Below, piece by piece: positions 1 to 64,000 of a stretch of 64,000 nucleotides of DNA; the stretch's first letter is position 1; every line of letters starts with the position of its first letter. The translations under genes and the position numbers were made by a program. Source of the stretch: Planctomycetota bacterium (GTDB lineage Bacteria; Planctomycetota; Phycisphaerae; Phycisphaerales; Phycisphaeraceae); the NCBI GenBank assembly GCA_021413865.1, contig JAIOPN010000052.1, positions 1 to 64,000 of the forward strand, written 5' to 3'. Under the pieces are notes generated by a model, which was not told where the DNA came from, ran no database searches, and saw only the letters and a list, made by a program, of their open reading frames with translations.

Positions 1-1
1 G

Positions 2-520
2 GTCCTGCGAATACGATGCGCCCATCCCTGGCTCCATCACCCGTTCAAACCCGGGCGTGGAGCGAATCTAACGCGGCAACCTCAAGAGCGCAATACCGAA
101 CATGCGCCGTACGCGCTACGCATGCGTTGGGGATGCTCTAACGCCGCCGGCCGCGCGGTCCATATCGAGTTCGCCAGTGACCCTGACATCAAGATCACCG
201 AGGAGTTACGATCAAGCCTGCGACCCTTGGTATCCATCGAGATCAAAGGCGGCGAAGACCGCTCCAACATCCACAATAGACTTGGTGAGGCGGAAAAGAG
301 CCATCAAAAAGCACTGGAGCACGGCTACCGTGAGTTCTGGACCATCCTTGGCGCGAAGGTCAATCCCGCCACAGCAAAACTTGAATCGCCTACGACAAAA
401 CATTTCTTCCAGTTGAAGCAGATTCTCCACTCCGAGGGCGATGAGCATCGCGACTTTCAAGAACTCGTCTGCTCCATCCTCGGAATCCGCTACCGGAAAA
501 CAAAATCGACACGTGCCTGA
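2..520 (+). CDS. XcyI/Cfr9I-like type II restriction endonuclease, C-terminal part (5' end outside window)
   Basis: The reading frame is open from the window edge to the TGA at 518-520, so the start is not visible. The part from about base 125 on resembles the XcyI family (Cfr9I and XcyI cut CCCGGG): an AAGRAVHIEFASDPDI stretch, then IEIKGGEDRSNIHNRLGEAE, which carries a PD-(D/E)xK-like E-x-K core, then EFWTIL and a late SPTTKHFF segment. This recognition is from memory of the family. The first ~40 residues encoded here do not look family-like, so the gene could be an intact downstream portion or a decayed fragment. No methyltransferase is visible in the window; it would have to lie to the left. 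The segment is less G+C-rich than the neighbouring genes, which fits acquisition by transfer. Confidence 0.6.
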   Translation, partial: VLRIRCAHPWLHHPFKPGRGANLTRQPQERNTEHAPYALRMRWGCSNAAGRAVHIEFASDPDIKITEELRSSLRPLVSIEIKGGEDRSNIHNRLGEAEKSHQKALEHGYREFWTILGAKVNPATAKLESPTTKHFFQLKQILHSEGDEHRDFQELVCSILGIRYRKTKSTRA

Positions 521-620
521 GATCGTCTCGTAACGGTTGATTGCGTAGCGCCAGAAATCGCCATCTCTTCTGTGACTGATGTGGGATACCCACACAAGCA
601 GCGTGGCGACGGCCGACGGG

Positions 621-2261
621 TCACGCCGCCGCCGGGCTCGGCGCATCCGGTGCCTGCGCCGCGCGCTGGCGGGCGAGCATGGCGTCGTATTCGTCGTAGC
701 TCAGCGATACAAACGCCGAGACGAGCGAGGGGTCGAACTGTGTGCCGCCGCAGTGGTTGATCTCGGCCAAAACCTTGGCGCGGGGCAGGGCGGAGCGGTA
801 GGCGCGGTTGGAACTCATGGCGTCGAAGGTGTCCGCCAGGGCGAGGACGCGGGCGATCAGGGGGATCTCTTCGCCCTTGAGTTTGTGCGGGTAGCCCCGG
901 CCGTCCCACCGCTCGTGGTGGTGCAGCACGCCGGGCAGCTCGTCCGCCATGAGCGAGATGTCTTTGAGGATGTGGTGGCCGATCTCGGGGTGCTTCTTGA
1001 TCAGGCCGAACTCCTCGTCGGTGAGGCGGGAGGTCTTGCAGAGCACGGCCTCGGGCACGCCGATCTTGCCCACGTCGTGGACCAGGCCGGCGATGCGGAA
1101 GTGCTCGACCTGCTCACGGGAGAGGCCCATCGCGGTGGCCATCTGCGTGGCCAGCAGGGAGACGCGCTCGCTGTGGCCGCAGGTGTAGGGGTCCTTCGCG
1201 TCGATCGAGGCGGTGAGCGACTGGAGCGTGCCCAGGAAGAGGGCGCGCTGCTCGGTGAAGCGGGCGACGTTCTCGTGGAAGACGCCGAGGAAATCGGCGG
1301 CGGCGTCGATGAACTGGGTCTCGACGCTGCTGAGGTCGGGGTCGTCGCCCTGCTTGTTGCCGGCGAGGATGGCGCCGACGACGCGGCCGTCGTGGGTGAC
1401 GGGGTCGATGATGATCTCCGAGCCGACGAGGGCGGCCAGTTCGCTGGAGCGCGGCTCGAGCATGCGCGTCCAGTTGTCGGAGCGCCAGCGGTCCATCAGG
1501 CCGGCGAGTATCGACTCGAAGAGCGCGCTGTCGCACGGCAACTCACCCGCGACGATAAGCTTGCCCGCCAGGTCGGGCACGCCGTTGCTCTCGGCCATGA
1601 AGCGCACCGCGGTCCAGCGGAAGGGGAGGATCTGCTGCAACTGCTGGCAGAAAGTCCGCATCAGGTGGGCGGGCTCGTGCATCGAGTTGGCGAAGCGGGC
1701 AAGGCGGAAAAGCAGGTTGATCTCTTCGTAGGCCTGGACGAGCTTCTCGCTGAACTCGCCGAGCGTGCGGCTGTCGCGCGTGTTGCCGGTCAAGTCGGCG
1801 TGCATCCAGCGCAGGAGGGAGACCATGCGGGAGCTGTGCGATCCGTTAGGCGAGGCGAGCTCCATCAGGCCCGCGCGAACGGCCGAGGGGTCGAGCCCCG
1901 TGCCGGCGCAGGTCGTCTCCAGGTCGATCAGCGCGACGGAGCCGGGCTCGACGGTCAGCACGAGGGCGAACGGCTCACGCCGAACGCCCCGGCCGGTGGA
2001 GAGCGGCGTCAGCCAGCAGCCCTGCATGAAGCGCGCGGGCTGACGGTCGTTGGCGGCGCTGATCGCCAGCGCGGCGGACTGCATGCGCGTGCGCACTTCC
2101 TTCGACCGCAGCCAGGGCAGCAGCGGCGCGGGGGCGTCGGGCTCGCGGGTGATGTTCCCGTTGGCGTCGCAGTTCCACAGGGCGAGGCCCATCTCGGCGC
2201 AGCGCTGCGCGAAGAGGTCGCTCGCCTGTGCGGTTTCGGTGGGTGTGGTCGTGACGGTCAT
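621..2261 (-). CDS. GAF/HD-GYP domain protein, probable cyclic-di-GMP phosphodiesterase
   Basis: This 546-residue cytoplasmic protein ends in an HD-GYP domain (about 340-520): the HD pair is H395-D396 in LVHDVGKIG, and the HHHERWDGRGYP signature is at 447-458. HD-GYP proteins hydrolyse c-di-GMP to pGpG or GMP. Residues about 190-335 look like a GAF sensor domain; the first ~190 residues are not recognised. The ATG at 2261 lies 5 bases after the stop of the response regulator gene, so the two are co-transcribed. The open frame continues upstream, but that part is antisense-like low-complexity sequence overlapping the regulator. The position next to the pilus/secretion genes, whose ATPase carries a c-di-GMP-binding MshEN domain, suggests the two are linked; that link is inference. 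Confidence 0.88.
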   Translation of the reverse strand: MTVTTTPTETAQASDLFAQRCAEMGLALWNCDANGNITREPDAPAPLLPWLRSKEVRTRMQSAALAISAANDRQPARFMQGCWLTPLSTGRGVRREPFALVLTVEPGSVALIDLETTCAGTGLDPSAVRAGLMELASPNGSHSSRMVSLLRWMHADLTGNTRDSRTLGEFSEKLVQAYEEINLLFRLARFANSMHEPAHLMRTFCQQLQQILPFRWTAVRFMAESNGVPDLAGKLIVAGELPCDSALFESILAGLMDRWRSDNWTRMLEPRSSELAALVGSEIIIDPVTHDGRVVGAILAGNKQGDDPDLSSVETQFIDAAADFLGVFHENVARFTEQRALFLGTLQSLTASIDAKDPYTCGHSERVSLLATQMATAMGLSREQVEHFRIAGLVHDVGKIGVPEAVLCKTSRLTDEEFGLIKKHPEIGHHILKDISLMADELPGVLHHHERWDGRGYPHKLKGEEIPLIARVLALADTFDAMSSNRAYRSALPRAKVLAEINHCGGTQFDPSLVSAFVSLSYDEYDAMLARQRAAQAPDAPSPAAA

Positions 2262-2266
2262 CCGCG

Positions 2267-2695
2267 TCAGGCTCCGTGGGAAGGCTCGGGGGATGAGGCG
2301 GGTTGATTGGCGGCGGCGGGCGTGGCCGGGCCGATGATCTCCGTCACGCGTGCCAGCAGTTCGTGCAGGCTGAAGGGCTTGGGCATGAGCGACTGGATGT
2401 TGGTCTTCATAAGGTCCGAGGGCGGGAGCCGGTGGCCGCGGGCGGTGAGCATGACCACGGGGATCGCCGACGTGGCCTGCGTCTCCTTGAGCTTCACGCA
2501 CATCTCAAAGCCGCTCATGACGGGCATCTGGTAATCGGTGACGATCAGGTCGGGCAGGTCCTGGCAGGCGAGCAGGTAGGCCTCTTCGCCGTCCCCCGCG
2601 GTACTCACGGCGTAGCCCATCTGGCGCAGCTTGAGCGCCAGCAGGTACGTCACGTGCCCCTCGTCATCAACGACAAGAACTTTCTTGGCCGCCAT
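2267..2695 (-). CDS. Single-domain response regulator (CheY-like receiver)
   Basis: This is a 142-residue receiver domain with no output domain. Visible key residues are the acidic pair D10/D11, the phospho-acceptor D54 in VTDYQMP, T84 in MLTARG, and K106 in MPKPFS. A Pro/Ala-rich tail of about 20 residues follows. The ATG at 2693-2695 is preceded by a GAGGGAG ribosome-binding site. It is translated just before the HD-GYP gene (5-base gap), and the two probably act together as a split receiver/HD-GYP pair. The histidine kinase at 13295-15133, at the head of the neighbouring cluster, is a plausible phosphodonor, but nothing in the sequence proves it. Confidence 0.9.
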   Translation of the reverse strand: MAAKKVLVVDDEGHVTYLLALKLRQMGYAVSTAGDGEEAYLLACQDLPDLIVTDYQMPVMSGFEMCVKLKETQATSAIPVVMLTARGHRLPPSDLMKTNIQSLMPKPFSLHELLARVTEIIGPATPAAANQPASSPEPSHGA

Positions 2696-2817
2696 TTTCT
2701 CTCCCTCGCACCGCTCCTGCAGCGCGACTGCTTCTTATTTCATCGACCTACGCCGCTGCCGGGTTAATGCCATCTCCCCCCGTAACCCGCCGATAACACC
2801 GCCCAAATCCCGGCGGA

Positions 2818-4143
2818 CTACTGCACCACGCGTTTCCACGATCCAGACGCGTTCGACACCGTGATGGTGCGGAACCCCGGCGGCGGCGAGCTCACAAATG
2901 TCGTCACGTAGCCCAGCGTCAGCGTGCCGCTAGAGGTGAGCGTGCCGCCGACCGTGAGCATGTTCACCGCCGACGAACCGCTGGTCTGGAGGTTGCCAGA
3001 GACGTACACCAGCCCGGCGATCTGTGACGGGAACGAATCAAGATTGAGAGCGCTCAGCAGGTTCCATGTCCCGTTGGGGTATGGGTACGGCGTGCCCGAG
3101 GGGTTGTAATTAACCCCCAGCAGCAGGACCTCGGTCAGCGAAGACGAGCTGAGCGCGATCGACATGTTGCCGTACACCATCAGGCAGGGGTAGTTGGTCA
3201 CGGCCGGCACCCAGTTGACGGAAGAGGTGACCGAGCTGCCCGAGCCGGGGTTGAGCAGGACAAGCGTGCCGACGATGCGGCAATCGGAGATCACCAGGTT
3301 CTGTCCCTGGCAGTCGATCACGTAGATCCCCTGCGCGTTAGCGCTGCCGTAGGGGTTGGCCTGCGGGCAGAGCAGGACCTGCTTGATCACCTTGCTTCCG
3401 CCGGAGGTGGGGAGCGAGGTGATGGGGATCGCGATCCCGTTCGTCATGTAATAGGTGAACGCGGAGCTTGGGTCGGGGAGCGTTCGCGCGGCGGCGTAGA
3501 GCGAGACCTTGCCGGAATACGTCGAGCCGTTGGCGGTGGAGCCGGATTCGATATCAGCATCAATGCCGCTCGACGAGGCGGTCACGGCGGCGTTGCTTGC
3601 GACGATCTGGTTGTGAGCACTGACCGTGGCCGAGCCGAGCGACATCGCGCCGCCGCTGGTCGCGGCGGTGCTCAGGGCGGTGTAGGCGGCGTAGGTCGAG
3701 TTGACCGTGACCTGGACGTACTGCACCGCCGAGCCCTTGACCCCCGTGCCGACGACGGTGACCGGGTCGTTGTCGGCGCGGTTGAGAGCGCCGCGGGGGT
3801 TGACGACGCTGAGGCTGAGCGTGCCGCCGCCGATGGGCTGGTTGGAAATCCAGACGCCGTTGCTGCGCGTCGTCCGCCAGTTGGCGTCCTGGTCGATGAT
3901 GACGCGCGCCAGTTCGATCGCGGAGAGCGCATAACTGCGTGCCTCGCCGGCGTCGCTGAGCGTCGCCGAGGTCCGCCCCTGGGCGCGGGCGGCGAGCAGC
4001 GCGCCGGTGGAGATCGTGAAGACCACCATCATCACCGCCAGGACGACGACGTAGGCGCTGCCGGTGCGGCGGCGGCGCGAGAGGCGCGGCCGCTTCGCGG
4101 GCTGTCCGGGGAGGGCTGGATGATGGTTCAAGGGCCGAGGCAT
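2818..4143 (-). CDS. PilX/GspK-like minor pseudopilin
   Basis: The 441-residue protein has a basic N-terminus, then TGSAYVVVLAVMM and a hydrophobic helix. This resembles GspK/PilX minor pilins, which lack the glutamate at +5 of the mature protein. After the helix comes a long helical stretch with ARAQGRTSATLSDAGEARSYALSAIE, as in PilX. The remainder (about 150-441) is Ser/Thr/Gly-rich and predicted to be beta-rich, a likely extracellular domain that I do not recognise. It is the last of four consecutive minor pseudopilin genes (GspH, GspJ, GspI, GspK order), with a 7-base gap after the GspI-like gene. By analogy GspK caps the tip of the pseudopilus. Stop codon TAG at 2818. Confidence 0.7.
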   Translation of the reverse strand: MPRPLNHHPALPGQPAKRPRLSRRRRTGSAYVVVLAVMMVVFTISTGALLAARAQGRTSATLSDAGEARSYALSAIELARVIIDQDANWRTTRSNGVWISNQPIGGGTLSLSVVNPRGALNRADNDPVTVVGTGVKGSAVQYVQVTVNSTYAAYTALSTAATSGGAMSLGSATVSAHNQIVASNAAVTASSSGIDADIESGSTANGSTYSGKVSLYAAARTLPDPSSAFTYYMTNGIAIPITSLPTSGGSKVIKQVLLCPQANPYGSANAQGIYVIDCQGQNLVISDCRIVGTLVLLNPGSGSSVTSSVNWVPAVTNYPCLMVYGNMSIALSSSSLTEVLLLGVNYNPSGTPYPYPNGTWNLLSALNLDSFPSQIAGLVYVSGNLQTSGSSAVNMLTVGGTLTSSGTLTLGYVTTFVSSPPPGFRTITVSNASGSWKRVVQ

Positions 4144-4150
4144 CAGGGGC

Positions 4151-4663
4151 TCACTTGTATTTCGTTCGGATCGCGACGGCGGTGGCGATCACGCGGCCGT
4201 TGCGCGTCACGGTCACGGTGATCCGCTTGGCGCCGGTCTCGTTCACCGACACCTGTGAGATCACCGGTACGTTCACCCACTGGACGGCCACGCTGCGCGT
4301 CCAGTCCGTCATGCCGACGATCTCCACATTGGTGCGGGAGAGCGGGGGCGATTCGGTCCATCCGTTGAAGTCGTCCACGTCGTTGTACGCTTGCTTGGAG
4401 GAGGTCGATTCGCCCGCCTCGCGCCCGAAGACCGGCGAGGCGCCGGGGTCTGCATACGCCAACGGCACGATCTCGGAGAGCAGTCCATCCGCGAGGAGCC
4501 GGCCGGTCACGCGCTCCGACACCTTCGCCTGCGCCACGTTGGCCGCGCCGGCGACCTGCATCGCCGCCACAAGCACAAGGCTGAGCACGACCATGCAGAC
4601 CACCGCCTCGACGAGCGAGAACCCGGGGCGGGCAACCGTGTTGGAGCGCTTCGAGTGCCTCAT
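4151..4663 (-). CDS. GspI/PilV-like minor pseudopilin
   Basis: This is a 170-residue prepilin-like protein. After a 13-residue basic leader comes the prepilin peptidase site RPG/FSLVEAVV with glutamate at +5, followed by a hydrophobic helix. The ATG at 4661-4663 overlaps the TGA of the upstream GspJ-like gene (ATGA), so translation is probably coupled; longer in-frame extensions only run antisense-like through that gene. The rest of the protein is a small beta-rich domain with no cysteines of note. Size and gene order (H, J, I, K) support the GspI/PilV assignment more than sequence alone does. Confidence 0.75.
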   Translation of the reverse strand: MRHSKRSNTVARPGFSLVEAVVCMVVLSLVLVAAMQVAGAANVAQAKVSERVTGRLLADGLLSEIVPLAYADPGASPVFGREAGESTSSKQAYNDVDDFNGWTESPPLSRTNVEIVGMTDWTRSVAVQWVNVPVISQVSVNETGAKRITVTVTRNGRVIATAVAIRTKYK

Positions 4664-5727
4664 GGCCCGGTCACCAGCGGTTCGTTCTGGATGCGGATCG
4701 ATGTGTTCAGCCGCGCCGAGGTGTCGCCCGCGCCGCGCAGCGTGATGTTGATGGTCCGAAGGTTGTAGGTGTAAACGACGGGGTCGGGCGTCTTGACCTT
4801 GCCGTACACGTAGAAGAGCAGGCTCTGCCCGGTCTGTGGCGTCCAGGTCGAGCCGCCGTCGGTGGACTTCAGGAAGACCGCGTTGGCGGCCGTGGACCCG
4901 CTGGTCTGGTAGCGGGTGTCGCAGGATTCGGTGTCGCTGATCCACTTGAGGACGATGCACATGCCGGCGCTGGGTGGGAGGGTGACGAGGTTGGTGTAAT
5001 TGAAATCCTTCCAAACGTAGGACGAGGTCAGCGTGCTCTCCATCAACGCGGTCTCTTCGAGCACCGCCGAGGTGGGCGTGGTCCCACTAGTCGTGCGCAA
5101 CTGGACCTGGGTCTGCCCCACGGCGTTGCTGCGCTTGGCGACCATGAGCTGGACACGGGTGACGCGCCAGCTCGTAGCGCTGGCGGGCAGCGTCGGGATG
5201 AAATACTGGGCGAACCAGCTATTGGACTGCACCGTCGCGTCGCCCAGGCTGGTCGTCGGGTTGTAGCTGTAGAGGAGCATCTCCGCGCTCTCGGTATAGG
5301 TCGTGGCCGCGGCGGTGGCGCGCTTGTCGTAGGCGAGGGCAAACTCCGTCACGCCGGGCACGATAGAGACGGAGCTGCCGTTGAACTTGCGCATGAGCGG
5401 CTGACCGGGGTAGCCCGTCCAGGAGTACATGATCTGCTCCGCCGAGCCGTCGCCGTTGCGGTCGGGCACGTTGAAGGTGACGGAGGTGGCGGTCATCTGC
5501 GTGACCGAACTGGCGGAGGCGATGTCCGCGGCGAGCTGGTCCATGCCGCGCGCGGCGCTGAGGATCGACGAGGAGCGGCCGCGGCCGTCCGGCACGGCCC
5601 GCGCGGCGACCACGATCGCAGAATTGGCCGCCAGCAGGAGGATCGTCATGATCGCCATGCTGACGAGGACCTCCACGAGCGTGAAGCCCCGTGCGCGGCG
5701 GGCGGGATGGTTCGGCCTCGGTGTCAC
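4660..5727 (-). CDS. GspJ/PilW-like minor pseudopilin
   Basis: A 355-residue prepilin-like protein: a short leader ending ARRARG/FTLVEVLVSMAIM with E at +5, then a hydrophobic helix, then a large C-terminal region. The start chosen is the GTG at 5725-5727, which overlaps the TGA of the GspH-like gene (GTGA). The open frame runs further upstream, but that part is a shadow of the GspH gene. At 355 residues it is longer than a classic GspJ (~200): residues about 150-320 appear to be an added beta-sandwich-like domain of unknown role. The stop overlaps the start of the GspI-like gene, so the minor pseudopilins form one translationally coupled set. Confidence 0.75.
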   Translation of the reverse strand: MTPRPNHPARRARGFTLVEVLVSMAIMTILLLAANSAIVVAARAVPDGRGRSSSILSAARGMDQLAADIASASSVTQMTATSVTFNVPDRNGDGSAEQIMYSWTGYPGQPLMRKFNGSSVSIVPGVTEFALAYDKRATAAATTYTESAEMLLYSYNPTTSLGDATVQSNSWFAQYFIPTLPASATSWRVTRVQLMVAKRSNAVGQTQVQLRTTSGTTPTSAVLEETALMESTLTSSYVWKDFNYTNLVTLPPSAGMCIVLKWISDTESCDTRYQTSGSTAANAVFLKSTDGGSTWTPQTGQSLLFYVYGKVKTPDPVVYTYNLRTINITLRGAGDTSARLNTSIRIQNEPLVTGP

Positions 5728-6176
5728 TGGACGCTCGGCACCCCGTTGTCCCAGTCGATGGAGATGACCTTGGTGGCGGTGCCCGAGCGGACGGTGATGC
5801 TGCCGCCGTTGTCGGGCACGCCATAGCCGTTGTAGGTCACGACCGAGCCGCCGCCGAGATTGACCGTGACGAGGGATGCGTAATAGGGCGCGGCCGCCAG
5901 GTTGACGACGTAGGTGGAGGTCGGGTGGTCGGTGTCGGGCGTGCCGGTGAGCTGGTAGCTGGCCTGCGCGGTGGTGAAGACGACGGGCTGGCTGGAGCTG
6001 GTGGCGCGTGCGCGGGTCTGGGCGAAGGTGAGGTCGGCGGCGATGCGGCGGGCGGCGGCATCGACGCGGAAGTTGGAGAGCGCCGAGGTGTAGCGCGGCA
6101 TGGCTATGGCCGCCAGGGTGGCGACGATCATCATGGTGATGATCAGCTCGATGAGGCTGAAGCCGGGGCGTCTCAC
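5724..6176 (-). CDS. GspH/FimT-like minor pseudopilin
   Basis: A 150-residue prepilin-like protein with a five-residue leader, MRRPG/FSLIELIITMMI, glutamate at +5, and a beta-rich globular part, as in GspH/FimT. The start is a GTG (6174-6176) preceded by GGAGC at good spacing. A strong terminator hairpin lies just upstream (6190-6228), between this gene and the major pseudopilin gene, so expression of the minor set is probably lower than that of the major subunit. The stop overlaps the GTG start of the GspJ-like gene. Confidence 0.78.
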   Translation of the reverse strand: MRRPGFSLIELIITMMIVATLAAIAMPRYTSALSNFRVDAAARRIAADLTFAQTRARATSSSQPVVFTTAQASYQLTGTPDTDHPTSTYVVNLAAAPYYASLVTVNLGGGSVVTYNGYGVPDNGGSITVRSGTATKVISIDWDNGVPSVQ

Positions 6177-6189
6177 GGGTCAGCTCCAC

Positions 6190-6228
6190 AAAAAAAACAC
6201 AGGCCGCCGACAGATTGCCGGCGGCCTG
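6190..6228 (-). terminator. Rho-independent terminator after the major pseudopilin gene
   Basis: Read on the minus strand there is a perfect 10-bp G+C-rich stem (arms 6219-6228 and 6200-6209, loop of 9) followed, after two bases, by eight T residues (6190-6197). It lies between the stop of the major pseudopilin gene (6303) and the start of the GspH-like gene (6176). Read-through would still feed the minor pseudopilin genes. Confidence 0.85.
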
Positions 6229-6302
6229 GGAAAGTCGGTTTGTTGCGGGATCGGTGGTCGGCCGCCGTGGGCCCGCCGAACCCGGGGTCATTCCGGCATC
6301 GG

Positions 6303-6794
6303 TCAATAGGTGTTGTACGACTTGGCGGCGGCGTCCTTCTCGGTGTCGGCCAAGTTGGCCTTGATGTCGCCGGTGCTGGCGTTGTAGAACCAGCCGCCCG
6401 TGGCGGTGCCGGGGGTGCCGCTGCTACCGTCGAGGACGGTGGCAAGGCCCTTGTTCGTGCCGACCTTGAGAGCGGGCACCTTGCGGAGGTAGGGGCCGTA
6501 GATGTGCGTGGTGTCCTTGGTGGCAGAAACGCCACCCGAGGCGTCGGTGTACTGGGTCATCTGCGTGTCGAATGTGCCGACGGCCGGGAAGGCGCCCCCG
6601 TGCTCGGCGGAGTAGAGGTCGATCGCGTTGCGGAGCACCGCCGTGTCGCCCGACAGCGCCGAATCGGACGCGCCGGCCGTGGCGCGGCTGAGCCGGGGGA
6701 TGGCGATCGCGGCGATGATGCCGATGATCACGACGACGATGACCAGCTCGATGAGGCTGAAACCACCGCGACGCGTGTTCGATTGAGTCTTCAT
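6303..6794 (-). CDS. Major pseudopilin, GspG/PilA-like
   Basis: This is a 163-residue type IV prepilin/pseudopilin. The leader MKTQSNTRRGG is followed by FSLIELVIVVVIIGIIAAIA, the classic class III signal: cleavage after the glycine, glutamate at +5. The C-terminal part has a GspG-like layout (LRNAIDLYSAEHGGAFP..., ending in WFYNASTGDIKAN). The ATG at 6792-6794 is preceded by a strong GAGGAGGT ribosome-binding site; the in-frame extension upstream is rejected for that reason. A terminator directly follows, as expected for a highly expressed major subunit. There is a 197-base gap to the upstream GspC-like gene, so this gene may also have its own promoter; I could not identify one. Confidence 0.88.
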   Translation of the reverse strand: MKTQSNTRRGGFSLIELVIVVVIIGIIAAIAIPRLSRATAGASDSALSGDTAVLRNAIDLYSAEHGGAFPAVGTFDTQMTQYTDASGGVSATKDTTHIYGPYLRKVPALKVGTNKGLATVLDGSSGTPGTATGGWFYNASTGDIKANLADTEKDAAAKSYNTY

Positions 6795-6991
6795 AAACCA
6801 GACCTCCTCAGAGAAGAGAGACCCGGACCGGCGCCGACGCGGCACACTGTCCTCGCTGCCAAGATCGACAGGATGACGGTGCCACTTGAGCGGCGGGTAG
6901 CCCATCCATGGCAATAACGGGAAAGGGAACGGCGCGTCCGGTAGAAAGGCCGGGTGCGAGACGGGATCGTGTGTGTGAAGGGTTTGGGCGA

Positions 6992-7582
6992 TCAGGAGCG
7001 GGGATTGGCCGCCGAGCCGGCGGGGGTCTGGAGCGTGAGTTCCGCCTGTTCGCCGGTCGAGGACTGGAACACCGCGCTGCGGCGGCTCACCTCGACAAGG
7101 CGGAAGCCGTCCACGGTCTGGCCCACAGTGACCGCGCGGCCGTTGATGATCGCGTAGCCGCCGCCGCCCTTGGCCATGACGCCGTTGAGCTTGTGGGCGG
7201 CGGTGAAGGCCTGCGCGGGCGGCGGGCCGACCGGCGCCAGGGACTGCGGCTTGGGGGCGGAGGCCTCATCCTCGGCCAGCCACGCCGCGGAGGGCTGAAA
7301 GGCGTTGGCCGTTTCATCTGCCCGCAGGCCCTGCTCCTGGCCGAAGGATTCGAGTTGGTGGGCGACCCGCACCGTGTTTGCCGGTGCGATGGGGGCGGTA
7401 GCCGCCTCGGGCGCGGCGGGCACGGGCTGGGCCTGCGTTGCCGAGTCCTGCACGACGGAGGCGATCGACGCCTGGGCCGAGCGCGGGCCGGTGGGGCTGA
7501 TAACAAAGCGATCCGCGGCCAGAGCCGTCAGGCCCAGCCCGAGGATGCCCAGAAATACCTTGCGTTCCCTGGAGAGTTTCAT
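6992..7582 (-). CDS. GspC/GspB/PilP-like inner-membrane component
   Basis: A 196-residue protein with one N-terminal membrane segment (about 9-25), a Pro/Ala-rich linker (about 45-130), and a small C-terminal domain. That domain reads LNGVMAKGGGGYAIINGRA, then VTVGQTVDGFRLVEVS and QAELTL, the pattern of the periplasmic domain of GspC/PulC, GspB and PilP proteins, which link the inner-membrane platform to the secretin. It is the last of the PilM-N-O-P type block and starts 52 bases after the PilO gene. No secretin gene is in the window, so the partner must be elsewhere. Confidence 0.65.
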   Translation of the reverse strand: MKLSRERKVFLGILGLGLTALAADRFVISPTGPRSAQASIASVVQDSATQAQPVPAAPEAATAPIAPANTVRVAHQLESFGQEQGLRADETANAFQPSAAWLAEDEASAPKPQSLAPVGPPPAQAFTAAHKLNGVMAKGGGGYAIINGRAVTVGQTVDGFRLVEVSRRSAVFQSSTGEQAELTLQTPAGSAANPRS

Positions 7583-7634
7583 GGCGGACTAACTGGACGA
7601 TACGAACGGCGTCCAGTCAAGGGCCCGCGATGAA

Positions 7635-8225
7635 TTATTCGTGCGACGCCAACTTCGAGACGTTCGTCGTGTACCAAGAGAGCACAAAAGTGAACGCCGC
7701 GGAGGGGTCGGCGCTGCCAGGCTGGCCCGCCAGCTCGATCGCCGTCACGGAGGTATCGGGCATGTCGCGGTAGAGCTGGCTGAGGAAGCGTGTGCAGTCG
7801 CGGTAGGCCCCCTTGCCGGTGAGGCGGATCTCGACGGTGTCGTAATACTGTGAGCGGCTCGTCTTGCCCGGTTCGAGGCCGTCAATCCGCAGGCCGTTGG
7901 CGGTGCCCATCTGCGTCAGCCCCGCGAGGTGGCGGTTGAGGCTCTGCACGGCTTCGAGCTGGGGCACGCCCTTGTGCAGTTCCTTCTGCGTTTGATCGAG
8001 CGAACGGGTGAGCGATTGCAGCGAAGTCGTCAGGTCGGAGGCCTTGTCGTTCTCCGCGTCCACCCGCCCCGCGAGCACGGCCCGCATCTCCATGTGCTTG
8101 TACGTCGGCCGAACACCTACGACGTAACCCGCCACGACGATGCACGCCAGCACGGCCGCGCCCATCGCGTCCACCTGATGCGGCCGCCACCCGCCCAAAA
8201 TGCCCCCGACCTTGTTCGTGCTCAC
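7635..8225 (-). CDS. PilO/GspM-like inner-membrane platform protein
   Basis: The predicted protein is 196 residues with a single N-terminal membrane helix (AAVLACIVVAGYVVGV), then a coiled-coil stretch (about 45-105, rich in Leu/Gln/Glu) and a ferredoxin-like C-terminal domain (DTVEIRLTGKGAYRDCTRFL...), as in PilO and GspM. The start chosen is the GTG at 8223-8225, which overlaps the TGA of the PilN gene (GTGA); upstream in-frame sequence is a shadow of PilN. Together with PilM and PilN it would form the assembly platform. Confidence 0.75.
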   Translation of the reverse strand: MSTNKVGGILGGWRPHQVDAMGAAVLACIVVAGYVVGVRPTYKHMEMRAVLAGRVDAENDKASDLTTSLQSLTRSLDQTQKELHKGVPQLEAVQSLNRHLAGLTQMGTANGLRIDGLEPGKTSRSQYYDTVEIRLTGKGAYRDCTRFLSQLYRDMPDTSVTAIELAGQPGSADPSAAFTFVLSWYTTNVSKLASHE

Positions 8226-8863
8226 GGCCGGGCCCTCTCGCTGAGCGTGCACTCGATGCTGAACCCGATCGCCTCGCTGTGCAGGAACGGCTCCCGCGCG
8301 CTGCGGACGAACTTGACCTCTTCGAACAGTTTTGTTTCCTGCATGCGCAGGACGAACTGGGCGACGGAGGCCTGCGTGCGCCCCTTGCCCGAGAGCTCGA
8401 TCTTGTAACGGGCGGGCAGCGCGGGGGGCTGGTCCGCTCCGCCAATTTTCGCGCCAGCCTGAGGATTTGTGGCGGGCGCATCCGCCGTTGTGGGAGCGAC
8501 CGCGGCGAGCTTGAACGCGCTGAGGACGTTGTCTGAACCGAGCAGCTTGCCGATGGTCATCAGCAGCGTGCTCCAATCGGGCCGATCGGAGAGCACGCGG
8601 CCGGCGGCGAGCCGTGCCTTGGCTTCCAGCAGCGTGCCGTTGGTGTCGAAGATCAACTGCGTCAGGTCTTCCACCCGCGCCTGCGCCCGGACCAGATCAC
8701 CGGACGACACGCCCGGCTGCGACGGCTGCGAGGACCGCACGCCGACCGCGATCACCACCACAGCCGCGACACCGGCCACCCACGCGCCGACCCACAGCCG
8801 CAGCCGGCGGCGCAGCCGCGCCGCTTCGCGCCGGTGGATCGGGATGAGGTTCACGCCACGCAT
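8222..8863 (-). CDS. PilN-like inner-membrane platform protein
   Basis: The 213-residue protein begins MRGVNLIPIHRRE; the VNLIP motif matches the conserved N-terminal peptide of PilN that docks into PilM. A membrane helix follows (about 26-43), then a coiled coil and a ferredoxin-like periplasmic domain ending in FSIECTLSE. The ATG at 8861-8863 lies 6 bases after the stop of the PilM gene, and the stop overlaps the start of PilO. Both spacings support one transcript with coupled translation. Confidence 0.8.
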   Translation of the reverse strand: MRGVNLIPIHRREAARLRRRLRLWVGAWVAGVAAVVVIAVGVRSSQPSQPGVSSGDLVRAQARVEDLTQLIFDTNGTLLEAKARLAAGRVLSDRPDWSTLLMTIGKLLGSDNVLSAFKLAAVAPTTADAPATNPQAGAKIGGADQPPALPARYKIELSGKGRTQASVAQFVLRMQETKLFEEVKFVRSAREPFLHSEAIGFSIECTLSERARP

Positions 8864-8869
8864 CTCGGT

Positions 8870-9934
8870 TTACTCTCCATCCCCGGTCGGCAGGGCCAGC
8901 CCCAGCGCCGTCATGAGGCCCGCGGAGCCCGCTCGCTCCCGCAGCGCCTCGGGGACCTGCGTGACCGAGGCGGGGCTGATGGTTTTGGTCTCCACGCCGT
9001 GCCTCCGCGCGAGCCGTGCATCCATGCCCGGCAGCCCCGCCCCGCCGCCGACCAGCAGCAGCTTCGCGACCGGGCGGTCCGAAAAACGGTGCGAGGCGTA
9101 CGCGAACGACGCCTCAAGCTCGGCACCGAGTGAATCGCTGTATTGATCGACGAGCGTGCGCACCTCGGCGTCGGCGGCGGTGGCGGCATCGGAGCCGGGC
9201 AGACCCTTGCGGCACGCCGAGGCGAGCACGTGCTCAACCACGTCGGCCTCGAGCTTCCATTCGCCCGCGGCCTTCTTGTGCAGGGCGCAGAGACCCATCT
9301 CACCGAGCGACCGTTGAAACACGACGACGCCATCGTGGACCAGGATCAGCCGCGCCGCTTCCCACCCGATGTCGAGCACGCCGGTGAGGGCCGGCGCGGC
9401 GGCGAGTTCGGGCCCGCAGGCACGGGTCAGCGCCCAGGCCTGCGTGTCGATCCGGCAGACGGTCAGCCCCTCGGCCTCGAAAAGATCGATCAACGCGTCG
9501 GCGTGGGTGTGGGCCATCGCGACGGCCAGCGCGTCGGTACCGGCGGTGGGCCGGGCCGGTGCGGGCAATTCCCAGTAGCTCGACTCGAACCCCGTGGATT
9601 CGAGCTTCGCCATGCGCGCCAGCTCGGCATGGGCGATCTTATCCAGCGGCGCGCCGGACGACCGCGCGGGGAGTTCCAGCACACTGGTGATCAACTGCGA
9701 CGCCGGCGCGGCGACGACCAGTTCAGACCCGCGGAAGCCCTGCCGGTCGAGCACGTCGCTCAGCAAGCGTACCTGCGCCACATCAAGCGAGGCCCCGCCG
9801 GTCGGCAGCGCGAACTGCGCCGCCGCGATGGTACGCCAACCCTTGCCGTTGGGCGCGAGTTGGATGGCCTTCACCACCCGCGCCCCCAGGTCCACGCCGA
9901 TAGCCGTCCGTGATGCCGGTCCTCGCCAGTTCAT
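8870..9934 (-). CDS. PilM-like actin-fold ATPase of the assembly platform
   Basis: At 354 residues this has the length and layout of PilM, an actin/FtsA-like cytoplasmic protein that binds the N-terminus of PilN. Seen in the sequence: an N-terminal phosphate loop, IGVDLGARVVKAIQL (about 12-26), a second one in GVLDIGWEAARLIL, and a late LLLVGGGAGLPGMD nucleotide-binding segment. The ATG at 9932-9934 overlaps the TGA of the GspF gene. It belongs to the same tightly packed operon. Confidence 0.82.
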   Translation of the reverse strand: MNWRGPASRTAIGVDLGARVVKAIQLAPNGKGWRTIAAAQFALPTGGASLDVAQVRLLSDVLDRQGFRGSELVVAAPASQLITSVLELPARSSGAPLDKIAHAELARMAKLESTGFESSYWELPAPARPTAGTDALAVAMAHTHADALIDLFEAEGLTVCRIDTQAWALTRACGPELAAAPALTGVLDIGWEAARLILVHDGVVVFQRSLGEMGLCALHKKAAGEWKLEADVVEHVLASACRKGLPGSDAATAADAEVRTLVDQYSDSLGAELEASFAYASHRFSDRPVAKLLLVGGGAGLPGMDARLARRHGVETKTISPASVTQVPEALRERAGSAGLMTALGLALPTGDGE

Positions 9935-11169
9935 TGCCCGCCCCCCGTCTGCGCCACCGCGGCCAAATCAAACAGCGGGATGAACATGCTCAGGGCGATG
10001 AACCCGACCAGGACACCCAGCGCCAGCAGGATCATGGGTTCGATGAGGCTGGTCTGGGCTTTCACTACTGTTTCGTTTTCCTCGTCAAGAAAATCGGCGA
10101 TGTGCAGCAGGAGCGAGCCGACTTGGCCGCTCTGCTCACCGTGCCGGATCGCCTCGAACACCGACGAATTGACCAGATCGGGGTCGGCGAATGCCTCGCT
10201 CATCGGGTTGCCGTTGGTGACGGCTTCCTCGGCCCGGGAGATCATCTCGACGAACCGCGAGTTCCCCGCCGCGCCGCGCGTTAGTTGCAGAGCCTCCACC
10301 AGCGGCACGCGGCTCTCGATCAGTGCGCCAAGCATCCGCGCCACCCGGGCGCTGAGAAGGTTGCGCACCAGCTTACCGAACTTGGGGACCTTGAAGACCA
10401 CGTGGTCCACCGTGCGGCGGCCACCTAGTGACTTGAGCCATGCTCGCGCACCCACCCCGGTGACAAGCAGCAGCATGAGGATCGCCCACCAGTAGGCGTG
10501 GATCAGGCCGCTGACCGCGAGCAGCACCAGCGTCGTCGGCGGCAGCGGGACGTCGAGCGTCTCGAACAGCGTGCCGAAGCGCGGCACGACGAATAGCAGC
10601 ATCGTGACCAATACGCAGGCGCCCACGGCGATGAGCACCGCGGGGTACACCATCGCCCCGATGATCGTGCTGCGCAGGCGCTGCTGCTTGCGGGTCATGA
10701 CCGAGAGCCGGTCGAGCATCGCGGGCATGTTGCCGCTGGATTCGCCGGCGGAGACGAGGCTGCGGCAGACCGAGTCGAACTGGTCGGGATAAGCCTCCAT
10801 GGCCGCGGAAAGGCTCACGCCCTCCTCCACGCGCTGCCGCAGGCCCGCGAGCACGCCGCGCCAGCGATCGTTCTCCGTCTGGCGCTCGATCGCCATGAGC
10901 GCCTGCGTCATCGGCGTGCCGCTGGAGACCAGGACGTAGAGCTGGCGGGAAAAGATCGTGAGCAGGCGGAGCCGTTGACCGCTGCGCGGCCCCTTGGCGG
11001 TGGACTTCTGCGCGGCGCCGGCGACGGCTGAGCGTGCGGCCTCGACGATCTCCGTGACGTAAAGCCCCTGGCGGCGCAGCACCTCGGTCGCCTCGGTCAG
11101 GCCGGCGGCGTCGATCATCGCGTCCACGGGCTTGCCTCCCTTGTCGAAGGCTCGATAGGCGAGCTTCAT
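9931..11169 (-). CDS. GspF/PilC-like polytopic membrane protein
   Basis: The 412-residue protein has two T2SSF domains: one with FSRQLYVLVSSGTPMTQALM followed by membrane helices (about 165-235), and a second, VARMLGALIESRVPLVEALQ, ending in a last membrane helix before FDLAAVAQ. GspF/PilC is the inner-membrane core that the ATPase acts on. The start is ATG at 11167-11169 in TGATG with the GspE stop; the GTG one codon upstream is equally possible. An N-terminal ~70-residue region (YRAFDKGGKPVDAMIDAAG) matches the usual cytoplasmic start of the family. Confidence 0.88.
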   Translation of the reverse strand: MKLAYRAFDKGGKPVDAMIDAAGLTEATEVLRRQGLYVTEIVEAARSAVAGAAQKSTAKGPRSGQRLRLLTIFSRQLYVLVSSGTPMTQALMAIERQTENDRWRGVLAGLRQRVEEGVSLSAAMEAYPDQFDSVCRSLVSAGESSGNMPAMLDRLSVMTRKQQRLRSTIIGAMVYPAVLIAVGACVLVTMLLFVVPRFGTLFETLDVPLPPTTLVLLAVSGLIHAYWWAILMLLLVTGVGARAWLKSLGGRRTVDHVVFKVPKFGKLVRNLLSARVARMLGALIESRVPLVEALQLTRGAAGNSRFVEMISRAEEAVTNGNPMSEAFADPDLVNSSVFEAIRHGEQSGQVGSLLLHIADFLDEENETVVKAQTSLIEPMILLALGVLVGFIALSMFIPLFDLAAVAQTGGGQ

Positions 11170-12956
11170 CACGCGGCCTCCCCGGGTTTCTGTTTAGCGC
11201 CGGTCTCTTTCGCGGGCGGCGCGTCGGGGGCTCCGGGGGCGTCGGAGACGTCGTCGTCGTGCGTCACGCGGAGGACCTCATCGAGGCTGCTCTTACCCTC
11301 CTGCGCCAACTCGACGCCCTCTTCGCGGAGCGTGAGCACGCCGATGCCACGCAGCTTGGCGCGCAGCTCGTGGGTCGGCGCGGCGTGGTGGATCAGGCGG
11401 CGGATGTCGGCGTTGACCTCCATCACCTCGTAGATGCCCATGCGGCCGCGGAAGCCGGTATCGTGGCACTGCTGGCAGCCCGCGCCGCGGCGGAAGGCGC
11501 GGCCGGCCTTGCTGGTCAGGTCGGCGTCGGTGAGTTCCTGTTCACTCGGGTAATACTTCGTCGCGCAGTTCGGGCAAACGGTCCGCGCCAGCCGCTGCGC
11601 CACCACGCCGTTGAGCGCGCTGGAGAGCAGGTAGGGCTCGATGTTCATGTCGAGCAGGCGGGCGACGGTGCCGGGCGCGTCGTTGGTGTGCAGCGTGGCG
11701 AGCACAAGGTGGCCGGTGAGCGCGGCCTGCACGGCCACGCGCGCCGTCTCCTCGTCGCGGATCTCGCCGACCATGATGACGTCCGGGTCCTGGCGCAGGA
11801 TGCTGCGCAGGGCGCGGGCGAAGGTCAGCCCGATCGCCGGCGCGACCTGGATCTGGTTGACCATGTCGAGCTGGTATTCGACGGGGTCCTCAACGGTGAC
11901 GATGTTCAGCTCCGGGCTGCGCAGCAGGTCGAGCGCGGAGTAGAGCGTGGTGGTCTTGCCGCTGCCGGTCGGGCCGGTGACGAGGACCAGGCCGTGCGGC
12001 TTGTCGAGCATGCGCCGGAAGGAGGCGAGCGACTCGGTGCGCAGGCCCAGGTCTTCGAGGTTAAGCCGGAGGTTGCCCTTGTCGAGGATGCGGAGCACAA
12101 GCTTCTCGCCCAGCAGCGTGGGCATGCTCGAGACGCGCAGGTCGATGTCGCGCCCCTCGCAGACGATGCGGACACGGCCCTCCTGCGGGAGCCGTTTCTC
12201 GGCGATGTCCATCTTCGCGATCACCTTGATGCGTGAGACGACGGAGTTGTGGATCCCCGCGGGCGGCTTCATCAGGTCGCGCAGCACGCCGTCGATGCGG
12301 TAGCGGATGGCGGTGCCACGCTTGTCGGGCTCGATGTGGATGTCGCTGGCGTGGTCGCGGACGGCGGTGAGCAGCGCCACGTTGACCAGGTTCACGATCG
12401 GGCTGCCCGCGACCATGCGGTCCAGGTCGGTGATCGGGCCTTCGTCCACGCTCTCGCGCTCGACGACCTCGACGTCCGAGTCCGCCAGCGAGGTAAGAAA
12501 TGCGTTCACATCGACGTTGCCGCCCTTGTATTTCTGGATGAACTCCCTGATGTTCGACTCGAGCGCCAGCACCGGGCGGATACGGCAGCCGGTGATCTCG
12601 CGCAGGCGGTCCACCTTGGGCAGCGACTGCGGCTCGGCCATCGCGACGGTGAGCGTGTCGCGCACCTTGAACATGGGGATGGCCATGAGGCGCTCGGCCT
12701 CTTCGTCGCCGATGAGCTTGAGCAGCGGCGGGTCCACCAGGCCGTGCCGCAACTGGCAGCCGCGCAGGCCCAGGCATTGCGCCAGGGCGCGGACGAGCGT
12801 CTGCCCGTTGATCACGCCCTGCGAGACGAGCATCTCGCCGAGCATCGCGCCGGAGTTTTTCTGATCCGCCAGCGCGCGGTCGAGCTGGTCCTTCGACAGC
12901 GTGCCCTGATCGACGAGCACCTGGCCCAGCCGTGATTTGGGGGTCGGCCCGCTCAC
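11169..12956 (-). CDS. GspE/PilB-type assembly ATPase with N-terminal MshEN domain
   Basis: A 595-residue hexameric secretion/pilus-extension ATPase. Residues about 9-63 fit the MshEN pattern, RLGQVLVDQG...ALADQ...MLGEMLVSQG..., which binds c-di-GMP in MshE-type ATPases. The catalytic part has Walker A GPTGSGKT (328-335), Walker B within DPDVIMVGEIRD (390-401) and the zinc-binding cysteines C461/C464 and C494/C497. The GTG at 12954-12956 overlaps the TGA of the STAS gene (GTGA). Only this extension-type ATPase is present; no PilT-like retraction ATPase is seen, so the machine may be a secretion system or a non-retracting pilus. Confidence 0.93.
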   Translation of the reverse strand: MSGPTPKSRLGQVLVDQGTLSKDQLDRALADQKNSGAMLGEMLVSQGVINGQTLVRALAQCLGLRGCQLRHGLVDPPLLKLIGDEEAERLMAIPMFKVRDTLTVAMAEPQSLPKVDRLREITGCRIRPVLALESNIREFIQKYKGGNVDVNAFLTSLADSDVEVVERESVDEGPITDLDRMVAGSPIVNLVNVALLTAVRDHASDIHIEPDKRGTAIRYRIDGVLRDLMKPPAGIHNSVVSRIKVIAKMDIAEKRLPQEGRVRIVCEGRDIDLRVSSMPTLLGEKLVLRILDKGNLRLNLEDLGLRTESLASFRRMLDKPHGLVLVTGPTGSGKTTTLYSALDLLRSPELNIVTVEDPVEYQLDMVNQIQVAPAIGLTFARALRSILRQDPDVIMVGEIRDEETARVAVQAALTGHLVLATLHTNDAPGTVARLLDMNIEPYLLSSALNGVVAQRLARTVCPNCATKYYPSEQELTDADLTSKAGRAFRRGAGCQQCHDTGFRGRMGIYEVMEVNADIRRLIHHAAPTHELRAKLRGIGVLTLREEGVELAQEGKSSLDEVLRVTHDDDVSDAPGAPDAPPAKETGAKQKPGEAA

Positions 12957-13288
12957 AGGAAGCTCCTCACGCCGCTGTTCACGTCCGCGAAATACTCGAA
13001 CGCGTCGCCCCAGCCGGTGAGGTCCAGAACCTCGCGTAGCGTTTCGCCCGACGCACAGAGCTTGAGCACCCGGCCGCTCTGGGCGAGGGATTCGGTCAGG
13101 TCCACGAGGGTCTCCAGGCCGTGGCTGTCGAGGTACGGGATCGCCGACGCATCCACGACGACCCGGCCGAGCGTCTGCAGCGAGACCTCCAGCAGGCGCG
13201 CCCTGAACTGGTCGGCGTCGGTCTGCGTCAGCGGCCCGGCGGGCTTGAGCACCGTGACCGCGCCTTGTTGTTGCTCCTGGATATCCAT
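12953..13288 (-). CDS. STAS-domain protein (anti-sigma-factor antagonist type)
   Basis: This 111-residue protein is a single STAS domain. The conserved loop is VVVDASAIPYLDSHGLETLV, in which S55 after D54 corresponds to the serine phosphorylated in SpoIIAA/RsbV proteins. It sits between the histidine kinase gene (6-base gap) and the ATPase gene (4-base overlap), so it is made with the assembly machinery. A cognate anti-sigma/serine-kinase is not visible here; the SpoIIE-type phosphatase at 57060-58757 could act on such a protein, but that is speculative. Confidence 0.85.
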   Translation of the reverse strand: MDIQEQQQGAVTVLKPAGPLTQTDADQFRARLLEVSLQTLGRVVVDASAIPYLDSHGLETLVDLTESLAQSGRVLKLCASGETLREVLDLTGWGDAFEYFADVNSGVRSFL

Positions 13289-13294
13289 GGCGAT

Positions 13295-15133
13295 TTAACC
13301 CGCCGTCGTGGTGACGGGGATGGTGAGCGTGAAGGTGCTGCCCTTGTCGGGCTGGGATTGCACGGTGATGTCCCCGCCGTGGAGCCGCGCCACCTCGCGC
13401 GCCAGCGTCAGGCCCAGGCCCGAGCCGGTGATGTGGCGCACGCGCGGGTCCTTGGCGCGGTAGAAGCGCTCGAAGATGCGGTCCTGTTCTTCTTCAGCGA
13501 TGCCGATCCCCGTGTCGCGCACGTCGATGCGGAGGGACTTGGCGTCCGCTGCGGCGATGACGGTGACGGAGCCGCCCTCGGGGGAATACTTCAGGGCGTT
13601 GCCCACCAGGTTGTGCAGCGCGAGCATGAGCTTCTCGCGGTCGCCCTGGATCGTCGGCAGTTTCGGGGGCATCTCGAAGCGGAGCGAGATCTTCTCCGCC
13701 GCGGTGGTGGAGTAGTCGGCCTGTAACTCCTCGAACAACTTGGCCAACCGCACGTCGTCCTTGTTGATCTCCAGCGAGCCGGCCTCGATCTGCGCCACCG
13801 AGAGCATCTCGCCGACCATCTGTTCGAGCCGGCGGCATTCCTGGCCGATCACGTTGAGCGCCTTGCCGCGCATCGCGGTGTCCTGGTCGTTTTCCTGCGC
13901 CGCGTCGAGGTAGAGCCGCATGTTCGTCAGCGGCATGCGCAGCTCGTGAGTCGCCTGCGCGATGAAGCTGTTGCGCGACTCGTCGGCGACGCGCTGCTGC
14001 GTGACGTCGTCGATGGTGATGAGCGCCCCGCCCGCCCCGCCGTGCCGAAGGGGCCGAACGGCGAAACGCAGCACGCCCCCGCTCTGCTCGTCCTTGTGCT
14101 CCGCCTCGACCACGGCGCGCGTCCGGGCCGCGCCGGCGGTGCTGTCGATCACGGCCTGTTTCATCTTCTCGCCGGGCAGCAGGTCGGCCACGCTCTGGCC
14201 GTACAACTCTTCACGCTTACGCCGCAGGCAGGCGGCGGCCGCGCCGTTGGCGAACACCACTTCGCCACGCGGATTCGCTACGACCACGCCCAGGGGCAGC
14301 GCGTCGAACGCCTGGTCGTACTCGGCCGTCTTCCCGCGCCGGCCGCTTAGTGCCTCGTTGGCGCGCAGGACCAGCGTCTGGTCGCGCAGGGTCTTCTTTT
14401 CGACGAGCATGGCGTTCCACGCCTCGACCTCCGGCCCGCCCGTCGCCGCGATGGTCAGCGCGTCCATGCCGCCCGCGCCGGAGCGCGTCGCCACGAGCGC
14501 TTCGCGGATCATGCTCAGCGAGCGCAGCCGCGTCCGCATCTGACGGTAAACCAGGAGCAGCGTGATCAGCCCGCACGCCGCGATCAAACCCAGCCCGGCC
14601 TGCGACGGCCAGAATTCCGAATAGGGCAGCTGATCGCTCACCGCGAGCAGCAGCATCGCCGAACCCCGCCCCTCGACGCGCAGCGGGCTGTTCACGCGGA
14701 TGACGCCCTCCTGATCGGGGAGTATTTGTGCATCGACCGGCCCGGAGGGCCAGCGCTCCGGCAGCGCCACGCGCGAGATTTTCGCCGGTTCGCCGTCCGC
14801 GATTACCGTGCCGTTGGGCAGGACGACGCTGCACTCCTGCAATCCGTGGTCGGTCCTGGCCTGCACCAGCAATCGGCGCAGCGGCGAGAGTTCGTTGGAG
14901 GCGAGCATGGTCTCTGCGGACTGCGCGATCACGCCGGCGAGCGCGCGGGCCTCCCGCCGCCGGGACTCCTGCACCATGTCGCGCTGCGTGTGGAGCGTCC
15001 AGAGCGCCGCGGCCGCCATCACAAAGAGGATGATCGCCGCCAGCGCGAGCCCGGCCGAGGCGATCACCGGCTCGCCGCGCAGGAGTATCCGCCGCCCGGT
15101 TGCACGAGGTTTGAGGACTGCGTCAATGGTCAC
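13295..15133 (-). CDS. Membrane-bound PAS-domain sensor histidine kinase
   Basis: A 612-residue kinase: membrane helix at about 26-46, an extracytoplasmic sensor region (about 50-170), a second helix (about 178-197), a linker, a PAS domain (about 272-385), then the HisKA domain with phospho-acceptor H396 in ATHELRMPLTN, and an HATPase domain with N box LHNLVGNALKYS, DTGIGIAEEE and GSGLGLTLA. The start is GTG (15131-15133), supported by a strong AAGGAGG ribosome-binding site 8 bases upstream. It is the first gene of the pilus/secretion operon, divergent from the dioxygenase gene. A receiver partner may be the single-domain regulator at 2267-2695. Confidence 0.9.
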   Translation of the reverse strand: MTIDAVLKPRATGRRILLRGEPVIASAGLALAAIILFVMAAAALWTLHTQRDMVQESRRREARALAGVIAQSAETMLASNELSPLRRLLVQARTDHGLQECSVVLPNGTVIADGEPAKISRVALPERWPSGPVDAQILPDQEGVIRVNSPLRVEGRGSAMLLLAVSDQLPYSEFWPSQAGLGLIAACGLITLLLVYRQMRTRLRSLSMIREALVATRSGAGGMDALTIAATGGPEVEAWNAMLVEKKTLRDQTLVLRANEALSGRRGKTAEYDQAFDALPLGVVVANPRGEVVFANGAAAACLRRKREELYGQSVADLLPGEKMKQAVIDSTAGAARTRAVVEAEHKDEQSGGVLRFAVRPLRHGGAGGALITIDDVTQQRVADESRNSFIAQATHELRMPLTNMRLYLDAAQENDQDTAMRGKALNVIGQECRRLEQMVGEMLSVAQIEAGSLEINKDDVRLAKLFEELQADYSTTAAEKISLRFEMPPKLPTIQGDREKLMLALHNLVGNALKYSPEGGSVTVIAAADAKSLRIDVRDTGIGIAEEEQDRIFERFYRAKDPRVRHITGSGLGLTLAREVARLHGGDITVQSQPDKGSTFTLTIPVTTTAG

Positions 15134-15338
15134 CGCGCACGCCTCCTTGAACCCTTGAAGGGCCCCATCGGGGTAGATCGGTGATTCCGGGGGTGCGGAT
15201 TAGGGGACCCAGGGCCGGCGGGTGCAATGTGGCGTGGGTCACAAGCGTGTTACACAGGGGTTACACGGCGGCGACGCGGACCGCCGGCGTCGCCGCGTAT
15301 GATCGAACGGACCGCCCGCTTCATCGAAAGGCAGAACC

Positions 15339-16064
15339 ATGAGTCGAATCTCGCGACGCACCGTGATCCGGGCCGGCGCGGCCGGCCTAGCCACCCTCAC
15401 CGCCGGCGGCTGGCTCCTCAAGAGCGGTGCCGAGCCGACGCCCCCCAGCGGCGAGGCGGGCAGGTACGGCGATTACATGAAGTCGCGCGGTGAATTGATT
15501 GATAACACGGCGCACGTCGGCCGTGTCCCCGATCCCGCGAAATGGATCGCCACCGAGGACAACATTCTCGGTCCCTACTACCGCCCCGGCTCGCCCTTCC
15601 GTGCCAAGATCACCCCGCCGCTCGAGCCGGGGACGACGCTGCTGGTGAGCGGCCGTGTTTACGCGATCGACACGCGTACGCCGCTGAGCGGCGCCACGAT
15701 CGACATCTGGCAGGCCGACGCCAAGGGCCATTACGACAACGACGCCGAGGCCGCCCCCGCCGTGGGTTTCTTCCGGTGCCGCGGCCGGCTCGTCACCGAC
15801 GAATCGGGCTACTACGAATACGAGACCATCCACCCGGCCCGCTACATGATCGGCGACAACATGTGGCGGCCCGCGCACATCCATTACATGGTCCGCAGCC
15901 GCGGCTACAAAACCCTGGTGACCCAGCTCTACTTCAAGGGTGATCCCGAAAACGCGAACGACTCCTTCATTAAACAGTCGCTCATCATCGAGCTTGGCAC
16001 CGCCAAGGCCCCGGGCGGCGCCTACGAAACCGGCAAGTTCGACGTCATCCTCGAACCGGCGTGA
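15339..16064 (+). CDS. Intradiol ring-cleavage dioxygenase-like protein, Tat-exported
   Basis: The 241-residue protein begins with a twin-arginine signal, SRRTVIRAGAAG followed by a hydrophobic stretch, so it is probably exported folded. The body is an intradiol dioxygenase fold: GPYYRPGSPF, a beta-sandwich with GATIDIWQADAKG, and likely non-haem Fe(III) ligands Y132 (GHYDN), Y169 (HPARY), H180 and H182 (RPAHIHY). Such enzymes open catechols between the hydroxyls, but exported members have uncharacterised substrates. It starts about 205 bases from the divergent kinase operon. No aromatic-degradation genes are nearby. Confidence 0.82.
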   Translation: MSRISRRTVIRAGAAGLATLTAGGWLLKSGAEPTPPSGEAGRYGDYMKSRGELIDNTAHVGRVPDPAKWIATEDNILGPYYRPGSPFRAKITPPLEPGTTLLVSGRVYAIDTRTPLSGATIDIWQADAKGHYDNDAEAAPAVGFFRCRGRLVTDESGYYEYETIHPARYMIGDNMWRPAHIHYMVRSRGYKTLVTQLYFKGDPENANDSFIKQSLIIELGTAKAPGGAYETGKFDVILEPA

Positions 16065-16191
16065 AAAGCCGCCAATCCCCCGATGTATCGGGGAAACAGC
16101 TCAAATACGACCCCTACTGGCGGCCGCGCGGTAACCCCCGCCCGGCTGTGATACCATTCGTCCCGCATATCACGCCACCACGGGGTCCTCC

Positions 16192-17847
16192 ATGAAAAAG
16201 CAGCTGCACTCGACCGATCGAAACCTGATCGTCCACCTCCCGTTGGGCTCGGCGGTGCCCAGCCTGCTCGCGCCAGAGCGTGCGATCGGCAACCACGGCG
16301 TGCGGTTTGATGCGCGCGGCCCCAACGGCCGGGCCAACACCGCGGCTCGGTTCGACGGGCAGTCCTGGCTCGAGGTCCCCGATTCGCCGGCGCTGCGCAC
16401 GGGCAAACAGGACTTCTCGATCTCCGTCTGGGTCCACACGGAAAAAAACACCGACCGCATCGGCGACATCGCCTGTAAGTTCGACCCCATCACGCTCAAC
16501 GGGCTGAACCTGGGCGTGGTGACACAGGCGGGCTCGGCCGGTTCACAGCCCAACTACCGCAACCTCCACTTCGGGGTGGACGCGAACGTATCGGGCGGCA
16601 CGGAGTGGATCGACTGCGGCCGGCCCGGCAAGGCGATGAAGATCGCGGCGCTGGTGGTATGGAACGGCGACCTCTACGCCAGCACGATGGAATACGAGGC
16701 CGACGGCCGCGGCCACGTCTATCGCTACGAACGCGACGGCCGCTGGACCGACTGCGGCAGCCCGGACAAATCCAACTGCGTGATCTCCATGGCGGAGATG
16801 GGGGGCAACCTCTACTGCACGACCGGCCGGTACAAGACTTTCGGCTCGGTGATCCCCGACTCGCCCAACCACGAGCCGGGCGGGCATGTGTACCGCTACG
16901 CGGGCAAGAAGAAGTGGATCGACTGCGGACAGTTGATCGGCACGAAACGGACGGACATCAAGTTCGACTGGAACGCCTACGCCGAGCCGGGGCCAAGGGC
17001 CTACGCGGCGTCGTACCTCTGCGCGTTCAATGGCAAGCTCTACGCCGGCGCGCCGTACATCTACGGTGTGTGGGAATACCGCGGCGGGACGAAATGGCGA
17101 GAGCTGGGCCTCAAGCAACGCGTCATGGGCCTGCTCGGGCACAACGGTCATCTGCACGCCCTCTTCAACGGCGGGCCGGACGTGTGGCGCTACGACGGCA
17201 CGAACTGGGAATCGGTCGGCCAACTCCAGGAGACGACGCAGACCTACGGCGCGGCGATCTACCAGGGGAAGATGTATGTCTCCACTTGGCCCAACGCGCT
17301 GGTGCTGCGCGAGGAGGAGCCCGGCAACTGGGTGAACACCGGACGGCTGGGCTACAACATGGAGGTCATGGGCATGGCCGTGTACAACGGCAAGCTCTAC
17401 GCCGGCGTGCTCCCCATGGCCGACGTGCACCGCTACGAAGAAAACGGCTGGTCCTGGCAGGGGAACCTCGACGCCTCCAAGGTCGTGCTCAAGCGCGCCT
17501 GGTCGATGTGCGTGGCCAAGGGCGATCTCTTCGCCGGCACGCTCCCCTCCGGGCATGTGCTGCGCCGCCGCCAGGGCGCGGTGGCGACGGTAGACCGCTC
17601 GCTGGAGCCGGGCTGGCACCACATCGCCGCGGTGCGTAAGGGATCGCACCTCCTGTTGTATGTCGATGGCGTGGAGGTCTCGCGTTCGCCGGCGTTCAGC
17701 GGCCGGGCGATCAACCTCAGCAACGACAAGCCGCTCCGCATCGGCGCGGGCCAGCACGCACCATTCAACGGCCTGATGAGCGACCTGCGCATGTACGACC
17801 GCAGCCTTACCACGACGGAAGTGCGGAAGCTCGGCGGGAAGAAGTAA
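16192..17847 (+). CDS. LamG domain protein with an inserted beta-propeller
   Basis: The 551-residue protein starts with the first half of a LamG/concanavalin-like domain (about 10-115: ARFDGQSWLEVPDSPALRTG, FSISVWVHTEK) and ends with the second half (about 460-545: LEPGWHHIAAVRKGSHLLLY, VDGVEVSRS, FNGLMSDLRMYDRSLTTTEV). Between them lie about 350 residues of repeated blades of the type NGKLYAG...V(H/W)RY...W..., which look like a beta-propeller. There is no signal peptide at the ATG chosen (16192), so it may be cytoplasmic or secreted by another route. Function unknown; LamG folds commonly bind carbohydrate. Confidence 0.72.
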   Translation: MKKQLHSTDRNLIVHLPLGSAVPSLLAPERAIGNHGVRFDARGPNGRANTAARFDGQSWLEVPDSPALRTGKQDFSISVWVHTEKNTDRIGDIACKFDPITLNGLNLGVVTQAGSAGSQPNYRNLHFGVDANVSGGTEWIDCGRPGKAMKIAALVVWNGDLYASTMEYEADGRGHVYRYERDGRWTDCGSPDKSNCVISMAEMGGNLYCTTGRYKTFGSVIPDSPNHEPGGHVYRYAGKKKWIDCGQLIGTKRTDIKFDWNAYAEPGPRAYAASYLCAFNGKLYAGAPYIYGVWEYRGGTKWRELGLKQRVMGLLGHNGHLHALFNGGPDVWRYDGTNWESVGQLQETTQTYGAAIYQGKMYVSTWPNALVLREEEPGNWVNTGRLGYNMEVMGMAVYNGKLYAGVLPMADVHRYEENGWSWQGNLDASKVVLKRAWSMCVAKGDLFAGTLPSGHVLRRRQGAVATVDRSLEPGWHHIAAVRKGSHLLLYVDGVEVSRSPAFSGRAINLSNDKPLRIGAGQHAPFNGLMSDLRMYDRSLTTTEVRKLGGKK

Positions 17848-17855
17848 TTTTCGCC

Positions 17856-17876
17856 CCCTCTCCCTCCGGGAGAGGG
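17856..17876. repeat. Partial copy of a CTCTCCC-type palindromic repeat
   Basis: A short palindrome (CCCTCTCCC, 3-base spacer, GGGAGAGGG) between two converging genes. It matches the ends of the longer elements at 43634-43770 and 56872-57008. As a hairpin it could also help stop transcription from both sides. Confidence 0.7.
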
Positions 17877-17899
17877 GACCAGAGTCGTGAAACATGCGC

Positions 17900-18736
17900 T
17901 CAGTGCGTCAGCGCGTAGGCGAGGATGTTGACGTTGATCTTCTTGGCGGCCTTCACCTCGTTGCCGCCACAGCAGCAGCAGTTCGGGCCTGCGTTGGCGG
18001 TGTCGTTCAGGCCGTCGGGCGACCAGATCAGCACGATGCGGCCGTCGATCTCCAGGCCCTGGAGCACGGGCAGGCGCAGGTCGCCGGACTTGTAGGCCGA
18101 GGTGGTCACGTCATAAACGGTGTGGAAGACGGGGTGGTCGGCGGCCAGCGGCGTGAGCTTCGCATCGGGGAACATCCGGCGGACCTCGCCCTGCAGGCTG
18201 GTGTTCCACGGCTGCGAGCTGCACCCCGCCGACGCCAGCAGGAACCCGCCCGAGAGCAGGTACCGTTTGAGGTTGTCGCGGTCGGCGTCGGTGAACGTGA
18301 AGTCACCCTCCCCGGTCAAGATGGCGAACGGGTGGCTGAACAGCTCCTGGGAATCCATCCGGACGCTGGTGAAGTGGGCCGCGGTGCGGATGTGCGTGTC
18401 CTGCGCCGCCTGGGCGAGGAACTGATCGGAGAAACAGACCGAGGTCTTGCTCCCGCTGTAGGTCAGGTTCGCACAGTGCACCAGCGAAGGGTCGTCGCCG
18501 CCCTGTTGCGGTGCAGGCGGCACGGGGCTTGGCCGGCGTTGGGGCGCCCAGGGGTAATCGATCACGCGGTCGTCGCCGCCCTGCTGCGGCGCGGGGCTTG
18601 GCTGCGTCGTCGGGCCGGGCTCACCCGCCGCGAAGACGATGCCGGTGACGAGCATCAACGACAGAGCCGCGAGCGCCGTGATGTGTACGCGGCCGGTGGT
18701 GTTGGAGCCTTCTGCTCGACAGGTTTCTCTGCTCAT
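17900..18736 (-). CDS. DUF4159 family exported protein
   Basis: A 278-residue protein with an N-terminal hydrophobic signal (ITALAALSLMLVTGIVFAAG). A Pro/Gln-rich segment contains APQQGGDD twice, 26 residues apart. The C-terminal DUF4159 part has FTFTDADRDNLKRYLLSGGF, LLASAGC, and DHPVFHTVYD, and near the end an unusual NCCCCGG cluster. The family resembles glutamine-amidotransferase-like folds without catalytic residues and is a regular companion of BatA/MoxR operons. The ATG at 18734-18736 was chosen because it precedes the signal peptide directly; a longer frame would overlap the upstream gene. It is the last gene of the operon. Confidence 0.72.
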   Translation of the reverse strand: MSRETCRAEGSNTTGRVHITALAALSLMLVTGIVFAAGEPGPTTQPSPAPQQGGDDRVIDYPWAPQRRPSPVPPAPQQGGDDPSLVHCANLTYSGSKTSVCFSDQFLAQAAQDTHIRTAAHFTSVRMDSQELFSHPFAILTGEGDFTFTDADRDNLKRYLLSGGFLLASAGCSSQPWNTSLQGEVRRMFPDAKLTPLAADHPVFHTVYDVTTSAYKSGDLRLPVLQGLEIDGRIVLIWSPDGLNDTANAGPNCCCCGGNEVKAAKKINVNILAYALTH

Positions 18737-18800
18737 GGTTGTGCCCGATCCCGGCGTCACGCCGCCCGACACGCTTGATTCTAGCCCCGTTGCACCACTG

Positions 18801-21740
18801 TCACCGCTGTTCCTGCGCATCCTCGGCGAGCCTCCGGAAATAGGCTTCGGTCAATTCGCGGTAGGTGGCGGGCACGCCCGGCATCCCCGCCCCACCGCCG
18901 CCGCGCGGCGTCGCAGCACTCGAGCCCATCCGCTCCGCGCCACCGGAGGTTTCATCGTCCACCGAGGCGGCCCGACCGGGGCCTTTGCCCTCACCGCGCC
19001 TGCGCGCTTCCGCCCGTGATTCCCGGTCCGACCGCGGCATCGGGCCGACCACGCCCACCTTCCCCGTCGCCACCGCGCCGGCGCTCCCGCCGCCCTCACC
19101 GCCGCGCCGCACCGCCGCCGCGGCGCGACGCTTCGCCATGTCACGCAACATCTGACCCGTGCCCGGCTTCGCCAGCGACAGCTCCCGGTCGATCTCGTTT
19201 CCCGCCGCCTCGCCCACCGCCTCGCATTGCGACAGCAGCCCCTCCAGCTTGGATGCCGCTTTTTCGCTCGCCCCCGACGCGCCCGGGCCGTCCCCCTGCC
19301 GCGCCAGGCGGGCGCCGTCGAGTTGGTCGCTGGAGACATCCAATTTCTCGATCTCGTCCGCGAGTTGCCGCGCCGACTCGCTCATCTTCGGCAGCCGCTC
19401 CCCGGCCGACTCCGCCCCGTGCTGCAGGTCGGAAACCACATCCTCCAACTCGCGCCGCAGCTCTTCCTGCTCGCGTGCCAGCCGCTGCATCCGCTCCGGC
19501 GATGGGGGTTCCGCCCCCTGCTTCTTGCGGGCCACGGCCATGCGCGTCGCCAGGTCACGCTGACGCTCGGCGAGCGATTGCAGCCGCTGTGCCGCATCCT
19601 GGAGGTCATCCGCCATCCGCAACGTCTCCAGGTCCCGCTTGGCGGCCCCCATGCGCTGCTTGTCCTCCTCCTGGAACGGGCGATCCGTTTTGGCGAACCG
19701 TTCCATCTGTTTTTTCATATCCGACGACGCCCGATCTTCCTTCGCGGCACGTTCCATCTCTCCGCGCAGCGACTTCGCTGCTTCGCGCTGCTCGCGCAGG
19801 CCCTCGGCCGTCTCCCCCGCCGCGCGGCGGAACTCATCCTCGAAATCGAACACCATCGGTCGATCCGCCTGTTTCCGCGCCCTCTCCGCGAGTTCCTCCG
19901 CCTTCTTCTCGTATTGCTCCAAACGCTTCGCCAGGTCGGCCATGCGTTTCTTGTCGTCACCGTTCGGCGGGCCGGCCTTCTCCTGCAATTTCCTCATCTC
20001 CTCCAGCATCGCGGCCCGCTCCGCCTGCAACGCCGCGAGGTCGGCCTCCAGTTGCTTCCACTCCGCTTCCAGGTCCTCGACACGCAACTGGCTCTGCATC
20101 AGGTCGAGATACTCGTTCATCGAGATCACACGGATTTCATGCACCGGTGTGTCCGTGGATTGGCCGTCGGGCGGCTTGTTGTCCCGCGCCACGGCGAAAT
20201 AGCGGATCACATCCCCCGCGTGCATCGACGCCGCATCGACGGCCAGCCCGCGCGTCGCCCGCGCCGAGCCGGGCCGCTCCCCAATCAATGGCAGTTCCTC
20301 CGGCGTCGGTGTCTTCCCGTTCACCCCCCGGTGCAGCGACAGCCGTGACAAACCGATGTCGTCCCGCGCCTCAATTTGAACCTGGACCGGCCAACCCTCG
20401 GGCGCGATCACCACCGGATCGGGCTCGACGATTTCCACCTCGGGCGGCGCGTCACGAACGCAGACAAGCCGGCCACCGCTGGGCTTGAGGCCGGGCGTGC
20501 CGTCAACGCCGGTGATCGCGATGGAGTATTCCCCGCTGGACTCAACCGTGAACGCCGCCGTGGCGCGGCGGGGGTCGGCGGCATCGGGCGTCAACCGGAC
20601 CTGTCGGCTCGCGGGTTGCGTGGCGGGCTTCCCGTCAGCAATGCCCGCAATTGAACTAAGCGATATCACGCCGCCGCGCAGCGGGACGTTGCTCGTCACC
20701 GTGAGGGTGACACGCGTGCCCTCGAGCGCACTGATGACGCCGCGATCCACCGGTCCACCACGCGACGCCCAGCCCGTGTACGCGGGGAAGTCGTACCGCG
20801 CCGCGATCCGCTCGAATAACGGCACGGGCAGCACCGTGAGCTCGTGCACCTCGCTCCGCCCGCTCGGGGCCTCAACATAGAACCGCCGTGAGCGCTCGGC
20901 GCGGTCGATCGTCAGCACGAAGTCACGGCCATGAACGGCATCGGCCTGCGCCGCGTTCCCGCCCCCATCCACGGGACGTGGCGCGAGCAGCAACGGCACC
21001 CGTCGCCGCGAGCCGTCCGGCTCCACGAAGACGATCGAGGCCTCCTCCGTGACCCCGGGCCCATCGATGCGCGCCCGGATCGACGCGGCACGGCCCACGT
21101 ACGCCGGCCGTGGATCGACCGCCACGTCGAACGAGAGCAGCGTGAACGGCGGGTGATCCCCCCACGGGTCCGCCAGCCGCGGCACAACCGCGCGGAACAC
21201 GCCGGGCATCAGCGCGCATGAGAGCAACATCAACGCCGACGCGCCGACCGCCGACCACGCCGCGCGACGCCACGGCCGGCGTTCCATCGCCACCCTTGGA
21301 TGTACGCCCCCCGCCGCATCCGCTCCCTGCGCGATGGCCCGCCGCCGCAGCGGCTCGCTCACGCCGTCGCCCGCCGTGTGGGATAGGTCGAGCGCGTTGA
21401 TGAGCGGGTTGCCCGCGATGTCCAGCCGCTGTTCGAGCCAGATCGCCAGTGCGCGGGGGTTGCCCCGTTGCCGTAACGCCAATGCAACCCATATCACCGA
21501 CGCGGGGAGCGCCACAGCCAACGCAACATCCAATACCACCAGGCCGACGGGCGGCAACCCGGTCATGGCGTCGAGGATCACGGCCGCCAACAGCGCGGCG
21601 ATCATCACCGTAATGCCCCTCCCCGTCCGCACCGTCAATTCGGCGAGCCGCAGCCACCGCGCCGCTCCGGTGAGCAGCCGCGCCAGCGGGTCGGGCGGAC
21701 CGCCGGGTTGTTCCTCGGGCCTGTTCATGGCGTCGCTCAT
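18801..21740 (-). CDS. DUF4175-like large membrane protein with coiled coils
   Basis: This 979-residue protein has two membrane helices near the N-terminus (about 45-85) and another near residue 165, then an extracytoplasmic beta-rich region (about 200-530), and a very long charged coiled-coil region (about 535-830) rich in Glu, Lys, Arg and Gln. The C-terminus is Gly/Ala/Arg-rich and low in complexity. The layout matches DUF4175-type proteins found in MoxR/BatA operons. The ATG at 21738-21740 overlaps the TGA of the VWA gene. Function not established; the architecture suggests a scaffold in the envelope. Confidence 0.65.
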   Translation of the reverse strand: MSDAMNRPEEQPGGPPDPLARLLTGAARWLRLAELTVRTGRGITVMIAALLAAVILDAMTGLPPVGLVVLDVALAVALPASVIWVALALRQRGNPRALAIWLEQRLDIAGNPLINALDLSHTAGDGVSEPLRRRAIAQGADAAGGVHPRVAMERRPWRRAAWSAVGASALMLLSCALMPGVFRAVVPRLADPWGDHPPFTLLSFDVAVDPRPAYVGRAASIRARIDGPGVTEEASIVFVEPDGSRRRVPLLLAPRPVDGGGNAAQADAVHGRDFVLTIDRAERSRRFYVEAPSGRSEVHELTVLPVPLFERIAARYDFPAYTGWASRGGPVDRGVISALEGTRVTLTVTSNVPLRGGVISLSSIAGIADGKPATQPASRQVRLTPDAADPRRATAAFTVESSGEYSIAITGVDGTPGLKPSGGRLVCVRDAPPEVEIVEPDPVVIAPEGWPVQVQIEARDDIGLSRLSLHRGVNGKTPTPEELPLIGERPGSARATRGLAVDAASMHAGDVIRYFAVARDNKPPDGQSTDTPVHEIRVISMNEYLDLMQSQLRVEDLEAEWKQLEADLAALQAERAAMLEEMRKLQEKAGPPNGDDKKRMADLAKRLEQYEKKAEELAERARKQADRPMVFDFEDEFRRAAGETAEGLREQREAAKSLRGEMERAAKEDRASSDMKKQMERFAKTDRPFQEEDKQRMGAAKRDLETLRMADDLQDAAQRLQSLAERQRDLATRMAVARKKQGAEPPSPERMQRLAREQEELRRELEDVVSDLQHGAESAGERLPKMSESARQLADEIEKLDVSSDQLDGARLARQGDGPGASGASEKAASKLEGLLSQCEAVGEAAGNEIDRELSLAKPGTGQMLRDMAKRRAAAAVRRGGEGGGSAGAVATGKVGVVGPMPRSDRESRAEARRRGEGKGPGRAASVDDETSGGAERMGSSAATPRGGGGAGMPGVPATYRELTEAYFRRLAEDAQEQR

Positions 21741-24037
21741 AGCATCCCCCCGGTTCGGCGCGTGATCCACTCCGCGCCCGCCCAGACGAGCAGCGCGGTC
21801 AACAGCCACGCCCGGTCCCACACGTACACCGGTTGCGGATCGGTCCGCGTGAACGATTCCTGCCGACGCAGCGCCGCCAGCAACGCCTCGGGGTGGTCGC
21901 GGTCCAGGACCACGCCGCCCGAGCCCTCGGACAGGGCGCGCAGGCGGTGCGGGTCGGCGGCGGCGAATAAACGTTCACGGTCCACCGTGTTCGCGTTGAA
22001 CGAAGCCTCGATCCAGCGGTCGGCCGTGGGGTCTTTCACACGCGCGAGGTGGTTGCCCATCATCATGGGTGTGAACCGGGCGATCCGCCTGTCGCCGTGC
22101 GAGGCGTCGTCCGTCAGCGCGAGCGATTGCCTCCCGCCCGCGGGGTCCACGACCTCCATCGCCGTCAGTCGCTGGGCGACCGCCGCGTCGCGTGCGGCCA
22201 CGTCGAACCGCACCACCTCCCCCACCTGCACGTTCCGCCGTGACGGCCGGAGCGAGACCGCCTCGCCCGCCTTCAGGTCGGAGCCGAGCACCAGCCAGCG
22301 CACCATGTTGGACCAGAAGCGGTCGAACACGCCGGCCTTTTCGCGCACGCCCCGCGCGCCCAGGCTCCAGCGCCACAGGCCGTCCACGTACACCGCCGCG
22401 ACGAGGCCGCCGCCGTAGGGCATCGTCACCACCGCCGGTGATTCCTCGCGTCCCGCCTGGCCACCGACGGCCGCCTGCGCCTTTGCCAGCACCGTGGCGG
22501 CGGGTTTGACCGAGAGCACCCGCGCCGCCGACCCGATCTCGGGGAGCGACCGCACCGCCTGCGCCGATGCCGGCGTGCCGTCGGCCGACCGGCCAGCGTC
22601 GAAGCAGGGGTGGTCCCACCCCTCCCCCGTGGGCCAGAGCCGCACGCCGCGCATCTCCCCCACACCGAGTTCCACAGGCGACAGCACGGAGAGCGTCCGG
22701 TCGATCCGGCGCCCGCGCTCGGTGCTTGTCGTGGAGGGCCTGCCCCGCGCCAGCAGCACACGGCCGCCGCGCTCCGAGACGTACGCCGGCAGCAGCGCGG
22801 CCAGCGGCGCGGGCATCACGTTCTCCACCGACCGCCCGAGGATCACGGCGTCGTACCGCCGCAGCTCGTCGAGCGTCGCGGGCAGCTTGTCCGCCGCCGC
22901 CTCGCCGCGCGACACGATCGTCTCCCGGCGCAGCTCCGTGACCTGCGACACCTGCGTCAGCTCGATCCGCTCGTCCCGGCGCAGCGACTGGGCGAGGAAC
23001 TTCGTGTCCCAGTTCGGCTCGCCCTCGATCAGGAGCACACGCATCCGTGAGGGCATCACCTCGATAAAGACGCTCTGCGTATTGTTCGACCGCTCCACCT
23101 CGCCCTCCAGCGGGTCGGCGGTCACGCGGTACTCGTACTGGCCGGGGCTGGATTCCTTCACCGGGATCGACACCTGCACGGAGGACCGCCCCTCGAAGCG
23201 CACGTCGCGCACGGCCTCCCCGCCGGGCCCCTTGAGGCGCACGCGCGTGCCCCCGCCGTCGGCGCCGATCTGGTACACGCTCACCACCACCTGCCCCTCC
23301 TCGTTGACCAAGAGATACCCCTGCGACAACGCGGCCGCGACGGCCACGTCGGCGCGCGCGCGGGCCCCGCCGACCACCACGCTGTGGATCGCCACCCCGC
23401 GCCCCCGCGCCTGGAGTGTTACCGGCTCGATGCGGCGGTCCGTCGAGTCGCGCCCGTCGCTGATGACGACCACCGAGGACCCGCGGCTCTCCTGGGGCGT
23501 CTCGAGGATGGCCTGGTGCACCGAGGCCGTCACCTGCGTCGTCGCGCCGATGGCCTCGATCGTCCCGGCGGCGGCATTCATCGGCAGCCGCCGCGCGGCA
23601 GAATCGAACGCCATGAGCCGGACGTTGAACTCCCGGCCCAGCCGCTCGATCAGGTCGCGGTCAAGCCAGCGTGAGCAGGCGAACGCGATGCGGCTCTGCC
23701 CGTCGATGTCGGGCGTCTGCATCGAGGCGGAGGTGTCCAGGAGGAGCGTGACCACCGGCCGATCGGGCCGTTGCGACGACGGCGGCAATGTGCTGGGGCC
23801 CATGAGCAGCGCCACCAAACCCGCGATCAGCGTCAGACGCATGACGGTCACGGCGACCACCGCCGCACGACGGTCCCGCGGCGCCCGCGCCGCGACCCAC
23901 ACCGCCAGCGCGGCCAAGGCGACCCCGACGATGCCGATGACCGACGGCTGCGTGAACGGCCGCCAGATCAACGCGTGCACGGCGATGCCCGTCGGCATCC
24001 CGGTAAACATCGTGATGATCGGCGTTGCGATATTCAT
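21737..24037 (-). CDS. VWA domain membrane protein (Bat-operon type)
   Basis: A 766-residue protein with two N-terminal membrane helices (about 34-52 and 65-81), then a von Willebrand factor A domain whose metal-binding MIDAS motif is DTSAS at 101-105. A glutamine-amidotransferase-like segment follows (about 330-560, RVLLIEGEPNWDTKFLAQSL), and a final membrane helix near the C-terminus. It lies between the BatA-like gene (21-base gap) and the DUF4175 gene (4-base overlap). VWA proteins of this kind are thought to be clients of MoxR AAA+ ATPases. Confidence 0.78.
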   Translation of the reverse strand: MNIATPIITMFTGMPTGIAVHALIWRPFTQPSVIGIVGVALAALAVWVAARAPRDRRAAVVAVTVMRLTLIAGLVALLMGPSTLPPSSQRPDRPVVTLLLDTSASMQTPDIDGQSRIAFACSRWLDRDLIERLGREFNVRLMAFDSAARRLPMNAAAGTIEAIGATTQVTASVHQAILETPQESRGSSVVVISDGRDSTDRRIEPVTLQARGRGVAIHSVVVGGARARADVAVAAALSQGYLLVNEEGQVVVSVYQIGADGGGTRVRLKGPGGEAVRDVRFEGRSSVQVSIPVKESSPGQYEYRVTADPLEGEVERSNNTQSVFIEVMPSRMRVLLIEGEPNWDTKFLAQSLRRDERIELTQVSQVTELRRETIVSRGEAAADKLPATLDELRRYDAVILGRSVENVMPAPLAALLPAYVSERGGRVLLARGRPSTTSTERGRRIDRTLSVLSPVELGVGEMRGVRLWPTGEGWDHPCFDAGRSADGTPASAQAVRSLPEIGSAARVLSVKPAATVLAKAQAAVGGQAGREESPAVVTMPYGGGLVAAVYVDGLWRWSLGARGVREKAGVFDRFWSNMVRWLVLGSDLKAGEAVSLRPSRRNVQVGEVVRFDVAARDAAVAQRLTAMEVVDPAGGRQSLALTDDASHGDRRIARFTPMMMGNHLARVKDPTADRWIEASFNANTVDRERLFAAADPHRLRALSEGSGGVVLDRDHPEALLAALRRQESFTRTDPQPVYVWDRAWLLTALLVWAGAEWITRRTGGML

Positions 24038-24058
24038 CGGTCCTCGGTCATCCGCGCC

Positions 24059-26188
24059 TCATCGCGCCCAGCGCACCTGCACCAGCATCTCCGCCGCGAG
24101 CACCGCCATGGCGGCGAGGATCGCCCAGCCCCACAGCGGCTCGCCCCGCAGCGGCGGCGACATCGCCTCTTCACCCGCCCGCACCTCGATGCCGGAACCG
24201 CCGGCACGCAGCGCGCGATCCAACTCCGCCGGGTCGGCGCGGCGGAGGTCGCTCTCGCGCGGGTCCACGTTCACGGCACGCATCGCGAGCGTCTGATCGC
24301 CGGATCGCACGGTGTACATCCCCGGCTTGTCGGCGCTGCCGATGCTCGACAGCGCGTGTCCCGACTGGATGATTGAACCGGCCTCGGGGATCGGCCCGCC
24401 ATCGGGATCGAAAACGCGAGGGTCGTCGCCCGCGGCGGCGGCGGGGGCCGAATACCCGAGCGACAGCGGGTCGCCGACAAGGGGCGATTGCTCCTGAGTC
24501 CACCGGCGTGACGCCTGCGCGACCAAGCCGTGCAGGAGGGCGACGAAGGGGGCGTGCTTCGCCACGTCGCCGTCGGCGGGCGACACGCCGAAGTTGGCGA
24601 CGATGCAGCGCCCGTCGCCCACGGCGATGGCTGCGAGCGCGGGTCGGCCGTCGCTGAATCGCATCCATACCGTAGAGCCGTCGCGCGGCTTGGTGGTCTG
24701 CCAAGTCCGCGTGAAGCGTATCCGTGAGAACTGCCGCTGGCCGACCGGGTCGAACGGCCGCAGCAGGTCGCTCGACCAGTCCGCGTCGCCGATCGTGTCC
24801 GGCGGCGCATCGGGGGCGATGAGCCTGCGGGTCGTCGGCATGAAAGGCGTGACGCCGGACTTGTCGAGCGCGTCGAGCTTCTGGAGGTTGCCCGCCGAGG
24901 AGGCCGAGCCGCAAAGGAACAGGACCCCGCCACCACCCTTCATGTAGTCGTGAAGACGGTGCAGCAGCTGATCGGACATGTCGCCGGCGCCGGCGACGAC
25001 CACCGCCGCCGCCTCTTCCCACCGCGTGTCCGTCGCCTGCCGCGCGGTGAGCCGCCGTGCCGCGGGCGCGTCATGTGCGTTGCCCTCCGGCGATAGAGCG
25101 CGGAGCAGGTAATAGCCCTCGGCTTGCGGCGACAGGGCGTCGTCGTCGCCGATCAGGAGCACGGTCGGGCGTTCGACAACGTCCACGGCCGCGTAGGCGC
25201 GGTTGTCGGCGGCGAGGGCGTCGTCGGGGATGGCCAGCGTGAGCGTGTGAGGGCCGGGGCGGCTGAAGACGACGGGGAAAACAGCCTCGCCGTGCTGATG
25301 GGCGTCGAGGTGAATCTCCCGGGATTGCGACTCGACGCCATCCACCAGGAGCGCGAGACGGGTGGTGCGTTCGAGCGCGGAAAAGTTGGCGACGCGGGCG
25401 ACGACGCGCACGGGCCGACCGATGACGGGGTGCTCGGGCGTGACGGACGCAAACTGGACGGAGGCATTGCCCGGCGCGTCGCCGCGGATGGGGACGACGG
25501 TGATGCGGGTGCCGGCGGGCAGCGCGGCGGCGGCGGCGAGGATCGGGGCGGTGTCCGACCAGTTGGTCGCCTGCAGGTCGGAGACGATCACCAGGCTGCG
25601 CACACCTTGCACGGTGGCGAGCATCTCGCCGGCGCGGGCGATGGCGGCGGGAAGATCGGCACGCTCGGGGGTCGGGGTCGATCCGGCGAGGTCGGCGCGG
25701 AGCGCCGCCAGCGAGCGGGTGGGCACGGGGTGCGCGGGGCGTGGCCGGGCGCCGGCGTAGATCACGTTGGCGACATCCGGGCCCTGCGCCGCGTCCAGCG
25801 CCCGCGCCGCGGCGGCGCGGAGGTTCTGCATCAGCGGCACGCCGTCGATCAACTGGCCCGAAGAGGCGCTGGCGTCGAGCACGACGACGATGCCCGACGC
25901 CATGTCGGCGGTCGGCGACGCGACGCCCGGCGCGAGCCACGCCGGGCCGGTGAACGCCAGCACGATCAACAGCACGGCCAGGCAGCGCAGGAGCAGCAGG
26001 AGGAGCCTGCGGAGGCGGAAGAGGCTCGATTGCGTGGCCGAGGCCGCCGCCAGCAACGCGAGGGTCGGAAACTGGACGTGCCGTCGGGCGCGGCGGTGCA
26101 GGAGGTGCGCCGCGATGGGCAGCGAGAGCAGACCCAATCCCGTGAGCATCCAGGGCGCGGCGAGCGAGATGAAGGCGAGGCTGGTCAT
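24059..26188 (-). CDS. BatA-like N-terminal double-transmembrane / VWA protein
   Basis: The 709-residue protein opens with the BatA N-terminal double-transmembrane domain: PWMLTGLGLLSLPIAAHLL, then RRARRHVQFPTL, and a Leu-rich second helix (about 60-80). A VWA domain follows with MIDAS DASAS at 105-109. The middle has a CARDB/adhesion-like beta region (about 240-320) and an amidotransferase-like segment (about 330-450), and there is a membrane helix close to the C-terminus (LWGWAILAAMAVLAAEML). It follows the DUF58 gene by 38 bases in the same operon. Confidence 0.8.
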   Translation of the reverse strand: MTSLAFISLAAPWMLTGLGLLSLPIAAHLLHRRARRHVQFPTLALLAAASATQSSLFRLRRLLLLLLRCLAVLLIVLAFTGPAWLAPGVASPTADMASGIVVVLDASASSGQLIDGVPLMQNLRAAAARALDAAQGPDVANVIYAGARPRPAHPVPTRSLAALRADLAGSTPTPERADLPAAIARAGEMLATVQGVRSLVIVSDLQATNWSDTAPILAAAAALPAGTRITVVPIRGDAPGNASVQFASVTPEHPVIGRPVRVVARVANFSALERTTRLALLVDGVESQSREIHLDAHQHGEAVFPVVFSRPGPHTLTLAIPDDALAADNRAYAAVDVVERPTVLLIGDDDALSPQAEGYYLLRALSPEGNAHDAPAARRLTARQATDTRWEEAAAVVVAGAGDMSDQLLHRLHDYMKGGGGVLFLCGSASSAGNLQKLDALDKSGVTPFMPTTRRLIAPDAPPDTIGDADWSSDLLRPFDPVGQRQFSRIRFTRTWQTTKPRDGSTVWMRFSDGRPALAAIAVGDGRCIVANFGVSPADGDVAKHAPFVALLHGLVAQASRRWTQEQSPLVGDPLSLGYSAPAAAAGDDPRVFDPDGGPIPEAGSIIQSGHALSSIGSADKPGMYTVRSGDQTLAMRAVNVDPRESDLRRADPAELDRALRAGGSGIEVRAGEEAMSPPLRGEPLWGWAILAAMAVLAAEMLVQVRWAR

Positions 26189-26226
26189 GGGAGGGTCCGC
26201 GTTCGGCGGCGCGCGTGCGGGTCACG

Positions 26227-27159
26227 TTACAGGGCGCGGTCGCGGGCGAAGAGGTAGCGCTCCATGGCTTTGTTGTAGGGCGTGGCGGTGGAGACGAGGT
26301 TGTAATCGATGCCGCGGCCGCGCAGGGAGACCGACCATTGATCGAGATACGCGAGGAGGTTTTCTTCGTACTTGGCGCGGACGTCGGGGATGTTCACGCG
26401 CAGGCGGGCGGAGGTCTCGCTGTCCTGGAACACGGCCTCGCCGATGTCGGGCAGTTCGAGCTCCTCGGCGTGGAGCACGTGGAACACGATCACCTCGTGC
26501 CCGCGGTGCAGGAACCGGCCCAGGGCGTCGAGCGTCGGCTCGGGGGGCTCGTGGAGGTCGGAGCAGACCACCAGCAGGCCGCGCCGCCCGGTCTGCTCGG
26601 CGAGATCGGTGAGCGATTGAGCGAAACGCGCCCCGCCGCGTGGTTTGAAGTTTTCGAGCGCGCCGGCGAGTTGATGAAGGTGCGGGTAGGAGGAGCGTGG
26701 CGGGAGCACCCGCCGCAGGCCCTCCTGCGCGACCGCCAGGCCCACGCGGTCCTGCCGCCGCGTGACGAGGAAGGCGATCGCGGCGGCGAGGCGGCAGGCG
26801 TGGTCGTATTTGCTGACGCGCTCCGGGCCGGGCGTGCGCGGGGCGATGCCGGCGTAGCTCATCGAATTCGACGCATCGACCAGCAGATGGACGGTCATGT
26901 CGGACTGGTGCTCGAAGAGCCGGATGAAGAGGCGGTCCGATCGGCCATACACCTTCCAGTCGATGGAGCCCACGTCGTCGCCGGGGAGGTATTCGCGGTA
27001 GTCGGTGAACTCGACGGACTGGCCGCGGAGGGGCGAGGCGTGGCCGCCGGTGTAATGGCCCAGCACGGGGCGGCGCGGGGTGAACCGGCAGCCGCGCAGG
27101 AGGGCGAGGTCCTCCGGGCGGAGGTAGCGGAGCGGGCGATCGGGGGCGGGGCGTTCCAC
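26227..27159 (-). CDS. DUF58 domain protein
   Basis: A 310-residue cytoplasmic DUF58 protein with the family signature EFTDYREYLPGDDVGSIDWK followed by GRSDRLFIRLFE, and a VWA-like fold with HLLVDASNSM. DUF58 proteins are regular partners of MoxR ATPases. The start is taken at the GTG 27157-27159; there is no clear ribosome-binding site, but little sequence before the conserved region is expected. It lies 87 bases after the MoxR gene and 38 bases before the BatA-like gene. Confidence 0.88.
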   Translation of the reverse strand: MERPAPDRPLRYLRPEDLALLRGCRFTPRRPVLGHYTGGHASPLRGQSVEFTDYREYLPGDDVGSIDWKVYGRSDRLFIRLFEHQSDMTVHLLVDASNSMSYAGIAPRTPGPERVSKYDHACRLAAAIAFLVTRRQDRVGLAVAQEGLRRVLPPRSSYPHLHQLAGALENFKPRGGARFAQSLTDLAEQTGRRGLLVVCSDLHEPPEPTLDALGRFLHRGHEVIVFHVLHAEELELPDIGEAVFQDSETSARLRVNIPDVRAKYEENLLAYLDQWSVSLRGRGIDYNLVSTATPYNKAMERYLFARDRAL

Positions 27160-27246
27160 GGTGTGGTTGTGGTGAGTGGGTTAGATCGAGAAAAAAGAGA
27201 AGAGAAGACGCTAAGCCGCGAGCGGCTTTCGGAGAAGAGCAAGTGG

Positions 27247-28263
<1,017 letters not shown>

Positions 28264-28453
28264 GGGGAGCTCCTTGATCGGGGATCGGAAGGGGCGCGAC
28301 CGGCGTTTACCGCACGGCCGATGGATTGGACGCGTCACACACACCGACCGCGTTCCCGGTGGATGCCGCCGCGCTGCGAGAAATCCCCGGAACAGGGGGT
28401 GACGCGCGTCCAATCTAGCCTACGCCGTCGCGCAGGCCAAGGTTCAGCGCGGG

Positions 28454-29632
28454 TCAGGGCGGGGTGAGCATCGCCTCGATGAGCATGCGGTCCTCGACCT
28501 TGCCGGCGTGGGCCTTGTGATGGGGAGCGACGAGCACGGGCACCCGGTCCGCGCCGCCGGCGCCGAAGGCGTCGATGTTCCGTTTGAGGGCGGTCTCGAT
28601 GCGCGGGTCGGCGAGGGCGCTCGAAAACGCATCCCTGCCGATGAGCCGTGACGCCTCGGCGCGGGCCGACTCGGCCGAACGAGGCATGGGCGGATCGAAC
28701 ATCCAATGATCGAACTCCACGAACCGCCGCGGCGCGGCGAGGTGAACGGCGAGAGCGATCCGTGCCAAATCGCAGCTCTCGTGGAACCGCTCGTCCATCT
28801 GGCCCGGTGCGTACGGGTTGCACCCCCGCCACATCGGCAGCGGCAGCACCACCACGGCCACGCCTTCGGGACGCATGCGGGCCAGGCTCTCGAGGATGTC
28901 GTGCAGGGCGCGGCAGTGTGGGCAGGCGTAGTCGGCGAAGAGCACGAGGACGCCGCGCGCGTCGGCCCGGCCCAGGCGCGGCTCCTCGGCAACCCGGAGG
29001 GTAAGCTTGCCGTCAAACACCCCGATCGTCCGGCCGTCGCCGGATTGGCGGTCGAAGTCGCCCGTGACAGCGGTGTTGAGCAGACGTACCGGCGTTGGTT
29101 GCTTGATCTGCGCCACCGCGACCCCCGCCGCCGCCGTGAGGCCGAGGATGAGCGCGAGCAGATGACGCGGCCTCCGCACGAGGCACGCCAGCCCGATCGC
29201 CGCGGCCGCGCCGCCCAGCGCGTGCGCCGCCATGCAATACATGCAGAACGCGTGCAGGTAATGCGCCTGCACGACGATCAGCCAGGCCGCCGAGCCGAGA
29301 ATCGCCCCCGCCGACGCGAGGAACAACAACGTGTCCCGCCGCCAAAGCCCGATCATCGCCACGCCATACACGAACAACGCCGCCGCACTGACCGGTACGC
29401 CCCGGACGCGCGACCACTTGCTCGCCAGCACGCTCCCGCACCCCGACCCCGCGCCGCAGCCCGGCGGCAGCCCGTCACCGGCGAGCGTCTGCACGAGCAG
29501 GAACGCCGACACACCCGCCGCCGCGACGAGCAACCCCACGACGATCCATAGGATCGGGCGTGAGATCGCCCCGCGACGACCGGGGTCGGCGGCGGGTGAG
29601 GACGAGGTTTCCCCGTTCAAAGGCACATCCAA
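28454..29632 (-). CDS. VKOR-thioredoxin fusion, disulfide-bond formation protein
   Basis: The 392-residue protein joins a vitamin K epoxide reductase-type membrane domain to a DsbA/thioredoxin-like domain. The VKOR part (about 25-170) has loop cysteines C59 and C65 (CGAGSGCGS), the quinone-proximal C130-x-x-C133 (FCMYCM), and four or so membrane helices. The C-terminal periplasmic domain has the CPHC active site at 237-240. Together they would pass electrons from substrate thiols to quinone, replacing DsbA/DsbB. The start is unclear: TTG at 29632 or GTG two codons in; neither has a good ribosome-binding site. Confidence 0.88.
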   Translation of the reverse strand: MDVPLNGETSSSPAADPGRRGAISRPILWIVVGLLVAAAGVSAFLLVQTLAGDGLPPGCGAGSGCGSVLASKWSRVRGVPVSAAALFVYGVAMIGLWRRDTLLFLASAGAILGSAAWLIVVQAHYLHAFCMYCMAAHALGGAAAAIGLACLVRRPRHLLALILGLTAAAGVAVAQIKQPTPVRLLNTAVTGDFDRQSGDGRTIGVFDGKLTLRVAEEPRLGRADARGVLVLFADYACPHCRALHDILESLARMRPEGVAVVVLPLPMWRGCNPYAPGQMDERFHESCDLARIALAVHLAAPRRFVEFDHWMFDPPMPRSAESARAEASRLIGRDAFSSALADPRIETALKRNIDAFGAGGADRVPVLVAPHHKAHAGKVEDRMLIEAMLTPP

Positions 29633-29658
29633 ATGTTACAGCGGTGGAATCCAGATGG

Positions 29659-30787
29659 TTACGAAGATTTGCCCATCGCCGCCTGCTCCCGTGCCCGGCG
29701 CTGGAGTTCGGCGTCGATGAAGCCCTGCAGCCGGCCGTTCATCACGTTCTGGGGATTCGGCTCCTCGTGGCCGGTGCGGTGGTCCTTCACGCGGTTGTCG
29801 TAGAAGACGTAGCTGCGGATCTGCGTCCCCCAGCCCATCTCGATTTTGCCGCCGGTCGCCGCGTTGAGCTTGGCGCTGCGCTTCTCCTCCTCGAGCAGTT
29901 CCAGCTTGCCACGGAGGATCGAGAGCGCGCGCTTGCGGTTCTGCTGCTGGTCGCGGTACACCGAGCAGACGATGGTGATGCCGGTCGGCTTGTGGATGAG
30001 GCGGACCGCGGAAGCGACCTTGTTGACGTTCTGCCCGCCCGGCCCGCTGGCGCGGACGAAGGCGATGTATTCCAGTTCGTTCTCGGGGATTTCGAGCTTG
30101 GTGTCCTCGTCGCCGAAGTCGGGGATAACGTCCACGGTGGCGAAGCTGGTCTGGCGCTTGCCCTGGGAGTTGAAGGGGGAGACGCGCGCCAGGCGGTGCG
30201 TGCCGCGCTCGCACTTGAGGAAGCCGTACGCCGACGTGCCCTTGATGAAGATGGTCACGTCCTTGAGGCCCGCGTCCTCGCCGGGGTTCTTGTCCACCTC
30301 GGAGATGTCCCAGCCGATGGCTTCGCCGTAGAGCAGGTACATGCGGAAGAGCATCTCCGCCCAGTCGCACGCCTCGGTGCCGCCCTCGCCGGCGTAAACG
30401 GAGAGGTAGCAGTTGTAGTGGTCGAACGGCCCGGAGAGCAGCGAGGAAAACTCCAGCCGGTCGAGCGAGGCCGTGAGCCCGTCGATCAGCGCGTCCACCT
30501 CGTCGCGTGAGCCCTGGTCGTCCCCCTCCTCGGCCATCTGCCACAGCAGCACCGCGTCGGCGATGTCGCCCACGGTCTTGGTGACCGGGTCGAGCGTCGC
30601 CTTGAGCAGCTTGACCTCTTCAACGACTTTCTTGGCGCGGTCCTGGTTGTTCCAGAAGCCGTCGGCGCCCATCTGCGCCTCGAGCTCTTTCCGCCGTTCC
30701 AGCTTCTTGTCGTAGTTAAAGAGAGTCGCGGATGGATTGGATCCGCGCCTCGAGGGATTTCAGGATGCCGGGGATGTTGTCACGCAT
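29659..30787 (-). CDS. prfB: Peptide chain release factor 2, programmed +1 frameshift
   Basis: Release factor 2 terminates translation at UGA and UAA. The class I motifs are present: SPF ([12 protein letters not shown]) and GGQ ([11 protein letters not shown]). The gene starts at the ATG 30785-30787 and reads 23 codons to CTT (30719-30721), then meets an in-frame TAA (30716-30718). Skipping one base there gives AAC TAC GAC... and the rest of the protein to 29659, 375 residues in total, the normal RF2 size. The 23-codon leader and the following [17 protein letters not shown] align with the RF2 N-terminus. Low RF2 would favour frameshifting and so raise RF2 production. Confidence 0.93.
30716..30721 (-). 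promoter_or_regulatory. prfB autoregulatory frameshift site (CTT TAA C)
   Basis: On the minus strand the slip site reads CTT TAA C, the equivalent of the well-known CUU UGA C of other prfB genes, but with UAA in place of UGA. I see no purine-rich Shine-Dalgarno-like stimulator in the few bases upstream. RF2 decodes both UGA and UAA, so the feedback can work, although RF1 would also read UAA. Confidence 0.85.
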
Positions 30788-30822
30788 AGTTGGGGCAGTA
30801 TAGCGGGGACGTTACGCACGGT

Positions 30823-30923
30823 GTTAGCCGTCGGCCTCGGCCGACGCTGGCGCCCAGATATCTGGGGTGAAACGCAGGGCCCCTATTGCCGGGAAATAGC
30901 GTCGGCCGAGGCCGACGGCTAAC
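30823..30923. repeat. Long inverted repeat (26-bp arms) upstream of prfB
   Basis: Two perfect 26-bp arms (30823-30848 and 30898-30923) enclose 49 bases. Each arm is itself nearly palindromic (GTCGGCC/GGCCGAC), and the centre contains the palindrome CCCAGATATCTGGG. It lies between the metallophosphoesterase stop (30934) and the prfB start (30787). It could be a dispersed palindromic element or act as a transcription terminator. Confidence 0.85.
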
Positions 30924-30933
30924 CCGCGCCGCC

Positions 30934-31746
30934 TCACCGCCGCAGCGACAGCTCCGCCTCACGGTCGCGCGCCCGGCCTAACACCCATTGCCCTCGATCG
31001 AACGACTCCCACGCCAATTCCGGATCGACGCAGCTCTCCACCCGCGTCCGCAGCCGGGCGCCGTTCACCTCCACCACACGCACCTCCATCGGGTACTCCA
31101 CCATCGCGCCGGTGGTGATCTGCACCCACGAGGGCGTCTCGGTGACGATGTGGCAGTGCAGGTGGGCGGTGAGCAGCGCCACCCGCCCGCGCACCACCGA
31201 AGAAAGCCGTTCGAGCAGCACCGGGCCGTCGTGCAGGGATTGCCCCTTCATCACCGGCTCGGCAACCAGCGGCACGTGGCTGAAGACCAGCAGCACGTCC
31301 GGCGCATCACGGGCGACGGCCTCGAAGGCGTTGTCCGACTCCGCCGCGCCGAGCTGGTAGCCGATCGGGCCGCCCCACTCGTTCTCGCGCAGGAACAACG
31401 CCCCGACGCCGCCCAGGTCGGTGTACCCGTGCGTGGCACGGCCGCCGAACACGCGGTCAAATGTGCCGCCGGCGACGGCCGCCCGGTCGTGGTTGCCGGG
31501 CAGAATGTGCCACGGAACGCGCAGCCCCGAGAAGATGTCGTGCGCCAGCGCCAGCTCGCTCTCGTGCCCGTGCTCGCTGACGTCGCCGTTCACGATCACC
31601 GCGTCGAGGCCCAGGCCGTTGAGCCTGCGTACGGCCTGACGCGTGCAACGCTCGGCGTTGTGGTAGTTGAGCCGGTTGTGCAGCCGCCCCGGGCAGTCCA
31701 CTGGTCCGCCGAGGTGCAAGTCGTTGATGATGCCCAGTCGCAGCAT
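30934..31746 (-). CDS. Calcineurin-like metallophosphoesterase
   Basis: The 270-residue protein has the full metallophosphoesterase motif set: D9-x-H11 (NDLHLGG), D55 in VNGDVSEHG, N85-H86-D87 in LPGNHDR, a later SHVP histidine, and a C-terminal AHLHCHI (HxH). These bind two metals to hydrolyse phosphomono- or diesters. There is no signal peptide, so it is cytoplasmic. Substrate unknown. The ATG at 31744-31746 is the natural start. Confidence 0.88.
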   Translation of the reverse strand: MLRLGIINDLHLGGPVDCPGRLHNRLNYHNAERCTRQAVRRLNGLGLDAVIVNGDVSEHGHESELALAHDIFSGLRVPWHILPGNHDRAAVAGGTFDRVFGGRATHGYTDLGGVGALFLRENEWGGPIGYQLGAAESDNAFEAVARDAPDVLLVFSHVPLVAEPVMKGQSLHDGPVLLERLSSVVRGRVALLTAHLHCHIVTETPSWVQITTGAMVEYPMEVRVVEVNGARLRTRVESCVDPELAWESFDRGQWVLGRARDREAELSLRR

Positions 31747-31789
31747 GTCACGGGCCCATCGCCGGAGTCAGGTAAATGGACTTTGAAAT

Positions 31790-31869
31790 GGTGGCTGGGG
31801 CTGAGGCTTTGCGAAGCCCCGGTTCGTCACCCAGCAGACCGGGGCATCGAAGACTCTGCCCCAGCCACC
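31790..31869. repeat. Short inverted repeat between phosphoesterase and aminotransferase genes
   Basis: Arms GGTGGCTGGGGC (31790-31801) and GCCCCAGCCACC (31858-31869) are exact reverse complements. The interior has a further small hairpin (GGCTTTGCGAAGCC). It follows the aminotransferase stop on the minus strand and may stop its transcription, or be a dispersed palindrome. Confidence 0.7.
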
Positions 31870-31883
31870 CAACGCTGTTGGAT

Positions 31884-33077
31884 TCAGGCCATCACCCGGG
31901 CGATGGCGGTGCAGAGGGTCTCGATGTTCTTGTCGGTCATGCCCGCGACGTTGATGCGGCCCGAGCCGACGATGTAGATCGCGTCTTCCTTCTTGAGCCG
32001 CTCGACCTGCTCCTTGGTCAGCCCGCTGAAGGAGAACATGCCCTTCTGGTGGATGATGAAGGTCATGTCTTTCTTGACGCCTTTTTTGGCGAGGGTCTCG
32101 ACGAAGAGTTTGCGCATGCCGTTGATGCGGTCGCGCATCCCCTTGACCTCGAGCTCCCACTGCGCCCGCAGCGCGGGATCGGCGAGGACGGTGGCGACGA
32201 TCGCCGAGCCGTGCGCGGGCGGGTTGGAATAGTTCGCGCGGATGCAGGATTTGACCTGGCTGAGCACCGCCTGCGCGGCGGCCTCGGTCTTGGTCACGAC
32301 GGTCAGGGCGCCGACGCGCTCGTTGTAGAGCCCGAAGTTCTTGGAGAACGAGGAGCAGATGAACATCTCCGCGCCGGGGCGGCAGAGCTCCATGAGGCCG
32401 GCCGCGTCCTCGCGCAGGCCCGTGCCGAACCCCTGATAAGCGAAGTCGAGCAACGGGACGAGCCCGCGCTTCGCCAGCGCGTCGGCGATGGACTTCCACT
32501 GCGCGGGGGTCGGGTCGATGCCCGTCGGGTTGTGGCAGCAGCCGTGCACGAGCACCACGTCGCCGGCGGGCGCCTGCTCCAGCGTGGCGAGCATGCGGTC
32601 GAGCGCGAGCTTGTTGCCGGCGGCGTCGAAGTAGGGGTACGTCTTCACGTTCAGCCCCGCGGCCTTGAATATCTGCTCGTGGTTGGCCCACGTGGGATCG
32701 CTGAGCCAGACGGTGGCTGTGGCGTGCTTCTTCCTGAGGTAGTCACCCACGACGCGGAGCGCGCCGGTGCCACCGGGCGTGTGCGCGGTGGCGACCCGCT
32801 TGGCGGTCAGCGCCTCGTGGCCCTTGCCGAAGAGGAGCTCCTGCACCAGGGCGTTGTAGTCCGGCGCGCCCTCGATGGGCTTATAGTTCTTGTTGGTCTC
32901 GGTCTTGAGGATGCGGGCCTCGGCCTCTTTGACGCTGGCGAGGATCGGCGTCTGCCCGGCGGCATCCTTATAGATGCCCACGCTCAGGTTGATCTTCGCC
33001 GGGTTGGGGTCTTTGTTGAACGCCTCGGTAATGCCCAGGATCGCATCGGGCGGGGCCATTTCCACGGTCTCAAACAT
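31884..33077 (-). CDS. Aspartate/aromatic amino acid aminotransferase, class I
   Basis: The 397-residue protein has the length and N-terminus of the AspC/TyrB group (MFETVEMAPPDAILGITEAF). PLP-binding residues visible: N183 in HNPTG, D211 and Y214 in DFAYQGF, K246 in SSFSKNFG (Schiff-base lysine) and R254 in NERVG. It transfers amino groups between aspartate or aromatic amino acids and 2-oxoglutarate. The ATG at 33075-33077 is chosen because AAGGA lies about 8 bases upstream; an ATG three codons earlier sits too close to that site. Confidence 0.92.
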   Translation of the reverse strand: MFETVEMAPPDAILGITEAFNKDPNPAKINLSVGIYKDAAGQTPILASVKEAEARILKTETNKNYKPIEGAPDYNALVQELLFGKGHEALTAKRVATAHTPGGTGALRVVGDYLRKKHATATVWLSDPTWANHEQIFKAAGLNVKTYPYFDAAGNKLALDRMLATLEQAPAGDVVLVHGCCHNPTGIDPTPAQWKSIADALAKRGLVPLLDFAYQGFGTGLREDAAGLMELCRPGAEMFICSSFSKNFGLYNERVGALTVVTKTEAAAQAVLSQVKSCIRANYSNPPAHGSAIVATVLADPALRAQWELEVKGMRDRINGMRKLFVETLAKKGVKKDMTFIIHQKGMFSFSGLTKEQVERLKKEDAIYIVGSGRINVAGMTDKNIETLCTAIARVMA

Positions 33078-33384
33078 GGGTCGCATCCTTGTGAAAAGCC
33101 GCGCCCGGTGCGGGGCGCAGGGCCGATCAGCGTAGGGCAGATTCACCGCAAAGAAAAGGCCGGGGGTGGGGGATGATCGCAACGGGGTTTCAAAGAGAAC
33201 CACGGAGATAGCGGAGGGAAGATGAGAAAGCGGAGAAAAACAAAAGTTATGGATTACTTCTTGGTCTTCTCCGCTATCTCCGTGCCCCTCTGCTATCTCC
33301 GTGGTTCAATTCATTGAACGGCCTTTGCACGCCCCGTGCCCCACCTGTACGCTTTCCCTTCCGCGAAACCACGGAGAATCCGCG
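33078..33384. other. Intergenic region with inverted ACGGAGATAGC repeats
   Basis: This divergent intergenic region separates the aminotransferase and a Gfo/Idh gene. AACCACGGAGATAGCGGAG (from 33198) is repeated in inverted form twice, at about 33269-33284 and 33290-33306. The stretch between is A-rich (GGAGAAAAACAAAAG). Promoters for both genes should lie here, but I cannot place them. Confidence 0.7.
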
Positions 33385-34515
33385 ATGAACGAGGTGCGTG
33401 TCGGCGTCATCGGCTGCGGCGGCATGGGGCAGAGCCACATGGGCATCTTTAAGGACCTGCCCCGCCTCAAATTCACCGCAGCCAGCGATTCCATGTCGGC
33501 CAACCTAGACAAGGTCGTCACGACCTACGGCGTCAAGGGGTTCTCCGACGGCCACGAACTCATCAAGTCCGGCCTGTGCGACGCGATCATCATCGCCACC
33601 CCCCACTACTTCCACCCCGAGTACGCCGTCGCCGCGCTGCAGCAGGGCCTGCACGTGCTGACCGAGAAGCCCGTCTCCGTCAACGCCTCCGCCGCCCGGC
33701 GCGTGAACGACGCCGCCGCCAAACGGCCCGACCTGAAATACGCCGCCATGTTCCAGATGCGCACCGTCAGCCGCTGGAAGAAGGTGCACCAGATCGTCGC
33801 CTCCGGCCAACTCGGCGAGATGCGCCGCTTCCACTGGACGGCCACCGGCTGGTTCCGCACGCAGGCGTACTACGGCAGCGGCTCGTGGCGCGCCACCTGG
33901 GCGGGCGAGGGCGGCGGTATCCTCGCCAACCAGTGCCCGCACAACCTCGACCTGGTCTATTGGATCACCGGGATGCCCAAACGCATCCACGCCCACCTGA
34001 AGCTCGGCCGGTACCACGACATCGAGGTCGAGGACGACGTCATCGCCTACTTCGAATACCCCAACGGCGCGACGGGCCTCTTCGTCACCTCCACCGGCGA
34101 GTTCCCCGGGAGCGACTACTTCGAGATCGCCGGCGACCGCGGCAAGCTCACCTTCACCCACGACGGCAAGATCGACCTCACCCTGACGGACGGTTCCATC
34201 GCCGAGTTCTGCAAGACCAGCCCCGGCGCGTGGAGTTCGCCGACCAGCAGCCGCATGACCATCGAGCCCCCCGCCGGGGGCGGCGGGCACAAGGACGTCT
34301 GGCTCAACTTCATCGCGGCCATCCTGGACGGCACGCCGCTGGTCACGCCGGGCGTCGAGGGGCTGCACTCCGTCGAAATCTCCAACGCCATGATCCTCTC
34401 GGGCCTCACGGGCAAGACCGTCGATCTGCCCACGAACCACGCCGAGTTCGACGACCTGCTCCGCGGCCTGATCCGCAAGAGCAAGAAAAGCACGACCCTG
34501 CCGCCGGGGCTGTAG
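33385..34515 (+). CDS. Gfo/Idh/MocA family NAD(P)-dependent oxidoreductase
   Basis: A 376-residue sugar-dehydrogenase-like protein. The N-terminal Rossmann fold has VGVIGCGGMGQSHM, and the conserved TEKPVSVNA follows near residue 95, with the lysine typical of the family. The C-terminal GFO_IDH domain includes a QCPHNLDLVYWITG segment with the usual catalytic-type histidine. The ATG at 33385 has a GGAG site upstream; the frame extends further but without a signal. Substrate not predictable. Planctomycetes carry many paralogues. Confidence 0.88.
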   Translation: MNEVRVGVIGCGGMGQSHMGIFKDLPRLKFTAASDSMSANLDKVVTTYGVKGFSDGHELIKSGLCDAIIIATPHYFHPEYAVAALQQGLHVLTEKPVSVNASAARRVNDAAAKRPDLKYAAMFQMRTVSRWKKVHQIVASGQLGEMRRFHWTATGWFRTQAYYGSGSWRATWAGEGGGILANQCPHNLDLVYWITGMPKRIHAHLKLGRYHDIEVEDDVIAYFEYPNGATGLFVTSTGEFPGSDYFEIAGDRGKLTFTHDGKIDLTLTDGSIAEFCKTSPGAWSSPTSSRMTIEPPAGGGGHKDVWLNFIAAILDGTPLVTPGVEGLHSVEISNAMILSGLTGKTVDLPTNHAEFDDLLRGLIRKSKKSTTLPPGL

Positions 34516-34565
34516 CGCAACGGCGTGATTCAGCCCGCGCGCTCCATCGCGTCGATAAACACCCG

Positions 34566-35150
34566 ATGCCCCGCCCCCGCTCCATCTCCCTGCCCCGAGC
34601 CCGTCCGCCCGCGCCGCGCGGCGAGATCGAACTGGTCGTTGACGGCGATCACCTGAACCGTGTGGTGCGCGAGGGCATGCTCGGCGCCACGACGAGCCTC
34701 GACATCGCCACCGCCGACTTCAAGGCGATGCTCGTGCCGCTCAACGACGGCACACGCGCCAAGTCCATCGTCCACATCCTGCGTTATCTCACCTCGCGCG
34801 GGGTCGAAATCCGCCTGCTCCACAGCGGCGTGCCCAGCGGCCCGGCGCTCCGCGAGCTGCGCAAGGCACTGCCCGAGGGGCTGACCATCCGCCGCTGCCC
34901 GCGCCTGCACGGCAAGGTGGTCGTCGTGGACTGCAAGACGATGTACCTGGGCAGCGCCAACCTCACCGGCGCCGGCCTGGGGGCCAAGGGGGAGCACCGC
35001 CGCAATTTCGAGCTGGGCACGTGGACGCGTTCGCCAGAGCTGATCGACGCCGTGATGGGCTGGTTCAATTCGCTGTGGGAGGGCAGGCGGTGCGTGAAGT
35101 GCCAGCGGAAGAACGTCTGCCCGGTGCCGCTCGAGGAACCGGCGCTGTAG
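34566..35150 (+). CDS. Phospholipase D-like protein with one HKD motif
   Basis: The 194-residue protein has one HKD motif, RLHGKVVVVDCKTMYLGSAN (H-x-K-x4-D then GSAN), so two chains would have to pair to form an active site, as in Nuc-type nucleases. The C-terminus has C-x-x-C and another cysteine (RCVKCQRKNVC), perhaps binding zinc. There is no signal peptide. It begins 50 bases after the dehydrogenase gene. Likely a nuclease or phosphodiesterase; substrate unknown. Confidence 0.78.
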   Translation: MPRPRSISLPRARPPAPRGEIELVVDGDHLNRVVREGMLGATTSLDIATADFKAMLVPLNDGTRAKSIVHILRYLTSRGVEIRLLHSGVPSGPALRELRKALPEGLTIRRCPRLHGKVVVVDCKTMYLGSANLTGAGLGAKGEHRRNFELGTWTRSPELIDAVMGWFNSLWEGRRCVKCQRKNVCPVPLEEPAL

Positions 35151-35196
35151 TGCGTGGGATTTCCCGCCAGCTTGACCGCCGCGCTACACTGTTTCC

Positions 35197-35898
35197 ATGA
35201 TCACGAAACGACCCGCCAATGACCGCGGGCTGACCGAGATCGGCTGGCTGCACTCCCGCCACTCCTTCTCGTTCGGCAACTACTACGACCCGGAGAACAC
35301 CAGCTTCCGCGCCCTCCGCGTCATCAACGACGACATCGTCGCGCCCGGCATGGGCTTCGACACCCATCCCCACCGCGACATGGAGATCCTCACCTGGGTC
35401 CTCACCGGCGCGCTGCAGCACCGCGACTCGCTGGGCTCCGGCTCGGTCATCAGGCCCGGCGAACTGCAGCGTATGTCCGCGGGCACCGGCATCGCCCACA
35501 GCGAGTTCAACCCCTCGGAAACCGAGCCGGTCCACCTGCTGCAGATCTGGCTCATGCCCGACCGCAAGGGGCACACGCCCTCCTACGACCAGCGCGATTT
35601 CACCACCGCCGACCTCCAGCGCGGCGGGCTCACCGCGCTCGCCTCGCCAGATGGACGCGACGGCTCGATGACCATCCACCGCGACACGGTTCTCTACCAC
35701 GCGAGTTTGAAGCCGCGCACACCGATCAAGCACACCCTCGCCCCCAACCGCCACGCCTGGGTACAGGTGACGCACGGCTCGCTCGCCGTGAACGGCGTCG
35801 CGCTCGCCGAAGGCGATGGCGCGGCGATCAGTGATGAAACGCAGATCACACTGACCGCGGACACTGCGAGCAGTGCGTTGGTGTTCGACCTGGATTGA
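35197..35898 (+). CDS. Pirin family protein (YhhW-like)
   Basis: At 233 residues this has the bicupin length and N-terminal metal ligands of pirins: FDTHPHRDMEI (two histidines), then GTGIAHSEFNPS with a third histidine and a glutamate. Related YhhW has quercetin 2,3-dioxygenase activity in vitro; the biological role is unclear. It stands alone, transcribed towards the arsenic-type pair on the other strand. Confidence 0.88.
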   Translation: MITKRPANDRGLTEIGWLHSRHSFSFGNYYDPENTSFRALRVINDDIVAPGMGFDTHPHRDMEILTWVLTGALQHRDSLGSGSVIRPGELQRMSAGTGIAHSEFNPSETEPVHLLQIWLMPDRKGHTPSYDQRDFTTADLQRGGLTALASPDGRDGSMTIHRDTVLYHASLKPRTPIKHTLAPNRHAWVQVTHGSLAVNGVALAEGDGAAISDETQITLTADTASSALVFDLD

Positions 35899-35907
35899 CA
35901 CAGCCGC

Positions 35908-36576
35908 TCACGCGCACGACGCACAGCACCCGTCGCCCGCGTGCACCGCGCGGCACAATGGCACCGCCAGCCATGCGCCGAGCACCGGCGCGGTCAAATA
36001 AATCCAGAGCCACGACCAGTGGCCCGACACCAGCGCCGGCCCCAGCGACCGCGCGGGGTTCATCGACGCCCCGCACACCGGCCCGGCGAACATCGCCTCC
36101 AGCATCACCGTCCCGCCGATCGCAATCGCGGCCGTGATCCCCTTCTCTTTCGCCCCCGTCGAGACAGACAGGATCACGAACATGAGCATGGCACTCAGGA
36201 TCGTTTCCATCACGAACGACTGCCACCACGGCCCGCCGGGCATCGTCGCGCCCAGCGTGGCGTGCGTGGGGAACATGACGTGGAGCATCGCGCTGGCCAG
36301 CAGCGCCCCGGCGAGCTGCGCCGCGACATACGGCAGCACCTCGCGGCCGGGGTAACGCCCCGAGCGCCAGAACGCGAGCGTCACCGCCGGGTTCAGGTGC
36401 GCGCCCGACACGTCGCCCACGGCGTAGATCATCACCGTGACGATCAGGCCGAACGTGATGGCGATCCCCGCGTGGCTGACCACGCCGCCGTGCGTGTCGT
36501 TCACGACGATCGCGCCCGTCCCGGCGAAGACCATCGCGAACGTGCACAGCAATTCGGCAAAACAACGGCTTTTCAT
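35908..36576 (-). CDS. Aquaporin/MIP channel next to arsenate reductase
   Basis: The 222-residue membrane protein has six predicted helices and both pore motifs, GAHLNPAVT and GASMNPARS. The C-terminus is cysteine-rich (DGCCASCA). Its ATG overlaps the TGA of the ArsC gene. MIP channels beside arsC (AqpS type) can let arsenite out of the cell down its gradient, replacing an ArsB/Acr3 pump. That function is inferred from context; water or glycerol transport is the alternative. Confidence 0.85.
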   Translation of the reverse strand: MKSRCFAELLCTFAMVFAGTGAIVVNDTHGGVVSHAGIAITFGLIVTVMIYAVGDVSGAHLNPAVTLAFWRSGRYPGREVLPYVAAQLAGALLASAMLHVMFPTHATLGATMPGGPWWQSFVMETILSAMLMFVILSVSTGAKEKGITAAIAIGGTVMLEAMFAGPVCGASMNPARSLGPALVSGHWSWLWIYLTAPVLGAWLAVPLCRAVHAGDGCCASCA

Positions 36577-37034
36577 CGCGATGTCTCCGCTTTGACTTTC
36601 AGTCTTTCCGGCAGTTCGGCCACGAACGCCCGGATCTCGTCGCGCACCCGGCGGTAGTGCGAGAGAGCCTCATCCTCGCTCTTCGCCGACTTCGCCAGCG
36701 CCGGAGGGTCATCGAAGCCGACATGTACGACCTTAGCCCTGCCGGAGAAGAGCGGGCAGTTCTCGTGGGCGTGGCCGCAGACAGTGACGACGTAATCAAA
36801 CGCGACGCCGCTGAGCTGGTCGAGCGTCTTGGAGCGCTGACCCGAGATATCGACGCCCGCCTCGGCCATAACGCGCACGGCGTGTGGGTTGAGCCCGTGG
36901 GCCTTGATGCCGGCGGAATAGGGCTCGACGCGGTCGTTCAACAACTGCCGCGCCCAGCCCTCGGCCATCTGGCTGCGGCAGGAATTTCCCGTGCAGAGAA
37001 AAAGTATTTTCAGGTGTTCGGGCGGCATAGGCAT
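36573..37034 (-). CDS. arsC: Arsenate reductase ArsC, thioredoxin-coupled type
   Basis: The 153-residue protein has the low-molecular-weight phosphatase-like loop CTGNSCRSQ (C14 to R20, C-x5-R) and the two resolving cysteines of the thioredoxin-linked family, C86 and C93 (CGHAHENCP). It reduces arsenate to arsenite. Start either at 37034 or the ATG two codons in (37028), where GGGAG is better spaced. It overlaps the aquaporin gene by 4 bases. No ArsR regulator or ArsB/Acr3 pump is present in the window. Confidence 0.9.
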   Translation of the reverse strand: MPMPPEHLKILFLCTGNSCRSQMAEGWARQLLNDRVEPYSAGIKAHGLNPHAVRVMAEAGVDISGQRSKTLDQLSGVAFDYVVTVCGHAHENCPLFSGRAKVVHVGFDDPPALAKSAKSEDEALSHYRRVRDEIRAFVAELPERLKVKAETSR

Positions 37035-37111
37035 CGCGCTCCCGCCACCCTGTTATGCGTGAGACCTATATTCTATCGCGGATCATCGCGGGATGGAGGC
37101 CGTGCGGTCGC

Positions 37112-38200
37112 TCACCACACCGTCACGGAGTGCCCGCTCTTGGCGGACCGGTACACCGCCTCGATGATCGCCACGGCCTTGCGCGCCTGCACGCCGTCGA
37201 TCGAGGGCGACCTGCCCGAGTCGAGCGCGTCGAGGAAGGAGACGATGTTGCGCGTGTGGCCCGAGTAGTCGATCGCCATCGGGTCAGAGGCCCCGCCGCC
37301 CCCCTTGGTCTTGGCGGCGAACTGTTTGCGGACGCCCTCGTCGCCGGGTTTCTCTTCGCGGAAGCGGTAGGTGATCAGCTCGTCTTCCAGAATCTCGGCC
37401 GTGCCGTCGCGGCCGCCGATCTGCATGCGCTTGAGCGTGCCGGGCCACATCGACGTCGCGCCCAGCAGTTGCCCCAGCGCGCCGTTGCGGAAGCGCAGCA
37501 CGGCCACCGCGGTGTCCTCCACCTCGATCAGGTTCGGATCGTGGCCGCGCTTGTCGGTGAAGGCGAAGACCTCGCTGACCGGGTTGGCGTCCAGCGCCAG
37601 GTCCTTCATCATCGAGCCAACGACCCACTGCACGGAGTCAACGCCGTGGATCGACTGGTTCATCATCGCGCCCCCGCCGTCCCACTGGAGCTTGCCCTGC
37701 CACCGGCTGGGGGCGTAGTAGGCGTCCTCGCGCCACCAGGGCACGTAGGAGCTGGCGATGGAGAGATTGCCGAACCGCCCCGCCGCCGCCGCCTGCTGCA
37801 CCGCCATGACCACGGGGTTGAACCGCTGCGGGAAAATCCCGCCCAGCAGCACCTTGCCCCTGCGGCAGGCGTCGATCATCTGGTCCACCCGCGCCGTCGA
37901 AATCTCCAGCGGCTTCTCGCACAGCACATGCACCCCACGACCGGCGCAGGCGAGCGTCGGCTCCAGGTGCGCCCCCGAGGGCGTGCAGATGGTCACCACG
38001 TCGGGCTTCTCCTGGTCGAGCATTGTCTCGTAATCGGCGAACCAGCGGCAGTTGAACTGGTCGGAGAACTTGCGGCCCTTCTCCTCCGTGCGGCAGGAGG
38101 CGCTGACGAGCTTGGCGTTGGGGATGTCGCCGATGGCGCGGGCGTGCATCCCGGCGATGGCGCCGATGCCGATGATCGCGATGCGGTGGGGCTTGGCCAT
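37112..38200 (-). CDS. Gfo/Idh/MocA family oxidoreductase
   Basis: A 362-residue NAD(P)-dependent dehydrogenase of the sugar type: Rossmann motif IAIIGIGAIAGMHA near the start, CEKPLEI near residue 95, and C-terminal NQSIHGVDSVQWVVG with the usual histidine. It is distinct from the paralogue at 33385-34515. Upstream is a divergent gene at 38345. The palindrome CCGGTTGCCAACCGG (38242-38256) lies in the shared intergenic region and might be an operator. Confidence 0.88.
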   Translation of the reverse strand: MAKPHRIAIIGIGAIAGMHARAIGDIPNAKLVSASCRTEEKGRKFSDQFNCRWFADYETMLDQEKPDVVTICTPSGAHLEPTLACAGRGVHVLCEKPLEISTARVDQMIDACRRGKVLLGGIFPQRFNPVVMAVQQAAAAGRFGNLSIASSYVPWWREDAYYAPSRWQGKLQWDGGGAMMNQSIHGVDSVQWVVGSMMKDLALDANPVSEVFAFTDKRGHDPNLIEVEDTAVAVLRFRNGALGQLLGATSMWPGTLKRMQIGGRDGTAEILEDELITYRFREEKPGDEGVRKQFAAKTKGGGGASDPMAIDYSGHTRNIVSFLDALDSGRSPSIDGVQARKAVAIIEAVYRSAKSGHSVTVW

Positions 38201-38344
38201 AAAAGGCTCCTGTGCGGACCGGCATTGTGCATGCCACGGGACCGGTTGCCAACCGGCCGAGATTGCAGGGTTATACTGTGGAACGACGAAACTCTAACGA
38301 GGGCGTCACGGGACTCCCGGGAAAATCTCACGCGAGCCGCAGGC

Positions 38345-39037
38345 ATGAAAAACGACAAGAAACGTCCGCCGATCTACGAGGGCGACGGCGACCGGCTGAT
38401 GGCCGACCTCCAGGGCGCCGACCGCATCATCCTGCTGCCCGACGCCCGACCCTCCAAGACGCCCGACCGCTCACCCAAGATGCGCATCATGTGGGGCCAG
38501 CTCCTGCTCGAGGACCTGCTGGCGGGGCGATACCGCACGCTGGTCTGCGCGGTGAACGGCGACGACAACCGGCGCGGGATCATCACGCAGCTCGCGACGC
38601 TGCTGCCCACCAGCCAGTGGGACGAGAAATCCATCACGTCGCACGCCAAGGCGGTCGCCGGGTCGAGCGGGAAGGTGCACGTGCTCAAGTACGACCTGGA
38701 CGCGGTGGAGGTGCTGGGCGTGGGCCGGCCCGCGGGGAGCGACCACCTGACGATGGCCGACCTGTCGGAGGCGTTCAAGATCGTGGCGCAGATGCTCGAG
38801 CGCAGACCGGACCGGCTGCCCACGGCGTCGGTGAGTTTCCTGGGCGCGCGGTCCAACGCGCTGCGCGACGAAAACGGGCGCGAGCCCAGCTTCGAGGCGG
38901 TGCTGCACACCATGTACGAGGCGGGCTTCTGCGGCGATGTCTATCCCGCGCCGTCGATGTGGGAATCCAACACGCCGGTGTACGCCCGCTACCCTTTCCC
39001 GCCCGCGCTGGAGGCGATGCGTCAGGGCGGGTTCTGA
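38345..39037 (+). CDS. Conserved-looking hypothetical protein, 230 aa
   Basis: I do not recognise this protein. It has no signal peptide or membrane segment and looks like a compact alpha/beta cytoplasmic protein: RIILLPDARPSKTP, then CAVNGDDNRRGIITQLATLL near residue 70-90, and a C-terminal YPAPSMWESNTPVYARYPF. The ATG at 38345 is taken because upstream in-frame sequence is antisense to the dehydrogenase. A possible -10 element TATACT lies at 38272-38277. It is followed by the Minf_1886-like gene 69 bases on. Confidence 0.7.
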   Translation: MKNDKKRPPIYEGDGDRLMADLQGADRIILLPDARPSKTPDRSPKMRIMWGQLLLEDLLAGRYRTLVCAVNGDDNRRGIITQLATLLPTSQWDEKSITSHAKAVAGSSGKVHVLKYDLDAVEVLGVGRPAGSDHLTMADLSEAFKIVAQMLERRPDRLPTASVSFLGARSNALRDENGREPSFEAVLHTMYEAGFCGDVYPAPSMWESNTPVYARYPFPPALEAMRQGGF

Positions 39038-39106
39038 GGGATATAATCGCGCGTGACCCTGAGGTGAATCGGCGGGGATGGAACCCCCGGAAGGACGAGC
39101 GGAACC

Positions 39107-39583
39107 ATGGCCAAGGACGTGATCACAGTCGCCCGCGCGAGCAAGTACCCGCTGGACGCGTTTATCTTCATCCAGAATGGCCTGGAATTCACGACGCGCC
39201 GGGTTTACGGCGAAACCGTGCCCGCGGCCGATGCACCGGGGAAAGCCGCCTCGCCGAAGAAGGGCCCCGAGATCGTCATCCCCAAATCCGCTGCGGCCGC
39301 CGACGGCAAAGAACCCGAGCAGCGCGTCGAACGGCACGTGACGGGCCGGCAGTTGTGCATGGGCCTGCGCGACTTCGCCATCGAGCAGTACGGGCTGTTG
39401 GCCCGGACGGTGCTCCGTCGCTGGCGGATCAACAGCTCCGAAGACTTTGGGCACATCGTCTTCGCGATGGTGGACGCCGGGTTGATGGGCAAAACCGATG
39501 ACGACACGATCCGTGACTTCACGGACGTCTATGATTTCGAGACCGCCTTCGCCCCGCAACTCGAGCTGAGCAAGAAGCGCTGA
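39107..39583 (+). CDS. Minf_1886 family protein
   Basis: The 158-residue protein resembles the uncharacterised Minf_1886 family of Planctomycetes and Verrucomicrobia. The recognisable part is the second half: HVTGRQLCMGLRDFAIEQYG, LARTVLRRWRINSSEDFGHI, VFAMVDAGLMGKT, ending with DFTDVYDFETAF. A variable Ala/Pro/Lys-rich insert (about 40-75) separates it from the start. Cytoplasmic; function unknown. Confidence 0.72.
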   Translation: MAKDVITVARASKYPLDAFIFIQNGLEFTTRRVYGETVPAADAPGKAASPKKGPEIVIPKSAAAADGKEPEQRVERHVTGRQLCMGLRDFAIEQYGLLARTVLRRWRINSSEDFGHIVFAMVDAGLMGKTDDDTIRDFTDVYDFETAFAPQLELSKKR

Positions 39584-39651
39584 CCGCCCGGCCGGAGGCC
39601 CTTTGGGGGCGCACCGGTTCCCGGCCCAAGCGGCCCTGGGAGTCACAGGCC

Positions 39652-40647
39652 ATGCAGCACCGGCAAACACGCGTCGCGTTCATTGCCCTGACCTCGGCGA
39701 TGCTCCTGCCGCTCCCTCTCCAAGCCGAGCCGGCGCCGCCCGCTGAACCGCGGGACGAAAAGCCGCGCCTGCTGGAACTCGTGGAGGAGGCCGCGGGCAC
39801 GCCCCAGGGCGGCGCCGCACGCCGTACTGAGGCGGAACCTCTTTCCGCCGACCCCGAACGCCGCACCATCGACGACCGCCTGCGCGACACCGTGGACCCG
39901 GTGAGCATCAAGAGCGCCACGGCGAAAGAAGCCTTCGCGTGGTGGTCTCGCACCACGGGCATTTCACTGGTGATCGACTGGGCCGCGATGGAGCGCGAGG
40001 GCGTCTCGGCCGACACGCCGATCACGCTGGAACTCAACAACGTCCCCGCCGGGCAACTGCTGGCGCTGATCATGCAGCAGGCCTCGGGCGAGCAGAAACT
40101 CATCTACGAAAAAACGCCCTGGTATCTCAGCGTGATGACCAAGGCGCAGGCGAACAAGTCGCTCGTGCTCCGCATCTACGACATCGGCGACATGGTGATG
40201 GAGACCAGGCAGCACGTTCAGCCGCCCCGGTTCGACCTGGGCGCGGTGCTCTCCTCGGGCGGCGGCGCGGGGGGCTCCTCGTCACACTCCATCTTCGAGG
40301 ACCGGTCGCGCGAAGAGCCCGAGCCGAGCGGTTCGGATCGCGGCGAGGACATCGCCCGATTGATCCGCGACACCGTTGAACCCGACATCTGGGTCGAGAA
40401 CGGCGGGCAGGTGGCCTCGTGCAAGTATTACCACGGGCGGCTCATCGTGAACGCGCCGCTCTACGTCCACGCCCAGATCGGCCTGGCGCAGCCCGAGCCG
40501 GCGCGGCAGCGATCATCGGGCGCGGGGACCGCCGCCCAGCCCGTCCAGCCCGGCGCCCGACCCGCCTCCGGAACGGCTGCGCCCCGGGGCAACGGCGTGT
40601 CCGGCGTGGACCCATCGCCCCCCAGCCGGGTAGCGGGGCACGAGTGA
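39652..40647 (+). CDS. Secreted STN/secretin-N-like protein
   Basis: A 331-residue protein with a signal peptide (FIALTSAMLLPLPLQAEPA). The middle (about 80-180) resembles the STN or secretin N domain: SATAKEAFAWWSRTTGISLV, then TPITLELNNVPAGQLLALIM, with a repeated beta-alpha pattern and VLRIYDIGDMV. The C-terminus is Pro/Ala/Gly-rich. Proteins like this are common in planctomycetes, with no known function; it lacks the secretin pore domain, so it is not the missing secretin of the pilus cluster. Confidence 0.7.
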   Translation: MQHRQTRVAFIALTSAMLLPLPLQAEPAPPAEPRDEKPRLLELVEEAAGTPQGGAARRTEAEPLSADPERRTIDDRLRDTVDPVSIKSATAKEAFAWWSRTTGISLVIDWAAMEREGVSADTPITLELNNVPAGQLLALIMQQASGEQKLIYEKTPWYLSVMTKAQANKSLVLRIYDIGDMVMETRQHVQPPRFDLGAVLSSGGGAGGSSSHSIFEDRSREEPEPSGSDRGEDIARLIRDTVEPDIWVENGGQVASCKYYHGRLIVNAPLYVHAQIGLAQPEPARQRSSGAGTAAQPVQPGARPASGTAAPRGNGVSGVDPSPPSRVAGHE

Positions 40648-40698
40648 TCCATTCCATTCATTGGCGGTTTTCCCCGCTCCGCCGAAAGCATGGGACGC

Positions 40699-41358
40699 CT
40701 AATTTGCGTCCGTCGTGCTCGGCGCTTCGCCGGCCGTACCTGAAGGCACGGATTCGCCGGGGGGTGGCTCGGGCGGGCCGGTGAGCTTGTCGGGGGTGAT
40801 GTGCTTCTCGATCTCGACGACGATCGCCGTCGTCGCGTCACGGTCGAACTTCCAGTCGTCGAGGACGAGTTTGCGGGACAGGTTGTCCTCGGCGGTGTAG
40901 GTGACAACGGCGATGCCCTTGTTGCGCCAGCGTTCCTTGTTGAAATTGGTGATGGCGGAGTAAAGGGCCTTCTGGCCGTTGCTGGCGGTCAGGCCGTTTT
41001 CGTCACACTCGACCCAGCGCCCCATGCTGCCCAGGAAAGAAATGGCGAACACCGCCCCGATCGGCAGCGCCAGGCCCAGGTAAACATACTGCGTGATGAT
41101 GTCGAACCGAGCCTTGGGCTTGCCGGGGTCGGCGCCGTTGTCGCTCCAGCCCTTCTCTTTGGCGAGCGGGCCCCAGAGTTCTTTCCAGTCGGAGGGGTGA
41201 TCCTCCTTGATCTTCTCAAAAGCCGCGACGGCTTTGTTGTGCTCGGGGTAGCCCACGAAGCCGTCGTAGGCGGACCAACAGGCGAAGAGCAGGAACATGA
41301 CCGCCATGCCGGCCGGACGCCAGAGATACCCCGGAGAGATGGAGGCCCGTAGAGCCAT
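40699..41358 (-). CDS. Hypothetical membrane protein, 219 aa
   Basis: The 219-residue protein has two likely membrane helices, at about 13-32 (LWRPAGMAVMFLLFACWSAY) and 90-112 (VYLGLALPIGAVFAISFLG). A soluble PH-like segment follows (about 115-185), and the C-terminus is Pro/Ser-rich. I do not recognise a family. It stands alone, with the small gene at 41395 just upstream on the same strand. Confidence 0.6.
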   Translation of the reverse strand: MALRASISPGYLWRPAGMAVMFLLFACWSAYDGFVGYPEHNKAVAAFEKIKEDHPSDWKELWGPLAKEKGWSDNGADPGKPKARFDIITQYVYLGLALPIGAVFAISFLGSMGRWVECDENGLTASNGQKALYSAITNFNKERWRNKGIAVVTYTAEDNLSRKLVLDDWKFDRDATTAIVVEIEKHITPDKLTGPPEPPPGESVPSGTAGEAPSTTDAN

Positions 41359-41394
41359 GGGTGATGATTCCAGGTTGGAGCGGTTCGACCGGGT

Positions 41395-41649
41395 TTAGTA
41401 TCGGCCGAAATTCGCGCCTTCAAGAATGCGTTTCCACCAGCGTTCCGCCAATGCGCGGGCGCCCTCGTGGGTGGATACGAAGTCGAAACCCCCGTCATCG
41501 ACGCGACGCCGCGGGATGCTCGGCAGGCCGCGGTCGTCCGACAGGGCCCAGGAAAGAAACTCGGCCGTCTCCGCGATCATCGCCTTAGCGTCATCCGTGG
41601 GGTCGTGGCGATCGTTCCACGGGTAGTTATCGTCGAAACGGATGTTCAT
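41395..41649 (-). CDS. Small hypothetical protein, 84 aa
   Basis: An 84-residue soluble protein with an acidic N-terminus (NIRFDDNYPWNDRHDPTDDA) and a helical C-terminus (EGARALAERWWKRILE). The ATG at 41647-41649 begins the conserved-looking part. It is 36 bases upstream of the membrane-protein gene. No family recognised; its reality rests on codon use resembling its neighbours. Confidence 0.5.
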   Translation of the reverse strand: MNIRFDDNYPWNDRHDPTDDAKAMIAETAEFLSWALSDDRGLPSIPRRRVDDGGFDFVSTHEGARALAERWWKRILEGANFGRY

Positions 41650-41872
41650 TGGGGCTTTTCCAGAAGCAAAGGCGAAATGGCGTCCGTGCGGCTGAGGATG
41701 AGCGTATTGTCGGTGGTAAAACGTGAAAATCAAGCCAAATCGGACCGCTGTGGCAGGCCCAGGCGGGCTCGTCAGCGTTTCAGGGCTCCGTGCAGCGGTT
41801 ATGAATCAATAAAGCCTCTTCATGGGCGGGTTTTGCGGCTTGAATGCTCGCCAAGCCGATAACTATCGGGCC

Positions 41873-42145
41873 ATGACCGACCTCAGCAACCCATCTCGAC
41901 ACTACGCACGCCGATGGGGCGCGTGGACGGTCGTTATCGTGGCACTGCCGTTGATCGCCGGCTGCGAATCCGACGGCGGGCGCATGATGGACAAAGGCGG
42001 AAACCTTGGGGCCAACATCGGCGCCTTGCTCCTTGAACCCATGGGCTGGTCGGACACCGGCGCAAGCATGGGGCGGTCCATCGGACAAGCACCCGGCTCC
42101 CTCAAGACCACCTCCAGCGACCGCGCCCAACGCAACGAGTGGTGA
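41873..42145 (+). CDS. Small putative lipoprotein, 90 aa
   Basis: The predicted protein has a basic start, a hydrophobic helix, and a lipobox LIAGC, with the cysteine to be lipid-modified at about residue 31. The mature part is only about 60 residues, with a Gly/Ala/Met pattern (NLGANIGALLLEPMG). The start at 41873 is the ATG closest to the signal peptide. Function unknown. Confidence 0.55.
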   Translation: MTDLSNPSRHYARRWGAWTVVIVALPLIAGCESDGGRMMDKGGNLGANIGALLLEPMGWSDTGASMGRSIGQAPGSLKTTSSDRAQRNEW

Positions 42146-42179
42146 GCCGCGGTGGTGGTCTGCTTTCCAAAGTCTGGTC

Positions 42180-42269
42180 GAAGGCGGGTGCCACTGGTCG
42201 GCCGTCTTCGGCAGACCAGTGCGTTTTCAGACGGAAGACACTGGTCTCGAAGACGCGACCAGTGGCACC
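42180..42269. repeat. Dispersed palindromic element, copy 1
   Basis: About 90 bp framed by a perfect 13-bp inverted repeat (GGTGCCACTGGTC at 42187-42199, its complement at 42257-42269), with an inner inverted pair AGACCAGTG/CACTGGTCT (42213-42221 and 42239-42247). A similar element occurs at 60913-60993. It lies between the lipoprotein and nuclease genes. Confidence 0.85.
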
Positions 42270-42287
42270 CAATTTCAAAATCACCCG

Positions 42288-42872
42288 CTACCTGCCCGCC
42301 TCACCCCACATCCCGACGTGGTCGCGCTTCGCCTGTTTTTCGACCCGATCAAATCGCTCGATGTAGCGGTGCTTCCACCGCGGGTCGGCGCGCGCCAGCC
42401 CGCCGGCCAGGAGGTCTTCCGTGACCAGACGGCCCGAGGGCAGTTCAACATGCGCCAGCAGCCGCCCGTAGCGGTCCCGGACGCGCGTCGGTTCGAGGAT
42501 GAGGCGGACCGTCTGCCCGTCGGCACGCTGATGCAAAAACCGCGTCGCCTCCTGCCCGAACGGCTGTGACTCCGTGGTGTGCGGCGGGTGCGCGATCTCC
42601 GGCGCATCGACGCCCCACAGGCGGATGCGCGTGGTGGGGTGGTCGCCATCGGGGGCGTCCACGTCGAGTGTGTCGCCGTCCACCACATGCACGACGTGGA
42701 ATGTTTTCTGATCGTACCGCTCCAGGTCCGCTGCCTCGGGCCGCAACGCCCCGCCCCGTTCGAGCCACGCCGCGGCAGCGGCAACGAGGAGGCCGACCGC
42801 CCACGCAAGCGTGACCCTGCGGGGCCGCCGGCGGATGAACTCTTCGAGCTTGATCGGTGATCGTCGTGCCAT
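42288..42872 (-). CDS. Membrane-anchored thermonuclease (SNase) homologue
   Basis: A 194-residue protein with one N-terminal membrane helix (VTLAWAVGLLVAAAAAWL) and a staphylococcal nuclease domain: VVDGDTLDVD, RLWGVDAPE, and RDRYGRLLAHVEL, which supply the Ca2+-binding acids and catalytic arginines. It would degrade DNA or RNA outside the cytoplasmic membrane. The C-terminus is WKHRYIERFDRVEKQAKRD followed by GMWG, as in the family. Confidence 0.88.
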   Translation of the reverse strand: MARRSPIKLEEFIRRRPRRVTLAWAVGLLVAAAAAWLERGGALRPEAADLERYDQKTFHVVHVVDGDTLDVDAPDGDHPTTRIRLWGVDAPEIAHPPHTTESQPFGQEATRFLHQRADGQTVRLILEPTRVRDRYGRLLAHVELPSGRLVTEDLLAGGLARADPRWKHRYIERFDRVEKQAKRDHVGMWGEAGR

Positions 42873-42905
42873 GCCCTGTGAACGCCCGGCCGCCGGTTGC
42901 CTCGG

Positions 42906-43346
42906 TCAGGTGGTCCGCAGGTACTGGAGGATCGCGCCCAGCAGGATGATGATGGCCGCCAGGTGGATGTTGATCATCAGGATCGTGCGCGGCTTCTTGG
43001 GCTGGATCAGGTTGACCGAGCGGAGGAAGACGATGGCGAAGAGGATCAGCGCCAGCAGGATCTTTGTGCCGATGAGCGCATGTCCGAGCTTGCCATAGGC
43101 GTGCTGCTGCTGGAGCTGGATGAACCTCCAGACCCCGCTGAGGGTGAGGCCGGCGATGCATACCCAGACCACGCGCTGGAACCGGTGGTGCACCAGTTTG
43201 AGCAGCGCGTCGCGGAAACTCTCGTCGAGCACGCGGACGGCCGGGGTGAGGCAGATGAGGATGCACGCCATGCCCCCGACCGCGACGACGGCCGAGACGA
43301 TGTGGATGTACCGCATCACGACGTTGATGAGATCAAGGGTGGTCAT
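42906..43346 (-). CDS. CopD-like integral membrane protein
   Basis: The 146-residue protein has four predicted membrane helices with an early histidine (RYIHIVSAVVAVGGM), and KLGHALIGTKILLALILF, resembling the CopD/DUF2269-type proteins. CopD proteins import or export copper, but the metal role here is unproven. The ATG at 43344-43346 is used. It lies 33 bases upstream of the nuclease gene on the same strand. Confidence 0.6.
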   Translation of the reverse strand: MTTLDLINVVMRYIHIVSAVVAVGGMACILICLTPAVRVLDESFRDALLKLVHHRFQRVVWVCIAGLTLSGVWRFIQLQQQHAYGKLGHALIGTKILLALILFAIVFLRSVNLIQPKKPRTILMINIHLAAIIILLGAILQYLRTT

Positions 43347-43399
43347 GGCGGCTAGCGTATCCCGCCGCACGCCGCCCGCAAGCATGTATCTTTACCTAT

Positions 43400-43585
43400 C
43401 CCATAGCCCCCGGCTCGCAGCATTATTCATCATGTGCGGCATCCTTGGGAAATACTCGTGTTTTATCGTTGATTGCGCCAAATGGGGAGAGGATTAGCAG
43501 TGCAGCCGTGAATTCTGCAGACGTAAGTACTTGCGCCACGCAATCGGTTGCTCGATGAATAATGCTGCGAGCCGGGGGCTATGGG
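43400..43585. repeat. Inverted-repeat element with perfect 32-bp arms
   Basis: The arms (43400-43431 and 43554-43585) are exact reverse complements and enclose 122 bp with no clear gene. A related single arm occurs at 62911-62940. The structure is like that of a small non-autonomous element (MITE); I see no transposase or clear target-site duplication. Confidence 0.85.
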
Positions 43586-43633
43586 GCGGAAGTGCATGGC
43601 ACCCGTGGGCGACCCTCTGGTATAAATCAGACT

Positions 43634-43770
43634 CCCTCTCCCCCCGGGAGAGGGCCGGGGTGAGGGGATGACCGGCCGGATGGGTCGTGCGGGTGCGCGA
43701 GACCCTTCCGGCCGATGGTCCCCTCACCCGCCGGCGAGGACGCCGGCACCCTCTCCCGGGGGGAGAGGGG
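43634..43770. repeat. CTCTCCC-type dispersed repeat, copy 1
   Basis: A 137-bp element bounded at each end by a CCCTCTCCC...GGGAGAGGG palindrome, with a C/G-rich core (CCGGGGTGAGGGGAT, CCCTTCCGGC). A second full-length copy is at 56872-57008 and a fragment at 17856-17876. Confidence 0.85.
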
Positions 43771-43799
43771 ATTGAGTCGCCTCTTCGCCGAGTTCTCGC

Positions 43800-44948
43800 A
43801 TGCTCAACGTCGTCATCCCGATGCCCCTGCAGGTCGTGCTCGACGACGTCGGCTGGTGGTCCGGCGAGGACGGGCACGCGAAGAACGAGCCCTTCCGCAC
43901 CGGCATCCCGCGCGGCCACGTCCCAGCCGACTACGCCGCGATCGTCTCGCTCGGGCGGCAGCTCGGCATGGCCCCCGCCGGGTGCTTCATCATCGGCGAG
44001 TGGGACACGAAGAACCTCCTCCGCAAACTCCCCCGCTCGCAGTGGATGGGCGAGAAGTGGGATAACAACCGCTGGGTCGGCCCGTGGCTCGAAGAGGCGG
44101 CGGACATCATCCGCTCCAACCGCGACCACTTCGAGCTGGCACTGCACGGCATCACCCACGAGTTCTGGGAGAACGGTAAAGCGAGCCGCGCCGAGTGGCA
44201 CGACTGCTACACCGGCGTCATGCGCCCCTACGACGAGCTGCACGCCCACCTCGATATGTTCGCCACGCTGCTCGACCAGCACGGGCTCGGGCCCTTCCCC
44301 ACCTCCTTCTGCCCCTGCGCCGGCGGCTTCCGCTGGGGCGCCGGCGAAAAGGGCATCGATGGCCTGCTGAGCAAGTTCGGCGTGCGCTACACCAACACCC
44401 CCTTCCACCACATGGCCCGCGCGAGAGCGACGCAACACCACCGCTTCGGCATCGATTGCGGCGTGCTCACCGTCGACCGCCAGCCCGACCTGGTCTCGTG
44501 GTTCGAGCTGAGCACCACGCCGACGGTCGAGGTCTACGGCCCGATCGCGGGCATGCACTGGCCCAACATCCTGCACGCGGACCCGAGCCGCAACGAGGAA
44601 GCCGTCGCCCCCTGGGTCGCCGCGCTGCGGGCCATCGACCGCCGGGTGGACCGCACGCTCTCCCGCAACACCGCCGACTGCTTCACGCAGTACGTGCACC
44701 ATTTGTGTGTCCGCGTCGCCCCCGCCGAGCCGGACGTGACGTTCGATTTTACGGAGCTGGATGCCCTGCCCCCCTTCGCCTCCACCGGCGAGTTCACGAT
44801 CAAGCTGCACGGCTTCGCCGCCGACCGTTTCACCTCTGAAGACCTCGATATCCTCTCCATGCAATACAAGGCGGCCGACAGCAACGCCGTCCTCAAGCTC
44901 CGACGCAAGACGAAGTCTAAAACCGCCAAGCTCACACGCATCCGCTGA
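43800..44948 (+). CDS. Polysaccharide deacetylase-like protein
   Basis: A 382-residue protein whose N-terminal ~250 residues resemble NodB/DUF2334-type deacetylases: the first motif is VVLDDVGWW (Asp pair) and the second LALHGITHEFW (H-x3-H type). These would bind a metal and remove acetyl groups from a carbohydrate. No signal peptide is seen at the ATG 43800. The C-terminal ~100 residues are not recognised. It lies 44 bases before the CehA-like gene, probably in one operon. Confidence 0.65.
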   Translation: MLNVVIPMPLQVVLDDVGWWSGEDGHAKNEPFRTGIPRGHVPADYAAIVSLGRQLGMAPAGCFIIGEWDTKNLLRKLPRSQWMGEKWDNNRWVGPWLEEAADIIRSNRDHFELALHGITHEFWENGKASRAEWHDCYTGVMRPYDELHAHLDMFATLLDQHGLGPFPTSFCPCAGGFRWGAGEKGIDGLLSKFGVRYTNTPFHHMARARATQHHRFGIDCGVLTVDRQPDLVSWFELSTTPTVEVYGPIAGMHWPNILHADPSRNEEAVAPWVAALRAIDRRVDRTLSRNTADCFTQYVHHLCVRVAPAEPDVTFDFTELDALPPFASTGEFTIKLHGFAADRFTSEDLDILSMQYKAADSNAVLKLRRKTKSKTAKLTRIR

Positions 44949-44992
44949 ACAAATCCGGCAACCCGATCTGTCTTACACGGGAGATGCTCGCC

Positions 44993-47497
44993 ATGAAGGA
45001 CTACCACCCCCTCAACCTCACCAGGGTCTGCAACGTCAACGCCTCGTTCATCGGTTTCGGTGAGCCGCCGGTCGGCAGGCAGATATTCCATGGCCTGCCG
45101 TTCCAGATCGGTTCCGCCAAGCCCGAGCCCAAGCGCAAGTGCCTGATCGGTTTCCTGGGCGAGGGCGGTGCGACAACGCCGGTGACCATCCCCATCAACG
45201 CCGCGCCGCGCTGCATCCTCTTCGCCCACACGCTGCTGGAAACACGGATCCCCAAGGGCGAGCCGATCGGGCGCGTCGTCGCCAACTACACCATCCGCTT
45301 CGCCGACGGCGACGAGATGGATGTCCCGGTGCGCGAGCGGTTCGAGGTGGCCTCCGTGCCGATGATGTGGGGCCAGTTCCCGTTCCTGGCGGTGGCGGAC
45401 AAGAAGGACGGCCTGATCGGGCGTTACTCGGGCCAATGGTCCAGCGCGGGGCAGCGGCTGACCGAGGTGCATCAGCAGTGGCCGTGGGCGTACTGGCTCT
45501 GGTCGTGGGAAAACCCCCGGCCGGGCGTGAAGATCACGTCGGTGACCGTCGAGCCGACGGACCGCAAGTTCGCCGTCGCGGGGGTCACGCTGGGCTTCGT
45601 GGATGAATACCCCTTCTCCACGGCGGCGCGCGAGGACGTGAAGATCACGCTCAACAAGAAGGACGACGCGGAGAAGCCCTACGAGCTGGACGTCGAGATC
45701 GACCGGGGCGTGGCGACCTACGCCTTCGCCCTGCCCGCCGCCGCGGCCAAGCAATACCTCGCCGACACGCACAAGGGCTGGGGCGACGCGCAGAACAACA
45801 AGTCCACCCCCGCCTACGCCCGCATCGCCGGCACCCCTTCCGCCACCGTCACCGTGAAGCACAAGGGCAAGCCCATCGGCAAGCTGCGCTGGGGCGACCT
45901 CAAAAAGAAACGCAAGGTGAAAACCCCGCGCGTCACGATGGAGATCATCGACACCGGCAAGAACTGGGTGCACACCACCGTCGTCGATGACGAGACCGGC
46001 AAGCCCGTCCACTGCCGCGTGCACTTCCGCTCGGCGCAGGGCGTCCCCTACCAGCCGCACGGCCACCACGACCACGTCTATTCCAATCTCGGATCATGGC
46101 ACGTGGACATCGGCGGCGACCTGCGACTCGGGCAGGCGACCTACGCCTACATCGACGGCAAGTGCCAGGGCTGGCTCCCGCGCGGCGGGGTCATCGCCGA
46201 CGTGGCGCGCGGGTACGAGTACGAGCCGCTGCGGCAGATGATCGAGATCAAGCCCGGCCAGCGCGAGGTGACGCTCCGCCTCAAGCGCTGGGTCAACATG
46301 AACGCCCAGCGCTGGTTCAGCGGCGACACGCACGTCCACTTCCTGGGCGAGCGCGGCGCCCACCGCGAGGCCGGCGGCGAGGACCTCAACGTCGTCAACC
46401 TCCTCGCCTCCCAGTGGGGCCACCTCTTCACCAATACCGAGGACTTCATCGGCCGCCCCACCGCGAGCGACGACGGCAAGACCATCGTCTATTGCACGCA
46501 GGAAAACCGGCAGCACCTGCTGGGCCACATCACGCTGCTCGGGCTGAAGGAACCCGTCTCCCCCTGGTGCACCGACGGCCCGGCGGAGGCGGAGATCGGC
46601 GGCAACCTCGAGACCACTCTTTCGCACTGGGCGGACGCCTGCCACGCCCAGGGCGGCACCGTCGTCATCCCCCACCTGCCCACGCCCAACGCCGAGCCCG
46701 CCGCGCTCATCGCCACCGGCCGCGCCGATGCCGTCGAGATGCTCGTCCACAGCGAGTACTGCCACCTGGAGTACTACCGCTACCTCAACTGCGGCTACAA
46801 GCTCCCGCTGGTCGGCGGGACCGACAAGATGGACTCCGCCGTCCCCGTCGGGCTCTGCCGCACCTACGTCTATGTCCCGCCCGAGGAGGAGTTCAACTAC
46901 GACAACTGGTGCAAGAACATGCGCCTGGGCCGGACGTTCCTCTCCTCCGGCCCGATCATCCGCATGACGGTGGACGGCCACCCGATCGGCGATGAATACC
47001 AACTCCCCGGCGACGGCGGCACGGTGGAGATCCAAGCCGTCGCCGAGTCCATCTTCCCGATCCACACGCTGCAGATCGTGCAGGCGGGCAAGATCGTCGC
47101 CTCCACCGACGACGCGAGCGGCGCCCGCACGCTGCGGCTCAAGGCGACGGTCAAGGTGGACCGCCACACCTGGTTCGCCGCGCGCTGTGCGGGGCCTAAG
47201 TATGAAGCGGTCACGCACCACGACTCCTGGGGCCGGGGCATCTTCGCCCACACCTCGCCGGTGTACGTCGCCGTCGGTGGCCCGTGGCACATGTTCGACC
47301 TGGCGACCGCCAACTACATGCTCACCCTCATCGACGGCAGCGTGCAGCACATCCGCAAGAACGCCCGCCGTGAAGATGAAGAGAACGTCACCCACCACCA
47401 CACCTGGCGCGACCACCAGGAGTTCCTCGAAAGCCCCTTCCGCCAGGCGAGCGATGCGCTGCACAAGCGCATGCACCAGATGGGGATCCCGCACTGA
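44993..47497 (+). CDS. CehA/McbA-type (PHP-like) metallohydrolase
   Basis: An 834-residue protein. The C-terminal half has a PHP-like metal site: WFSGDTHVHF (H-x-H), then PHLPTP, SEYCHLEYY and VGGTDKM, as in CehA/McbA family hydrolases. The first ~450 residues are beta-rich domains of unknown role. No signal peptide is seen. The ATG at 44993 is preferred over the one at 44984 because GGGAG is correctly spaced to the former. The family includes carbaryl and microcin-related hydrolases, but substrates vary widely. Confidence 0.75.
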   Translation: MKDYHPLNLTRVCNVNASFIGFGEPPVGRQIFHGLPFQIGSAKPEPKRKCLIGFLGEGGATTPVTIPINAAPRCILFAHTLLETRIPKGEPIGRVVANYTIRFADGDEMDVPVRERFEVASVPMMWGQFPFLAVADKKDGLIGRYSGQWSSAGQRLTEVHQQWPWAYWLWSWENPRPGVKITSVTVEPTDRKFAVAGVTLGFVDEYPFSTAAREDVKITLNKKDDAEKPYELDVEIDRGVATYAFALPAAAAKQYLADTHKGWGDAQNNKSTPAYARIAGTPSATVTVKHKGKPIGKLRWGDLKKKRKVKTPRVTMEIIDTGKNWVHTTVVDDETGKPVHCRVHFRSAQGVPYQPHGHHDHVYSNLGSWHVDIGGDLRLGQATYAYIDGKCQGWLPRGGVIADVARGYEYEPLRQMIEIKPGQREVTLRLKRWVNMNAQRWFSGDTHVHFLGERGAHREAGGEDLNVVNLLASQWGHLFTNTEDFIGRPTASDDGKTIVYCTQENRQHLLGHITLLGLKEPVSPWCTDGPAEAEIGGNLETTLSHWADACHAQGGTVVIPHLPTPNAEPAALIATGRADAVEMLVHSEYCHLEYYRYLNCGYKLPLVGGTDKMDSAVPVGLCRTYVYVPPEEEFNYDNWCKNMRLGRTFLSSGPIIRMTVDGHPIGDEYQLPGDGGTVEIQAVAESIFPIHTLQIVQAGKIVASTDDASGARTLRLKATVKVDRHTWFAARCAGPKYEAVTHHDSWGRGIFAHTSPVYVAVGGPWHMFDLATANYMLTLIDGSVQHIRKNARREDEENVTHHHTWRDHQEFLESPFRQASDALHKRMHQMGIPH

Positions 47498-47555
47498 GGC
47501 GGTTCTGCTCACGCAAGGCACGGCCGCTTGAGCGGCCGGGGTCTTCTCCGGTTGT

Positions 47556-48122
47556 TCACCCGCCCACGACAAAGCCAAGGGTCAGCAACCCGGCACAAAC
47601 GATCAAACAGGCATACGCCACGCGACGGTTGACCTCGCCCTTCGCCGCACCGAACCCGAAGTGTGAACCCTGACGGTGCCACAACCACAAACCCGCCGGC
47701 GCGGTGAGCAGGCCGAACAACCAGAGCTGCCACACCGCCGAGCCGTGCCGCAACATCTCGCCGCAATCGCCCACCCGGTCGAACGATCCGAATGCTATAT
47801 AGAGCCCGTTCACCAGCAGGCAGAAGCCCGCGAAAAACCGCAACACGAAAGCGCCCGGCAGCCGCACCGCGGCGGCGACGGCCCAAATCAACAGCGGCGC
47901 CGCAGCGCCCACCACCGGCCCGGCCCACGCGACCACCAACGGCCGTGTATTGTCCGCCACCTCCGTCCGCGAAAACTTGAGCGGGTTCAACACCACCCAC
48001 TCCACCCGCGCCCCCGTCGCCCACGCCCCGAGGCAGTGCCCGGATTCATGAACCGCCTGCATGCCGAGCCAGGAGGCGAGGAGGGCGGAGAAGATGAGGA
48101 GGGTTTGATGCAGACGGTTCAT
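47556..48122 (-). CDS. M50-like membrane zinc metallopeptidase
   Basis: A 188-residue protein with several membrane helices. The zinc motif is HESGH (residues about 25-29, VHESGHCLGAWATG), and a GDCGEML near residue 120 could supply the third ligand seen as DG in site-2 proteases. It is short, lacks a PDZ domain, and may be a minimal M50 peptidase. The ATG 48122 is used; the GTG one codon before is equally possible. Confidence 0.65.
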   Translation of the reverse strand: MNRLHQTLLIFSALLASWLGMQAVHESGHCLGAWATGARVEWVVLNPLKFSRTEVADNTRPLVVAWAGPVVGAAAPLLIWAVAAAVRLPGAFVLRFFAGFCLLVNGLYIAFGSFDRVGDCGEMLRHGSAVWQLWLFGLLTAPAGLWLWHRQGSHFGFGAAKGEVNRRVAYACLIVCAGLLTLGFVVGG

Positions 48123-48155
48123 CACGCGCTGTGATAGTGAAAATACGAGGGATTC

Positions 48156-48764
48156 CTAGACGACATCCAAAGCAGCCTGTTGGCAGATCGCCACCGCCTC
48201 TTTGCAGAGCAGATTTCTTTGCGGCAACTGATCCAGCGGCACCCAAGCATATGGCATCCAGACAAAGCGATAAGGAGAGATTACCGGCTGAGATTCAGGA
48301 TCAGATAGGATAGATTTTTTATTGCTGGATAATAAAAAGAAATGAAACGTGAATGGCGAGTGCCTTGGAATAAAAATAGATCCGACTTTTCGTTGAATCG
48401 CCAATGATATTTGATCCGCCTCGAGGTCTACGCGTAGCTGTGTAGCGAGTTCGTGCGCCGCATCGCGTATGCCGACAAGAGCGCCACGCAGACATGCCGC
48501 TTCCGGACTCTCGTCCGGTTCGATCGATTCAAAAGGCAACACGTAGTCAGTTCCACGATCCGGATCGCGTAAAAATAGAATTGCACCATCTTGGATTAAG
48601 ATGGCCAGTGATATATCCAGAGTTGGAATATCGGGGAGTGCCATAGTGGATTGAATCATCCTAGCAATAGCCATTATTCTAAGACGGCGAGACGACCACG
48701 GGAATATTCCATCGATGACTGGCAGAGCCAAGATCATCATCATCCCTTTGCACGCCACCCGCAA
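48156..48764 (-). CDS. Possible Nudix-like hypothetical protein; A+T-richer than neighbours
   Basis: The open frame gives up to 202 residues; the real start may be the ATG at 48642-48644 (MALPDIPTL, 162 residues), with no clear ribosome-binding site at any option. From there ISLAILIQDGAILFLRDP, then VLPFESIEPDESPEAACLRG and a helical run resemble a Nudix core, but the Nudix box is degenerate, so catalysis is doubtful. The segment about 48290-48680 is clearly richer in A and T than its surroundings, suggesting recent acquisition. Confidence 0.45.
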   Translation of the reverse strand: MRVACKGMMMILALPVIDGIFPWSSRRLRIMAIARMIQSTMALPDIPTLDISLAILIQDGAILFLRDPDRGTDYVLPFESIEPDESPEAACLRGALVGIRDAAHELATQLRVDLEADQISLAIQRKVGSIFIPRHSPFTFHFFLLSSNKKSILSDPESQPVISPYRFVWMPYAWVPLDQLPQRNLLCKEAVAICQQAALDVV

Positions 48765-48770
48765 CGCCCG

Positions 48771-49049
48771 TCATCCCCCCTTCCGCCGATCGGTGATCAA
48801 CCGCATCGGCTCGCCGAGCACGCTGACCCGGCCGGAATAAACGCATTTCCCCCCGTCGATCTCGTAGATGTACAGCATGCCGTCGCGGGTGTCGAAGAAG
48901 CCGGTCTGGCCGTTGGGGTAGGCGATGGCCTGGACCCGCGCGAAGAGCAGCGGCGGCGGCTGGTCGGCGTGCGAAGAAGAGTGCGACCAGGCCAACACAA
49001 CAAGAAGGACGACGGCGGCAAGGGGCAACGCGCGGTGCAGGTGGTTCAT
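48771..49049 (-). CDS. Small exported hypothetical protein, 92 aa
   Basis: The 92-residue protein starts with a signal peptide (LPLAAVVLLVVLAWSHSSSHA). The mature part has ARVQAIAYPNGQTGFFDTRD and LYIYEIDGGKCVYSGRV, a beta-strand pattern perhaps forming a small propeller-like or beta-sheet domain. Function unknown. Confidence 0.6.
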   Translation of the reverse strand: MNHLHRALPLAAVVLLVVLAWSHSSSHADQPPPLLFARVQAIAYPNGQTGFFDTRDGMLYIYEIDGGKCVYSGRVSVLGEPMRLITDRRKGG

Positions 49050-49110
49050 GGGTGCGGCTCCGAAATATGAAAAGAAGGTCTTACTTCAACGGTGGAGGGC
49101 GTGCAGATGG

Positions 49111-49611
49111 TCATATGGATGGCCGGGTGGTCGGTGTCACGAGTGAGCGGAGCAATTCGTTACAAATGTGGCCAATCGTTTCGGCTGGTCCGTTCACGGC
49201 TTCCCAAATCCACGTCGGATCGTCCGCATGTTTCCTGAGCGCCGGCTCGGCGGCCCCGCCTCGAGATTGGAGTTCTCGGCGAATCTCATCATTGGCCATG
49301 TAGTTGTAATAATATTCGTATCCGCCGTAGCGATTTATATTACTGTCCGGGATAAATGATCCTATCAATTCCTCCGGCGATTTTGCTCTCAGTGTCTTCT
49401 TCAAAGCTTCAATATCGCGCAGAGCCTCTGTGAGTCCCTCGTCGCTTGCGTTCGTCTTGACTCCGGAGTGACCGCTCCGATCTGGCCCGGGAGCCGTCGC
49501 CGAGATGCCATGAACTTCCTGGCTCGGGGACTTGCCGCAGCCGACGCAGAGTGAACCCAGGATGGCGATGGATGTGAGAGCGAACGGGGTAAACCATCGC
49601 TTGTGCCGCAT
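49111..49611 (-). CDS. Putative lipoprotein, 166 aa
   Basis: The predicted protein has a basic start, a hydrophobic helix and a lipobox LCVGC (cysteine near residue 25). A Ser/Gly-rich linker and a helical charged part follow (EALRDIEALKKTLRAKSPEE), with a tyrosine-rich GGYEYYYNYM. The ATG at 49609-49611 directly precedes the signal. No family recognised. Confidence 0.55.
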   Translation of the reverse strand: MRHKRWFTPFALTSIAILGSLCVGCGKSPSQEVHGISATAPGPDRSGHSGVKTNASDEGLTEALRDIEALKKTLRAKSPEELIGSFIPDSNINRYGGYEYYYNYMANDEIRRELQSRGGAAEPALRKHADDPTWIWEAVNGPAETIGHICNELLRSLVTPTTRPSI

Positions 49612-49633
49612 CGAGGCGATTATACCTCGCGAG

Positions 49634-49664
49634 AAAAAAAGCCCAGGCATGGCCATGCCTGGGC
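49634..49664 (-). terminator. Rho-independent terminator after the CARDB gene
   Basis: A perfect 24-bp palindrome (49641-49664), two 12-base halves with no spacer, is followed on the minus strand by seven T residues (49634-49640). It lies just past the stop of the CARDB-repeat gene and stops transcription coming from the right. Confidence 0.85.
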
Positions 49665-49695
49665 TTTGGTGTTAGAGCGGGAAATTGTTCCGCCA

Positions 49696-51291
49696 TCAGA
49701 CGAGTTGGAACGTGCCCTCGCGGGTGTCGCCGGGGCCGCCGCTGAAGACCACGGTGACCTTGCCGGTGCCGAGGCTCTTCTGGGCGAGGTTCATGGTGCG
49801 TCCGTCGGCGTGGGCCGGCCTCGTGCCCTTGAAGGTGCAGATCAGGTTGAGGGTGGCAAACGCGGCGTCGTTGCTGGTGAGGATGAAGGAGCCGATCTTG
49901 TTGCCGGGGCTGGCGATGACAAAGACGCTGATGCAGGTGTAGCTGTACTGGCCGGTGTGGCCCTTGTTGTCGGCCCAGTTGCCGCTCTCGACGGTTGTGC
50001 CGCCGTACTGGTTCGAGCCGTCGGAGAAACCGGTCTGGGTAAAGGTGATCGCGTCACCCAGCGGGGTCATGAACCGGGGCGCCTCGGTGACGGTGACGCT
50101 GCCGGCGGTGTGGGTGTCGTTGGCACTGTTGGTGTCGGTGATGCCGGTGACGGGGGTCATGCGGGCGACGATCTGGTAAACGGTGTCGTCGCCGACCAGG
50201 GGGGCGGCGAGGTTGACGGCGTAGGCCTTGGAAGCGCCGGGCTTGAGCGAGACGTTGGTGGGATTGGCCTGGCCGATCAAGATGGCGTTGCCGTCGATGG
50301 TGCCGTTGGTGGTGGCGAAGAACTCGATGTTGACCGTGCCGGCGGCGGGGACGTTGCCGTTGTTCACGAGGGTGACGGAGCCCTTGCCGCTGGTGTTGCC
50401 GACGGTCGAGCCGCCGAAGGTGGTGGAGGCGGCGGTCATGTTCAGATCGACGAACGCCTCGGCGACTGTGATCGCCGCGGGGACGTCCGCGATGGTGGTG
50501 TTGTTCGTCTCGTCGGTTTCGGCCAGGGCGTTGCCGTCGTCGATCACGGTGACGAGCTTGTAGCCGCCGATCGGCTGGCCGGCGCCCAGCGCGATCTTGA
50601 CCACGACGTTCTTGGTTGCGCCGCCCTTGAGGTTGTTGATGACGATGGCCTTGGCGTCGGCGGGGCTGACGAGCACGTCGGTCGAGTCGTCCAGGGCGTC
50701 AGCCGGGCGGAGGTAAACCTTGACGTTGACGCTCTGCTTCTTGCCGAGCTGGGCCGTGCCCACGTTGCTCAACAGAACCTTGGCGGTGCCCTTGACGGCG
50801 ACGCCCGAGACGACGGCCGTGGGGAACTTCACCTCGCCGAACGTCGCGTGCAGGTCGTAGTCCGGCTGGGTGACGGTGATCTCTTCGCTCACGACGGTGT
50901 TGTTGGTCTCGTCGGCCTCGGCGAAGGTGCCGCCGGCGTCGAGCAGCGCGATGATGCGGCCCGTGCCCGCCACGAGGTTGGTCGGCAGCGTGACCTTGAA
51001 GGTCTTGGGCGCGGTGGCGCCGGGCGCGATCTTGCCCGAGAGCTTGCCGCTGCCGATCGGGATATCGTCGTCGCTCTTCTGGTCGTCGGCGGAGAAGAAG
51101 AAGTCCACGCGTGCGGTGCCCTTGGCGGCCTCGAGCGTGGGGTTGTTGACGTTGATGACCAGGGACTGGGTCGAGCCCGAGGGGATGCTGGCGGAGACCA
51201 GCGTGGCGAAGGCGCCGGTGAGGTCCGCGGCCAGGAGCGCGCGGGGCTCGAGGGGTTCCAAGGCGACGAAGGGGCGGGCGGTGGGGCGCAT
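49696..51291 (-). CDS. CARDB-repeat surface or secreted protein with LEPR N-terminus
   Basis: The 531-residue protein begins MRPTARPFVALEPLEPRALL; the LEPR motif is typical of planctomycete cell-surface and secreted proteins. Three CARDB-like beta-sandwich repeats follow (about 22-140, 145-270, 280-390), each ending with a DETNNT or TNSANDT type motif. The C-terminal ~130 residues form a further beta domain, with two cysteines (YTCIS, LICTF). A terminator follows at 49634-49664. Likely an adhesin-like or wall protein. Confidence 0.75.
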   Translation of the reverse strand: MRPTARPFVALEPLEPRALLAADLTGAFATLVSASIPSGSTQSLVINVNNPTLEAAKGTARVDFFFSADDQKSDDDIPIGSGKLSGKIAPGATAPKTFKVTLPTNLVAGTGRIIALLDAGGTFAEADETNNTVVSEEITVTQPDYDLHATFGEVKFPTAVVSGVAVKGTAKVLLSNVGTAQLGKKQSVNVKVYLRPADALDDSTDVLVSPADAKAIVINNLKGGATKNVVVKIALGAGQPIGGYKLVTVIDDGNALAETDETNNTTIADVPAAITVAEAFVDLNMTAASTTFGGSTVGNTSGKGSVTLVNNGNVPAAGTVNIEFFATTNGTIDGNAILIGQANPTNVSLKPGASKAYAVNLAAPLVGDDTVYQIVARMTPVTGITDTNSANDTHTAGSVTVTEAPRFMTPLGDAITFTQTGFSDGSNQYGGTTVESGNWADNKGHTGQYSYTCISVFVIASPGNKIGSFILTSNDAAFATLNLICTFKGTRPAHADGRTMNLAQKSLGTGKVTVVFSGGPGDTREGTFQLV

Positions 51292-51446
51292 CTTTCTCTC
51301 TCCTCTAGTGGATTCGGCGGGCGGTGCGTGGGGCGTAAGTGGCTTGGATTAGCCGGGTTACGCCGTTCAAAATGCGTGGGAAAGATAGCACACGCAGGCT
51401 GATAGAGCAAGGGATGGGCGGGCATAATTCAACACCGCGCGGATGC

Positions 51447-51755
51447 TCAGGAGTGCGCCGGTTCAACACTCAGCTTGAGACCGACAGCCTTCATCACGCC
51501 CACCAGCGTGGAGAGCCGCGGGTTGCCATGAGCAGAAAGAGCACGATAAAGGCTCTCGCGTTCGATCCCCGCCGCTTTGGCGACCTTGGCGATGCCGCCA
51601 CGCGCCTCGGCGATCTGGCGGAGGGCGAGCAGGAGCACGCGCGGCTCCTGCGTGTCTTCCAGCGCCGCCTTGAGATACTCGACGGCGAACCCGATGTCTC
51701 CACGCAATTCACGGGCAATTGCCTCGTCGTTGGAGATGCTGGCCTTGTGTTTCAT
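51447..51755 (-). CDS. HigA-like antitoxin
   Basis: The 102-residue protein has a helix-turn-helix (GGIAKVAKAAGIERESLYRAL) near residues 53-75 and the C-terminal LVGVMKAVGLKLSVEP of the addiction-module antidote family. It overlaps the toxin gene by 4 bases; toxin first, antitoxin second is the HigBA order. It should repress its own promoter by binding the 18-bp palindrome at 52090-52107. Confidence 0.88.
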   Translation of the reverse strand: MKHKASISNDEAIARELRGDIGFAVEYLKAALEDTQEPRVLLLALRQIAEARGGIAKVAKAAGIERESLYRALSAHGNPRLSTLVGVMKAVGLKLSVEPAHS

Positions 51756-52078
51756 GGTTTACCCGTCCTTCGCTTGTAATCGTTCCAGTATTCAATCGCC
51801 CGCTCGATGTCGGCGGCCTGCTTGCGTTTGTCGCCCCCGCACAGGAGCAGTACGCACGACCGGCCCGACATCGCGTAATACACCCGGTAGCCCGGCCCCC
51901 AATCGATCCTCAATTCCCACACCCCCTCCCGTAGGGGCTTGCAATCGCCGAAACTGCCGGCGGCCAGTCGCAAAAACCGGACGGCAATCCGCGCACGCGC
52001 CTGCTTGTCCCCCAGCCCGGACAACCACTCGGTCACAACCTCGTGACCGGACGCGGTCACATACCGGAATACTTCCAT
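51752..52078 (-). CDS. RelE/ParE-superfamily toxin (HigB-like)
   Basis: The 108-residue protein matches the addiction-module killer family: WLSGLGDKQARARIAVRF, GDCKPLREGVWELRIDWGPG, YRVYYAMSG and LLLCGGDKRKQAADIERA. Toxins of this type usually cut mRNA on the ribosome. It is the first gene of the pair; its ATG (52076-52078) lies 11 bases downstream of the operator palindrome. Confidence 0.88.
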   Translation of the reverse strand: MEVFRYVTASGHEVVTEWLSGLGDKQARARIAVRFLRLAAGSFGDCKPLREGVWELRIDWGPGYRVYYAMSGRSCVLLLCGGDKRKQAADIERAIEYWNDYKRRTGKP

Positions 52079-52089
52079 AATCGGCGTAT

Positions 52090-52107
52090 TGTAATCTATA
52101 GATTACA
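52090..52107. promoter_or_regulatory. Perfect 18-bp palindrome, probable operator of the toxin-antitoxin pair
   Basis: TGTAATCTATAGATTACA is its own reverse complement. It begins 12 bases upstream of the toxin start and overlaps the likely promoter region. Antitoxin-bound palindromes in this position are the rule in HigBA systems. Confidence 0.8.
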
Positions 52108-52168
52108 CCAAGACAAGGCCTCTCTTGCGGTAAATCGCTGTGAGCCACCCCCGCGATATACTCCGCCC

Positions 52169-53185
52169 ATGCCCTTTCAAACCCATGCCGCTGTATTTGA
52201 GGCACCCAGTCAGGTCGTCGTCCGCCCGGTCGAGGTCCCCGACCCCACGAGTGGGGACGTGGTGATCGACACGATCACGTCATGGATCAGCCCGGGGACG
52301 GAGCTCTCGACCCTGCGCGGGGACCGCATCCACGGCGACACCTCCGCCAGCCCAACGACGCCCTACTCCTTCCCACGCGTCGGCGGCTATCAGAAGATCG
52401 GGCGCGTCGTCTCCGTCGGGAGCGACGTCACCTCCGTCAAGGCCGGGCAGGTCGTCTTCGCGACGATCAGCAAGGTCAGCGGGATGTTCGACCAGTGGGC
52501 GGGGCACGTGAAGCGCGGGGTCTACCCGGAGGCGCAGGTCTATCCGCTGCCGGCCGGGACCGACCCGGAACCATTCAGCGGCGCGGTGCTGACACAGGTG
52601 GGGTTCAACGCGGGTAGCCGGGCGCCGGTCGAGCCGGGGGAGTTGGCCGTCGTGCTGGGTGACGGGCTGGTTGGGCTCTGGACGGCGCAGACGCTGCAGC
52701 ACCGGGGCGCGAAGGTCTGGATCGTCGGCCGGCACGAAGACCGGCTGGCGAAATTCAAACCCCGCGCGGGGAGCGGCGACCGCGCGATCCTGCAGGAGCG
52801 CGGGCAGTCGGTCGAGGGATTGAAGAAGGAATTGAAGGAGCCGATCGCGGTGCTGGTGGAGACGGTGAGCTCGCTCAAACCGTTCACCGAGCTGGTGCAG
52901 CAGATGAAGCACAACGGCCACCTGGTCTGCACGGCGTTCTACGGCCTGGACGACGCGATCCACATCCCCGACATCCGCTGCCGGGAACTCTCGGTGCACA
53001 CGCCCGCCGGCTGGTCGCGCGACCGGCTCGAAAAGACCATCGCGCTGCTGGGCGCGGGGAAGCTCGACGCCGCGTCGATGGTCACGCACCGCTTGCCCTA
53101 CACCGAGGCCGCCCGTGCGTACCGCATGCTGAGCAACCACGAAGACCACGCCCTGGGAGTGCTGCTGCAATGGCCAAACGACTGA
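52169..53185 (+). CDS. MDR-family (zinc-less?) alcohol dehydrogenase-like protein
   Basis: A 338-residue medium-chain dehydrogenase/reductase: GroES-like N-terminal fold (GDVVIDTITSWISPGTEL), then YQKIGRVVSVGSDVTSVKAG, and a Rossmann part with VVLGDGLVGLWTAQTLQHRG. The usual catalytic zinc ligands (C/GHE) are not evident. It overlaps the next MDR gene by 16 bases, so the two may form a heteromeric or sequential pair. Substrate unknown. Confidence 0.78.
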   Translation: MPFQTHAAVFEAPSQVVVRPVEVPDPTSGDVVIDTITSWISPGTELSTLRGDRIHGDTSASPTTPYSFPRVGGYQKIGRVVSVGSDVTSVKAGQVVFATISKVSGMFDQWAGHVKRGVYPEAQVYPLPAGTDPEPFSGAVLTQVGFNAGSRAPVEPGELAVVLGDGLVGLWTAQTLQHRGAKVWIVGRHEDRLAKFKPRAGSGDRAILQERGQSVEGLKKELKEPIAVLVETVSSLKPFTELVQQMKHNGHLVCTAFYGLDDAIHIPDIRCRELSVHTPAGWSRDRLEKTIALLGAGKLDAASMVTHRLPYTEAARAYRMLSNHEDHALGVLLQWPND

Positions 53186-54153
53186 TGCAACTGACGCGGA
53201 TCGGCGCTTTCGAGATCGTCGAGCTGCCCATCGAGAAGCCCGGGCCGGGGCAGGTGATCCTCCGCGTCGAGGCGGTGACGACCTGCCCGCAGTGGGACAT
53301 GCACCTGTGGCGCGGCGAGCCGATGTTCCCGGGGATGGAGCTGAAGTACCCGTTCACGGCCGGCGCGCCGGGGCACGAGACGGTCGGCCGCGTGACCGAG
53401 GTCGGGCCGGGCGTAACGCAGTTCAAGGTCGGCCAGCGCGTCGCGGCGTGGCGGTCGATCGACATGGTCCGGCACGGAACGTACGGTACGCACGTGCTGC
53501 ACGACGAGGACAAGCTGCTGGCGATCCCCGAGACGGACGACTACACCGCCTGGGCGCCGCTGGAACTGGCGATGTGCGTGGCGACGACGGTCATGAGCCT
53601 GCGCGACCGCGGGTTCCTCCCCGCGAAGCGCGCGGGCGTGAGCGGCCTGGGCCCCGGCGGGCTGGTGGCGGTGCAGATGTTGAAGGCGCTGGGGGTGGAG
53701 GACGTGGTCGGGTTCGACACCGACGCGGGCCGGCGGAAGTTCGCCGAGCAGCACGGCTGGTGCCGGGCGCTGGACCCGGCGGCCAACCCGGACCTGGCAC
53801 GCGGCGGGCCCAACGCGATGGACGTGTCGATCGACTGCGTGGGCAGCGCGGCGGTGCTGGGCTTCCTGTCGGACCGGACGAAGCACGCGGTGGCGATCTT
53901 CGGCGTGCTGCGCGAGGACTTCGTTTACAAGCAGCGCTACTGGGCCGGGCCGGGCCTGACGCTGATGGGTTATCCCGGGCACCACCTCGAGGGCGGACAG
54001 TTCGCGCACAAGCTGGTCACGGAGAAAAAGCTCGACCTCAAGCCGCTCTCGACGCACCGCGTGCCGCTCAAGAATTACGATCAGGCGGTGCAACTGCTGC
54101 TCAAGCGAGAGGCGATCAAGGTCTGTTTGCTGTGCGGGGACGGAGATGTTTGA
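53170..54153 (+). CDS. MDR-family zinc-type dehydrogenase-like protein
   Basis: A 327-residue MDR protein. Unlike its upstream neighbour, it keeps zinc-type landmarks: a Cys near residue 39 (TTCPQWDM) and the GHE at about residue 68 (APGHETVGRV). The cofactor fold has VSGLGPGGLVAVQMLKALGV. Both genes are paralogous and co-translated. The reaction cannot be named from sequence alone. Confidence 0.78.
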   Translation: MAKRLMQLTRIGAFEIVELPIEKPGPGQVILRVEAVTTCPQWDMHLWRGEPMFPGMELKYPFTAGAPGHETVGRVTEVGPGVTQFKVGQRVAAWRSIDMVRHGTYGTHVLHDEDKLLAIPETDDYTAWAPLELAMCVATTVMSLRDRGFLPAKRAGVSGLGPGGLVAVQMLKALGVEDVVGFDTDAGRRKFAEQHGWCRALDPAANPDLARGGPNAMDVSIDCVGSAAVLGFLSDRTKHAVAIFGVLREDFVYKQRYWAGPGLTLMGYPGHHLEGGQFAHKLVTEKKLDLKPLSTHRVPLKNYDQAVQLLLKREAIKVCLLCGDGDV

Positions 54154-54188
54154 AACGGACGACGGCGGGGTTTTATTTGTAGAACCGC

Positions 54189-56768
54189 TCACGTCCTGGT
54201 CACGCCCAGCGTCACGATCGCGATAAGCGAACCGATGCCGATGCAGGTGAAGATCGGCGAGCCGGCGAAGAGCGTGGGGACGCCCAGCAGCGGGCCGAAG
54301 AGCATGACGGCTGCGGCGAAGAGGATGACCGCGCCGACCTTCCAGCTCCGCCAGAAGACCGAGAGGATGAGGAAAAGCCCCGCGACGCCCATCGCCGGGG
54401 AATTGAGCCAGCCACGCGTGAAGAGCGAGAGGCCGTCGGAGATGACCACGGCCGTTTTCGGGTCGCCGATGTTCATGCGCGAGCCCGCCATCACCCCCTC
54501 GTGCTGCACCCACGCGGCGAAGGCGGCGACGAGCAGCGCGCCGAGGATGAAGCGCGTGCCGCTGCCGCAGATCAGCTTGAGCGTGCCGTTGGAGACGGCG
54601 CCCCTGCGGGCCTTCTGACGCACGAGGGCGGCGTCGTCGAGCTGCGTCATCCGCGCGACGCTGGCCATGGGCCTGGCGGGCGCGGCGCCGGGGGCGAGCG
54701 TCTCGCTGTTGCGGGCGCTCACCTCGTCCTTGAATGCCGCGGCGTTCTCCACCATCGCCTCGGCGCGGGCGGAGGCCTGGCGCTTGGCGGCGGCCGCCTC
54801 CACGCCCTTGGCCTTGAGTTCCTTCTCCTCCAGTTTCTGCAGGAGGCGCGTTTCTCTTTTCGCCTGGCGTGCCTTCTGTCGCGCCTCGATACCGCGGATG
54901 ATCGGGTCGCGCCACGAGCCATGCTTCTTGCGCGGCTTGCCCTGCTCGCCCTTGCCCCAGCGCTCGCGGGCCTCGATCTTGGCCTCGTAGCCGAAGAGCG
55001 CCTCGTAGAACTCCTCCCACGTCTTGCCGCTGTACTTGCAGACGAACTGGCGCAGCGAGTCCTCCTCCAACCCCTTGAGCCGCATGGAGCGGAGCATGAC
55101 GTTCACGGAATCGATCGAGGGTTGACGCTCCTTCATCGCGGACCGGTCGAGGAACATGTAGAACGCCAGCGCCAGACCGACCGCCGCCGCGCAGGAGAGC
55201 AGCCATATCCAGAGCAGGTGCGGCGCGACCATGAAAATAACGGCGACGATGACGATGAGCCCAAGGCCGCGCACAATCCAATCACCGACGCCCGCGCCGA
55301 GCGTGGCCTGTCGAACCTTGCGGAAAAGATAGGTCTTGTGTGTGATCCCGGTGACGGCCACGTAGGCGGCGATCGTCAGCACCATCATGCCGAGAATCCC
55401 CGCCGCCAGCAGCACGCTGAGGTACCAGGCGCTCAGCGCCGTGAGCAACACACAGCCGGCGAGGAACGCCAGAACGACCGTGCGCCGCAGCTTCGCCCTG
55501 GGCGAGGCGTTGAACTGCGCAACAGCGGTCTCCAGCGCGTTGGCGTGCTCCTCGCGCGGCGAGAAGGGCCCGGTGGAGTCGATGCCGAGGAAACCCTCGA
55601 GCGCCTTGATGACCTGGCCCATGTCGGCGTAGCGGTCGTCGGGCCGCTTCGCCATCATCTTCACGATGATCTGCGACAGCACCGGCGAGACGCGCGCGGC
55701 CAAACGCTCGGGCGGCGTGACGTTCTCGCTGGCGTGCTTGGTCATCACCTCGACGACGGACTTGCCCTCGAAGGGCGGCCGGCCGGTGACCAGGTCGTAG
55801 AGCGTGCAGCCCAGCGAATAAATATCGGCGCGGTGGTCGGCGTGCGTCGCGTTCTCCGCCTGCTCCGGGGCCATGTAGGCGGGCGTGCCCATCGAGGTGT
55901 TGATCTGCGTCTGCGTCGCGTCGCCCCCGGAAACAACCGATGCGGAGACGGCGGGCTGCGTATCACCCCCGCGTCGTGATATTTTCACCAGCCCCAGGTC
56001 CGCGACCTTCACGATCCCCTGGCTGTTGATGAGCAGGTTCTCCGGCTTGATGTCGCGGTGGACCATGCCGTGGTCGTGGGCAAACTTGAGCGCCCGCGCC
56101 GCCTGCAGCGCGTAGCCCACCGCCACCTCGGGGTCGAGCTTCCCCTGCTCCTTGACCACCTGCGCCAGGCTCGCGCCGTCCACGAACTCCATGCTGAAAT
56201 AATGCAGGTCCTGCTCGGCCCCGATGTCGTGGATCTGCACGACGTTGTGGTGGACGAGCTGGGCGGCGGCGTAGGCCTCGCGGGTGAAGCGCGCGACGAA
56301 CTCCGGGTCGGTCGCCCACTGCGGGTTCATCACCTTCACCGCCACGTCGCGGTCGAGCGAGACCTGCCGGGCGAGATAGACCGAGCCCATGCCGCCCTTG
56401 CCGATCCGCTTGGAGACGACGTAGCCTCCGAGGTTTTCGGGCAAGGCTTTTTCATCCGGTGCGGCGGGCGTACTCGCGGACGGAGCGTGATGCGACCGGC
56501 CGGCACGGGCGGATGGCGCGGTGACGGCCTGCGTCGCGGCCGGGGGCTGCGTGGCGGATGCTGCTGACGGCTCGGCGCGCTGCGGCGGCGCGGTCTCCTC
56601 CGCGTCCACCTCCGACGCGATCACCGCCGTGATGAACTTCGGCTCCGCGTCGTCGGTCACGGTGAGGAGGAACCGCTTGTCGCACGACGTGCACTTGGGC
56701 GTGAACCGGCCGGGCTTGGCGCCTTTGATCACAAGGTTGAAACGGCAATAGGGGCAGCGGATGGACAT
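54189..56768 (-). CDS. Ser/Thr protein kinase with N-terminal zinc ribbon
   Basis: An 859-residue Hanks-type kinase. Residues 5-8 (CPYC) and 26-29 (CTSC) form a zinc ribbon. The kinase domain runs from about 115 to 385: glycine loop RIGKGGMGSVY, K145 (AVKV), catalytic HRD at 237-239 (MVHRDIKPENLL), and DLG (257-259) in place of DFG. Membrane helices follow at about 455-545, and the C-terminal part is charged and coiled. The ATG at 56766-56768 has GGAG upstream. It is divergent from the FHA-SpoIIE phosphatase gene at 57060. Confidence 0.9.
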   Translation of the reverse strand: MSIRCPYCRFNLVIKGAKPGRFTPKCTSCDKRFLLTVTDDAEPKFITAVIASEVDAEETAPPQRAEPSAASATQPPAATQAVTAPSARAGRSHHAPSASTPAAPDEKALPENLGGYVVSKRIGKGGMGSVYLARQVSLDRDVAVKVMNPQWATDPEFVARFTREAYAAAQLVHHNVVQIHDIGAEQDLHYFSMEFVDGASLAQVVKEQGKLDPEVAVGYALQAARALKFAHDHGMVHRDIKPENLLINSQGIVKVADLGLVKISRRGGDTQPAVSASVVSGGDATQTQINTSMGTPAYMAPEQAENATHADHRADIYSLGCTLYDLVTGRPPFEGKSVVEVMTKHASENVTPPERLAARVSPVLSQIIVKMMAKRPDDRYADMGQVIKALEGFLGIDSTGPFSPREEHANALETAVAQFNASPRAKLRRTVVLAFLAGCVLLTALSAWYLSVLLAAGILGMMVLTIAAYVAVTGITHKTYLFRKVRQATLGAGVGDWIVRGLGLIVIVAVIFMVAPHLLWIWLLSCAAAVGLALAFYMFLDRSAMKERQPSIDSVNVMLRSMRLKGLEEDSLRQFVCKYSGKTWEEFYEALFGYEAKIEARERWGKGEQGKPRKKHGSWRDPIIRGIEARQKARQAKRETRLLQKLEEKELKAKGVEAAAAKRQASARAEAMVENAAAFKDEVSARNSETLAPGAAPARPMASVARMTQLDDAALVRQKARRGAVSNGTLKLICGSGTRFILGALLVAAFAAWVQHEGVMAGSRMNIGDPKTAVVISDGLSLFTRGWLNSPAMGVAGLFLILSVFWRSWKVGAVILFAAAVMLFGPLLGVPTLFAGSPIFTCIGIGSLIAIVTLGVTRT

Positions 56769-56871
56769 GGTCGGCTCCGCGAAAGCGGGGAACGAAACAA
56801 GAGCCTTGAGGTGCGACACCAGCTTATCGACGCCCGTGGTGCGGGGTCAATGATGCGCGGGCGCAGCGCCC

Positions 56872-57008
56872 CCCTCTCCCTCCGGGAGAGGGCCGGGGTG
56901 AGGGGATCACCGGCCGAATAGGTCTCACGAACTCGCACGACCCTTCCGGCTGCGGACGCCCTCACCCGTCGGCGGGTACGCCGCCACCCTCTCCCGGGGG
57001 GAGAGGGG
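56872..57008. repeat. CTCTCCC-type dispersed repeat, copy 2
   Basis: A 137-bp element with the same end palindromes and core as 43634-43770. It fills most of the region between the divergent kinase and FHA-phosphatase genes. Confidence 0.85.
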
Positions 57009-57059
57009 AGGAAGTGATCCGTATTACAATGCCGCCGCATCTCACGGGAGGACGCGGGC

Positions 57060-58757
57060 ATGGGGGAAGCGAAAACCATCACATCGTCATCGTGGCTGGT
57101 GGCGCTGTCCGGGCCGGCGATCGAGCCATTGGAGTTGTCGCCCGACGCCGCCGCCGCATTGCAGGGGCTGATCATCGGCCGTCACGAGCAGTGCGAGCTG
57201 CTCCTCCCCTCCTCGGCGGAGACCGTCTCGCGCACGCACGCACGCTTCACCTTCGCCAACGAGCAGTGGCGGGTGACCGATCTCAAGAGCCGATGGGGCA
57301 CGTCGGTCAACGGCGTCGCGCTCACGCCCAACCAGGAAGTACCGCTGACCGAGGGCGACCTGATCCGCATCGCCCCCTGGACGTTCAGCTTCACCGCCAC
57401 GCGCGGCGCGGCGGGCGGTGTCGAGCCGGTCAACGACACCGAGTCGATGCAGACGCTCGTGCGCACCGTGAAGCAGGAGCAGGCCGCGCCGCTGGCGGGC
57501 GACCTGCTCGCGCTGCTGCTCGAGTGCGCCGCGGGCATCCACGCGGCCACGGACGAAAAAACCCTCGCGACGATCCTGCTCGACGCCGCGTCGCGCGGCA
57601 CCGGGTTCCCCAACGCCGCCTTCCTCCGGCCGCTCGACGCCGCGGGGCGGATCGAGGTCGTCGCCGCCCGCCCCGCCGCCGAACCCTCCGCATCCAATGG
57701 CCCAGGCTTCAGCCGGTCGCTCATCGCCACCGCCTCCACCGGCGTCGTCGCCGAGTTCGCGCTGGGCGCGGGCTCGAAAGACGACGTCGCGCAGAGCATC
57801 GTGCAGATGAAGCTCACCGCCGCGCTCTGCGTGCCGCTCATGCTCGGCGGCACGGTGGCGGCCTACCTCTACCTCGACTCGCGGGGCGAGGGCGGCGCAC
57901 GGCTCGGGCCGTCCCGGCTCGCCTCGGCGGGCCAGTTCTGCCTCGCGCTCGGCCGCATCGCGGGGCTGGCGCTGGCAAACCTCAAGCGGATGGAGATGGA
58001 GCGCCGCCAGTCGCAGATCATGGCCGAACTCACCGCCGCCGCCGAGGCGCAGCGCTGGATCATGCCGCGCCGCGAGGGGAAGTTCGACCGCTTCTCCTAC
58101 ATCGGCGAGAGCCGCCCCGGCCGCTACGTCGGCGGCGACTTCTTCGACGTCATCCCCCTGGGCTCCGCCCGCCTGGCCGTCGCGATGGGCGACGTCACCG
58201 GCAAGGGCATCCCCGCCTCTGTCCTCATGACCGCCACGCAGGGCTTCCTCCACGCCGCCATCCGTGAGCACGGCGACCCCGCCCGCGCCATGAACGACCT
58301 CAACCGCTTCGTCTGCCCGCGCCGCCCGGAAAACAAGTTCGTCACCCTCTGGCTCGGTGTCTTCGACGCCGACAAACGCACGCTCCAATTCGTTGACGCA
58401 GGCCACGGCTACGGCCTCTTGGCGCACGACGACGGCCAATCGCAGATGCTCTCGGGCGAAGACGGCCTGCCGCTGGGTGTCGCGCCCGACGTGCCCTACA
58501 CGGCGCAGACCATCGAGTTGCCGCGCGGCGTGCGCGCCGTCATCGTCAGCGACGGCATCATCGAGCAATACGGCGTCACCACCGACGCCGCCGGCAAGCC
58601 CGCACGCAAGCAGTTCGACGTCGCGGGCCTGCGCCGCAGCGTCACGAGTTGTGCACCGGATCACGATGCCGTCGCGGCGCTGTTCGAGGCCGTCATCAAA
58701 CACGCGGGGACCGACGCGCTGGCGGACGACGCGACGGCGGTCTGCGTGCGCGCGTGA
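57060..58757 (+). CDS. FHA-GAF-SpoIIE phosphatase
   Basis: The 565-residue protein has an FHA domain (about 38-100: IIGRHEQCELLL, VSRTHARF, DLKSRWGTSVNG), which binds phosphothreonine; a GAF-like middle (about 140-300); and a SpoIIE/PP2C phosphatase domain (about 340-565) with GGDFFDVIPLG, AMGDVTGKGIPA and the acidic metal ligands of the family. It is a natural counterpart of the divergent Ser/Thr kinase, and possibly of STAS-type targets. The ATG at 57060 follows the repeat closely. Confidence 0.87.
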   Translation: MGEAKTITSSSWLVALSGPAIEPLELSPDAAAALQGLIIGRHEQCELLLPSSAETVSRTHARFTFANEQWRVTDLKSRWGTSVNGVALTPNQEVPLTEGDLIRIAPWTFSFTATRGAAGGVEPVNDTESMQTLVRTVKQEQAAPLAGDLLALLLECAAGIHAATDEKTLATILLDAASRGTGFPNAAFLRPLDAAGRIEVVAARPAAEPSASNGPGFSRSLIATASTGVVAEFALGAGSKDDVAQSIVQMKLTAALCVPLMLGGTVAAYLYLDSRGEGGARLGPSRLASAGQFCLALGRIAGLALANLKRMEMERRQSQIMAELTAAAEAQRWIMPRREGKFDRFSYIGESRPGRYVGGDFFDVIPLGSARLAVAMGDVTGKGIPASVLMTATQGFLHAAIREHGDPARAMNDLNRFVCPRRPENKFVTLWLGVFDADKRTLQFVDAGHGYGLLAHDDGQSQMLSGEDGLPLGVAPDVPYTAQTIELPRGVRAVIVSDGIIEQYGVTTDAAGKPARKQFDVAGLRRSVTSCAPDHDAVAALFEAVIKHAGTDALADDATAVCVRA

Positions 58758-58764
58758 AGGCTCC

Positions 58765-58861
58765 GGTGGGGCAGGCGTCCCGCCTGCCTCTTCGAAATTA
58801 GACGCTCTATTGGTGTTCGACCGGCCCCCGGGCCGGCGGCAGGCGGGACGCCTACCCCACC
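58765..58861. repeat. Inverted repeat between convergent genes
   Basis: Arms 58765-58788 and 58838-58861 (24 bp) are complementary except for one position (GGCAGG versus GGTAGG). It may be a dispersed palindrome, and it could stop transcription of both converging genes. Confidence 0.8.
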
Positions 58862-58869
58862 AGAAGGCC

Positions 58870-59223
58870 TCAGATTGCCTTGCCGCCGCGTTCCTCGGTG
58901 CGGATGCGGATGCACTCCTCGAGGTGCGTGATGAATATCTTCCCGTCGCCGATCTCGCCGCCGCCGTGCTTGGCGGCCTTGAGGATGGCGTTCACGGTGA
59001 TGTCCACAAAAGGGTCGTTGCAGGCGATGTCGATGCGGACCTTGGGCAGGAGGTTGGGCATGACGGTCTGGCCGCGGTAGAGATCGCCGGCGTCGAGGCC
59101 GCCCTGCGCCTGGCCGTGGCCGGTGCAGCGGCTGACGGTGATGCGGGTGATCTCCGCCTTGATGAGGGCGGTGCGGACCTCGTCGAGCTTGTCGGGCTGG
59201 ATAATCGCGGTGATGAGCTTCAT
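58870..59223 (-). CDS. PII signal protein (GlnB/GlnK family) lacking the uridylylated tyrosine
   Basis: The 117-residue protein has the PII fold and its signatures: early MKLITAIIQPDKLDEVRTAL, and GDGKIFITHLEECIRIRT near the C-terminus. In the T-loop (about 35-58) the sequence is LYRGQTVMPNLLPK; the position of Tyr51 of E. coli GlnB is valine (V54), so it cannot be uridylylated there. A small insertion makes the loop longer than usual. It is 46 bases downstream of amtB and should regulate that channel. Regulation by 2-oxoglutarate/ATP binding is still likely. Confidence 0.9.
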   Translation of the reverse strand: MKLITAIIQPDKLDEVRTALIKAEITRITVSRCTGHGQAQGGLDAGDLYRGQTVMPNLLPKVRIDIACNDPFVDITVNAILKAAKHGGGEIGDGKIFITHLEECIRIRTEERGGKAI

Positions 59224-59269
59224 GTCGTGTTCCGGGGGAGTATTCTGGGAAAAGAAAAAGCCGCCTCGC

Positions 59270-60610
59270 TCAGTTGAGGTTCAGCAGGCCGTAACCGTGC
59301 TCGCCGTGGAGGGCGTGGTCCATGCCCGCCATCTCGCGGGTGTCGTCGAGCCGGAGGCCCAACGTCTTGTCCACGAGGACGACGAGGATGATCGAGCAGA
59401 CGGCCGAGTAGGCGATGGCGATGCCCACGGCGGTCGCCTGGATGGCGAGCTGCTCGGACCATGTCTTGGTCGTGACGGAGTCGTTCAGGATGAAGAGGGA
59501 GAGCGCCAAGGCGCCGAAGATGCCCGCCGCGCCGTGGATGCCGAAGACGTCGAGCGTGTCGTCGTAGCCGAGCCGGGTCTTGAGGATGATGGCGAAGTAG
59601 CAGAGCACGCTGGCGGCGGCGCCCAGGGCGATCGCCCCGCCGACGCCCACGGCCCCCGCGGCGGGCGTGATGGCGACCAGCCCGGCGAGGATGCCCGAGC
59701 AGAGGCCCAGGCTCGTCGCCTTGCGGTGGCGCAGCGCCTCAATAAGGATCCACGCCAGCGCGCCGGTCGCGGCGGCGACCTGCGTCACCGTGAGCGCCCG
59801 GGCGGTGAGGTTGTCGCTCTGCACGGCGCTACCGGCGTTGAAACCGAACCAGCCGACCCAGAGCAGCCCCGCGCCCATCAGCGTCATCACCAGGTTGTTG
59901 GGCTGCATCGCCGTGCCGGGGTAGCCCTTGCGCGCGCCGAGGTAGAGGGCCATCACCAGGGCGCTGATGCCCGCCGAGATATGCACCACCGTGCCGCCGG
60001 CGAAGTCGATCGCCCCCATGTTGAAGAGGAACCCGTCGCCCGCCCACACCCAGTGCGCCAGCGGGTTGTACACCAGCACGCCCCAGAGCGCGATCAGCAC
60101 GCAGTAGCCCCTAAAGCGGACACGCTCGGCGATCGCCCCGGCGATCAGCGCCGGCGTGATGACGGCGAACTTCCCCTGGAACATCGCAAAAACGTACTCC
60201 GGCACCGCCACGCCCATCGGCTTGACGACCGATCCGTCGAGCCCGCCGAGCATGAACTTGCCCGAGTCCCACCCGCACCAGCCGCCCAGCACGCTCGGGC
60301 CGAATGCCATCGCGTAGCCGCAGACCGACCACATCACGCCGATGATCGCCATGGCGACGAAGGAGTGCATCATGGTGCCGATGACGTTCTTGGTGCGGAC
60401 CAGCCCGCCGTAAAACATCGCCAGCCCGGGCACCATCAGGAGCACGAGGGCGGTGGAGGTGAGCATCCAGGCGGTGGCGCCGGAATCGGTCGCCGTGACC
60501 GGGACCGACAAGGCAGCATCATCCGCCCACGCGGTCGCCGCGCCGCCTCCGAGGATCAAAAAGGACGTCAGGGCAAGGGTGACGGACGCTATGGCGGACC
60601 TGGATCGCAT
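59270..60610 (-). CDS. amtB: Ammonium transporter AmtB
   Basis: The 446-residue protein has a signal-like N-terminus (ALTSFLILGGGAATAWA) and about eleven helices. The twin-histidine pore is present: H210 in GGTVVHISAG and H359 in DVFGIHGAAG, with D202 in the DFAGGTVVH motif. It brings ammonium in, and PII blocks it when nitrogen is in excess. Upstream lies a 383-base A+T-richer leader with a possible sigma-54 site. Confidence 0.93.
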   Translation of the reverse strand: MRSRSAIASVTLALTSFLILGGGAATAWADDAALSVPVTATDSGATAWMLTSTALVLLMVPGLAMFYGGLVRTKNVIGTMMHSFVAMAIIGVMWSVCGYAMAFGPSVLGGWCGWDSGKFMLGGLDGSVVKPMGVAVPEYVFAMFQGKFAVITPALIAGAIAERVRFRGYCVLIALWGVLVYNPLAHWVWAGDGFLFNMGAIDFAGGTVVHISAGISALVMALYLGARKGYPGTAMQPNNLVMTLMGAGLLWVGWFGFNAGSAVQSDNLTARALTVTQVAAATGALAWILIEALRHRKATSLGLCSGILAGLVAITPAAGAVGVGGAIALGAAASVLCYFAIILKTRLGYDDTLDVFGIHGAAGIFGALALSLFILNDSVTTKTWSEQLAIQATAVGIAIAYSAVCSIILVVLVDKTLGLRLDDTREMAGMDHALHGEHGYGLLNLN

Positions 60611-60735
60611 CAGAATCTCCTAATGAGCACCGCCGTAAAGGCACCAACCCCACGGCCGGAATGTGACCTATCTCTCAATTTGAATCTGAAAAAACAACCC
60701 GTTTTACTCAATCTCCCAAAAGACTTCAAAGCCGT

Positions 60736-60751
60736 TGCAAAACAGGTACCC
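60736..60751 (-). promoter_or_regulatory. Possible sigma-54 promoter for amtB
   Basis: On the minus strand GGGTACCTGTTTTGCA carries GG at the -24 and GC at the -12 positions with the correct 12-base distance, about 115 bases before the amtB ATG. It departs from the consensus TGGCAC-N5-TTGCA at three positions. amtB is controlled by sigma-54 in many bacteria. Confidence 0.3.
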
Positions 60752-60912
60752 AAAAAGGCACTAAGATCGCGGCAACCACCTCTAAACCCCTGTTCAAAAA
60801 TCAAGAAATAGCAAAAAAATATATCAAGAAAGTATCAAGATTCACAAAGGCATGCAAGAACAGACCACAGGCAGGGTATCCCGGGTAGTGGGGCGATTTG
60901 AAATGGGTGGTT

Positions 60913-60993
60913 GAAGGCGGGCGCCACTGGTCGGCCGTGTTCGGCGACCAGTGCGTATTCGATGAAAGAGACTGGTCTCGAAGACGCGACCAA
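60913..60993. repeat. Dispersed palindromic element, copy 2
   Basis: Closely related to 42180-42269: shared GAAGGCGGG(T/C)GCCACTGGTC start, a central GACCAGTGCGT, and ACTGGTCTCGAAGACGCGAC. The outer right arm has diverged. It ends right at the stop codon of the SRPBCC gene (60994). Confidence 0.82.
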
Positions 60994-61533
60994 CTACCCC
61001 GCCCTCTCCACGATCGACTTCATGTCCGCCAGCCCCTTCTCGAACTGCCCGCCGACCATCTTGTCGCAGTTCACCACCAGGCCGAACGCCTTGCCCGCGA
61101 AATTGTTCCTGCCCGACATCGTCCACGTCACCACCGTCTGCCCGCCCGCTGACCTGAACGTGAACTCGGCGGTGTTCGTCGCCTTCATCGGCTTGAGGAA
61201 CTCCAGCCGGAACCGGACCAGCTCGCCCGGCCGGCTCTCGGTGATCGTCATCCGCCCCTCGCCGACCTTGCTGCTCCCCACCCACGCAAACCCCGCCCCG
61301 ACTCCCGCCGCCGGGCCGTCGTAGGTCACCTTCGCATCCGGGTCGAGCTTCGCCCAGGGCGACCACGCCTCCCACTTGTGCAGGTCATTCACCTGCTCGA
61401 ACACCCGCCCCGCCGGCGCGGCCATGCCCATCGACCGCGCCACGCTGAACCCCGATGGCCGCAGCGCCACCACCACCACGAGCACAACCACCAGCACCAC
61501 AACGGCCGCGAGAATCATCAGCGGGATCGACAT
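60994..61533 (-). CDS. SRPBCC/polyketide-cyclase-like protein with membrane anchor
   Basis: A 179-residue protein with an N-terminal membrane helix (LMILAAVVVLVVVLVVVVAL), then a START-like SRPBCC domain (about 35-178): PAGRVFEQVNDLHKWEAWSP, VTYDGPAAGVGAGFAW, FLKPMKATNTAEFTF. Such folds bind hydrophobic ligands. Function unknown. Confidence 0.8.
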   Translation of the reverse strand: MSIPLMILAAVVVLVVVLVVVVALRPSGFSVARSMGMAAPAGRVFEQVNDLHKWEAWSPWAKLDPDAKVTYDGPAAGVGAGFAWVGSSKVGEGRMTITESRPGELVRFRLEFLKPMKATNTAEFTFRSAGGQTVVTWTMSGRNNFAGKAFGLVVNCDKMVGGQFEKGLADMKSIVERAG

Positions 61534-61707
61534 GGATTGCTTCTCCTTCGCCCCGGCGCGGCTGACACGGGCGTCTGTTGTTCATCGCACCTCATGCGTG
61601 CACCACGCCCGATGACGAGTCCGGGAGTCGTCGGGGTCCGCCGCTCCTAAAAATGATCGCACAAAGCCCTTCAGCGAAGTCCTCCCCCGCGCCAAGCCCC
61701 GCGCCTA

Positions 61708-62464
61708 TCACTTTGGCCGCAGGTAACGATTGGGAACATTGTTCAAAGGCGGAACCTCCCGCCCCGCGGCCTCCAGCAGGCAACGGATGTTGGAATAAAT
61801 ATCACGCTCGCTCCGGGTCACCTGGGGGAGAAGCCCCATCTGGGCGTATGAGATGGGGGTGACATCGAAGAACGTCGTCTCCCATTCGTAGCCCTTGCCC
61901 CACGTGACCCCGGCGACCCGCACGTCGGCTCTCGCGCCGGCCGCCAGGAGCAGCTTCATCACCGGCTCGGAACGGTTCCTGTTCGAGTTCACCGTGTGGA
62001 ACAGGGGCGTGTGCCCGTTCAGGCCATGCTCATCGATGGCCGCGGCTGCGTTGACATCGGCCCCCGCCTCGATCAGCGCACGCGCGGCATTCAGGTTCCC
62101 GTACTCAGCGGTCACGTGGAGCAGGGAGACACCAGCCAGCGACGTGAACGCGGAGACCAGGGTCGTGCGGTGCTTAATGCTTAAGCAGCGACGGTGCCGC
62201 CGTGACGACGGCCCTGATCGCGTCGGCATCGTCCAGCAGCACCGGCGCGACGGCTGGGTCCAGCAACACCGCCCCGCGATCAAACAGCAACCGCAGGCAC
62301 TCCACGAGCCGATCCGAGCGCGTGTATTCCTCCAGCAACCAATAAACAGGCAACTTCCCCCGGATCGGCGAACAAGGGTCGGCCCCCGCCTCCAGCGCGG
62401 CACGGACGCCTTCAACGTCGTGCCCGTCGAACGCGGAGAGAAGGTCTTCATTGGGAGTAGGCAT
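61708..62464 (-). pseudogene. Ankyrin-repeat protein gene broken by a 7-bp duplication
   Basis: The first part (from ATG 62462-62464: MPTPNEDLLSAFDGHDVEGV) stops early at TAA after APSLLKH (62174-62176). The second part continues in another frame: KHRTTLVSAFTSLAGVSLLH, then an ankyrin repeat (GNLNAARALIEAGADVNAAA) and GHTPLFHTV. On the plus strand TGCTTAA is repeated in tandem at 62171-62177 and 62178-62184. Removing one copy joins the two parts perfectly (SLLKHRTTLVS) into a protein of about 250 residues. Either a recent loss-of-function change or a switchable (phase-variable) gene. Confidence 0.85.
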
Positions 62465-62761
62465 CACAAACACCCTTGTGCCACACAACGCCCGGCAACC
62501 CGTTCAGCAGCACAGTTCCCCGAGAGTTCGATCGCGGGGAGCGATAACGGAGTCATTTTATGACCAACGAGGTTGCGGTCCTAATCGGTGGTGGACAGCG
62601 GATGCCGATGGAATGGTGCTGTTCTGAGGAGCCACGCCATACACCAGAGCGCACCGCAACCCGAATCGCCCTACATCGCCCCGAAAGAGTTGGCGCGGCG
62701 GCGGTGCTACACGCAGATCGAGTTAGTGGACTACATGAACGCCGCGCGGCACCTCGGCGCA

Positions 62762-62898
62762 GGGTGCGTGGAGCGCAACGCACCATTCTCCACGGCCGTC
62801 TCGCTAAAGCCATCCAGATCGGCCCTGCCGTGGCACCCATTATTCCCCCCGCGCGAGCGGATGCGGCATTGGTGCGTTACGCTCCGCTCCACGCACCC
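62762..62898. repeat. Imperfect inverted repeat (GGTGCGT type)
   Basis: Left arm 62762-62785 and right arm 62870-62898 are complementary except for one mismatch and a 5-base insertion in the right arm (GCTCC duplicated). Interior about 84 bases with no gene. Confidence 0.75.
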
Positions 62899-62910
62899 CG
62901 CCCTCACCCC

Positions 62911-62940
62911 GATGAATCATGCTGCCGCCGGGGGCTATGC
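62911..62940. repeat. Solo arm of the 43400-43585 type repeat
   Basis: GATGAATCATGCTGC, then CGCCGGGGGCTATG, is nearly the right arm at 43554-43585 with a few changes. No partner arm is found nearby, so this is a single relic or a half element. Confidence 0.72.
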
Positions 62941-63033
62941 CGGGAAATTCGAAAAGGGACCGCTGCCATCCGGTGCGGTATGCTGCACCACAAATCGTCG
63001 GCGACCGGCATCACGACCAAGCGAGGACCCCTC

Positions 63034-63873
63034 ATGGCATTCCGTTTTGAAGAGAGGATGTTGCACGAGTACCTGGTCAACGGGTACACGGTTTTTCGCG
63101 GCGCAATCCCCGACTCGCTGCTCGGCGAGCTGCGCCGCGAAGGGGACAAGGCGCGGGCGCTGGCGCACGAGCTGCACGGGCCCAGGGCGCAGCGGCTGGG
63201 CTCGGTGGCGCGCTACCCCGACCGCATCAACCAGAAGCCGTTCCAGGATTACCGCGAACTCGCGTCGCTGCGGGACGCGGTGCACAAGTTGCTCGGCCCC
63301 AACCACAAGCACGCCCACGAGGCGAATCTGGGCATCCTCGTCGAGCCTTTGGACCGGCCCTGGACGCTCGGCTGGCACCGTGACGCGGTGGTCGAGGTGC
63401 CGCCCGAGGCCTACGACGAGGGGCTGCGGGCGAAGCTGGCGGAGGTGTGGAACGACCTGCGCTATTTCAACCAGGTGAACTGCGCGTTGTACGCCGAGTC
63501 CTGCACCTGGTTCGTGCCCGGCAGCCACCTGCGCCAGCACGACATGCCCGGGGAGCGGCAGAGTGTGGGGGACGAGACGTTCACCGCGCGGATCGAGGCG
63601 ATGGGTTGCGAGGAGGCTGAGCGCGCCTGCCTGGAGCACTGCCGGAACTTCCCAGGCGCGCAGCCGATGCATCTGAACGGGGGGGATTACCTGATCTACC
63701 GCCACCTGGGCTGGCACAACGGCAACTACATCCCCTACCAGCCGCGCGCGACGATCCACGACGGCGTGTTCTACTACGGCCCGGGGAACGAGTGGTGGGC
63801 GACGTGGCATCAGGGGAAGCTCGATGCCGTGGCGCGGCTCAACGCGCGTAAGGGCGTGCCTGTCCCGGCGTGA
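63034..63873 (+). CDS. Phytanoyl-CoA dioxygenase (PhyH) family protein
   Basis: A 279-residue Fe(II)/2-oxoglutarate-dependent dioxygenase-like protein: metal ligands H115 and D117 (GWHRDAV), TWFVPGSHLRQHD, and a late GDYLIYRHLGWHNGNY that should hold the distal histidine. The N-terminal LVNGYTVFRGAIPDSLLGEL is typical of the family. The ATG at 63034 is used; upstream in-frame sequence runs through repeats. It is followed by what may be a second member of the family. Confidence 0.82.
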   Translation: MAFRFEERMLHEYLVNGYTVFRGAIPDSLLGELRREGDKARALAHELHGPRAQRLGSVARYPDRINQKPFQDYRELASLRDAVHKLLGPNHKHAHEANLGILVEPLDRPWTLGWHRDAVVEVPPEAYDEGLRAKLAEVWNDLRYFNQVNCALYAESCTWFVPGSHLRQHDMPGERQSVGDETFTARIEAMGCEEAERACLEHCRNFPGAQPMHLNGGDYLIYRHLGWHNGNYIPYQPRATIHDGVFYYGPGNEWWATWHQGKLDAVARLNARKGVPVPA

Positions 63874-63911
63874 CCCCGGAATTCTTGAGCACACGTCGAG
63901 GGCAGAACCGC

Positions 63912-64000
63912 ATGACCACGCAGACCCACTCCCCGCAGGCGGCCACGGGCACACGCCCGCCCGTGCTCAGCGCGGCGGACCACGAGCACTTCCTCCAACA
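63912..64000 (+). CDS. Start of a gene cut by the window end, perhaps PhyH family
   Basis: From ATG 63912 the visible 29 codons end LSAADHEHFLQ, which resembles the start of phytanoyl-CoA dioxygenase-like proteins (a helix with HxxFLxxGY). It begins 38 bases after the stop of the PhyH gene. The rest lies outside the window. Confidence 0.4.
   Translation, partial: MTTQTHSPQAATGTRPPVLSAADHEHFLQ

Follow-up and report, generated by a model that had tools for sequence, protein, structure and literature searches.

The prfB gene on the minus strand of the window (the whole stretch of DNA analysed here, 64,000 nucleotides) very probably contains an autoregulatory +1 frameshift site in which a hairpin of the mRNA, located behind the ribosomal E site, substitutes for the duplex between a Shine-Dalgarno (SD) sequence and the anti-SD. 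It also seems likely that a natural 5' hairpin replaces the SD throughout the class Phycisphaerae, and that one order of this class has moved the stop codon of the site to UAA, admitting RF1. Frameshifting in RF2 synthesis is the textbook example of a bacterial +1 shift, and most bacteria need this one-base slip of the ribosome to produce RF2. The SD of the RF2 site has been called hyper-conserved, and "nearly all bacteria" have been thought to share one mechanism.

The zero-frame leader ORF of prfB (30719..30787, minus strand) begins with an ATG at 30787 and runs open for 23 sense codons up to the slip codon CTT (30719..30721, minus strand), the P-site codon of the proposed shift from CUU to UUU, which is followed by an in-frame TAA in the A site (30716..30718, minus strand) and then by a C. 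The +1 frame, read from 30717, begins AAC TAC GAC and stays open for 352 codons to 29659, constituting the RF2 body (352 aa plus stop; 29659..30717, minus strand). Its translation contains both the SPF and the GGQ motifs, and in a profile comparison it matches TIGR00020 with 390-392 bits, above the curated cut-off of 370. Leader and body, joined at the shift, give a complete RF2 of 375 aa. Thus, the 23-codon leader ending at CTT TAA C and its +1 continuation to a full-length RF2, as given in the preliminary description, are confirmed, positions 30716-30721 reading exactly CTTTAA. This is the layout of a prfB cassette, in which a short ORF in the zero frame closes with YTT TRA C and the +1 frame encodes RF2, although the stop is UAA and not the RF2-specific UGA. 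RF2 reads UAA as well as UGA. The same genome contains a prfA-like gene, whose best match lies under the strict cut-off of the corresponding model.

SD pairing was calculated as the duplex energy of positions -16 to -3 (14 nt) with the anti-SD. The predicted duplex has +0.4 kcal/mol in the window, versus -10.2 kcal/mol in E. coli, and by this measure, with an intact anti-SD, no internal SD was found at the window site in the position expected for it, about 3 nt 5' of the slip codon. The 16S rRNA tail of the window genome ends in GGATCACCTCC, conserving CCTCC, which rules out an altered anti-SD as the cause. The earlier statement that no SD-like stimulator precedes the site was therefore correct. 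However, its implication that the site lacks any stimulator was wrong, since a conserved, covarying 5' hairpin, overlooked at that stage, occupies the position of the SD. The absence of SD pairing is shared by the order to which the window genome belongs, with a median of +0.4 kcal/mol over 69 distinct sites; elsewhere in the class the median is -4.0 kcal/mol, and for 22 phylum members from outside the class it is -5.3 kcal/mol. In the rest of the phylum, an SD-like AAGGA, AGGA or GGGG mostly precedes the site.

The hairpin consists of a 5' arm CGCGGAT (30741..30747, minus strand), a 7-nt loop whose sequence is not conserved (30734..30740, minus strand) and a 3' arm ATCCGCG (30727..30733, minus strand). 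The resulting 7-bp stem, CGCGGAT-N7-ATCCGCG, is recovered unprompted by RNAalifold in two alignments and ends 5 nt before CTT, placing a stable stem, supported by covariation, next to the E site. The spacer between stem and slip codon, ACTCT, in which TCT is the E-site codon (30722..30726, minus strand), has a constant length in all aligned sites. RNAalifold can also extend the stem into this spacer by two pairs (G-C and G-U) over a bulged A, which would bring it to 2-3 nt from CTT, the spacing of an SD, although this extension has no covariation support. Taken as a single sequence, the 101-nt leader folds no better than its shuffles (z = 0.21), so folding energy was set aside as uninformative and the case for the hairpin is built on conservation and covariation. 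A search of Rfam with window positions 30600-30870 gave no match to a known family up to E = 1. A TTA codon in the loop was considered as a functional element and ruled out, the loop varying freely across the class.

Two sets of sequences were used for the covariation analysis, the own-order set being collected by protein and the class set mostly by the hairpin model. In the first set (58 sequences), 98.2% of the pair cells are standard pairs, both sides have changed in 12 cells, and none of 500 shuffles reaches as high a covariation score; when the partner is displaced by 1-3 columns, only 19-44% of cells remain paired. The second set (91 class sequences), which is biased towards the hairpin because it was mostly gathered with the hairpin model, adds 25 double changes, and in it columns 21-39 appear as CG, GC, AU, UA, GU and UG, and columns 24-36 as GC, AU, CG and GU. 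Both of these pairs link third-codon positions (Ala-Arg in one case, Arg-Ile or Thr in the other), so that selection on the protein does not explain their covariation. On a tree of 171 sequences, the number of changes per third-codon column is 56-72 upstream of the hairpin, 47-54 in the loop and 13-15 in the stem, and CTTT has not undergone a single substitution. Changes on the same branch number 7 for columns 24-36, versus 1.0 expected (0 of 4000 permutations), and 5 for columns 21-39, versus 0.9 expected (P = 5e-4), these being the first and second of 105 third-codon pairs, respectively. When a tree-aware null is applied, columns 21-39 rank above every other pair (E = 0.034), and 24-36 taken alone is not significant (E = 3.7).

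The hairpin is lost where the frameshift is lost. Each of the 69 frameshift sites in the own order retains six or seven stem pairs. Ten prfB genes of this order that have no frameshift conserve 2-5 of the 7 pairs, and in every one of them the stem is broken. Two of these genes (L122 and L287) still encode the peptide RIxSIRDSL or RVxSIRDSL in the absence of the hairpin, indicating that the peptide outlived it. It has to be noted that the order contains at least ten prfB genes without the frameshift (L087, L091, L122, L129, L138, L140, L141, L287, L288 and L291), and that it was apparently lost several times independently.

These data bear on the proposal that the stimulus could come from the nascent leader peptide (ARI..IRDSL) or from the choice of E-site codon, the hairpin being a by-product of codon conservation. 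The sequence R-I-x-x-I-R-D-S/W-L is indeed well conserved, a leader ending in ..ARI..IRDSL is common to the relatives, and this peptide would be in the exit tunnel while CUU is in the P site. However, the third-codon positions co-vary as base pairs, two genes without frameshift retain the peptide and not the hairpin, and several families have a Trp codon instead of the Ser codon, so that this explanation is considered unlikely, although it survives better than the others.

Covariance searches extend the hairpin beyond the own order. A covariance model derived from the 58 sequences of the first set matches 245 of 298 Phycisphaerae genomes, normally once per genome, and 23 of 294 genomes drawn from the phylum, 18 of them in the class and only five outside it. 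These five matches, too, correspond to prfB sites; they carry CGGGACTCT or a similar sequence, and their stems are partial. Class-wide, the hairpin appears to have taken the place of the SD signal. When the median energies of SD pairing and hairpin are set side by side, they pass from -5.3/-7.6 kcal/mol in the outgroup to -4.0/-12.7 kcal/mol in the class and +0.4/-14.3 kcal/mol in the order, the hairpin strengthening as SD pairing weakens. Beyond the own order, a weak SD, CGGGA (-4 kcal/mol), is found together with the hairpin, and some members of the class families f7 and f12 have AAGGA SDs and 0-3 stem pairs. A plausible path would lead from an SD alone, through a weak SD (CGGGA) accompanied by the hairpin, to the hairpin alone (CGCGA) in the own order. 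In two members of family f16 (L282 and L293), CGGGACTCTCTTTGAC is present and only 2 of 7 stem pairs are kept; perhaps these sites have a weak SD only, or a shifted hairpin.

The spacer itself varies in some families. ACTGG, with TGG or TGT (Trp or Cys) as E-site codon, replaces ACTCT mostly in families f18, f20, f23, f24, f26 and f27 (rows L251, L253-L260, L262, L264-L267, L269-L272, L274, L276 and L277), and these families keep the hairpin.

Taking into account that CUU-U followed by a stop and a C is slippery on its own (PMC5009743), CTTTAAC might shift without any stimulator, its weak termination context being sufficient, and the hairpin could then serve mRNA stability or the insulation of the start. 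The constant distance of 5 nt from the slip site, the joint loss of hairpin and frameshift, and the inverse relation between hairpin and SD strength make this rather improbable. Still less credit can be given to the idea that no RNA hairpin is formed and that the dyad serves a repressor as its DNA operator within the prfB leader. Such an operator would fit a 7-7-7 dyad some 40 nt 3' of the likely start site, but G-T combinations are tolerated and A-C ones hardly, as would be the case for RNA (12 GU/UG versus 2 AC at columns 21-39, and 7 versus 2 at 24-36), and the dyad holds a fixed position relative to the slip site and disappears along with the frameshift. Least probable of all is production of the body without frameshift, by reinitiation or from the in-frame ATG at 30672, 15 codons inside it, given that CTTT is invariant and its stop maintained as TAA or TGA, and that an ORF starting at this ATG would lose the N-terminal Y-D-x-K.. 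conserved in the RF2 of relatives.

The UAA codon was studied in the relatives of the window genome through a protein-level search covering 61 genomes of its family and order, and prfB was found in 59. In 52 of these genes CTT TRA C is present at the same codon, the stop being TAA in 36 and TGA in 16, and the seven others have a single continuous frame. Since TAA occurs in 35 other genomes, a sequencing error is ruled out, and the conservation of the site among relatives likewise rules out a private oddity of the window genome. The preliminary description had called for this comparison of leaders and had named relatives without the TAA, reading in one frame, as an argument against the site. 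Such relatives do exist, but the seven cases are lineage-specific losses, and the great majority retain the site. Outside the own order but inside the class, TAA was found at 3 of 102 distinct sites. On a tree of the RF2 body with 58 rows (52 from the own order and, as outgroup, six with TGA), at least 8 changes are needed to explain the distribution of TAA and TGA, and this state is strongly clustered. Among 36 picked ORFs of the window, the stops are TGA in 27, TAA in five and TAG in four.

The suggestion that a UAA site would be a rarity is not supported, given that TAA has already been reported in 1.4% of 8,164 motif-bearing genomes (Prince, Lin and Feaga 2025, PMC12421855) and that the consensus of an earlier survey was YTT_TRA_C (PMC3711429); TAA as such is therefore not new. 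The CTTTAA sites of the former study share with that of the window the use of TAA as premature stop, but they have been described as scattered and not fixed in clades, whereas here one order carries TAA at 36 of 52 sites, and the RF2 tree implies about 8 changes. To the published account these sites add the persistence of TAA through one order, in which UAA is more usual than UGA. The authors of PMC12421855 argue that in most taxa UAA is read chiefly by RF2, and that sensing of RF2 would persist. From the known specificities of RF1 and RF2, RF1 would also be expected to compete at UAA, as the preliminary description proposed.

With respect to known systems, the site resembles that of E. coli prfB (AGGGGG UAU CUU UGA C) in its short leader, the CUU codon, a stop readable by RF2, the following C and the +1 RF2 body, and RF2 autoregulation is presumed to operate as in the E. 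coli cassette. It differs in lacking an internal SD, in the 7-bp covarying hairpin found instead and in the use of UAA in most of the order; compared with the mRNA:16S rRNA duplex of E. coli, the duplex would presumably be formed within the mRNA. A synthetic 12-bp hairpin placed by the E site gave about 60% of the +1 stimulation of the SD at CUUUGA with E. coli ribosomes (Huang 2018, PMC6321510), an effect seen in vitro only without RF2 and reduced in weaker stems. Because the layout is the same, the natural element is proposed to be an SD mimic. Synthetic 5' hairpins (PMC6321510; Cho 2013, PMC3639245) share with it the placement at the E site, the slip site and the idea of SD mimicry, but they are engineered, with a 12-bp stem, and here 7 bp are naturally conserved in a native gene. 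In barley yellow dwarf virus, a natural stem-loop is also located 5' of the shift site (PMC5009743), although this is a eukaryotic virus, the shift has the -1 direction and it is not autoregulatory. No earlier planctomycete or hairpin-type prfB site was found in the open-access literature searched; if the interpretation is true, this one would be the first natural hairpin found there to act as an SD mimic at a prfB site.

According to the proposed mechanism, a ribosome holding CUU in the P site and UAA or UGA in the A site would terminate slowly at low RF2, and would wait. During this pause, the stem 5' of the slip site could fold again, up against the ribosome on its E-site side, loosening or pulling the P-site tRNA-Leu, which could then re-pair on UUU, establishing the +1 frame and leading to full-length RF2. 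With UAA, RF1 would also shorten the wait. In this picture the shift would take place in the cell, the hairpin would stimulate it, and the level of RF2, and for UAA also of RF1, would set its frequency.

If this is true, a duplex at the back door of the ribosome, and not SD pairing itself, would be the requirement for the shift. The natural variants available (SD only, SD with hairpin, or hairpin only, with UGA or UAA) would be suitable for tests of how stimulators act on P-site and E-site tRNAs. Moreover, annotation tools that require an SD in prfB may overlook sites of the hairpin type.

Two further features lie upstream of the leader. A TATACT -10-like box is located at -15 from the leader ATG (30787-30802, minus strand), and TATACT- or TATAAT-like boxes 11-15 nt 5' of this codon are present in many relatives too; no SD precedes the ATG in the window. 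The proximity of the -10 box and the lack of an SD suggest that the prfB mRNA may be leaderless or nearly so. Farther upstream, between prfB and a neighbouring metallophosphoesterase-like ORF, there is a near-perfect long inverted repeat, GTTAGCCGTCGGCCTCGGCCGACGCT ... AGCGTCGGCCGAGGCCGACGGCTAAC (30824-30925), which looks like a dispersed repeat or a terminator.
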